From positions 1 through 40,928 of the forward strand of contig CANAZK010000008.1 of assembly GCA_947366105.1 (NCBI GenBank): a DNA stretch of 40,928 bases. Reading direction: 5' to 3'. The notes beneath the pieces are model-generated. The model ran no database searches and was not told the DNA's origin. It was given only the letters and a program-made list of their open reading frames with translations. The position numbers and the translations under genes were made by a program. Positions 1 through 40,928 of this stretch are shown here, one piece after another. This stretch comes from an uncultured Lachnospiraceae bacterium (lineage in GTDB: Bacteria > Bacillota > Clostridia > Lachnospirales > Lachnospiraceae). Position 1 is the stretch's first letter; every line of letters begins with the position of its first letter.

Positions 1-17
1 ATCTAGTACAGTTTGTT

Positions 18-1283
18 TTGGGCTTTTTCGAGGTGTTTCTGAGTTACAGGCTGTGCGATCAACTCATTGTCGGAAGGAAATTATTCAGCGTCTATAAAAT
101 ATATACCTATATTTGCATTAGCTTCGTTGCAGCCTTGCTGGCAATTAACAGGAGTATCATATTCTTTTCAAATTCACTCTTTTTGTTGAATATTATTTTT
201 ATATGGCTTTCGATTGTAGTGTTACACAGGGAAAAATTATTTGAGGTATTACTAATTATCTTAAATTATTTTGTGATTATTTCATTGTTTGATTATCTGT
301 TTTTTCTTTTGATACTATTTTTTTACAGAGATGATTTGAGAGAATTTATTTACCAAGGCGTAAACGGGCAGAGCATTATTGTCTTTTCCATGACTAGAAT
401 GCTGACTTTTTTGCTTTTATGCAAATTTATATTGAAAGATAAGGTAAGGCAGCTCGAACATGGTAAATATATTTTGCTGCTCACAGGCATTTTAGGCTGT
501 ATCTGCCTTCGGAGATTTCAGATGGCAATAGTGGCTTTTCAGGCAGACAGAAGATTTTGGGACAGTATTTTTTTGACGGCGTTTCTGATTGCATTGGGCG
601 CGGTATTTGCAATATACAATAGAAATGTTCTGGAAAGGAATCAAAAACAGCTTATTACTATGAAAAATGATATGCTGGAATCAAATTATAATAACTTGAT
701 ACAGCTGCATAATAAAAACAGAATTTTATATCATGATTATAAAAATCATCTGTATATTTTAAGGCGGTATATGGAAGAACAGCAATATGGAAAAGCTATA
801 GATTATTTGGATGGAATTTTGGGCGACGTTCAGAAAAGAAATGATGTAATATGGCAGAATGAAGATATTGTCCAATTGGTTTTAAATCTTAAGAGTTTCG
901 AGGCGGAACAAAAGGGTATTGATTTTAAAATAGATATAGATGTCATTAGCTGGATGGCTTATGAGGAGAAGGATTTAGGCACCATATTTTTTAACCTGCT
1001 TGATAATGCAATTGAAGCATGCGAGCGCATGGAAAATATGGATAAGTGGATTAAAGTCAGCGTAAAGCTGCTGAATGAGATAACCGTTATTAAGATAGAA
1101 AACAGTGTTACCGGAATGGAGGGGATAGAACAAGGACGCTATATTTCCCAAAAAGAAAATAAAATCATTCATGGTATCGGAATGAAATCTGTGCGGCAAG
1201 CAGTTGAGAAATATAACGGTATAGTGAAGTGGGGACATGAACAGGATAGGTTTATTGTGAATGTTACTTTGTTTGAGGAATAA
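18..1283 (+). CDS. Sensor histidine kinase, GHKL/AgrC-like (5' end runs off the window; the frame stays open to base 3)
   Basis: Multiple N-terminal TM segments, then HDYKNHLYILRRYMEE (H-box) and FFNLLDNAIEACER (N-box) ... HGIGMKSVRQAVEKYNG (G-box), as in VirS/AgrC-type GHKL kinases. Confidence 0.85.
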   Translation: MGFFEVFLSYRLCDQLIVGRKLFSVYKIYTYICISFVAALLAINRSIIFFSNSLFLLNIIFIWLSIVVLHREKLFEVLLIILNYFVIISLFDYLFFLLILFFYRDDLREFIYQGVNGQSIIVFSMTRMLTFLLLCKFILKDKVRQLEHGKYILLLTGILGCICLRRFQMAIVAFQADRRFWDSIFLTAFLIALGAVFAIYNRNVLERNQKQLITMKNDMLESNYNNLIQLHNKNRILYHDYKNHLYILRRYMEEQQYGKAIDYLDGILGDVQKRNDVIWQNEDIVQLVLNLKSFEAEQKGIDFKIDIDVISWMAYEEKDLGTIFFNLLDNAIEACERMENMDKWIKVSVKLLNEITVIKIENSVTGMEGIEQGRYISQKENKIIHGIGMKSVRQAVEKYNGIVKWGHEQDRFIVNVTLFEE

Positions 1284-1409
1284 AAATATCAGACATTTAA
1301 CGGACATGATTGTGCATTTGATGTAAAATATAAGACAAATAGAAAAAAATGTGGTAATATTCTTGTAATAAATCATCAGTGATAAAATATTAGAAAGGAG
1401 ACATTAATT

Positions 1410-1727
1410 ATGAAGAAAAAATTAAGTAAGATTGCTGCAGTTGCATTAGCCGTTGTAATGTTATTTGGAATGAATTTGACACCGTTAAAGGCAGCTGAAG
1501 CAAGAGCACCTCTCTGTCCAAGATGTTCTGGTTCCATGATACCTGTAAAAACATATAGTTCTTGGACAGTTCCAAGGGAAGAACGTTGTACACACGGTTT
1601 TCCGTTTGGTAATGATAAAATTAAAACTAGAACAGTGTATACAACAATTACTTGCAGTAGTTGTAAACTGGCATATCCAACTACAACATCTACTGAAACA
1701 ATGAGGGAATGTTACGGGCACTATTAA
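1410..1727 (+). CDS. Small secreted Cys-rich protein, function unknown
   Basis: Signal peptide MKKKLSKIAAVALAVVMLFGMNLTPLKAAEA; CPRC and CSSC pairs plus two further Cys; RBS gaaaggag upstream. Confidence 0.75.
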   Translation: MKKKLSKIAAVALAVVMLFGMNLTPLKAAEARAPLCPRCSGSMIPVKTYSSWTVPREERCTHGFPFGNDKIKTRTVYTTITCSSCKLAYPTTTSTETMRECYGHY

Positions 1728-1740
1728 AATGTTGAATAAC

Positions 1741-1772
1741 AAGCGGCTTCCTGTTAATTCAGGAACCGCTTT
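1741..1772 (+). terminator. Rho-independent-like hairpin
   Basis: AAGCGGcTTCCTG ttaatt CAGGAAcCGCTTT. Confidence 0.7.
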
Positions 1773-1858
1773 ATTGCCATACTTGGGGCGAGAGAGAAAT
1801 GTAAGATTATTATGCCGATAAATGGTAAGAGTAAATATTGTGAAAGAGATGAGGGAGA

Positions 1859-3142
1859 ATGAAATCGGAATGTAAAAATATGACAGCGATTATTTGTATA
1901 TTTTGTTTGTTGGTGGGTATAACCGGCTGCAAAAGTTCGGACAAAGCAGATAGGGAATCTAAAAAAACGCTGACTGTAATTGCAGAGACAATGTTTCGGC
2001 GAACAGTAGAAGAAGCGGCGGATTATATGATGGAAAAGGATCCGGACATGGAGGTTAAGATACAGTTTCTTCCAGATAATCAAGAGAAGAGAGAAACGGA
2101 GATTCAGAAACTTCGTACACAAATTATGGCAGGAGATGGACCGGATGTATACTTGCTTGATAACTTGAGGGAGGATACGACAGTTTCCCAAACTCCTCTT
2201 TTTGAAAATCCCTATAAAACCATGCAGAGCGGGGCGCTTGCATCCTTAGAACGTTATATGGAAGAAGATACTTATTGGGAGAATGGAACATATAAGAAAG
2301 AATTTCTTACGGCGGGACAGTACGAAGGAAAACAGTACATGATTCCGCTGTCATGTTCTTATGAGGTGTTGATGTCAGAGACTGCGGATATAGAAAACTT
2401 AAGTGATAAAACATTGGGAGAGTGGCTTGAAGAGGCAAAACAGTCTGATAATGAGCGCCTGAAAGAAGTTATGCGTGGAAGAGATATGACGGCTGGGCGG
2501 TGGATTTATAATGCTGCAGATTATGAAAAGCAGGAAGTATTTTTCGATAAGCAGAAATGGAAAACATTTTACATATCATATCACATGTATCGGAAATCGG
2601 AATGGGAACAGTATATTGAGCCAAAAAAGGAAGGTGACGTTTTTGGCCGTTCAGATAGGGTTGATTTTATAGATGACAGTATAAAAGCAGTGGCGCTGAT
2701 TCCGGATTTGGAGGGTAGGCGGCAGGCTTGGGTGCAGGCATTTGGCGCTGTCGGAATGTCGTGTGAGGACAAGGAGAGTGCATATCAGTTTCTGATGCTT
2801 TTTTTGAATAATGAAATAGAGACGGAAAGAAGTAAACAAGGAAAAGATACATTTGTAAAAGGCTGCATTGATATGGAAATACCGGTGCAGGAAAGCGCTA
2901 TTGAAAGCAGATGGAAAGAAATAGGTATTTCAGACGAAAAGGTTCAAATAATATTAGAGTCATTTCGGGAAGTGGAAGGCGCTTATTTTACGACAAGTGT
3001 GGAACAATTTTTGACAAATTCGGTGGAAGAGGCTTCTTGGAGATGCGATGATCCCAATATAGATTTAACCCAATGGGAGGCGGAAGCTTCCGAATTTGCC
3101 GAGAAGGCATGGAATGATTATAATATGTTGGTATCAGAGTAG
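1859..3142 (+). CDS. Extracellular solute-binding lipoprotein of an ABC transporter (family 1-like)
   Basis: Lipobox LVGITGC; LRTQIMAGDGPDVYLLD and the general layout of sugar-binding proteins; followed by two permeases. Confidence 0.85.
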   Translation: MKSECKNMTAIICIFCLLVGITGCKSSDKADRESKKTLTVIAETMFRRTVEEAADYMMEKDPDMEVKIQFLPDNQEKRETEIQKLRTQIMAGDGPDVYLLDNLREDTTVSQTPLFENPYKTMQSGALASLERYMEEDTYWENGTYKKEFLTAGQYEGKQYMIPLSCSYEVLMSETADIENLSDKTLGEWLEEAKQSDNERLKEVMRGRDMTAGRWIYNAADYEKQEVFFDKQKWKTFYISYHMYRKSEWEQYIEPKKEGDVFGRSDRVDFIDDSIKAVALIPDLEGRRQAWVQAFGAVGMSCEDKESAYQFLMLFLNNEIETERSKQGKDTFVKGCIDMEIPVQESAIESRWKEIGISDEKVQIILESFREVEGAYFTTSVEQFLTNSVEEASWRCDDPNIDLTQWEAEASEFAEKAWNDYNMLVSE

Positions 3143-3164
3143 AAGACTTGAGGGGGTGCGTACC

Positions 3165-4022
3165 ATGCGTAAGAAAAATAACGGTTTGCTTTTGGCGCTG
3201 CCGCAGCTGGCGGGGTTCCTTGTGTTTTATTTTGTACCTTTTTTGATTACCGTGTGGTATTCCGTTTCCTTTGGAATAGGGGAAAGGGAATTTGTAGGCT
3301 TGGATAATTATAAGGAACTGTTTCAAAACGAAATGTTTTTACTGGCAGTCAAAAATACAATTAAGTATATGTCAGTAACCGTACCGATTACTTTGGCTGC
3401 CGCGATGCTGTTAGCCGCGGCGCTGCAAAATACGGTGAAAGCAGTCCGGTTTTTCCAAATGTCCTTTTTGTACCCTATGATTCTTCCAATTGCGTCTGTT
3501 GTTCTCGGCGTGCAGTTTTTATGGGGCGCCGGCGGGGCATGGAATCGTTTGCTAAGAGCTGTAGGCGTAGAAGGGACGGACTGGCTTCAGACACCGGCGG
3601 CGTTTTGGGTATTGTGTGCGTTATACTTTTGGAGATTTGCAGGATATTATATTTTGATTTATTTGGCAAGGCTTCAGATGATACCGAAGGAATACTATGA
3701 ATATGCGGCTTTATTCGGTGCGAATGAGAAAGCACGGTTTCGATATATTACATTGCCCACATTGGTTCCTACGATTTTGTTCACACTCATTCTTTCCGTA
3801 ATGAATGCGTTCAAATGTTACCGGGAGGCTTTTTTACTGGGTGGCAGCCATCCTGATAACAGTATATATCTGCTGCAGCATTTTATGAACAATAATTTTC
3901 AAAACTTGAATTATCAGAAGATTTCTTCCGCGGCAGTCAGTATTGTTGCAGCGCTTCTTTTCGTAACAGGAGTTATTTGCGGACTGTATCTGCTCATGAA
4001 GAAAGGGGAAAAATATGGTTAG
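3165..4022 (+). CDS. ABC transporter permease (MalF/UgpA-like)
   Basis: LALPQLAGFLVFYFVPFLITVWYS and EYYEYAALFGANEKARFRYITLPTLVPT (EAA loop); start chosen at the ATG after the RBS-like ggggg. Confidence 0.88.
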   Translation: MRKKNNGLLLALPQLAGFLVFYFVPFLITVWYSVSFGIGEREFVGLDNYKELFQNEMFLLAVKNTIKYMSVTVPITLAAAMLLAAALQNTVKAVRFFQMSFLYPMILPIASVVLGVQFLWGAGGAWNRLLRAVGVEGTDWLQTPAAFWVLCALYFWRFAGYYILIYLARLQMIPKEYYEYAALFGANEKARFRYITLPTLVPTILFTLILSVMNAFKCYREAFLLGGSHPDNSIYLLQHFMNNNFQNLNYQKISSAAVSIVAALLFVTGVICGLYLLMKKGEKYG

Positions 4023-4794
4023 AATTAAAAGGCAAAAGAGAGTGATATTCTTTCTTATACTGGCGGCGGTGCTTTTCTTTCCTGTGATTTATATGCTGAT
4101 ATGTTCCGTGTGGAAAGGGGTGGATGCAGGACTTTCCTTTATGAGTTATTATGATGTTTTTTTGGAAAGTCCGGGATATTTGGTAAAGTTTTGGCGGAGT
4201 CTTGGCATGTGTCTTTTAATTTCCGCAGGACAGACGGTGCTTGCATGTATGGCAGGAACGGCATTTGCAAAATACAGCTTTATCGGGAAAAAAATTTGGC
4301 TTGTTGTAATGGCGCTTTTCATGGTTCTTCCGATACAAGTTACACTACTTCCGAATTATATTCTTTTAGAAAAACTGGGCTTTTTAAATAGCTGGAAAGC
4401 GTTAATTATTCCGGGAATATTTTCTCCTTTTGGGACCGTATGGCTTACGTTTATTTTTCGGTCGCTGCCGAATGAATGGTTGGACGCGGCAAGGCTTGAC
4501 AGAGCCAATCAGCTTCAGATTATTCGTTATATCATTGTCCCGGCATCGAAACCTGCAATTGTGACTCTGTTTGTGCTCGTTTTTGTGGAAAGCTGGAACA
4601 TGGTGGAGCAGCCTGTCATATTTTTGGAGGAACAGCTTGATTATCCGCTTTCGGTATTTTTGGCGGGAGTTGCCCAAAACAGTATTGGCATACAGTCGGT
4701 ATGCGGACTTTTGTGTCTGCTCCCGGTGACGTTTTTCTTCCTATATTATCATACGGAACTGACGGACGGTTTGAGAGATACTTTATGGAGTTGA
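4015..4794 (+). CDS. ABC transporter permease (MalG/UgpE-like)
   Basis: EAA loop NEWLDAARLDRANQLQIIRYIIVPASKPAI; overlaps the preceding ORF by 8 bp. Confidence 0.88.
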   Translation: MVRIKRQKRVIFFLILAAVLFFPVIYMLICSVWKGVDAGLSFMSYYDVFLESPGYLVKFWRSLGMCLLISAGQTVLACMAGTAFAKYSFIGKKIWLVVMALFMVLPIQVTLLPNYILLEKLGFLNSWKALIIPGIFSPFGTVWLTFIFRSLPNEWLDAARLDRANQLQIIRYIIVPASKPAIVTLFVLVFVESWNMVEQPVIFLEEQLDYPLSVFLAGVAQNSIGIQSVCGLLCLLPVTFFFLYYHTELTDGLRDTLWS

Positions 4795-4799
4795 TGCAT

Positions 4800-5591
4800 A
4801 TGGCGAAAAAGAGAGTTTGGACGGCAGGCTGTGCCGTATTGATTCTGCTTCTGACATGTACCGTTTTATCTATGCGTGTGGAAAAGATGATGCGGATTGA
4901 GGTAGAGACTGTGACGGCAGTGAAGGAGGAACAGGATTCGGAGTTGGCGAAGATTCCCATATCCTGCTATAATGAAGATAAAAGTTCTTTTTTCTATGCC
5001 CATGAAAGGAAAGGACTTTTCGGAGCAGAGCTTGTGGCGGTCAAAAAGGAAAGTTATCCTATAGATGAAGAGGAAGAAATGGCCTTGATCGTTTACACGG
5101 AGGGATTTGATTCCACAGGAATGAAACCGCTGAAAATCGTCAGTCAGTCTTCATGGCCTTTGGAGGAAGGGGATTTGCTTGTATTGAAAGAGGATCGTGA
5201 AGTAGACGTTGTAAAACAGATTCAGATTCTTGCATGTTTCACGGCGATTTTGCTGCCGGGTATTCTTCTGCTTGTAAGATGTGTGAAAAGGTTTAGCGAC
5301 TTACGTGACGGAAACTGGAAAGCGGGAATAGAAAGTTTTATTATTATAGGAATTTGGCTCGGCAGTATATTTTCTTTGACGGGAAAGCTTGATATTCCCA
5401 GGGAATACCTTCCCCCGGAATATATTTTAGATATAGGGTTTTATATCAATGAAATCCAAGAATTTAAGTTATTAGAGTACTATGGCAGAGAACTGCTTAT
5501 CTGTATAGTTTGCGTCGGATTTATATGGTTTGGAAGTATATTGGCGGTATTTTTTTGCTGTACTTATAGAAAATCCCGTAAAAGTAAATAG
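4800..5591 (+). CDS. Membrane protein of unknown function, last gene of the ABC operon
   Basis: N-terminal TM plus several later TM segments; closely follows the permease gene. Confidence 0.6.
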   Translation: MAKKRVWTAGCAVLILLLTCTVLSMRVEKMMRIEVETVTAVKEEQDSELAKIPISCYNEDKSSFFYAHERKGLFGAELVAVKKESYPIDEEEEMALIVYTEGFDSTGMKPLKIVSQSSWPLEEGDLLVLKEDREVDVVKQIQILACFTAILLPGILLLVRCVKRFSDLRDGNWKAGIESFIIIGIWLGSIFSLTGKLDIPREYLPPEYILDIGFYINEIQEFKLLEYYGRELLICIVCVGFIWFGSILAVFFCCTYRKSRKSK

Positions 5592-5670
5592 AATATTTAT
5601 AATATAATCACTTCTTATACATGGCAGCTCGCATAGAGGAGTTTATTGCTTCGCAACCGCTCGCGCGCGG

Positions 5671-5696
5671 AGAATGTGCAATGCACATTCTTTTTT
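5671..5696. terminator. Terminator hairpin
   Basis: AGAATGTGCA A TGCACATTCT followed by a T-run. Confidence 0.7.
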
Positions 5697-5706
5697 ATAA
5701 AGCATG

Positions 5707-6231
5707 TTATATTTCATTGCCGAATGACAGTTCCTTATACAGAACATGCCTCATAAGTCCGCCGTATTTTCGGACGGTTGCGAGGATTTCAAATCCATTT
5801 TTTAATATAGTATTGAGACTTGCCGGGTTATCCGGCGAGACTGTGGCGAAAGCCTTTGTATAAACGGTGTTCTCAAGCATTTCTTCTCCGGCGCGGAGTA
5901 ATCTGCCCTGCAGTCCCTGTCCGCGGAATTCCGGGAATACTCCGGCAGAATCCATGTATACCACGTGTGATTTTTCTTCATCAGTAAGATTTAAGTAATC
6001 TCCAAGATGTTCAGGTTCGTTAATATCCGGAAAACGGAAGATAAAATATCCTGCCAGTCTGTCGTTTTCTTCCGCAAGCAATGCGAATCCGTGAACGTCG
6101 TCGATATAGCTTCGGATATCCTCGGCAATGTCAATGACATACATGGTCGGGTCCTCCATGTTTGAACGAATCACTTTCATAGAGTCGGCAAGACGTTCGG
6201 CGTCATGTATCTCAGCTTTTCTAAAAATCAT
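5707..6231 (-). CDS. GNAT family N-acetyltransferase
   Basis: VVYMDSAGVFPEFRGQGLQGRLLRAGEEML acetyl-CoA loop; FATVSPDNPASLNTILKNGFEIL. Confidence 0.85.
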   Translation of the reverse strand: MIFRKAEIHDAERLADSMKVIRSNMEDPTMYVIDIAEDIRSYIDDVHGFALLAEENDRLAGYFIFRFPDINEPEHLGDYLNLTDEEKSHVVYMDSAGVFPEFRGQGLQGRLLRAGEEMLENTVYTKAFATVSPDNPASLNTILKNGFEILATVRKYGGLMRHVLYKELSFGNEI

Positions 6232-6358
6232 AATACCAGTTCTCCTTTTGTTTCAGATAAAAAATAGTTTACCAGTTTTCAGCGCAAAGCACAATGAAAT
6301 ACATGCATAAAATTCCTGAAATTCCAAATAATAAAATTAAAAAAGGCGGGAGAAATTT

Positions 6359-7036
6359 ATGAGTGATAAGACAGAACAGCAGAATGAGGAAATCAAGGAA
6401 ACGGGAAGTCTTGAGCTTACCCATAATAAAAATAAACACAATATCCAGCTGCTTACTATTATAGGGGAAATAGAAGGGCATGAGGCAGTCAGCGGAAATA
6501 CGAAAGCGACAAAATATGAACATCTTTTGCCGAAACTGGCAGAAGTAGAGGATAATGATGAAATTGAAGGACTGTTGGTACTGCTTAATACTCTTGGAGG
6601 TGACGTGGAGGCGGGACTTGCAATCGCCGAGATGATTGCGTCTTTAAGCAAGCCGAGTGTTTCGCTTGTATTGGGAGGAAGTCATTCTATCGGAGGACCG
6701 CTTGCGGTGTCGGCGGATTATTCGTTCATTGTGCCAAGCGGGACGATGGTTGTTCATCCGGTACGGTCAAGCGGAATGTTTATCGGGGTAATGCAGAGTT
6801 ATAAAAATATTGAAAAGACACAGAACAGAATTACGAAATTTATTTCGGATCATTCCAAAGTATCTCAGGAGCGCATAGAGCAGCTGATGCTGGATCCGAC
6901 GCAGCTTGTGAAGGACGTGGGAACTATGCTGGAAGGCGAGGAAGCAGTGAAAGAAGGATTGATTGACGAGGTGGGCGGCATGAAGGATGCACTTGGCAAG
7001 CTTCATGAGATGATTGAGCGCGGAGAAAAAAAGTGA
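6359..7036 (+). CDS. ClpP-like/TepA-type serine protease
   Basis: ClpP-fold pattern NTLGGDVEAGLAIAEMI, LGGSHSIGGPLAVSADYSFIVPSGTMVVHPV; adjacent to ftsK/spoIIIE as in Bacillus. Confidence 0.88.
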   Translation: MSDKTEQQNEEIKETGSLELTHNKNKHNIQLLTIIGEIEGHEAVSGNTKATKYEHLLPKLAEVEDNDEIEGLLVLLNTLGGDVEAGLAIAEMIASLSKPSVSLVLGGSHSIGGPLAVSADYSFIVPSGTMVVHPVRSSGMFIGVMQSYKNIEKTQNRITKFISDHSKVSQERIEQLMLDPTQLVKDVGTMLEGEEAVKEGLIDEVGGMKDALGKLHEMIERGEKK

Positions 7037-7098
7037 TGACATAAGCACCCTGTAATGCTATAATATGATATGTATGCTTATAGCCGGGGAGGTATTTT

Positions 7099-9663
7099 AT
7101 GGCATCTAAGTCAAACAAAACGAAAAAAACTACAAAAAAAACAACACAGTCAGGAAAGTCAAAAAAGCAGAAAGCTGTGAAGGCATCGCAGAATAACTCA
7201 TTTGTAGGCGGAGAGATTATCATTCTGTCTTCATTTGCAGTGTGTGCATTGCTTTTAATCAGTAATTTTGGAGTCGGCGGATTTTTAGGAGGGCTTGTCT
7301 CTTCCTTTTTATTCGGAACATTCGGTCTGCCGGCATATATTATACCAATTATCATTTTTATAGGAATTGCCTTTGTAATATCTAACAAAAGCAATTCCGC
7401 CGCGTACATAAAAGTGGCCGCCGGGGCGGTATTAACGACAATGATCTGTACGTTTATTCAGCTTGCTTCCACATCCTATGACAAATCTTATGGGTATTGG
7501 GATTATTATAAAGCGTCCAGTACAGACAAAAGCGGCGGAGGAATTATAGGAGGCATATTCGTAAAACTTCTTTGTCCGGCAGTCGGAATCGCGGGTACAT
7601 TTGTGATTGTGATTGTGCTGATTATTATCTGCCTTGTGCTGATCACAGAGAAATCATTTCTTCATGGAGTTCAAAAAGGAAGCAAAAAAGCATATGAGGC
7701 GGCGCGTGAGGACGCGCAAAAACGAAGAGAGCATGCAATTGCGCGAAGAGAAGAGCGTGAACATAACAGGGAACTTAAGAGACGTGACAGACAGGTTTCG
7801 GGAGTGTCATTTGATACAACGCTTCCGAAGACTAAACCGGAGGTGAAAGAGATTACGGCTCTGGAGCCGGAGGCGTATGTGCCGGAGATACCGGATATGC
7901 CGCTTGTCAACGAACGGATGGAGATTCCGTTTGGCGGTACGGAGGAGTCTGCAGAACCGGAACATATTGCGTCTGAGGAAGCGTCCGGCGTGAAAGAACC
8001 GGATATGAAACCAATTCAGCCGGAACCGTTTGTTATCAATCGGGCAGCTGTTGAGGAAGAGGCGGAGGCGGCAGTGGAGAATGTCCCTGAGCCTGTTCCG
8101 GTAAAGAAGAAAACTGAAAAGGCGGATATTGCGTCGGAAGTAGCGGACGTGGAGGCGGTGATTGAAGAAGAGAGCCGGAAACAGAAACCGGTTTATCAGT
8201 TTCCGCCGATGAGTCTTTTGAAAAAAGGCAAGAAAAGCGGAGGTGATTCTGACAGTTATCTGCGTGAAACTGCCATGAAGCTTCAGCAGACTCTTAAAAA
8301 TTTCGGAGTGAATGTAACGGTAACCAATGTAAGCTGCGGACCGTCTGTTACACGTTTTGAACTTCAGCCGGAGCAGGGTGTGAAGGTAAGTAAAATTGTG
8401 GGGCTGACAGACGATATCAAGTTGAATCTTGCTGCTACGGATATCCGAATTGAGGCTCCTATACCGGGAAAAGCGGCAGTTGGAATCGAGGTTCCGAACA
8501 AAGAAAATGTGGCGGTCATGCTGAGAGATCTGCTTGAGGCGGAGGAATTCAAGAAGCATCCGTCCAATATTGCATTTGCGGCGGGACGGGATATAGCCGG
8601 CAAGGTGGTTGTAGCGGATATAAAGAAGATGCCTCATGTATTAATTGCGGGCTCCACAGGTTCCGGTAAGTCAGTCTGTATCAATACGCTTATTATGAGT
8701 ATTTTATATAAAGCCAATCCGGACGACGTGAAATTGATCATGGTAGACCCGAAGGTGGTGGAGCTGAGCGTATATAATGGCATTCCGCATCTTATGATTC
8801 CGGTTGTGACCGATCCGAAGAAGGCATCGGGAGCGCTTAACTGGGCGGTGGTGGAGATGGAGAAACGTTATCAATTGTTTGCGGAATATAATGTCCGGGA
8901 TTTGAATGGATATAATGAAAAAGTGGAGCAGATTAAAGACATTGAAGACGAGACTAAACCGCAGAAGATGCCGCAGATTGTCATTATTGTGGACGAGCTT
9001 GCGGATCTGATGATGGTCGCTCCGGGAGAGGTTGAGACAGCAATCTGCCGTCTCGCCCAGCTTGCAAGGGCGGCGGGAATTCATCTTGTTCTTGCAACAC
9101 AGAGACCTTCCGTGAATGTCATTACTGGTCTCATTAAAGCCAATATGCCGTCGCGAATTGCTTTTTCTGTTTCTTCAGGTGTGGATTCGCGTACAATTAT
9201 AGATATGAATGGTGCAGAGAAGCTTCTTGGAAAGGGCGATATGCTCTTTTATCCGTCAGGTTATCAAAAACCGGTGCGTGTTCAGGGCTCTTTTGTATCA
9301 GACAAAGAAGTACAGTCAGTCGTAGAGTTTCTTGTAAACAATAACGGCAACGCGTCATATGACGAAGAGATTACGAATCATGTGAACAGCGCGGCTTCCA
9401 ACGTTGCCAGCGCAGCCCAAGGGGCGTCAGGAGGGGATGAAAGGGACATGTATTTTGCAGATGCAGGTCGCTTCATTATAGAAAAAGATAAGGCATCCAT
9501 AGGTATGCTGCAAAGAGTATTTAAAATAGGTTTTAACCGGGCGGCCCGCATCATGGACCAGCTTGCAGAAGCAGGGGTTGTCGGTGAAGAGGAAGGAACG
9601 AAGCCAAGAAAGGTACTGATGTCTATGGAAGAATTTGAACAGTACATAGAAGAGTACATCTAA
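7099..9663 (+). CDS. FtsK/SpoIIIE family DNA translocase
   Basis: N-terminal TM helices, Walker [31 protein letters not shown], Walker [15 protein letters not shown]-terminal gamma winged helix. Confidence 0.97.
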
Positions 9664-9683
9664 AACAAAGGAGGATTACTACT

Positions 9684-11354
9684 ATGAAAACAGATATCCA
9701 GATTGCACAGGAAGCGCAGATGGCGCACATCAAAGACGTGGCGGCAAGCATTGGCATTCAGGAGGAAGACCTGGAATTCTACGGAAAATATAAAGCAAAA
9801 TTATCCGACGAGCTGTGGGAGAAGGTAAAGGATAACAAAGACGGTAAATTAGTACTTGTAACGGCAATCAACCCGACTCCGGCGGGAGAGGGTAAAACGA
9901 CTACAAGCGTCGGACTTGGACAGGCTATGGCGAAGTTGAATCAAAAAGCAATCATTGCGCTTCGTGAGCCTTCCCTTGGACCATGTTTTGGAATCAAAGG
10001 AGGCGCAGCCGGAGGCGGATATGCGCAAGTTGTTCCGATGGAGGACTTAAATCTTCATTTTACCGGGGACTTTCATGCTATTACATCTGCGAATAATCTA
10101 TTGGCGGCTCTTCTTGACAACCACATTCAACAGGGGAACAGCCTTCAGATTGATCCGAGGCAGGTTGTGTGGAAACGCTGTCTTGATATGAACGACCGTG
10201 TTTTGCGCAACGTTGTGGTAGGTCTTGGAAACAAGATGGACGGTATGGTGAGAGAAGATCATTTTGTAATTACGGTTGCTTCTGAGATTATGGCAATTCT
10301 TTGTCTTGCAAATGACCTTCATGATTTGAAAGAAAGGCTCGGGCGCATTGTTGTAGCATATAATTTTGCGGGTGAGCCGGTGACGGCAGAACAGCTGAAT
10401 GCAACCGGAGCAATGACGGCTCTTTTAAAGGATGCAATTAAACCGAATTTAATCCAGACATTAGAACATACGCCGGCGCTTGTACACGGCGGTCCATTTG
10501 CGAACATTGCACATGGCTGTAACAGTGTAAGAGCTACAAAGACGGCATTAAAGCTCTGTGATATTGTTATTACGGAGGCTGGTTTCGGCGCGGATTTGGG
10601 CGCGGAGAAATTTATGAATATTAAGTGCAGAAGCGCGCAGCTGAAACCGGATGCGGTAGTTCTTGTTGCAACAGTACGTGCTTTGAAATATAATGGCGGC
10701 GTTGCAAAGAATGATCTCGGAGAAGAGAATCTTGAAGCCCTCGCAAAAGGTATTGTAAACCTTGAGAAGCATATTGAAAATGTACAGAAATTCGGAGTGC
10801 CTGTTGTTGTTACGTTGAATTCATTCGTAACGGATACAGAAGCAGAGTATAAATTTGTCAAGAAATTCTGTGAAGAGCGCGGCTGCGAGTTTGCGCTTTC
10901 TGAAGTATGGGCAAGAGGCGGAGAAGGCGGAGTTGCTTTGGCAGAGAAAGTTTTAGAGACATTGAATACAAAAGAAAGCCATTTCCATACGCTTTATAAG
11001 GATGAGCTTTCATTAAAAGAAAAGATTGAAACAATAGCAAAAGAAATCTACGGAGCTTCAGGCGTGGAGTATGCGCCGGCTGCGGAAAAGCAGATTACGA
11101 AAATTGAAGCGATGGGATTCAAAGAGCTTCCAGTGTGTATGGCGAAGAACCAGTATTCATTATCTGATGATGCGGCTCTTCTTGGACGCCCGGAAAACTT
11201 TAAAATACATATAAGAGAAGTGTATGTAAGCGCCGGGGCAGGTTTTGTTGTTGCCCTTACCGGAGCAATTATGACCATGCCGGGTCTTCCGAAGGTTCCG
11301 GCAGCTAATGGAATTGACGTAAACACAGAAGGACAGATTACCGGATTATTCTAA
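9684..11354 (+). CDS. fhs: Formate--tetrahydrofolate ligase
   Basis: [73 protein letters not shown]. Confidence 0.98.
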
Positions 11355-11365
11355 GGAGTATTGAT

Positions 11366-12217
11366 ATGCCACAGATTATAGACGGAAAGAAAATTGCACA
11401 AGAGATAAAAGATGAGATGAAAATAGAGGCTGACAAGCTGAGAGCACAGGGAATTATTCCCTGCATGGCTGTCATTCTTGTAGGAGATGACCCTGCGTCT
11501 GCTGTGTATGTGGGAGGTAAGAGGAAAGACTGCGCCTATGTAGGAATTGAATCCCGTGCATATGAGCTTCCAAAAACAACAGCGGAAGAAGAACTTCTTA
11601 CGCTGATCGCACAGCTGAATGAGGATAAAAATGTACATGGGATCCTTGTGCAGCTTCCGCTGCCTGGACACATGGACGAGAAGAAAGTAATTAATGCCAT
11701 ATCACCGGATAAAGATGTGGATGGATTTCATCCGGTGAATGTAGGAAGGCTTTGCACCGGTGTCGAAGGCTTTGTGCCTTGTACTCCGGCGGGCATTGTA
11801 CAACTTCTGCATCGTTCGGGAATTAAGATTGAAGGAAAGGAATGTGTTGTGATCGGCAGAAGCAATATCGTGGGAAAGCCTGCTTCTCTTTTACTGCTGC
11901 GTGAAAACGGAACGGTGACCATGACCCATTCAAAGACAGAGAATCTTATGGATATTACAAAACGCGCCGATATTGTGGTGGCGGCTGCAGGACGGCCTAA
12001 ATTTATTACAAAGGAATATTTGAAGAAGGGCGCGGTTGTCATTGACGTCGGAATCCACCGTAATGAGAATAATAAGCTCTGCGGAGATGTGGATTTTGAG
12101 GATGTATTTGAAAAAGTAAGTGCGATTACACCTGTACCGGGAGGCGTAGGGGTAATGACAAGAGCGATGCTTATGTATAATTGTATTAGCGCTGCAAAAC
12201 GGGAGGAATTGTTGTGA
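11366..12217 (+). CDS. folD: Bifunctional methylene-THF dehydrogenase/cyclohydrolase
   Basis: VGDDPASAVYVGGKRKDC, GILVQLPLPGH, DKDVDGFHPVNVGRL, VIGRSNIVGKPASLLL, TPVPGGVGVMTRAML. Confidence 0.98.
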   Translation: MPQIIDGKKIAQEIKDEMKIEADKLRAQGIIPCMAVILVGDDPASAVYVGGKRKDCAYVGIESRAYELPKTTAEEELLTLIAQLNEDKNVHGILVQLPLPGHMDEKKVINAISPDKDVDGFHPVNVGRLCTGVEGFVPCTPAGIVQLLHRSGIKIEGKECVVIGRSNIVGKPASLLLLRENGTVTMTHSKTENLMDITKRADIVVAAAGRPKFITKEYLKKGAVVIDVGIHRNENNKLCGDVDFEDVFEKVSAITPVPGGVGVMTRAMLMYNCISAAKREELL

Positions 12218-13371
12218 GATGTAGTGAGTGTGGAGCGAATATAAGAGAAGGTTCTCTGTACTGTGATGCATGCGGTGCAGAAGTCAGGATTGTACCGGAT
12301 TACAGCTCTTTAGATGAAGTTCTTACCGCACATGTGAGGGGAGAAATTGAAGGAAGAGAACGCCGAAACGGCAAGGAAAGCAGGACGCCGGAACGGCGGC
12401 GGGAGAACAGAACTCGGAAGAATCCGCCCCGCAGAAAGAAGAAAAGCAGCAAAAAGAAAAAAATGCTGATCATTCTCAGCATTTTACTTGCTGCCATGCT
12501 TGTGGGATTTGTTGTTTATCAAAGCTCTTACGGCGGTTATATTCAAAAAGGCTATAATGCATTAGAAAAGAAAAAGTATAATGCGGCAGTGAAATATTTT
12601 AATAATGCCGCTGAAACAAACAGAGAAAAGGCGGACGCTTATATCGGCTTATCCAAAGTTTATATTGCCCAGGATAATCCTTCCGCGGCTTCTGAAGTTT
12701 TTCTGACTCAGATAGCAAACCAGCCTGCAAACGCGGATATTTACCGCGCTGCGGCAGAGTTTTATATGGATACCGGTCAGCCGGAGCAGATACCGCTGAT
12801 GCTGGATGCATGCAGTGAGGAGTCCGTACTGAGAAGTATGTCGGATTATATAGTTGAGACGCCGAAGTTCTCTTTGGAAGAAGGAACTTACGAAGAGCTT
12901 CAGAAGCTGGAGCTTAGTTCCGAGGGAAATACGGTATACTATACTTTGGACGAGTCGGAGCCGACTGAAAAAAGCGGTGCGAAATACGGCGATGAAATTG
13001 GACTGGATGAAGGAGAATGGCTGATACGTGCGGTTGCTGTAAATGAGAAGGGTGTTCCCAGTCTGGTGTCGGAGAAGAAGATTATAGTAGAGCTGCCGAT
13101 TTCAGACCCGCCGATCGTATCTCCGTCAAGCGGTCTTTATGAAAGCGCTATGGATATCACGATTCAGGTAGAGGAAGGATTCAGTGCATATTATGTGTTC
13201 GGTCAGACAGAGCCGAATCCTGATAATTGGGAAAAATATACAGGTCCGATTGCAATGCCGGAGGGGAATACGATATTCAGCGCAGTGCTGGTAGACGACT
13301 CTACCAACAAAATAAGTTCCGCCACGGTACGCAATTATGATTTGAGTATCAATCCTGAAGAAAATGAGTAA
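12214..13371 (+). CDS. Zinc-ribbon + TM + TPR + chitobiase/FN3-like repeat protein
   Basis: CSECGANIREGSLYCDACGAEV; KKKMLIILSILLAAMLVGFVVY; TPR-like repeats; YYTLDESEPTEKSGAKY and AYYVFGQTEPNPDNWEKYTGPI repeats; GTG start overlaps the folD stop. Confidence 0.75.
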   Translation: MRCSECGANIREGSLYCDACGAEVRIVPDYSSLDEVLTAHVRGEIEGRERRNGKESRTPERRRENRTRKNPPRRKKKSSKKKKMLIILSILLAAMLVGFVVYQSSYGGYIQKGYNALEKKKYNAAVKYFNNAAETNREKADAYIGLSKVYIAQDNPSAASEVFLTQIANQPANADIYRAAAEFYMDTGQPEQIPLMLDACSEESVLRSMSDYIVETPKFSLEEGTYEELQKLELSSEGNTVYYTLDESEPTEKSGAKYGDEIGLDEGEWLIRAVAVNEKGVPSLVSEKKIIVELPISDPPIVSPSSGLYESAMDITIQVEEGFSAYYVFGQTEPNPDNWEKYTGPIAMPEGNTIFSAVLVDDSTNKISSATVRNYDLSINPEENE

Positions 13372-13449
13372 AAAGTACAAAGATAAAACTTGATATTTTC
13401 ATAACAATGTTTTATGATTAATGGTAGATAAAATTTAAGGAGGCACATA

Positions 13450-14337
13450 ATGTATAAAATATTAAAAGCTGAAGAATTAGCGGATAAGATTTATCTTATG
13501 GATGTGGAAGCGCCAAGAGTTGCAAAGCATTGTCAACCTGGACAATTTATTATTGTAAAGATGGATGACAAGGGTGAAAGAATCCCGCTTACAATCTGCG
13601 ACTATGACAGGGAAGCGGGAACAATTACAATTGTATTTCAGATTGTCGGAGCATCTACTCAGAAAATGGCTGAACTGAAAGCCGGCGACAGTTTCAGAGA
13701 CTTTACAGGACCATTGGGATGCGCGTCTGAGTTTGTAAATGAAGATTTGGAAGAGTTAAAGAATAAAAAGATTTTATTTGTGGCAGGCGGTGTTGGAGCG
13801 GCTCCTGTATACCCACAGGTAAAATGGATGAAAAATAACGGAATTGATGTTGACGTCATCGTCGGTTCTAAGACAAAAGACATGCTTATTCTTGAAAAAG
13901 AGATGGAAGCGGTTGCAGGGAACCTCTATGTATGTACAGACGACGGTTCTTACGGACATTCAGGCATGGTTACAAGCATGATTGAGAAGTTGGCTGAAGA
14001 AGGAAAGAAATACGATGTATGTATAGCAATCGGACCGATGATTATGATGAAATTCGTCTGTCTGCTTACAAAGAAATTAGAAATTCCTACTATCGTAAGT
14101 ATGAACCCGATCATGGTTGACGGAACAGGTATGTGCGGCGCATGTCGTCTTCAGGTAGGTAATGAGATTAAGTTTGCCTGTGTAGACGGACCGGAGTTTG
14201 ACGGACATTTGGTAGATTTTGACCAGGCTATGAAGAGACAGATGATGTACAGGACAGAAGAAGGCCGCGCAATGTTAAAATTACAGGAAGGTGACACACA
14301 TCACGGCGGATGTGGTCATTGTGGAGGTGACAACTAA
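13450..14337 (+). CDS. Ferredoxin-NADP+ reductase/sulfide dehydrogenase alpha subunit (NfnA-like)
   Basis: PGQFIIVKMDDKGERIPLTICDYD, FVAGGVGAAPVYPQVKWM, MCGACRLQVGNEIKFACVDGPEFDGHLVDF. Confidence 0.93.
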   Translation: MYKILKAEELADKIYLMDVEAPRVAKHCQPGQFIIVKMDDKGERIPLTICDYDREAGTITIVFQIVGASTQKMAELKAGDSFRDFTGPLGCASEFVNEDLEELKNKKILFVAGGVGAAPVYPQVKWMKNNGIDVDVIVGSKTKDMLILEKEMEAVAGNLYVCTDDGSYGHSGMVTSMIEKLAEEGKKYDVCIAIGPMIMMKFVCLLTKKLEIPTIVSMNPIMVDGTGMCGACRLQVGNEIKFACVDGPEFDGHLVDFDQAMKRQMMYRTEEGRAMLKLQEGDTHHGGCGHCGGDN

Positions 14338-15725
14338 TGGCTGATGTATTAAAGAAAGTACCGGTAAGGGAACAGGATCCGCAGGTTCGCGCTAACAATT
14401 TTGAAGAAGTATGTTTAGGATATAATAAAGAAGAGGCTATGGACGAGGCAACACGCTGCATTAATTGTAAAAATGCAAAGTGTATTCAGGGATGTCCAGT
14501 AGCTATCAACATTCCGGGATTTATTCAGGAAGTTAAAGCAGGAAACATTGAAGAGGCTTATAAGATTATTGGTCAGGCTTCTGCACTTCCGGCTATCTGC
14601 GGACGTGTCTGCCCTCAGGAGTCACAGTGTGAAGGTAAATGTATACGCGGTATCAAAGGCGAGCCGGTTTCCATCGGAAAGCTTGAAAGATTTGTTGCCG
14701 ACTATGCGTTAGAGAACGATATCAAACCGATTGGCGCTGAAAGCACAAACGGACATAAAGTAGCGGTTATCGGTTCAGGACCTGCAGGTCTTACATGTGC
14801 GGGTGATCTTGCAAAATTAGGATATGAAGTAACAGTATTCGAGGCTCTTCATGAACTCGGCGGTGTATTGGTATACGGTATTCCTGAATTCCGTCTGCCA
14901 AAACATGCGGTTGTTGCAAAGGAGATTGAGAAGGTAAAAGAGTTAGGCGTGAAATTCGAAACTAACGTTGTTATCGGTAAATCAACAACAATTGACCAGC
15001 TGATTGAAGAAGAAGGATTCGAGGCTGTGTTTGTAGGTTCAGGCGCAGGTCTTCCGAAATTCATGGGGATTCCTGGAGAGAACGCAAACGGCGTATTTTC
15101 AGCTAACGAATACTTAACAAGAAGTAATCTTATGAAAGCGTTTGACGAGTCTTATGATACACCAATCGTAGCCGGTACGAAAGTAGCGGTTGTCGGCGGC
15201 GGCAATGTTGCCATGGATGCTGCCAGAACGGCGCTTCGTCTTGGCGCGGAAGTACATATTGTATACCGCCGCAGCGAGGAAGAACTGCCGGCCAGAGTAG
15301 AGGAAGTTCACCACGCAAAAGAAGAAGGGGTAATCTTCGATCTGCTTACAAATCCAAAGGAAATATTAGTGGATGATAAGGGTTATGTAAAAGGCATGAC
15401 AGTTGTTAAGATGGAATTAGGCGCGCCTGATGAATCAGGTAGAAGACGTCCTGTGGAAGTTGCAGGCTCTGAGTATACAATTGAGCTTGACACGGTTATT
15501 ATGTCACTCGGCACGTCTCCTAACCCGCTGATTTCTTCTACAACAGAGGGTCTTGAGGTTAATAAATGGCAGTGCATCGTGGCAGACGAAGAGACTGGTA
15601 AGACAACAAAAGAAGGCGTTTATGCCGGCGGCGACGCTGTAACAGGCGCGGCAACCGTTATCCTTGCTATGGGTGCAGGAAAAGCAGGCGCAAAAGGTAT
15701 TCACGAATATTTATCAAATAAATAG
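14337..15725 (+). CDS. NADPH-dependent glutamate synthase-like oxidoreductase (NfnB/GltA-like)
   Basis: CINCKNAKCIQGCPVAINIPGFI, AICGRVCPQESQCEGKCI, VIGSGPAGLTCAGDLAKLGYEVTVFEA; 1-bp stop/start overlap with the upstream subunit. Confidence 0.94.
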   Translation: MADVLKKVPVREQDPQVRANNFEEVCLGYNKEEAMDEATRCINCKNAKCIQGCPVAINIPGFIQEVKAGNIEEAYKIIGQASALPAICGRVCPQESQCEGKCIRGIKGEPVSIGKLERFVADYALENDIKPIGAESTNGHKVAVIGSGPAGLTCAGDLAKLGYEVTVFEALHELGGVLVYGIPEFRLPKHAVVAKEIEKVKELGVKFETNVVIGKSTTIDQLIEEEGFEAVFVGSGAGLPKFMGIPGENANGVFSANEYLTRSNLMKAFDESYDTPIVAGTKVAVVGGGNVAMDAARTALRLGAEVHIVYRRSEEELPARVEEVHHAKEEGVIFDLLTNPKEILVDDKGYVKGMTVVKMELGAPDESGRRRPVEVAGSEYTIELDTVIMSLGTSPNPLISSTTEGLEVNKWQCIVADEETGKTTKEGVYAGGDAVTGAATVILAMGAGKAGAKGIHEYLSNK

Positions 15726-15740
15726 AATGATGTTATAAAA

Positions 15741-15775
15741 TGTCTTTGCGTCGTTTGCGATGCAAAGACATTTTT
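15741..15775 (+). terminator. Rho-independent terminator
   Basis: TGTCTTTGCgTCG tttg CGAtGCAAAGACA TTTTT. Confidence 0.9.
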
Positions 15776-15826
15776 CATGATATAGGAAACTTCCGACAGG
15801 AGGTGTGTTTGCGGAAAGGGTAATAT

Positions 15827-16702
15827 ATGCAGAAGACGAAATTCAGAAATACTATATTTTTATTATTGACGGCAGTTATTTGGGGAACTGCATTTGTGGC
15901 GCAGAGCGTGGGAATGGATTATATCGGTCCGTTTACGTTTAATGCAGCCCGTTTTTTAATAGGCGGAACCGTGCTTCTTCCGCTGATTTGGTATCGCTCC
16001 AAACGGGTTCCCAAGATTAGGGAAAAATCGTTGAAGAAAATTACGCTTGCCGGCGGTGTCTGTTGCGGAGCGGCGCTTTGCAGCGCCAGTCTTTTTCAGC
16101 AGATAGGCATCCAGTATACGACCGTAGGCAAGGCAGGATTTATTACAACATTATATATTATTATTGTTCCGGTTATCGGACTTTTATTTGGGAGAAGTGT
16201 CCCGGGGAAAGTATGGGTCGGCGCTGTTATGGCAGTTTTTGGGCTTTATCTTCTCTGTGTAAACGAAAGTTTTACGATCGGCAGGGGAGACTGGCTTGTG
16301 TTGATATGTGCCGTATTGTTTTCCATACATATATTAGTGATCGACTATTTCTCGCCAAAAGTTGACGGAGTGGTTCTTTCGTCTATCCAGTTTTATGTAA
16401 GCGGCATCATAAGCACAATCGGGGCGCTTTGGAAAGAGACGCCGGATATACTGCAAATGCTTGATGCGGCGGCGCCGATTCTTTATGCAGGCGTTATGTC
16501 CTGCGGGGTGGCATATACGCTTCAGGTAATTGGACAGAAAAATATGAACCCGACAATCGCTTCATTGATTCTAAGCCTTGAGTCGGTGATCTCGGTTTTG
16601 GCAGGGTGGCTGATTTTGGGGCAGGCACTGAGTTTAAAAGAAATATTTGGATGCGTGATTGTGTTTGCGGCTGTCATTCTTGTACAGCTTCCTAATATTT
16701 AA
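15827..16702 (+). CDS. EamA/DMT-superfamily transporter
   Basis: Ten TM pattern; LLTAVIWGTAFVAQSVGMDYIGPFTFNAARFLIGG; C-terminal LESVISVLAGWLILGQALSLKEIFGCVIVFAAVIL. Confidence 0.92.
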   Translation: MQKTKFRNTIFLLLTAVIWGTAFVAQSVGMDYIGPFTFNAARFLIGGTVLLPLIWYRSKRVPKIREKSLKKITLAGGVCCGAALCSASLFQQIGIQYTTVGKAGFITTLYIIIVPVIGLLFGRSVPGKVWVGAVMAVFGLYLLCVNESFTIGRGDWLVLICAVLFSIHILVIDYFSPKVDGVVLSSIQFYVSGIISTIGALWKETPDILQMLDAAAPILYAGVMSCGVAYTLQVIGQKNMNPTIASLILSLESVISVLAGWLILGQALSLKEIFGCVIVFAAVILVQLPNI

Positions 16703-16832
16703 GGTTGATTCCATAATATTTTCAGAGTATAATAATTTCTAAGAAACTTACTGAACCTTGCGGCAGCTGACTGATATCTGTGCAGACACGGCCGTTTAGT
16801 CTGCCGACTGCGAGAATCAAAGGAGAAATATT

Positions 16833-17279
16833 ATGGAAAAAGAAATTACAAATGACAGTATGATAGAGGAAAAAAAGATAGAAGAAAAAGAAATAGAGGA
16901 AACTTCAGAGGAGCAGGTAAGGACTGCGCCGAAATCGCCGGAACCTGACAGGGAAGCGATGACAGACAGATACATAAGTCTTAAGTCGGAGGGAATTGAA
17001 TTCGATAAAGAGGCATGGATCCTTGCACACATTAAACCGGAAGATATTATGGAGTATCTCCGAATGGAAGACAAAAAGAACGAGATGGTTCTGAAACTGA
17101 AAAAAGAACGTGAAGAGCGGATTTTTAAAATCTTGGAAATGATAGTGGTATTATTCTCCATTATCTGTATCGTATTTTTCTTAAAGGATAATCCGACAGT
17201 TCTTGTTAATATTTTATATATTATAGGTATCATAGCAGTTCTTTGGATTTTAAAAAGAAAAGACGGAAGCAGCGAATAG
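16833..17279 (+). CDS. Hypothetical membrane protein with acidic N-terminus
   Basis: RBS aaaggag; Glu/Lys-rich N-terminus; two C-terminal TM helices. Confidence 0.6.
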   Translation: MEKEITNDSMIEEKKIEEKEIEETSEEQVRTAPKSPEPDREAMTDRYISLKSEGIEFDKEAWILAHIKPEDIMEYLRMEDKKNEMVLKLKKEREERIFKILEMIVVLFSIICIVFFLKDNPTVLVNILYIIGIIAVLWILKRKDGSSE

Positions 17280-17289
17280 TATACTTGAT

Positions 17290-17361
17290 GTACCGTTTCA
17301 TTCACATTTCGCATAATGGCTTGTTTGAACTGCCATCTGCTGAAAGTGAATGAAACAGTAC
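17290..17361. repeat. Long near-perfect inverted repeat between convergent genes
   Basis: GTACCGTTTCATTCAC...GTGAATGAAACAGTAC (15/16), with inner pairing aTTTCgCATaATGGC / GCCATcTGCtGAAA. Confidence 0.75.
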
Positions 17362-17393
17362 TTTGGATTCTTGTTTATAAGCCTGCTGTTTTG

Positions 17394-17654
17394 CTAATGC
17401 CTTGGATTTGCTTTTACCATATTTGCACCTTTCATGAGTGCAGCTGTAATATCAGCGCTGTGCTGCAGACCTAAACTATATGTTTTGGAATAAACTTCCC
17501 CTTTCTGTGTGGCTACATATTTCGGCGGAAGCTGGTTGAGTGCAAAAGCAACGATATCATTGTGGCACTGTTCGCAAGTGCAGCATTCAAAAGTCGGACT
17601 GACTTTATCGTAGGCTTCTTCTACAAGAATTTCCATTATATTCTGATAGTTCAT
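17394..17654 (-). CDS. ComFB-like (late competence development) protein
   Basis: MNYQNIMEILVEEAYDKV ... CCTCEQCHNDIVAFALNQLPPKYVATQKGEVYSK matches the ComFB pattern. Confidence 0.85.
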   Translation of the reverse strand: MNYQNIMEILVEEAYDKVSPTFECCTCEQCHNDIVAFALNQLPPKYVATQKGEVYSKTYSLGLQHSADITAALMKGANMVKANPRH

Positions 17655-17790
17655 TTGGTATATTCCTCCTTCTTCTGATTAATTGTATCATATCATAGAG
17701 GTGCTTAAAATACAATTATAACTGTTGTTTTGATTAAATAAAACATTTATGCGTAATGGTGTGTAGTCTGCGAAAATAAAGGAGAGGAAG

Positions 17791-19359
17791 ATGACGCCTG
17801 AAGGAATCAATAAAGATATAAAAGAACTACAGCGGTTCATGCCTGATAATGCTTTTGCAAAAAAGACACTGGAGCTGAAAGCAGGGGAAGCTTTAATTAC
17901 AGAAGCTTCAAAAAAGCTCGCGGAATCAAAAAAAGAGATTCAGGATGAGAGCAGAGAAAAGAAAGAAGAAAAAGAAGAATACAGAGATACTTCCAGTCTT
18001 TCAGAACAAAGCAAGTGGTTTGGGATTGAAAGGAAAGCGGTCGAAAATATTTTCAAAAAATGGGCGCTTGAAATGGAAGCGGAGCTTTGGGAAGCGTTTT
18101 TAAACTGGTTTCCTAAGACAGACCAGTCTCTTCACGATCAATTGGAAGAATTGTCAGAGCTTTATCTGGCGCTGGTAAAAAGTGTTTTAATACATACGGT
18201 AGGTAAGGAACAGCAGGAGCAGATGCTGCGGCTTGAAACGGTTCTGTCAGAAAAACTGAATCTTCTGATACAACAGTCATTGAAAGAGCTGATGGAATTC
18301 ACTGGAGAATTCGGAACGGAAGAAATACAGAAAAATATAAAATCAAGTCTTTATCGGCAGATTACAGGAGATACATTATCAAGAAGCGAGATAGATGCCT
18401 TTTATTCCAAAGACGGGGCGCGGCAGAACGGCGCGCTGAATAAAAACCAAAGCGGAGCTTCTTTATATTATCCTTCAGGTAAAAACGCCATAAAACTGAA
18501 TCAGAATTACCATGAACGTATCAACAGTGAGGCGCTTTTGATAAACCGGGAAAATGCTATTGGAGGCTATTTGAAAGGCGGAGAGTATAACGTTGGATAT
18601 CAGGGGAATGTGGCTGTTTACTCCGAAAGAGAGATGGAACTGGCAAATCAATTTGTTCAATATATTACCGGTTCGGGCAATCTTTTTGAAAATAGAGGCG
18701 TTACTGCCCAAAATTCAGAGGTCTTCGGGGTTCTTGCGGCTGTTACTGCAATGAAAGGAAATATCTTTTTCGCAGACAAGGAGAATACCGGTTTATTTGG
18801 ATCGGAAGTGAAAGGCATGCTGAGCCGATTCATTGATTTTTACTTGATTCAGGCTGAACAGCAGAATACAGCGGGAGTCCAAATGGCGCGCGGAAGCGGA
18901 AGCGGAAGTCAAAGAAGCGCTTACGGAGGGGTGTATGATGTTTACTATTATATGATGAACATATACAGTAAAACGAAAGAGCCTTCGAAGTCGGTTATGG
19001 AAGGGATTCAATATGCGGCACAGATGTTTGAAAAGAAAAAGCTGGACGCTGCTTTTTCTAAAGATTCTGCCTACGGAAAAGAAGCCGGTTTTTTCGAGAT
19101 GTTTAGAAAGGATCAGACAGGAGACTGGAGTGTAGGGAGACAGATTCTTGAAAAAGACTGGGAAGAGTTTCTCCGCATGGCGGGTTGGCAGAATAGAAAG
19201 AATTTCTATCTGTTATTGGAAAAATATAGTCCCTGGGGAACCGCTTTAAGTGCTGGAAAGAAGTCCCGTTTTAGAAAACATGAAATTGATAAGATGCTTA
19301 TTTTTGGATGTGGCGCGGTGCTTGCCGCGGTTCTGCTTTATATGCTTTTTGGCATATAG
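17791..19359 (+). CDS. Protein of unknown function, 522 aa, C-terminal tail anchor
   Basis: RBS aaaggagagg; no N-terminal signal; one hydrophobic helix at the extreme C-terminus (MLIFGCGAVLAAVLLYMLFGI). Confidence 0.7.
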   Translation: MTPEGINKDIKELQRFMPDNAFAKKTLELKAGEALITEASKKLAESKKEIQDESREKKEEKEEYRDTSSLSEQSKWFGIERKAVENIFKKWALEMEAELWEAFLNWFPKTDQSLHDQLEELSELYLALVKSVLIHTVGKEQQEQMLRLETVLSEKLNLLIQQSLKELMEFTGEFGTEEIQKNIKSSLYRQITGDTLSRSEIDAFYSKDGARQNGALNKNQSGASLYYPSGKNAIKLNQNYHERINSEALLINRENAIGGYLKGGEYNVGYQGNVAVYSEREMELANQFVQYITGSGNLFENRGVTAQNSEVFGVLAAVTAMKGNIFFADKENTGLFGSEVKGMLSRFIDFYLIQAEQQNTAGVQMARGSGSGSQRSAYGGVYDVYYYMMNIYSKTKEPSKSVMEGIQYAAQMFEKKKLDAAFSKDSAYGKEAGFFEMFRKDQTGDWSVGRQILEKDWEEFLRMAGWQNRKNFYLLLEKYSPWGTALSAGKKSRFRKHEIDKMLIFGCGAVLAAVLLYMLFGI

Positions 19360-19488
19360 AATATAATAAAAATGAATGTAAACTGAGGGTAGAGACCCAA
19401 ATTATTACACTGGATTTTTCTGACGAAATATGCTATACTAGACTAAATGTGTTTGGGAGTGTAGCGAGGGTGTTTATTCATTAATACG

Positions 19489-19512
19489 AATTATTCACGT
19501 GTACGAATAATT
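19489..19512. promoter_or_regulatory. Inverted repeat in the leader of the first chemoreceptor gene
   Basis: AATTATTC acgtgtac GAATAATT. Confidence 0.4.
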
Positions 19513-19610
19513 ACAGGTTTCAAACATAAGTTTACGATAAAATTTTGTATTCTTTGTGCGGCTGCGGAGCCGGAACAGAAAGAGTACGGAAAGATGGAGG
19601 AGAATCAAAT

Positions 19611-21413
19611 ATGAGAAATTGGATCAAAAACATGAAAATTTCCGCAAAACTTTTAACGATGCTCGGTATTGCAATCGTAGGGATGCTTATTATCGGCTTT
19701 TTTTCTTTTACTTTGATGGGACGGATGAACAGCGCCACCACCGAAATTACCCAAGGGTGGATGTTAGGTGTGGAAAGAGCGCGTTCGATTGACACAAATG
19801 TATCGGATTTCCGTCTGCATGAAAGAATGTATGTAACGTCGACAAACGACGAAGGGCGTCAGAAAAATATAAAAGACATGGAACTGATGGAAGAAGAAAT
19901 CCAGAAAGAGATTGATGCCTATCAGAAAACAGTGGATCCAGAAAACACAGAAGATCAGGAACATATTGATACTGTAAAGAAAGCTTGGCAGGAGTATATG
20001 TCATTTCATGAGGAACTGAGAGCGCTTGCGGATTCAGGCGATTATTATGCGGCGCTGCTTTTGATGGAGGACAAGGGAGAAACCGTTTACAAAAACGTAG
20101 GTGATACTCTGACAGCGCTGACCGATTATAATGGAAAAATGGCGTCGGCTGCCGGTGATGACAGTGCGGATACTTACAAACTGTCTACAATTGTTTTGGT
20201 AGCAATTATTGCAATCATTATTATAATCAGCTCCCTTATGGCAATTATGATTATCCGCGGTGTTCGTATTCCGGTACAAGAGATTGAGAATGCCGTAGTG
20301 AAGCTGGCAAAAGTAGAAATGGATGATGTTGAATTAAATTATACATCTAAAGATGAACTTGGAATACTTGCAGACCAAGTGAGAACATTGATGCATAAGC
20401 TGCGTGCTATTATTGAGGACGAAACAAACTTTTTGGCAAAAGTTGCCGACAATGATTATACAGTGGACTCTATCTGTCCGGAAGAATATATTGGCGGATT
20501 CCAGCCGGTACTTGTTTCATTTAGAACGATTGCCGATCGTTTGAACAATAATTTCTACCAGATTTCTACTTCGGCAGAACAGGTGTCAAGCGGAGCGGAG
20601 CAGGTATCAAACGGAGCCCAGACTCTTGCACAGGGAGCTACAGAACAGGCAAGTTCGGTAGAAGAGCTTTCCGCTGCAATTAATGAAGTTTCAAGAGAAG
20701 TAAACAACAACGCGGAGGCAGCGAAGAACGCAAACTTAAAAGCCGACGAGGTTGGTGCAAGCATGCAGGTAAGTAACGAGAAGATGCAGGAAATGATTTC
20801 TGCCATGTCGGAAATCAGCGACAGTTCAAGTGAAATCGGAAAAATTATTAAGACAATTGAAGATATCGCATTCCAAACAAATATTCTTGCACTTAACGCA
20901 GCCGTGGAAGCCGCACGTGCAGGCGAGGCAGGCAAGGGATTTGCGGTTGTAGCTGATGAAGTTCGTAATTTGGCAAGTAAGTCGGCAGAGGCTTCCAAGA
21001 ATACGGCGGCTCTTATTGAGCATTCAATAAAAGCGGTTGAGAATGGTACATATATTGCGGATGAGACGGCGAAATCACTGCTTCAGGCTGTTGAAGGCGC
21101 AAAAGAAGCTACAGCTATTATTAACCAAATTTCAGAAGCAAGTGAACGTCAGGCTGATGAAATCCGTCAGATTACTGTGGGAATCGATCAAATTTCCAGT
21201 GTGGTTCAGTCTAATTCGGCTACGAGTGAAGAATCTGCGGCAGCCAGCCAGGAGCTTTCTTCACAGGCACACGTGCTTAAGGATTTGGTCAGCACGGTAC
21301 GTCTGCGTGACGGATTGCAGCAAAAGGCAGGTATTGCAGATGTATACAGCAGTCCTTCGGCAGCAAATTATTCATACAGCGAGCCGGTAATTTACAATTC
21401 TGCCAAATATTAA
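19611..21413 (+). CDS. Methyl-accepting chemotaxis protein
   Basis: 4HB-like sensor region, HAMP, and signalling hub [40 protein letters not shown]; start placed at the ATG after ggagg. Confidence 0.95.
20832..21014 (+). repeat. Copy 1 of ~180-bp diverged direct repeat (hub of tandem MCP genes)
   Basis: Aligned by eye with ~22697-22879; the longest stretches (e.g. gtaatttggcaag[t/c]aagtcggcagaggcttccaagaatac) are nearly identical. Confidence 0.7.
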
Positions 21414-21484
21414 AAAAAAGACTGATTAATTGATAACTGTATTTTAAGAACAGGAATATATGCTAAGTGTTAGGAGGATGCATC

Positions 21485-23179
21485 ATGGGAAATGCAATTA
21501 AGAACTTAAAAATCGGTTGGAAATTATATTTATTAGCAGGAACTACTCTTTTGGGAATGCTAATTATGGGTATCATGTCTTTTCTTGAGATGAGCAGTTT
21601 GAACAATGCGACATTAGAGATTTCCGATAACTGGATGCCGAGTGTGAGTACTGTGCGGGACATGAGTACGACACTGTCAAATGTACGTTTGAATGAGCTT
21701 GGATATCTTACCGCCGAAAATGAGGAAGGCAGACAGTTCAGTGAGAAGTATATGATTTCGGAAAAAGACTCTTTTGATACGCTGCTTTTGGAATATGATA
21801 AGCTTGTCAGCAGCGAGACTGAAAGAAAGCTTTTTGAAGCTGTCTCTCAGGCATGGGATGAATATAAGAAGCTGGATGAGCAGATTATGGATTTGGATGC
21901 GAAGGGACAGAATGCAGAGGCGAGAGCGCTTTTGGACGGAGACGGCGGCACCGCATATAATAATGTAAGCGGAGCAATAGGCGAGATTATAGAGCACAGC
22001 ATGAACGGCGGAGAAAATGCAAAAGGCAAGAGCGGCGCTTTGTATAAAGGTTCTATTATATTTCAGAGCATTATAATGGCAGTATTTGCTTTGTGGGGAA
22101 TAATTTTCTCTTTAATTATCATTCGAGGAATCAAAAAACCTCTTAGAGAAGTTGAATCGGCGGCAGAGAAAATGGCAAAAGGAGAGTTGGATATTGCTAT
22201 TGATTACCAGTCGAAAGACGAACTCGGAAAACTTTCGGATCAGGTGCGTGAGCTTGTGCGCAAGTTGAAGGCTATTATTAATGATGAGAATGCTTTTCTT
22301 GCAAAGATGGCTGCCGGGGATTTCACCGTTGATACACAGTGTGAAGAAGAATATATTGGCGGATTCTATCCGCTCTTGGTATCGTTCCGTTCCATTGCGG
22401 ATAAGCTGAATGATACATTAAGGCAGATTACGGACAGTTCTGAGCAAGTGGCAAACGGATCGGATCAGGTGGCGAGCGGCGCACAGGCGCTTGCACAGGG
22501 TGCAACGGAACAGACCAGTTCTATACAGGATTTAGCGTCCTCAATTAATAGAATTTCGGAGAAGGTAAAACAAAATGCGGATAATGCCCGTCAGGCAAAC
22601 TCTATGGCGAATACAGTCGGCGTTGAAATGAACTCGAGTAATACAAAAATGCAGAATATGATTCAGGCAATGGCGGACATCAGCAACAGCTCTAATGAGA
22701 TTGGAAAAATTATCAAGACAATTGAAGATATTGCATTCCAAACGAATATTCTTGCTCTGAATGCCGCTGTGGAGGCTGCTCGTGCGGGAGAGGCAGGAAA
22801 AGGATTTGCGGTCGTGGCTGATGAAGTCCGTAATTTGGCAAGCAAGTCGGCAGAGGCTTCCAAGAATACTGCCGTATTGATTGAAAGTTCTATTGAAGCT
22901 GTGGCAAATGGAACGAGAATCGCGGATGAAACAGCAAAATCACTTATGCAGGCGGTTGATAGCGCCAAAGAGGTTACGGCTCTTATAGACAAAATTTCTG
23001 AGGCGAGTGATAATCAGGCATCGGCAATTTCGCAGGTTACTGAGGGAATTGATCAAATTTCCAGTGTAGTTCAAACGAATTCGGCTACTGCGGAGGAGAG
23101 CGCGGCAGCCAGTCAAGAGCTGTCAAGCCAGTCACAAATTATGAAGAATTTAGTGGAAAAATTCAATTTAAAAGTTTAA
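21485..23179 (+). CDS. Methyl-accepting chemotaxis protein (paralogue of the preceding gene)
   Basis: Same architecture and near-identical hub [51 protein letters not shown]. Confidence 0.95.
22697..22879 (+). repeat. Copy 2 of ~180-bp diverged direct repeat (hub of tandem MCP genes)
   Basis: See copy 1. Confidence 0.7.
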
Positions 23180-23224
23180 AATACATATCTGATTTATAGT
23201 GTAAATATATGGTACAGTAACGGA

Positions 23225-23251
23225 GCCCGTCGGTTTAACCGGCGGGCTTTT
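23225..23251 (+). terminator. Rho-independent terminator
   Basis: GCCCGtCGG tttaa CCGgCGGGC TTTT. Confidence 0.92.
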
Positions 23252-23337
23252 GTAAATGCGCTAATTTACTTGAAACATTTGGCATATTGTGCTAATGTTA
23301 ATGATGTAATACGATATGTAGTTCATAGGAGGAGAAC

Positions 23338-23865
23338 GTGATGAATTTATTGGAAACAATGTATAACCGCCGCAGTGTAAGAAAATATACAGGCGGAGCA
23401 GTTGCAGAGGAGGATGTTAAGACGGTCTTAAAGGCAGGGCTGCTTGGTGCAACAGGTAAGAATATCAAACCTTGGGAATTTATTGTTATAAATGATAAAG
23501 AAGTTCTTCAGAAGCTTGCAGACTGCAGGACAGGTTCGGTTGCCATGCTTAAGACATGCGAGTGCGCGATTGTTGTAATTGCCGATGAGAAGAAGACTGA
23601 CGTATGGGTTGAGGACTGCTCGGTGGCGATGGCAAATATGCATCTTATGGCTGACAGCCTTGGACTTGGAAGCTGTTGGATTCAAGCAAGACTTCGGGAA
23701 GCAAACGACGGAAGAACAGCGGAAGATTTTATTAAGGACATGCTTGCAATTCCGGCTGATTATAAAGTAGAAGCTGTTCTGTCATTAGGACAGCCGGAGG
23801 GAAAACCAGCTGCGTATACAGAGGACGACCTTTTGTTTGATAAAGTACATTATGATAAGTTTTAA
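23338..23865 (+). CDS. Nitroreductase family protein
   Basis: MYNRRSVRKYTGGAVAEEDVKTVLKAGLLGATGKNIKPWEFIVI; LGLGSCWIQ; VLSLGQPEGKP. Confidence 0.93.
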   Translation: MMNLLETMYNRRSVRKYTGGAVAEEDVKTVLKAGLLGATGKNIKPWEFIVINDKEVLQKLADCRTGSVAMLKTCECAIVVIADEKKTDVWVEDCSVAMANMHLMADSLGLGSCWIQARLREANDGRTAEDFIKDMLAIPADYKVEAVLSLGQPEGKPAAYTEDDLLFDKVHYDKF

Positions 23866-23878
23866 TATCGCAATTCAT

Positions 23879-23906
23879 AAGCGGAGTGTTGTTAAATACT
23901 CCGCTT
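23879..23906 (+). terminator. Hairpin, possible terminator
   Basis: AAGCGGAGT gttgttaaat ACTCCGCTT. Confidence 0.6.
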
Positions 23907-23924
23907 AATATAAGGGGAAAGGTA

Positions 23925-24707
23925 ATGGCGACAGAGCTTGAGAAATATTATAATAAATTTTGTGAGGATAAAAGACTTACAAGAAGACACGGGCAGGTGG
24001 AATATCTTACTTCCATGAAATATATACATGAGTATCTGAAAGAATTCCCTGACGCCCGTGTTTTGGATGTGGGCGCGGGAACGGGAAGATATTCTGTAGC
24101 GCTGTCTGAGGAAGGGTATGATGTTACGGCGGTAGAGCTTGTGAAATACAATCTTGGCATTCTGAAACAAAAAGGAAGCGCCGTAAAAGCTTATCAGGGA
24201 ACGGCATTGAATCTGTCACGCTTCTCAAAGGACACGTTTGATGTTACCCTTGTTTTCGGCCCAATGTATCATCTGTATAATATGGATGACAAAGTAAAGG
24301 CTCTTATGGAAGCGAAACGCGTTACAAAGCCGGGCGGAATTATTTTGGCAGCATACTGCATGAATGAATACAGTATTCTCACATATGGTTTTAAAGAAAA
24401 TAATATTCTTGAAAGTATAGAAAAGGGCAAGGTAAATCAGGATTTCCACGTAGTGTCTGAACCGGAGGATTTATACGATTATGTAAGACTTGAGGACATT
24501 GAGGCGATAAATGAGGCCGCGGGCTTGACTCGCGTGAAAATTGTTGCTGCGGATGGTCCGGCGAATTATATGAGACAGACGCTGAATGCCATGGACGATG
24601 AAACATTTCAGACCTTTATAGATTATCATCTCTCAACTTGTGAGCGGACGGATTTGCTTGGCGCAAGCGCGCATACGTTGGATATTTTGAGAAAAGAACA
24701 GGAGTAA
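23925..24707 (+). CDS. Class I SAM-dependent methyltransferase
   Basis: ARVLDVGAGTGRYSVALSEEGYDVTAVELV; VTKPGGIILAAYCMNEY; start placed at the ATG after ggggaaagg. Confidence 0.88.
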   Translation: MATELEKYYNKFCEDKRLTRRHGQVEYLTSMKYIHEYLKEFPDARVLDVGAGTGRYSVALSEEGYDVTAVELVKYNLGILKQKGSAVKAYQGTALNLSRFSKDTFDVTLVFGPMYHLYNMDDKVKALMEAKRVTKPGGIILAAYCMNEYSILTYGFKENNILESIEKGKVNQDFHVVSEPEDLYDYVRLEDIEAINEAAGLTRVKIVAADGPANYMRQTLNAMDDETFQTFIDYHLSTCERTDLLGASAHTLDILRKEQE

Positions 24708-24712
24708 GTATT

Positions 24713-25387
24713 ATGAAGCGTGAAGTTTGTATAGAGCAAATCTCCGATGGGAAACTATATACGGCTAATGATATGGTGAAGGCGGATTGCGGTGATTGCA
24801 AGGGGTGTTCTGCGTGCTGCAGGGGCATGGGAAGTTCTATTGTACTTGATCCGCTTGACATATATCGCTTGACAGAAGGGATTGGAGCCGGTTTTGAGGA
24901 ACTTCTGCTGGATAAAATCGAACTGAATGTGGTGGATGGAATTATACTTCCTAATTTAAAAATGAGCGGCGGGGAGGAAGCCTGCTCTTTTCTAAACGAA
25001 GAAGGGAGATGCAGCATCCATCCGATACGTCCGGGAATCTGCCGTTTGTTTCCCCTTGGAAGATATTATGAGAATCATGGCTTCCGTTATTTTCTTTAGA
25101 CTCATGAATGTAAAAATGAAAATAGGGCGAAGGTGAAAGTGAAGAAATGGCTGGATACTCCGGATTTGAAAAAGAACGAAAAATATATTTGCGCCTGGCA
25201 TTATTTTCTGTTGGAGGTACAAGAAAAATTGTCAAGGACAGTAGATGAGGACAAAGTGAAAAAGGTGAATATGTTTATCCTGCAGAGTTTTTATTTGGAG
25301 ATGTATCACAAGGAAGAGGATTTCTATTCACAGTTTGACTCACGTCTTCATAAAGTAAAGGAATCTCTTCGGTTATTATTAGGTTAG
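24713..25387 (+). pseudogene. YkgJ-family CxxCxxCC protein interrupted by an in-frame TAG (25097-25099)
   Basis: ORFs 24713-25099 and 25133-25387 are in the same frame; reading through gives ...YENHGFRYFL*THECKNENRAKVKVKKWLDTPDLKKNEKYI..., one continuous family-like protein; CGDCKGCSACCRGMG cluster motif. Confidence 0.75.
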
Positions 25388-25401
25388 GGTAGGGTAGCGG
25401 T

Positions 25402-26115
25402 ATGATTAAGACATATGTAGCGTTCGATCTTGAAACAACAGGTTTGGACGTTGAAAATGACAATATAATAGAAATAGGCGCTTTAAAGGTCTGCGACGGA
25501 AAGGTTGCAGAGCGTTTTATGGAATTTCTAAAGCCGGACGAGCCGATTTCTCCCATGATTACCAATATTACCGGCATTACGAACGAAATGGTGGAAAACG
25601 CGGGGAAAACTGATAAAATTATTCGTGATTTTGTGGATTTCTGCGGTGAGAATATATTGGTGGGGCATAATATCGCGTTTGACTATAGATTTATGAAGAG
25701 GTATGCGGTGCAATATGGGTATTCCTTCGACAAGAATGGAATAGACACGCTTAAAATCGCAAGAAAGGTACATAAAAATCTAGAGTCTAAAAGCCTTGGC
25801 GCCCTTTGTGAATATTATAAAATTGTAAATCAGGCAGCGCACCGTGCTTATCACGATGCGCTGGCTACCGCAAAGCTGTATCATATGCTTGCACATTACT
25901 TTGAAGAGAAATATGCTTCGCTTTTTGTGCCTGAGACGCTTGCCTGCAAACCGAAGAAAGTGCAGCCTGCAACGCAGAAACAGAAAGATTATCTGAAAGC
26001 GCTTGTTCTTTTTCATAATCTTGAATTGCCGGATGACTATCAAATGCTTACTCGAAGCCGGGCATCCAAAATGATTGACAAGATTATTCTTGAACACGGT
26101 AATTTAAAACGTTAA
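25402..26115 (+). CDS. DnaQ/PolC-type 3'-5' exonuclease
   Basis: YVAFDLETTGLDVENDNIIEIGALKV, VGHNIAFDYRFM, HRAYHDALATAKLYH (ExoI/II/III). Confidence 0.93.
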   Translation: MIKTYVAFDLETTGLDVENDNIIEIGALKVCDGKVAERFMEFLKPDEPISPMITNITGITNEMVENAGKTDKIIRDFVDFCGENILVGHNIAFDYRFMKRYAVQYGYSFDKNGIDTLKIARKVHKNLESKSLGALCEYYKIVNQAAHRAYHDALATAKLYHMLAHYFEEKYASLFVPETLACKPKKVQPATQKQKDYLKALVLFHNLELPDDYQMLTRSRASKMIDKIILEHGNLKR

Positions 26116-26592
26116 TATCATATCGTACCAGACGGCGCCGCCATGTACGGAATCTGAAATTCCCAAGTTCTGATATCCGAATTTGGAGTAGTAAGGAAGC
26201 AGCCGGTCCTTGCATGTGAGAATAAGACCCTTGCGGTCTTTTTTTCTTGCGTCCGATATAAGATGGTTCATTAAAGAGGCGGCAACGCCTTGACGTTGAT
26301 ATTGGGGCAGTACGTCCAGCCCGAATATACTCTGATACTTTCCTCTCTCGTTATGAAGAGAGGCGTCTTCAAACATCACATCCTGAATCACCTCTGAATC
26401 TGTTGCCATTCCATTTATAAATCCTATAATTCTGCCTTCGGATTCTGCCACGAAAAAGCACTCCGGAAATGTCTGAATCCGTGCCCTTAAGGATTCTTCG
26501 GAAGCAGCTTCGGCTTCTGGAAAGCAGGCGGCTTCAACAGCAGCAACAGCAGTAAGGTCATCAGTCTTAACGGTTCTTATATTCCAGTCCAT
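26104..26592 (-). CDS. GNAT family N-acetyltransferase
   Basis: IFGLDVLPQYQRQGVAASLMNHLISDARKKDRKGLILTCKDRLLPYYSKFGYQNLG. Confidence 0.9.
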   Translation of the reverse strand: MDWNIRTVKTDDLTAVAAVEAACFPEAEAASEESLRARIQTFPECFFVAESEGRIIGFINGMATDSEVIQDVMFEDASLHNERGKYQSIFGLDVLPQYQRQGVAASLMNHLISDARKKDRKGLILTCKDRLLPYYSKFGYQNLGISDSVHGGAVWYDMILTF

Positions 26593-26666
26593 AGTTTTAA
26601 CACTCCTTTGTTCAATCTGAAATTACTTAAAATCATATCACATTTTGCTCTGAAAATGAAGAAAAA

Positions 26667-26774
26667 TATTCCTAAAATTACACATATTTTAAGATTATGC
26701 ATGATTTTAGGAATAATATAAAATATGCATAAAATGACGAATAAACCTTGATTATTCATAAAATAAGGAATATA
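26667..26774. promoter_or_regulatory. Palindrome plus ~28-29-bp-spaced direct repeats upstream of the satD-like gene
   Basis: TATTCCTAAAAT (26667) / ATTTTAGGAATA (26704) inverted pair; CATGATTTTAGGAATAAT (26700), CATAAAATGACGAATAAA (26728), CATAAAATAAGGAATATA (26757). Confidence 0.6.
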
Positions 26775-26800
26775 ATAGCCTTATATTTAGGAGGGATATT

Positions 26801-27493
26801 ATGTTTTTCTTCTTTTTTTCAAAGCCGTACATTTCTGTTGTCGGTGAAATCGTAGACGCTCAAGATCTGCATGACAGAGCAAAAGTTCAGAAAAAGTTAG
26901 AAACGGCGCTTGAAGATATTAACAGGCGTCATGAAGATGATATATCTGCAAAGTTTATGACTACTATAGGGGATGAATTTCAGGGGCTTGTATGCCGGGG
27001 AGCCAGTATTTTAGCAATTCTGAATGAAATTAAGAATAGAATGCATCCGGTAAAAATTCGATTCGGTATTGGAATCGGCGAAATTACAACCGAGATCAAA
27101 GAGGATATGGCGATTGCCGCACATGGGCCGGGGTATGAGAAGGCTCGTGAGGCGATTCGGTATCTGAGGGCAAATGAAAATAAGAAACAGACCGCATTAT
27201 CGGATATCAGAGTGGAGGCGGTAGGCGACCATAAGGAAAGGATGCGGCTGATTAATACAATATTTGCTCTTATAACTGCTTTGGAATATTCGTGGAGCGA
27301 CAGACAGCGTGAAATTATATATGACATGATGAAGCATCAGGATAAGCAGTCCGGAGCTGCGAAAAGGCTTGGGATTACACAATCTACCGTTCAGAAAAGC
27401 TTGACGGCAGGAAAGTATTATACATACAAAGAAGCCGTGGATACGCTTGAGGCTGTTTTTGCTGAAATAGGAGATGACAGGTATGATGAATAA
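26801..27493 (+). CDS. SatD-like protein with C-terminal HTH
   Basis: TTIGDEFQGLVCRGASIL ... VKIRFGIGIGEITTEI ... AHGPGYEKAREAI ... HQDKQSGAAKRLGITQSTVQKSLTAGKYYTYKEA. Confidence 0.8.
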   Translation: MFFFFFSKPYISVVGEIVDAQDLHDRAKVQKKLETALEDINRRHEDDISAKFMTTIGDEFQGLVCRGASILAILNEIKNRMHPVKIRFGIGIGEITTEIKEDMAIAAHGPGYEKAREAIRYLRANENKKQTALSDIRVEAVGDHKERMRLINTIFALITALEYSWSDRQREIIYDMMKHQDKQSGAAKRLGITQSTVQKSLTAGKYYTYKEAVDTLEAVFAEIGDDRYDE

Positions 27494-30116
27494 CCGATTA
27501 ACAGTAGGTATTCTTGCTCACGTGGACGCGGGAAAAACTACCCTTGCCGAAAGCATATTATATTTAAGCGGTAATATCAGAACCCTCGGAAGGGTGGATC
27601 ACGGGAATGCATTTTTGGACAACCACGAATTGGAGCGTACAAGGGGAATAACTATTTTCTCAAAGCAGGCGGAAATTAAGTTGTATGGGAAAGAAATTAC
27701 TCTTCTTGATACTCCGGGGCACGTGGATTTCTCGGCGGAAATGGAACGGACGCTTCAGGTGCTTGATTATGCGATTCTTGTTATAAGCGGAGCGGACGGT
27801 GTGCAGGGGCATGTGCAGACCTTGTGGAAGCTGTTGGAACGATATCGGATTCCGGTGTTTCTGTTTGTGAATAAGATGGATCAGCCGGGAACGGATAAAG
27901 AAGCCCTTCTCGGGGAGCTTAAAAAGCGGCTGAGCGAGAGATGCATGGATTTTTCGGACGGACAGGATGAAGAGGCGTTTATGGAGAATCTCGCCGTCTG
28001 TGACGACGGGCTTTTGGAGAGATATTTGGAGGAGCAGAAGATTACTCAAAAGAATATTCAAAAGCTGGTTAAGAATCGTCAGGTTTTCCCTTGCTTTTTC
28101 GGAGCTGCTCTTAAAATGACGGGGATTAAGGAATTCTTAGAAGGAGCGGACGCCTATATGGAATGTCCGGTGTATTCGGAAGAATTTGGCGCCAAGGTAT
28201 ATAAAATATCAAGAGACAATCAGGGGGTACGTCTTACACATATGAAAATTACCGGAGGCAGTCTGAAGGTAAAGAGTGTGGTAAAAGATGAGGACAAGGC
28301 AGATCAAATACGGATATATTCCGGTGCCGGGTTTATCCCGGTTCAGGAAGTGTATGCTGGGAGCGTATGTGCAGTTGCGGGACTTAAGAATACATATGCG
28401 GGAGAAGGTCTTGGCATAGAAAAGGCTTCGGAACGGACATTTCTTGAGCCGGTGTTGACATATCATATGGAGATCCCAAATGGATGCGACGTGCATGGGA
28501 TGTTTCTGAACATGAAACAGTTGGAAGAGGAAGAACCGGAACTTCATGTTGTGTGGGACGAAAATTCAGGTGAACTTCATGTACAGGTGATGGGTGAGGT
28601 TCAGACAGAGATTCTAAAGAAACTTATAGCGGAACGTTTTGATACGGAAGTAGAGTTTGGAGCGGGAAGCATTGTGTATAAAGAGACAATTGGGGAATCA
28701 GTGGAAGGCGCCGGTCATTTTGAGCCGTTAAGACACTATGCGGAAGTCCGGCTTCTTTTGGAGCCGTTAGAACGTGGAAGCGGCTTACGGTTTGAGACAA
28801 ATTGCAGTGAGGATATTTTGGACAGAAACTGGCAGAGACTTATTTTAACCCATTTGGAGGAAAAGGCGCATAAGGGCGTATTAACCGGCTCTGAGATAAC
28901 CGACATGAAAATAACCCTTACGGCGGGCAGAGCTCATCTGAAGCATACAGAGGGCGGGGATTTTCGTCAGGCAACTTACCGTGCCGTTCGTCAGGGGCTG
29001 AAAAAAGGGACAAGCATACTTTTGGAACCGGTTTATGAATATCAGCTGGAAGTGCCTTCAGATGTGGTAGGGCGTGCCATGTCTGATCTGCAGAGGATGC
29101 AGGCAGACTTTGAACCGCCGGAGACGGACGGGGAGACGGCTGTTCTTAAGGGAAAGTCGCCGGTTGTTACGATGCGGGACTATCAGACGGAAGTGGTTGC
29201 TTATACGAAGGGCAGGGGACGACTTTTCCTGCAGACGAAAGGATATGAGCCATGCCATAACACCGAAGAAGTGATTGCCCGGATAGGCTATGATTCGGAA
29301 GCGGATTTGGAGAATCCTACCGGCTCGGTATTCTGCGCGCATGGCGCCGGATTCAACGTAAGTTGGAACGAAGTGGAAGATTACATGCATACGGAGCCGT
29401 ATATGAAGAGAAAAGAAGAAAATACTGTCAGCGCCGCTTCCGTATCTCGGTATGTAAGTGATGAGGAATTGGATGAAATCTTTGAGAGAACCTACGGACC
29501 GGTAAAAAGAGATAAGAACAAATTCAGCCGTAAAATCAGAGCCGATTATGAACCGGTGTACAGAGGAACTCAGAAGAAAGCAAGCGAGGCAGAGAAGGAA
29601 TATCTTTTGGTGGACGGCTACAATGTCATATTTGCTTGGGAGGACTTGAAAGAGCTCTCAAAAGTGAATATTGAGGGAGCCAGAAATAAATTGATGGATA
29701 TCCTATGTGATTACCAAGGATATAAGAAATGTACATTGATTCTCGTCTTTGATGCGTATAAGGTTCCGGGGAATGCCGGCCAGGTGTTAAAATATCATAA
29801 TATCCATGTTGTGTATACGAAAGAAGCGGAAACGGCAGATCAGTATATCGAAAAAACGGTTCATGAAATCGGACATAAATACAAAGTAACGGTGGCAACG
29901 TCTGATGCGTTGGAGCAGATGATTATTATGGGAGCCGGAGCAAACCGTATATCAGCAAAGGGGCTTTTGGAAGAAATTCTTACTGTGAAACAGGAAATAC
30001 GGGAAGAATATCTTGAAAGGACGAAAAAAAGCAGCCGGTATTTGTTTGATAATCTGTCTGAAGAGACGGCGGCGCTTATGGACGATGTACGGAAAGGAAG
30101 AAGGACTATGGATTAG
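27483..30116 (+). CDS. TetM/EF-G-like translational GTPase fused to a C-terminal YacP/Rae1-type NYN domain
   Basis: G1 AHVDAGKTTL, RGITIF, G3 LDTPGHVDFSAEMERTLQVLDYAILVISGADGVQGHVQTLW, G4 NKMD; C-terminus LLVDGYNVIFAWEDLKELSKVNIEGARNKLMDILCDYQGY...LILVFDAYKVPG...VVYTKEAETADQYIEKTVHEI...VTVATSDALEQMIIMGAGANRISAKGLLEEI. Confidence 0.93.
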   Translation: MMNNRLTVGILAHVDAGKTTLAESILYLSGNIRTLGRVDHGNAFLDNHELERTRGITIFSKQAEIKLYGKEITLLDTPGHVDFSAEMERTLQVLDYAILVISGADGVQGHVQTLWKLLERYRIPVFLFVNKMDQPGTDKEALLGELKKRLSERCMDFSDGQDEEAFMENLAVCDDGLLERYLEEQKITQKNIQKLVKNRQVFPCFFGAALKMTGIKEFLEGADAYMECPVYSEEFGAKVYKISRDNQGVRLTHMKITGGSLKVKSVVKDEDKADQIRIYSGAGFIPVQEVYAGSVCAVAGLKNTYAGEGLGIEKASERTFLEPVLTYHMEIPNGCDVHGMFLNMKQLEEEEPELHVVWDENSGELHVQVMGEVQTEILKKLIAERFDTEVEFGAGSIVYKETIGESVEGAGHFEPLRHYAEVRLLLEPLERGSGLRFETNCSEDILDRNWQRLILTHLEEKAHKGVLTGSEITDMKITLTAGRAHLKHTEGGDFRQATYRAVRQGLKKGTSILLEPVYEYQLEVPSDVVGRAMSDLQRMQADFEPPETDGETAVLKGKSPVVTMRDYQTEVVAYTKGRGRLFLQTKGYEPCHNTEEVIARIGYDSEADLENPTGSVFCAHGAGFNVSWNEVEDYMHTEPYMKRKEENTVSAASVSRYVSDEELDEIFERTYGPVKRDKNKFSRKIRADYEPVYRGTQKKASEAEKEYLLVDGYNVIFAWEDLKELSKVNIEGARNKLMDILCDYQGYKKCTLILVFDAYKVPGNAGQVLKYHNIHVVYTKEAETADQYIEKTVHEIGHKYKVTVATSDALEQMIIMGAGANRISAKGLLEEILTVKQEIREEYLERTKKSSRYLFDNLSEETAALMDDVRKGRRTMD

Positions 30117-30127
30117 ATAATATTGCG

Positions 30128-30157
30128 ATTTTCAGAGATGTTTTTGTGTCTGAAAAT
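30128..30157. terminator. Inverted repeat downstream of the GTPase-NYN gene
   Basis: ATTTTCAGA gatgtttttgtg TCTGAAAAT. Confidence 0.5.
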
Positions 30158-30183
30158 TATTTATAATAATATGTGTAACAAAT

Positions 30184-30212
30184 TTGACAAAATCGTAAAA
30201 AAATAGTAAAAT
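30184..30212 (+). promoter_or_regulatory. Sigma-A-type promoter
   Basis: TTGACA - 17 bp - TAAAAT upstream of the 30276 ORF. Confidence 0.6.
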
Positions 30213-30275
30213 ATTAGAACATCCAATAGGTCTGTAAAACATACGGCCAATAATGATTATTGAGGAAAGGTAAAT

Positions 30276-31337
30276 ATGAAAACAAAGTTAAAAAAATTGC
30301 TGCTGGCAGCGTTAATCTGTGTCTGTGCCGCGGGAACTGTTTCACCAGTGCCTGTTAGTAATGCAGACAGTATGTCGGATATGGAAGGGAAGTCCTCCGA
30401 GCTGAAAAAGCAACTGAATAATATCAATCAGGAACTTTTGGAGGTTGGAAGCCAGATTGCGGAAAACGAGACGAAGATGGCGGCTATAGAAGACGAAATC
30501 GTAAAAACGCAGGAGCAGCTGGCAATTGCCAAGAAAAATGAGGAAGCACAGTACGGAGATATGAAAGTCCGTATTCAGTACATTTACGAGAATGACAGCG
30601 AAACTTTGCTTGCATTGATTCTTTCGGCAGAAGATATGTCAGACTTTGTGAATAAAGTTGATTTTGTGCAGACTCTGAGTGACTATGACAGAAAAATGCT
30701 GGAGGAGTTAGAAGCTCTGAGCGCAGCAATCAAGAGTGAAGAGCAGCATCTTAAGGAACAGCAGGCAGCATACGTAGAATTGGAAGATGAATTGAGCGTC
30801 CAAAGAGAAAAGCTGAAAGCCAAAGCAGCGGAAACCTCTACTGATTTGGCAAGTGTGTCGGCTAAGATTCAGGCTATGAAAGAAGAGCAGGCGAAAGAGC
30901 AGGAAAGGAAGCGGGCTCAGGAGGCTGCTGCAAAGGCAAACAGCAGCACACAAAATAATTCTTCGAGTTCTTCGGGAAATAAAAAACCATCCTCTCCCTC
31001 GGGTTCAATAAGTTCGGGAGGATCGTCCGGGTCATCAAGCGGCGGAGGTTATAAATATCCGTCAGGACCGGGAGTTCTTACTCCGTCAAAAGGAGTAAAT
31101 TGGTTTAACGGACACAGGGAAACATGGTATTCACAGAAAGTGCTTCCGGGAAACGGACTCAGGATTCCTGGACGCCATGTAGCATCTGACGGAACAATCC
31201 GTGATGCAAACGGATATATTTGCGTGGCAAGCAGCGATTATGAAAAGGGAACGATTGTGCAGACATCTTTAGGGCCTGGAAAGGTTTACGATACAGGATG
31301 TGCATCCGGTACCATTGATATTTACACTGACTGGTAG
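30276..31337 (+). CDS. Secreted coiled-coil (PcsB/CwlO N-terminal-like) protein with C-terminal 3D domain
   Basis: Signal peptide; long coiled coil; Ser-rich linker; C-terminal ASSDYEKGTIVQTSLGPGKVYDTGCASGTIDIYTDW resembling the 3D (Asp-Asp-Asp) domain. Confidence 0.8.
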   Translation: MKTKLKKLLLAALICVCAAGTVSPVPVSNADSMSDMEGKSSELKKQLNNINQELLEVGSQIAENETKMAAIEDEIVKTQEQLAIAKKNEEAQYGDMKVRIQYIYENDSETLLALILSAEDMSDFVNKVDFVQTLSDYDRKMLEELEALSAAIKSEEQHLKEQQAAYVELEDELSVQREKLKAKAAETSTDLASVSAKIQAMKEEQAKEQERKRAQEAAAKANSSTQNNSSSSSGNKKPSSPSGSISSGGSSGSSSGGGYKYPSGPGVLTPSKGVNWFNGHRETWYSQKVLPGNGLRIPGRHVASDGTIRDANGYICVASSDYEKGTIVQTSLGPGKVYDTGCASGTIDIYTDW

Positions 31338-31351
31338 GAAAACGTGTATAC

Positions 31352-31390
31352 GGCACTATAATGACATATATGTTGTTATAGTGCCTTTTT
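31352..31390 (+). terminator. Rho-independent terminator
   Basis: GGCACTATAATGACA tata TGTTGTTATAGTGCC TTTTT; the stem pairs fully if G-U is allowed. Confidence 0.9.
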
Positions 31391-31429
31391 ATATCACAGA
31401 AGAATGACAGTAAGGAGAATCTGATTGTA

Positions 31430-33166
31430 ATGTTGAAGTTAGCTACAGTTTTTAGCGGCATAGGCGCTATAGAACATGCCTTGGACAGGATGCAGATAGA
31501 GCATGAAATAGTATTTGCATGCGATAACGGCGATGTTGAGTTGGAATTGCCCAAGGTAAGTATTGATATAGATTCGATAGATAAGGAACTTAAATCGTTA
31601 AGGCATTCAGTAAGAGCAGTAGAGGAAATCATCGATTATGCTTCACAGCTGGACGTTATGATTACCGGAGTAGAAAATGAGTATGAAAAACTGCTGAATG
31701 AATTGGCAGTGGATAAAGAATATCACGAATTAGTAAATAATGCTGTTATAGATTTGCCGGCTGAAATAAGGAATGCCATTTCTGAAACAACCGTGTCAAA
31801 GAAAAAGAAGTATCAAGAACTTGAAAGATTATTAAAAAATGCGTCGGAGAAAATGGAGTCGAAATTATTTTTGGTATTAAGAATTGGGGTGACGCTGAAA
31901 GAAGATAGTTTTATATGTTCATCAGAGAATATTACTGCGGTTATTAACAAATATAAAAAGTGTGCAAAGCGAATGATAAAGTCAGGGAGAGATATTTCAG
32001 AAAGGCTTAAGATGCTGCACGATAAGTTATTCTATCTTAATACGACTAATGAGCTAAGGAAGCTGAATTCTTATGAAGAGAGAAAACACTATGTGGACAA
32101 GATGTATGCCGGCAGGGAATCTCAAAATAAAGTAAGACAAAGTTATATGGCAAATTATAAAATTGATGCCGAGAACTTTCATTGGAATGCGGCATTTCTT
32201 GATGGAAAGCAGTATGAAGGAAAAGTAGATTTATTTGTAGGGGGCAGTCCATGTCAGTCTTTTTCGTTGGTTGGTAAGCAGAGAGGACTTGAGGACACCC
32301 GGGGAACTCTTTTTTATGAATATGCAAGACTGATAAAGGAAATACAGCCTAAAGTGTTTATTTATGAAAATGTAAAAGCAATCTTAAGCAATGACGAGGG
32401 AAGAACATGGGAGACGATGAAGGAGGTATTCCGCTCGTCCGGATACAGGGTTTATTATACTTATAATGGGAAGCCGTCAGTCTTGAATGCCCGTGATTAT
32501 GGAATTCCCCAGAATAGAGAAAGAATGTTTGTCGTGGGATTCCGGGCTGATATTGAATTGAAACAGGAATTTGAGTTTCCGGCAACGGTTCCTCTTGATA
32601 AGAGAATGCAGGATTTTCTTTTGGATAATGTATCGGGTGCGTATTATCTGCCTAAAAAGGGCGTGGAATTTGTTACAAGCGAGAAAAATCTGACAAAGAG
32701 ATATACGCAGATTGACGGAGAGGTTGCCTTGTGCCAAAAAAAGAATCAGCAGTTTAACTGGCACGGAGACTTTGTATTTGTTGAAGAGAATAAAGACATG
32801 GAAAAAACAATGGAGGATTTAGAAAAGTATTTCTTATCTGAAAAGGTTGAAAAGTATGTTATGGCAACGGGTACAAAGAATTTTTATTCCCGGCCTCAAA
32901 CGGATTTGGAAGTGGCGCGGCCTCTTTTGACTACCATGCATAAAATGCACAGAGCCGGTGTGGATAATTATGTTCATACAAATGGAAGATTAAGGAAATT
33001 AACGCCGAGGGAATGCTTGAGGCTGATGGGATTTTGCGACAGCTTTGAAATTGTGGTATCGGATACTTCAATGTATCAGCAGGCGGGGAATTCCATTGTA
33101 GTGGATGTTCTGATTGCAATTATGAAACAGATAATGAAAGCTCTTGGGACAGAGTTTAAAGAGTAG
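31430..33166 (+). CDS. DNA (cytosine-5-)-methyltransferase with large insertion
   Basis: LATVFSGIGAIEHALDRM (motif I), GGSPCQSFSLVGKQRG (IV), IYENVKAI (VI), QNRERMFVVGF (VIII), LRKLTPRECLRLMGF (IX), QQAGNSIVVDVL (X). Confidence 0.95.
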   Translation: MLKLATVFSGIGAIEHALDRMQIEHEIVFACDNGDVELELPKVSIDIDSIDKELKSLRHSVRAVEEIIDYASQLDVMITGVENEYEKLLNELAVDKEYHELVNNAVIDLPAEIRNAISETTVSKKKKYQELERLLKNASEKMESKLFLVLRIGVTLKEDSFICSSENITAVINKYKKCAKRMIKSGRDISERLKMLHDKLFYLNTTNELRKLNSYEERKHYVDKMYAGRESQNKVRQSYMANYKIDAENFHWNAAFLDGKQYEGKVDLFVGGSPCQSFSLVGKQRGLEDTRGTLFYEYARLIKEIQPKVFIYENVKAILSNDEGRTWETMKEVFRSSGYRVYYTYNGKPSVLNARDYGIPQNRERMFVVGFRADIELKQEFEFPATVPLDKRMQDFLLDNVSGAYYLPKKGVEFVTSEKNLTKRYTQIDGEVALCQKKNQQFNWHGDFVFVEENKDMEKTMEDLEKYFLSEKVEKYVMATGTKNFYSRPQTDLEVARPLLTTMHKMHRAGVDNYVHTNGRLRKLTPRECLRLMGFCDSFEIVVSDTSMYQQAGNSIVVDVLIAIMKQIMKALGTEFKE

Positions 33167-33177
33167 GAGGGGTTAGG

Positions 33178-35937
33178 TTGGCAAAATCAAATTATGTTGT
33201 AAAGGGGATTCCATCGAGTTTTGTATTCAGCGATATGAAATTGCTTGATGATAAGGGCGTCGGTGAAGCGAAACTCTTTGTCGGAAACAAACGAAAAGAA
33301 GGCGAAATAGATCGGTTCTTTGCGTTCGGTTCAGGGATGACATATAGATTTGATAAACAGAATATGCTTGAATATTTGCTTCAGGTAAAGATGGAGTATG
33401 CATACCAGAATATGAATCGGTACAAGGCGGCAAATCTTGTAAAATGGAATGAGCTTTACGACTCGATTCTTGAGATGGACAATGAGCAGTTTGTGATAGA
33501 TTTGAACAAATTCACGGATAACAGCAGATATTATGTGCGGGCAGACGAGGATTTGTTCAAGAAGACTTTTAGAAAAATGGCAGTACCGAAACTCACGGAT
33601 TTAGTTTTTGAAAAGGATGATGAGAGTCGTGAGATTGTTTTAAATCTACAAGTTAATTATGAATTTGAAAAGACGGATGCTGCTTTGGAAAATGAATACA
33701 AATATGCGGCTCAAATTGTTAAGAACTATATATCCGAGAATGGATTTGAGATGCCGGTAACGGAGGAGGAAGTAGAACAAAGCCGTCAAGAATTCCTGAG
33801 GAGGTTTGCGCCTGAAAAATTAGCTGATTTGACTGATGACGAGCTGCTTGGCAGAATATTTTATACCAGTGGGGACAATTCAGAAGCGCTCTGCTACTGG
33901 CTGGAGAAAAATAACGACTGCCATACAAACTTCGGAAGTATTGCGGGAGGTTATGCCTTTAAGTTTGGACTGTTCCAAAGAAAGAAAACAGGCGTATGGA
34001 CGGCAGGAAGTTCACAGAAGCCGCAGGAGCTGTCAGAGGAAGAGGCGCTTGAAATGGGTAAGTCTGCGAGAGATGCTCTTGTGAAGGGTGTTGAGATTAT
34101 CCGCAGTGCAGAACTGAATTCTTTGGAAGCGTATGAAAAGCTTGATGATGATCTTAGAAAACAGCTCGGAGAGCAGCATTATAATAAAACATGGTTTCAT
34201 AAATATTTTGCAATGGTCTGCCCGGACAAATTAAGTTGTTATCACAAGGAGGATTGGCAGAGACATGTTCTTTATGGACTGGGAATTAAGCCAAGTGAAA
34301 AATATTATGCCCGCAGCGGACAGATTGCAATGATTGAGAATTATGCAGGTCTTTCCTACAGACTCTTTTCCTCAGCCGTCAGGGACAAGTTTGGCGATCC
34401 AAAGAAATTTGTTCGTATAGGCACATCTGATAACGAAAGAAGTTATATACAAGAATGGAAACAGCAATCTGTTGTAGGTGTTGGATGGAGGGCATTGGGA
34501 ACTCTTGAAGATTATAAGGCGGGAGACGGGTTTAATAAGTCGGCTGTCGCTGCTAAACTCCGGGAAGAATATTATAAGAATGACGCCAATACGGCATCGA
34601 GAAAAGCGGGAGAGATTATTCGTTTTTATAATACAGATGAAAATACAATATTTGTAGCAATGGCAGGAGAGAAATTGATAGCTTTTATCGACGAAATAGG
34701 CGCTTATTTTTATGATGCAAATACAGCTATGTCTCATTTAAAGCCGGGACACTGGCATATGCATTTTGAAGAGGGAGAGCTGCTGCCAAATAAATCGGAG
34801 GGAAAACGTACCTCCTGTTATGAACTGGCAGACGAAGAGAATCTGTTGTTCCTTTATCAAAGATATTATTATGGAGAATATTATGGAGAAGCGGAACTTC
34901 AATATGAAACGGCAGTGGATAAGGACGAGAAAACAGATATATCCCTTATCTACAATACGTCTATTGAGACAAAGCATGAGAGGAACCGTATTATCTTTGG
35001 AGCTCCGGGAACGGGTAAGAGCTATGCTTTAAAAGAAGACTGTGAAAAATTAATGGAAGATGACGGTTCCTATGAACGGGTAACATTCCATCCGGATTAT
35101 TCATACTCACAGTTTGTAGGAACATATAAGCCTATTATGGACGATGGGAACATCTGTTACGATTTTGTGCCGGGACCGTTTATGAGAGTTTATGTTGAGG
35201 CTCTTAAGAGCGCCAGGACGGGGACGCCAAAGCCTCATCTGCTTTTGATTGAAGAGATTAACAGATCGAAACCTTCGGCTGTATTCGGCGATGTATTCCA
35301 GCTTTTGGATCGTGATGATGACGGAGTCAGTGAATACGAGATTCAGACATCCGAGGATATAAGAAGATATCTTGCATCAGCCCTTGACGTTCCGATTGAC
35401 AGTTGTAAGAAAATTCGTATACCCAACAATATGTTTATTTGGGCAACCATGAACAGCGCCGATCAAGGGGTATTTCCCATGGACACTGCTTTCAAGAGAA
35501 GATGGAGCTTTGAGTATATTGGAATTAATGAAAATGAAGATAAGATTGCCGGAACCGGGAAGATTGCGCTTGCGGGTTCAGATGATCTGATTTCGTGGAA
35601 CGTTCTGCGCAGGGCTGTCAATGCAAAAATGTCCTCCGGTGATTTTAAGATTAATGAGGACAAGCTTATGGGACCTTTCTTCCTGCCGAAGCATGTGACT
35701 GCCTCTGATGAGAACGGCATGATTATAGACAAAAATAAATTTATTAAAGTGTTTAAAAACAAGGTAATTATGTATCTTTATGAAGATGCAGTCAGACAAG
35801 GAAAGCATAGATTCTTTGACGGCTGTGACAGCAGTAAATATTCTTCTGTATGCGAAGCGTTTGATAAGATTGGCATCGGAATCTTTGGAGCGGATTTTCG
35901 AGAGACGTTTTATGACACACAAGGGGATGAAATGTAA
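33178..35937 (+). CDS. McrB-like AAA+ GTPase/ATPase restriction subunit
   Basis: TTG start after aggagggg; Walker A IFGAPGTGKSYALKED; Walker B LLIEEINRSKPSAVFGDVFQLLDRD; WATMNSADQGVFPMDTAFKRRWSFEYI (McrB-type signature). Confidence 0.9.
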   Translation: MAKSNYVVKGIPSSFVFSDMKLLDDKGVGEAKLFVGNKRKEGEIDRFFAFGSGMTYRFDKQNMLEYLLQVKMEYAYQNMNRYKAANLVKWNELYDSILEMDNEQFVIDLNKFTDNSRYYVRADEDLFKKTFRKMAVPKLTDLVFEKDDESREIVLNLQVNYEFEKTDAALENEYKYAAQIVKNYISENGFEMPVTEEEVEQSRQEFLRRFAPEKLADLTDDELLGRIFYTSGDNSEALCYWLEKNNDCHTNFGSIAGGYAFKFGLFQRKKTGVWTAGSSQKPQELSEEEALEMGKSARDALVKGVEIIRSAELNSLEAYEKLDDDLRKQLGEQHYNKTWFHKYFAMVCPDKLSCYHKEDWQRHVLYGLGIKPSEKYYARSGQIAMIENYAGLSYRLFSSAVRDKFGDPKKFVRIGTSDNERSYIQEWKQQSVVGVGWRALGTLEDYKAGDGFNKSAVAAKLREEYYKNDANTASRKAGEIIRFYNTDENTIFVAMAGEKLIAFIDEIGAYFYDANTAMSHLKPGHWHMHFEEGELLPNKSEGKRTSCYELADEENLLFLYQRYYYGEYYGEAELQYETAVDKDEKTDISLIYNTSIETKHERNRIIFGAPGTGKSYALKEDCEKLMEDDGSYERVTFHPDYSYSQFVGTYKPIMDDGNICYDFVPGPFMRVYVEALKSARTGTPKPHLLLIEEINRSKPSAVFGDVFQLLDRDDDGVSEYEIQTSEDIRRYLASALDVPIDSCKKIRIPNNMFIWATMNSADQGVFPMDTAFKRRWSFEYIGINENEDKIAGTGKIALAGSDDLISWNVLRRAVNAKMSSGDFKINEDKLMGPFFLPKHVTASDENGMIIDKNKFIKVFKNKVIMYLYEDAVRQGKHRFFDGCDSSKYSSVCEAFDKIGIGIFGADFRETFYDTQGDEM

Positions 35938-37409
35938 TGAAAATAGTTTCAAGCTATGTTAGGGAGCAGAAACGCTACACGAAGAATGATCTCAAGAGAA
36001 TGTTTTCTTTTGACGAATCCGGAGTAGAAAAGTTTATAAAAAATCTGAAATCCTACGGAGTGCTTAAAAGTGTAAAGAATCATGCAAAACAGCTTGAAAT
36101 GTCCGACTTGATGGATGAGGATATTGAAGTCGCGGATGAAACCGCTGAAAGCGGAGATTGTCTGTATGTTTTTACTTATGTAGGAATTATTACCTGCGGC
36201 AGCAGAATCATCAAGGTATATCCAAAGTATCTGTTGTCCAAGGAATGCGAACCGCTTATGGAGATGAAACAGGTTATTAAAGTTTTGGAGAGATACAGCC
36301 GTTCTAAAGAACAGATTATAAATGTGTTTAACGGGGACGGAGAAAACCGAAGTTTTAATATTCTAGCCGTTATTTTGTTCTTCTTAAACGATTATTATGA
36401 ATATGGCGTCTATATGAACAGCCAGAATGTCATTGAGATAAACGGGGACGGAGAAATCCTATGGGGAAAGACTATTGATGAAGGCTTTGCTTTGATTGAA
36501 GATAACAGACCGTATTATATGGAGCTATATACAGAAAAGACCATTGATGATGATATGGACTATTTCAAAAGGCTTCATGAATGTATATTGACGGAATGCT
36601 CAAAGCAGCTTTGCGAGGCCCAGTTGGACCAATTGTTTGACATGGATGCCCTTGAACTTACCGAGGAGACATTATCAGATTTTGGGAACCGGGATTATAT
36701 ACTTGAACGTATTTTTAAGGAATTGAGCGTACAGTTTAATACTCATAGGCAGGTTCTCCTTAAAACTATTTATACATATATTTCACAGGATAGGAAGATG
36801 CTTGAGGAGGACGACGGCATCAGTATGTATGGAACAACGACCTATTATGATGTATGGGAAACAGTTTGTGCAGAGGTATTTGATAATAAACTGAAGACAG
36901 AGCTGGGACAGCTTAAAATGTCCGTTCCTTTAGCGGAAGAGTTTCAGGATAGAAAGAGAGAAGATTTGCTTCACATTATTGGAAAGCCCGTTTGGGAAGG
37001 GAGCGATACGCTAGAGGAGGCGGAAGGTACGTTGATTCCTGATATTATCAGCATACTTCAGTTTGATGGAGCAGATTATTTTCTGATATTTGACGCGAAA
37101 TATTATAATCTTCAATTAGAACGGGGTAAGGCACTTCGCGGAAATCCCGGCGTGGGAGATGTGACAAAGCAGTATTTGTATCAGCTCGCTTACCAGGATT
37201 TTATTAAAGCACATAATATTAAAACGGTAAAAAATTGTTTTTTAATGCCTACGGAGGGCGAGGAAATAATAAAGAAAGGCACGGTTAAGCTGCTGATGTT
37301 AGAGGCTTTCGGATTGGAGAATATTCAGATAAGGCAGATACCGGCGGCAATGCTGTATGATTGCTATCTTGCAAGAAGAAAACTTGATATTGGTTTATTG
37401 GAATTGTAA
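35937..37409 (+). CDS. LlaJI/McrC-type restriction endonuclease subunit
   Basis: TAATG overlap with the McrB-like gene; YVGIITCGSRIIKVYPKYL; putative PD-(D/E)xK core LIPDIISILQFDGADYFLIFDAKYYNLQ. Confidence 0.82.
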   Translation: MKIVSSYVREQKRYTKNDLKRMFSFDESGVEKFIKNLKSYGVLKSVKNHAKQLEMSDLMDEDIEVADETAESGDCLYVFTYVGIITCGSRIIKVYPKYLLSKECEPLMEMKQVIKVLERYSRSKEQIINVFNGDGENRSFNILAVILFFLNDYYEYGVYMNSQNVIEINGDGEILWGKTIDEGFALIEDNRPYYMELYTEKTIDDDMDYFKRLHECILTECSKQLCEAQLDQLFDMDALELTEETLSDFGNRDYILERIFKELSVQFNTHRQVLLKTIYTYISQDRKMLEEDDGISMYGTTTYYDVWETVCAEVFDNKLKTELGQLKMSVPLAEEFQDRKREDLLHIIGKPVWEGSDTLEEAEGTLIPDIISILQFDGADYFLIFDAKYYNLQLERGKALRGNPGVGDVTKQYLYQLAYQDFIKAHNIKTVKNCFLMPTEGEEIIKKGTVKLLMLEAFGLENIQIRQIPAAMLYDCYLARRKLDIGLLEL

Positions 37410-37417
37410 AAAAGGTA

Positions 37418-37448
37418 TTGACTCTGACATTATGTAATAGTTTATGCT
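37418..37448 (+). promoter_or_regulatory. MerR-type promoter with 19-bp spacer
   Basis: TTGACT - 19 bp (ctgacATTAtgTAATagtt) - TATGCT, with an ATTA/TAAT dyad in the spacer. Confidence 0.7.
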
Positions 37449-37478
37449 ATGATTACCACAGGGAAAGAGGTGATCGCG

Positions 37479-38204
37479 ATGATGACAGTACATGAGGTCA
37501 GCAAAATATCAGGAGTAAGTATACGTGCTCTTCATCATTATGACAATATTGGACTTCTGCCGGCCACAGAAGTTTCTGAAGCGGGTTATCGTTTGTATGA
37601 CGACACAGCGCTTCAACGACTGCAGTCTATTTTGCTGTTCAAGGAACTGGAGTTTTCACTGAAAGAGATTAAAGAGATTTTGGAAAGTCCTGATTTTGAC
37701 TGGAGAAAGGCTTTGGAGCAACAGATTCATTTACTGGAGCTTCGAAAAGAACATCTACAGAATCTGATTGATCTTGCCTGTGGAATAAAAGAGATTGGAG
37801 TAAATGTAATGAATTTTGAAGCGTTTGATACAAGAAAAATTGATGAGTATGCCGCTCAGGCGAAAGCGTCTTGGGGAAAGACGGAGGCTTATAAGGAATT
37901 TGAACAAAAATCAGCCGGACGCAGTAAGGAGACACAGCACAAATTGAATATTGAAATGATGGAAATTTTTGCCGAATTCGGCAGGATAAAGGAACAAAGT
38001 CCTAATGGAGAAGAGGCAAGGGAATTGACAAAAAGGCTGCAGAAGCATATAACAGAAAATTATTATACCTGTACTAATGAGATTTTACAGGAACTTGGAA
38101 AAATGTATGCCGGTGGCGGCGATTTTACTGTAAACTTTGATAAGGTAGGCGGCGAGGGAACCGCAGTGTTTGTAAATGAAGCAATTCAGGTTTATTGCCG
38201 ATGA
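37479..38204 (+). CDS. MerR-family regulator with TipAS-like C-terminal domain
   Basis: MTVHEVSKISGVSIRALHHYDNIGLLPATEVSEAGYRLYDDTALQRLQSILLFKELEFSLKEIKEIL; C-terminus YYTCTNEILQELGKMY. Confidence 0.93.
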   Translation: MMTVHEVSKISGVSIRALHHYDNIGLLPATEVSEAGYRLYDDTALQRLQSILLFKELEFSLKEIKEILESPDFDWRKALEQQIHLLELRKEHLQNLIDLACGIKEIGVNVMNFEAFDTRKIDEYAAQAKASWGKTEAYKEFEQKSAGRSKETQHKLNIEMMEIFAEFGRIKEQSPNGEEARELTKRLQKHITENYYTCTNEILQELGKMYAGGGDFTVNFDKVGGEGTAVFVNEAIQVYCR

Positions 38205-38254
38205 TATGGTAAAATATTATGTCGTGATAATAAGAAAACATAGATTGCATAAGA

Positions 38255-38872
38255 ATGCGAGGTAAGGAAATGCTCGAAAATAAATTGGGTATCACAGATT
38301 CAGCAGAATTGGCAAGAGCAGAAGAAAAAATCAGCAAGCTAAAAGCTGTCGAAATGTTTGAAATCGGATTTTTGGAAAAATTGGAACCTGGAACATATAG
38401 AAGTCTTGCAATGATTCATAAATATCTATTTGATGAAATCTATGATTTTGCAGGTAAGCTTCGAAAGGTCAATATCTCAAAAGGAAGTTTTAGATTTGCG
38501 CCGCTTATGTATTTGGAAGCGGCGTTACGGGGTATTGATAAAATGCCGCAGTCTACTTTTGATGAAATCGTTGAAAAATATGTAGAAATGAATGTTGCAC
38601 ATCCGTTTAGAGAAGGAAATGGAAGAAGTACAAGAATATGGCTTGACTTAATGTTGAAGAAAGAGATTGGTTATGTAGTTGACTGGAGCAAGGTTGATAA
38701 AGAGGATTATTTGCTTGCCATGGAGCGAAGCCCCATAAAAGATATTGAAATTAAGTTTCTTTTGAAAAATGCGCTGACAGATAGTATTCATGATCGGAAA
38801 ATTTACATGAAGGGCATTGACCACAGTTACTACTATGAAGGTTATTATGTATTTAAGACCGAAGAGCTATAA
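38255..38872 (+). CDS. Fic family protein (class III-like)
   Basis: HPFREGNGRSTRIW active site; C-terminal SYYYEG fits the [S/T]xxxE[G/N] inhibitory motif; alternative ATG at 38270. Confidence 0.92.
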   Translation: MRGKEMLENKLGITDSAELARAEEKISKLKAVEMFEIGFLEKLEPGTYRSLAMIHKYLFDEIYDFAGKLRKVNISKGSFRFAPLMYLEAALRGIDKMPQSTFDEIVEKYVEMNVAHPFREGNGRSTRIWLDLMLKKEIGYVVDWSKVDKEDYLLAMERSPIKDIEIKFLLKNALTDSIHDRKIYMKGIDHSYYYEGYYVFKTEEL

Positions 38873-38886
38873 AGGAGGAACGACTT

Positions 38887-39048
38887 ATGGATCCAATTGA
38901 CTTAATACGAGATAAGTTCTCACAGGACTGTACGGTTGATACAGTCTTACATTTGCTCATGGCTCATTTCGATCTAACCAAAGAAGAAGCGCAGGCTAAG
39001 ATCGATGAGTATTTTGAAATTGTGGAAGGATACAGTAATATGCCCTGA
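38887..39048 (+). CDS. 53-aa ORF not in the supplied track: MDPIDLIRDKFSQDCTVDTVLHLLMAHFDLTKEEAQAKIDEYFEIVEGYSNMP
   Basis: Strong RBS aaaggagg 9 bp before the ATG; 14 bp after the Fic stop; plausible helical composition. Confidence 0.65.
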   Translation: MDPIDLIRDKFSQDCTVDTVLHLLMAHFDLTKEEAQAKIDEYFEIVEGYSNMP

Positions 39049-39113
39049 TGAAGATATGTCCGGGATAGTCAGGCTCTGTTGGGCACTGAGAAAGGAGCTG
39101 TAAAGTTAAAAAT

Positions 39114-39581
39114 ATGACAGAAAGACAAAAACTAATTGCACAGAAATTAGCCATACAATCCGCTAAAAACAAGCTAAAGCAGCTATGCGGCGTCACTGTA
39201 TCAGAGCTTTACGAAGAAAACCAAAATCCGGCCTTGAACGAACTGACCGCAGCATATCTTTCTACATTTGCGGATAATCCAGAACCATACAGCAGGCTGC
39301 CCTATAAATCTTCCGAAGAAAAGATCTGCTCATGGATCATTGACACTATGGAACTAAAAGAACAGGGAGAGTATTTTTATTACTGCGGTTTATGGAGCAA
39401 AATTAAACTATTAGATCTAAAATGCGCTGTGGCCTCTTTGTGGCGGAGGGAGAAAAACGTGTCAGGTTTTTTGTTTGCGGAAACAGATTTAAGCCGTATG
39501 ATGGAATGCGGTCTTGATTCCCGGGATGAGTACCATTTTTTAATCGACATTTGGACTTTGGGACACAGTGTCTGTCTTTAA
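39114..39581 (+). CDS. Hypothetical protein, 155 aa
   Basis: Complete ORF in a tight gene cluster; no recognised motif. Confidence 0.6.
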   Translation: MTERQKLIAQKLAIQSAKNKLKQLCGVTVSELYEENQNPALNELTAAYLSTFADNPEPYSRLPYKSSEEKICSWIIDTMELKEQGEYFYYCGLWSKIKLLDLKCAVASLWRREKNVSGFLFAETDLSRMMECGLDSRDEYHFLIDIWTLGHSVCL

Positions 39582-39601
39582 TTACATTTAGGAGGGATAT
39601 C

Positions 39602-40252
39602 ATGGCAAAACGACCGGTATTTTTTATCCGTCAGAAAAAAGTTGTACAGGATTTATTTTCATTTGAATGGTTTCCTGGATTTTCAATATCTCAAAAGCAA
39701 AAGTCTATAGAAAGTCTGCATCATGCAATCCTAAAAGCAGATGCAGACGCAAGGCCATTAGAAATCAGCACGAAGAGCAAAGACGCTATCGGAGTAAAAT
39801 TAAGTGCATTCAATCTCAGGTTAAATAACTATACTCTCGAGAATGTTTTTCAAAGTGCTAAAGTTTTTGCAAACGGCGGTCCTTATCCTGATTTACTCAA
39901 TGTGCCGCCGAAAGCGGCCAAACGGGATGAACGGCTGCATAATTCTGGAAACCTAAAAGCTTTTCGTTATCAAAATGAGGATTTTCCTTTAATTCCCAAA
40001 ACAGTATTCTATGATTTCATCTATATTGCTGCGGTAAAAAATTCATTCACAGCGGACGAAATCAAAGAAATTTCAAGTTATAATTACTTTACCGATATTG
40101 AGTTTAATCCTACGAAAAGCATCAATACTCAGGCGAGAGCTGCTGCGATGATCAGACTTCTGCTTGATGAGTATGGGGATTTACCGGATTTTTTAAAAGA
40201 GGATTTTATACAATATCACAAAGAACATATCGTTTACGATACCTTGATTTAG
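39602..40252 (+). CDS. NADAR-like protein of the DarT1-associated type (putative DNA/nucleotide ADP-ribose glycohydrolase)
   Basis: RBS taggaggg; VKLSAFNLRLNNYTLENVFQSAKVFANGGPYPDLL resembles the NADAR S.F......E..FQ..K pattern; FEWFPGFSISQKQKSIESLH and DERLHNSGNLKAFRYQNEDFPLIPKTVFYDFIYI as recalled from DarT1-linked NADAR proteins. Confidence 0.6.
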   Translation: MAKRPVFFIRQKKVVQDLFSFEWFPGFSISQKQKSIESLHHAILKADADARPLEISTKSKDAIGVKLSAFNLRLNNYTLENVFQSAKVFANGGPYPDLLNVPPKAAKRDERLHNSGNLKAFRYQNEDFPLIPKTVFYDFIYIAAVKNSFTADEIKEISSYNYFTDIEFNPTKSINTQARAAAMIRLLLDEYGDLPDFLKEDFIQYHKEHIVYDTLI

Positions 40253-40267
40253 AGAGGAGCTAGTATC

Positions 40268-40669
40268 ATGGATTTACAAGAGAGCGCATTTGCGCTTGCC
40301 AGGCACCTTCACGATGAAAATATTATAAAACTGGATGATTTGAATCAATTAAAAAATGAGACTTATGAGGAAATTGTTTTATTAATCAGGCAAAAACTTC
40401 AAGAAACCTATCCGCAGACAAAATTAAAACGCATGATGAAAAGCGTTCATTTTGCAAACGGTTTCTCGGATGAGCGCATGAAACGGGGTGCGTTTATTCT
40501 CACGGATGAAATTGAGCAATATCTGACTTTCAATAAATTCCTTGACCACGATGCATCTGTTGAATTTTTTAATAATAAAATTACCTCTACCGGTTTTGTC
40601 ATAAATCCAACTTCTCTAGTCGAGGTTGAATTTGAAAGCCTATGCATCTGCAAAGGGCGGAAAATGTAA
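40268..40669 (+). CDS. Hypothetical protein, 133 aa, cotranscribed with the NADAR-like gene
   Basis: RBS agaggag; 15 bp after the NADAR-like stop. Confidence 0.6.
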   Translation: MDLQESAFALARHLHDENIIKLDDLNQLKNETYEEIVLLIRQKLQETYPQTKLKRMMKSVHFANGFSDERMKRGAFILTDEIEQYLTFNKFLDHDASVEFFNNKITSTGFVINPTSLVEVEFESLCICKGRKM

Positions 40670-40928
40670 AAGGAGATTATTCGTATGTTAGAAAATAAAC
40701 ATCATTTTGAATTTCTTCAATTGTATAAGACTTTCCTTTTTATAAAATGCTTATGGCTTCATTTAAAGTTGATGATGAAAGAAACCGCTTTTACGAGATT
40801 TAATGAAGAATTCTATTGTGGAATTTAGTTACATGAATGAAAAACGTCCGATTACTTGGTGATTAAACAGAATGATAAATTCTTTAGGTTAGAATCGATG
40901 ATGGGGTAAACGAAAAAGCAGTTTTGAC

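What the first reader, a model, noticed from the sequence alone, without database searches (positions are those of the whole stretch)
39114..40669. NADAR-like gene between two unknown ORFs, with no DarT toxin visible
The 39602 product looks like a DarT1-associated NADAR (predicted to remove ADP-ribose from guanine in DNA). In described DarT1-NADAR modules the partner is a DarT-type ADP-ribosyltransferase. Neither neighbour (155 aa, 133 aa) shows a DarT-like motif that I can see, yet all three have strong RBSs and ~15-20-bp gaps. Either one neighbour is a new partner or toxin, the toxin is just beyond the window, or the NADAR acts as an orphan anti-toxin/anti-defence enzyme. Proximity to an R-M operon and Fic suggests a defence island.
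Basis: partly seen in the sequence, partly recalled or inferred. Interest (0 to 1): 0.7.

Follow-up and report, generated by a model that had tools for sequence, protein, structure and literature searches.

The report
Toxin-less NADAR in decaying immunity cluster
A gut bacterium carries an enzyme of the kind that normally removes a DNA-damaging tag made by its own partner toxin, but here, as in every gut relative found, the toxin is missing, and the gene sits among remnants of genes that protect bacteria from their neighbours' toxins, so it is probably a stand-alone shield.

Summary
39602-40252 encodes a DarT1-type NADAR (Pfam NADAR-DarT1, E 1.2e-75), flanked by intact ORFs of 155 and 133 aa with 20- and 15-bp gaps. 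No DarT or DarT remnant was found in the window or its assembly (85% complete). The contig ends 259 bp after the 133-aa ORF, but relatives answer the question. Of 40 loci found in genomes, 38 were scored and none has DarT1 beside the NADAR, while 13 of 13 plasmid controls have DarT immediately upstream. The gut NADARs form one supported clade. Catalytic residues are kept and dN/dS is 0.09-0.20, so the enzyme is maintained without a partner toxin. The neighbours are not hidden toxins: relatives of either exist in genomes without this NADAR. Comparison of close relatives gives an ancestral cluster Imm68 - ORF155 - NADAR - ORF133 - SUKH-1, with different members decayed in each genome. The window keeps an Imm68 tail (39038-39102) and a SUKH-1 remnant (40685-40825). 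Distant ORF133 relatives lie beside SUKH-1 and DUF1877 genes. Best reading: a decaying polyimmunity locus whose NADAR is an enzymatic shield against guanine ADP-ribosylation. The locus is well supported; the function is inferred. A new variant of a known kind.

The parts
39602..40252 (+). DarT1-type NADAR (216 aa), intact, predicted guanine-ADP-ribosyl hydrolase
   Evidence: PF22397 E 1.2e-75; 8BAT E 8e-46; equivalents of E. coli C7 E88/K95/K115/D171 are E80/K87/K107/D165 and conserved in 42 of 42 orphans, with one K107R; dN/dS 0.09-0.20
39114..39581 (+). ORF155, intact small protein of unknown family, member of the cluster; predicted immunity-type gene
   Evidence: No family match; directly upstream of NADAR in L015, L016, L048, tail remnant in L014; dN/dS 0.12-0.23; distant relatives in G603 (29% identity) and as C-terminal domains in G112
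40268..40669 (+). ORF133, intact small protein of unknown family; predicted immunity-type gene
   Evidence: No family match; downstream of NADAR in L014, L015, L016, L048, L053; relatives of 53-54% identity in L074-L076 lie among SUKH-1 and DUF1877 genes; dN/dS 0.15-0.22
39038..39102 (+). 3'-end remnant of an Imm68 gene
   Evidence: 65 bp, 80% identical to the end of the intact Imm68 gene of L015, E 2e-13; that gene is PF15583 at 1.1e-41
40685..40825 (+). Internally deleted remnant of a SUKH-1 (SMI1/KNR4) gene
   Evidence: Three pieces matching residues 1-18, 112-128 and 175-194 of the intact 194-aa L016 gene, E 6e-7 to 1e-9; that gene is PF09346 at 1.6e-8
38255..38872 (+). Fic protein upstream of the cluster; not linked to the NADAR in relatives
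   Evidence: PF02661 7e-13, PADLOC PDC-S04 8e-102; no gene clustering with it lies beside NADAR in the other loci

Best explanation
The three genes are the surviving part of a polyimmunity (orphan-immunity) cluster, ancestrally Imm68 - ORF155 - NADAR - ORF133 - SUKH-1, in which NADAR is an enzymatic, partner-free shield. It would hydrolyse ADP-ribose off guanine bases of DNA (and possibly RNA) after a foreign ADP-ribosyltransferase has modified them, restoring the nucleic acid instead of binding a particular toxin. Shown here: NADAR family and intact catalytic set, absence of DarT1 across the clade, purifying selection, cluster membership with Imm68/SUKH-1 genes, decay and reshuffling of members. 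Inferred: the enzyme is active on guanine-ADP-ribose; the natural attacker is a guanine-modifying toxin from competitors (source and delivery unknown); ORF155 and ORF133 are immunity proteins for other toxins.
For: NADAR profile, structure-family match and catalytic residues. DarT lies between 8 bp overlapping and 22 bp upstream of NADAR in all 13 plasmid controls, and in none of 45 Clostridia NADAR loci examined (two weak hits in L023/L024 are KptA). 38 gut NADARs, all without DarT1, form a clade supported 100/98, whose nearest outside row is a DarT1-linked NADAR of Acetoanaerobium. dN/dS 0.09-0.20. Imm68 is intact 4 bp upstream of ORF155 in L015, SUKH-1 intact 15 bp downstream of ORF133 in L016, and remnants of both are in the window. 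A NADAR-less version ORF155 - ORF133 - SUKH exists in G066. ORF133 relatives lie next to SUKH-1 and DUF1877 genes in three other genomes. The 94-aa gene c1 that precedes NADAR in 13 other loci has distant relatives inside SUKH-containing arrays. NADARs reverse guanine ADP-ribosylation by DarT1 or by the unrelated toxin ScARP on DNA and RNA (PMC11543638, PMC11833690); polyimmunity loci combine SUKH, Imm68 and others and usually lack toxins (PMC3482391).
Against: No genome holds all five cluster members intact, and the Imm68/SUKH link comes from one closely related set of clusters, so it may be one evolutionary event. Most other gut NADAR loci have no recognised immunity family next to them: among 71 adjacent proteins only 1 Imm68 and 2 SUKH-1 were found, besides unrelated and housekeeping genes. 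No LXG toxin passes the cut-off in nine host genomes, and no attacking guanine ADP-ribosyltransferase was identified. In E. coli, NADARs of some other subfamilies were poor at rescuing from DarT1 although active in vitro (PMC11125620), so activity does not guarantee protection.
Confidence: 0.55

Rival explanations
1. Anti-addiction / anti-DarT1: the orphan NADAR is a retained antitoxin that neutralises DarT1 carried by plasmids, phages or other incoming elements, letting the cell shed or resist DarTG1 modules.
For: The clade's nearest outside relative is a DarT1-linked NADAR; DarT1-NADAR pairs are common on plasmids; non-cognate NADARs rescue from DarT1 (PMC11543638); the K115 equivalent, needed for rescue from DarT1, is kept in 41 of 42.
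Against: No DarT1 found in 39 genomes carrying these NADARs; the three DarT matches above cut-off are DarT2-type with macrodomain partners. Does not explain the Imm68 and SUKH neighbours.
Confidence: 0.18
2. Cell-own function: NADAR repairs endogenous or accidental guanine/ribosyl adducts or processes NAD-derived or riboflavin-pathway metabolites, as proposed for YbiA-type NADARs.
For: Purifying selection without a toxin; several loci lie in housekeeping surroundings, e.g. an NAD synthetase-like gene 57 bp upstream in L037, Maf and DUF1015 genes in L041-L043.
Against: Patchy: 4 of 144 other relatives searched have the family. Broken or partial copies in L048, L118, L128 and G152. Context changes from genome to genome, and DNA homology ends at the gene borders.
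Confidence: 0.14
3. Hidden toxin-antitoxin pair: ORF155 or ORF133 (or c1 in other loci) is a new toxin neutralised by NADAR.
For: Tight spacing and conserved order in window, L015, L016; c1 precedes NADAR in 13 loci as one block of about 943 bp.
Against: ORF133/ORF155 relatives occur in genomes without this NADAR: G066, G110, G143, G324. ORF133 is intact beside an internally deleted NADAR in L048. c1 is missing beside NADAR in the window group, and distant c1 stands without NADAR in L119 and L122. No ART-like family match; c1 has only 94 aa, short for a known ART.
Confidence: 0.06
4. Relic: the NADAR is a drifting leftover of a lost DarTG1 system inside a decaying island with no current role.
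For: Neighbours Imm68 and SUKH are remnants, and NADAR copies are broken in several genomes.
Against: One clade of 38 diverged copies keeps every catalytic residue, with dN/dS 0.09-0.20.
Confidence: 0.07

Closest known systems
DarT1-NADAR (DarTG1) toxin-antitoxin system, E. coli C7 / Geobacter lovleyi (PMC11543638)
   Same: NADAR subfamily, catalytic residues, Pfam family, sequence match to 8BAT
   Different: No DarT1 toxin; DarT1's usual upstream place is taken by ORF155; cluster of immunity-type genes
Heterogeneous polyimmunity loci (PMC3482391) and AID/rAID orphan immunity arrays of gut Bacteroidales (PMC12247911)
   Same: Short co-directional genes with tight gaps, Imm68 and SUKH-1 members, no toxin gene, changing gene content
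   Different: Contains a NADAR hydrolase; small and partly decayed; in gut Clostridia; no tyrosine recombinase seen in the window
Enzymatic immunity by ADP-ribosyl hydrolases: Imm-ARG (PMC3482391) and bacterial PARG against RhsP2 (PMC11833690)
   Same: Would neutralise a toxin by reversing its ADP-ribosylation
   Different: NADAR fold and guanine base instead of protein or ribose 2'-OH linkages; protection not tested for this clade
Stand-alone NADARs of E. coli (sigma70-linked, YbiA) and YbiA-YarT of myxobacteria (PMC11125620)
   Same: NADAR without DarT1, known in other subfamilies
   Different: Those belong to other subfamilies; this one is of the DarT1-linked (BC4488) subfamily

Membership tests
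DarT1-associated (BC4488) NADAR subfamily | Match to the subfamily profile PF22397 | tested here: met
   E 1.2e-75, 254 bits against cut-off 27
DarT1-associated (BC4488) NADAR subfamily | Catalytic E88, K95 and the subfamily-specific aspartate D171, plus K115 (E. coli C7 numbering) | tested here: met
   E80, K87, D165, K107 in the window; spacing E-K 7 and K-K 20 as in E. coli C7; invariant columns in 13 DarT1-linked rows (residues from PMC11543638)
DarT1-associated (BC4488) NADAR subfamily | Hydrolyses guanine-linked ADP-ribose | not testable with these tools
   Needs purified protein
DarTG1 toxin-antitoxin system | DarT1 toxin gene in the same operon | tested here: not met
   No DarT in the assembly (84.6% complete), none in six frames of the window, none in orthologous loci
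Heterogeneous polyimmunity locus | Several tandem, co-directional genes of different immunity families | tested here: inconclusive
   Window: Imm68 and SUKH-1 only as remnants, ORF155/ORF133 unnamed. Relatives: Imm68 intact in L015, SUKH-1 intact in L016, never all five intact
Heterogeneous polyimmunity locus | No associated toxin gene | tested here: met
   No toxin family recognised among cluster genes in window, L015, L016, L081
rAID orphan immunity array | Tyrosine recombinase and conserved intergenic motifs | not tested
   Contig ends at 40928; gaps of 15-20 bp show no shared motif beyond ribosome-binding sites by eye

The most novel reading that the evidence does not exclude
DarT1-type NADARs have, in one clade of gut Clostridia, left the toxin-antitoxin role and become a stand-alone enzymatic immunity family, exchanged as small cassettes (alone, with the 94-aa c1 gene, or inside Imm68/SUKH clusters) that protect cells from guanine-ADP-ribosylating toxins of competitors; this implies an undescribed class of such toxins in the gut.
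Probability: 0.4. Interest if true: 0.72.

Novelty: new variant of a known kind. Interest (0 to 1): 0.5.

Why it matters
NADARs of this subfamily are known as antitoxins of DarT1. A supported clade that keeps the enzyme without the toxin suggests that reversing guanine ADP-ribosylation is useful by itself in the gut, which points to attackers not yet described. Known immunity proteins mostly bind one toxin; an eraser enzyme could protect against any toxin that makes the same lesion. The role of NADARs outside DarT1 operons is stated as open in the literature (PMC11543638) and becomes testable with a handful of genes.

Tried and rejected
AlphaFold2 models of ORF155 and ORF133 were too poor to use (mean pLDDT 41.6 and 52.8), so no fold search was run. 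PDB profile searches with ORF155, ORF133 and c1 gave nothing. ORF155, ORF133 and NADAR have no relatives in IMG/VR by pattern scan, and NADAR has none in phage records, so a phage-borne anti-DarT1 gene is not supported. Weak DarT1-profile hits in L023/L024 were KptA/Tpt1. DarT found in three NADAR-bearing genomes was DarT2-type with macrodomain partners. LXG toxins as the likely attackers: none above cut-off in nine genomes. A general enrichment of immunity families around all gut NADARs was not seen, so the immunity argument is limited to the window-type cluster and to relatives of ORF133 and c1; no matched control set of distant genes was scanned.

Full report
What is there. The window is one whole contig of an assembly of 2.70 Mb in 209 contigs, 84.6% complete; its nearest NADAR relatives are all Lachnospiraceae. 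At its right end are three intact co-directional genes: 39114-39581 (155 aa, ORF155), 39602-40252 (216 aa, NADAR) and 40268-40669 (133 aa, ORF133), with gaps of 20 and 15 bp. The middle protein is a DarT1-type NADAR by profile (PF22397, 1.2e-75) and by sequence match to the solved Geobacter lovleyi NADAR (8BAT, 8e-46). The catalytic set defined in E. coli C7 (E88, K95, D171) and the lysine needed for rescue from DarT1 (K115; PMC11543638) correspond to E80, K87, D165 and K107. ORF155 and ORF133 match nothing in Pfam, PADLOC or NCBIfam above cut-off, and only chance-level PHROG matches.

Is the toxin really missing? PF14487 finds no DarT in the assembly, and a DarT1 profile built from 12 plasmid DarT1 proteins finds nothing in the six frames of the window even at E 10. 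Because the contig ends 259 bp after ORF133, relatives matter more. One scan of GTDB genomes gave 40 loci with relatives of this NADAR. As positive controls, 13 plasmid loci from Lactococcus to Acinetobacter were read: in all 13 a DarT lies immediately upstream, from an 8-bp overlap to a 22-bp gap. In 45 Clostridia loci, including the window, no DarT1 is present; two weak hits were KptA. Some of these loci have short flanks because contigs end, but DarT1 would lie directly upstream. In 39 genomes carrying such NADARs, three have a DarT above the cut-off, each next to a macrodomain gene, i.e. DarT2-type.

History. A maximum-likelihood tree of 55 NADARs puts 38 gut sequences, all without DarT1, in one clade (support 100/98). 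Its nearest outside row is the DarT1-linked NADAR of an Acetoanaerobium plasmid. The simplest reading is that the partner was lost at the base of this clade; other orphans (L095, L096, L097, L100) lie elsewhere in the tree. All 42 orphans keep the catalytic residues (K107 is R in one), and dN/dS between the window and seven relatives is 0.09-0.20. The enzyme has therefore been maintained without its toxin.

Neighbours. Among the closest relatives, ORF155 directly precedes NADAR in L015, L016 and, damaged, in L048, and its last 28 codons remain in L014; ORF133 follows in L014, L015, L016, L048 and L053. In L015 an intact Imm68 gene (PF15583, 1.1e-41) ends 4 bp before ORF155; in L016 a SUKH-1 gene (PF09346, 1.6e-8) follows ORF133 after 15 bp. 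The window holds remnants of both: 65 bp of the Imm68 3' end at 39038-39102 (80% identity, E 2e-13) and three pieces of the SUKH-1 gene at 40685-40825. So the ancestral order was most likely Imm68 - ORF155 - NADAR - ORF133 - SUKH-1, and members have been lost piecemeal, often by internal deletions (Imm68 in L016, NADAR and ORF155 in L048, SUKH in the window, L053 and L055). G066 has ORF155 (truncated), ORF133 and a SUKH remnant with no NADAR in between, and no such NADAR anywhere in its genome.

Outside this group, relatives of ORF133 with 53-54% identity lie in other genomes next to SUKH-1 genes and DUF1877 genes. In 13 further gut loci NADAR is preceded instead by a 94-aa gene, c1; DNA homology in these loci spans about 943 bp, from the c1 start to the NADAR stop, and in most pairs then stops. 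Distant c1 relatives lie in arrays with SUKH genes (L121, L122). In contrast, a scan of 71 proteins adjacent to gut NADARs gave few recognised immunity families (1 Imm68, 2 SUKH-1) and many unrelated genes. The immunity argument therefore rests on the window-type cluster and on relatives of its neighbours, not on all gut NADARs.

How it most likely works. NADARs hydrolyse guanine-linked ADP-ribose on DNA and RNA, including modifications made by the DarT-unrelated toxin ScARP (PMC11543638, PMC11833690). Polyimmunity loci are clusters of immunity genes, usually without toxins, with SUKH and Imm68 among the members; when they were defined, the only enzymatic immunity protein known was an ADP-ribosylglycohydrolase (PMC3482391), and bacterial PARG has since been shown to protect against an RNA-targeting ART toxin (PMC11833690). 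By analogy, this NADAR would erase ADP-ribose from guanine after attack. Activity, attacker and delivery route are inferred. No LXG toxin was found above cut-off in nine host genomes, so the source of attack is unknown.

Rivals. Anti-DarT1 activity against incoming elements is the strongest rival, since K107 is conserved and the clade derives from among DarT1-linked NADARs. A cell-own repair or metabolic role fits the purifying selection but not the patchiness and breakage. A hidden toxin among the neighbours is contradicted by genomes that carry ORF133 or ORF155 relatives with no NADAR (G066, G110, G143, G324) and by L048. A pure relic is contradicted by selection.

Verdict. The case is a new variant of a known kind: a DarT1-type NADAR without DarT1, inside a decaying immunity-type cluster.

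Noticed in passing
L020-L027, L030, L034, L046, L050, L051 (c1-NADAR block about 7690-8630 in most): A 94-aa gene of no known family (c1) precedes NADAR with about a 25-bp gap in 13 gut loci; DNA homology mostly covers only c1 plus NADAR, as if the pair moves as a cassette.
   Followed up: partly
L019:8704-9117: A rifampin ADP-ribosyltransferase (Arr, PF12120 7e-48) lies 65 bp downstream of NADAR in Sporofaciens musculi, an ART-fold neighbour that is not DarT.
   Followed up: no
L023:6897-7466 and L024:5053-5607: KptA/Tpt1 RNA 2'-phosphotransferase genes (ART fold) lie on the opposite strand upstream of c1-NADAR.
   Followed up: no
L126:3825-5661: In G667 the NADAR follows a Cro/C1-type regulator and an ImmA/IrrE-like metallopeptidase gene, next to ylxM-ffh-rpsP-rimM-trmD; in G126 (L100) another NADAR lies just after trmD in the same kind of neighbourhood.
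   Followed up: no
L037:6030-7943: A glutamine-dependent NAD synthetase-like gene ends 57 bp upstream of NADAR in an Oscillospiraceae genome; L035 has a related gene upstream.
   Followed up: no
L009:703-2068 (pIL105): Lactococcus plasmid pIL105, from the literature on the abortive-infection gene abiD1 (PMC2661086), also carries a DarT1-NADAR pair, the NADAR annotated only as hypothetical.
   Followed up: partly
L048:7564-8427, L016:7373-7502, window:40685-40825: Cluster genes often decay by clean internal deletions that keep both ends; the two pieces overlap by a few bases in L048, suggesting short repeats at the junctions.
   Followed up: no
L118:1520-2209: The L016 genome holds a second, broken copy: c1 followed by a NADAR fragment running into transposase-like sequence.
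   Followed up: partly
window:31430-37409: LlaJI-type restriction-modification operon (DNA methyltransferase-like gene, AAA protein, RE_LlaJI) followed by a MerR/TipAS regulator and a Fic protein of PADLOC candidate PDC-S04.
   Followed up: partly
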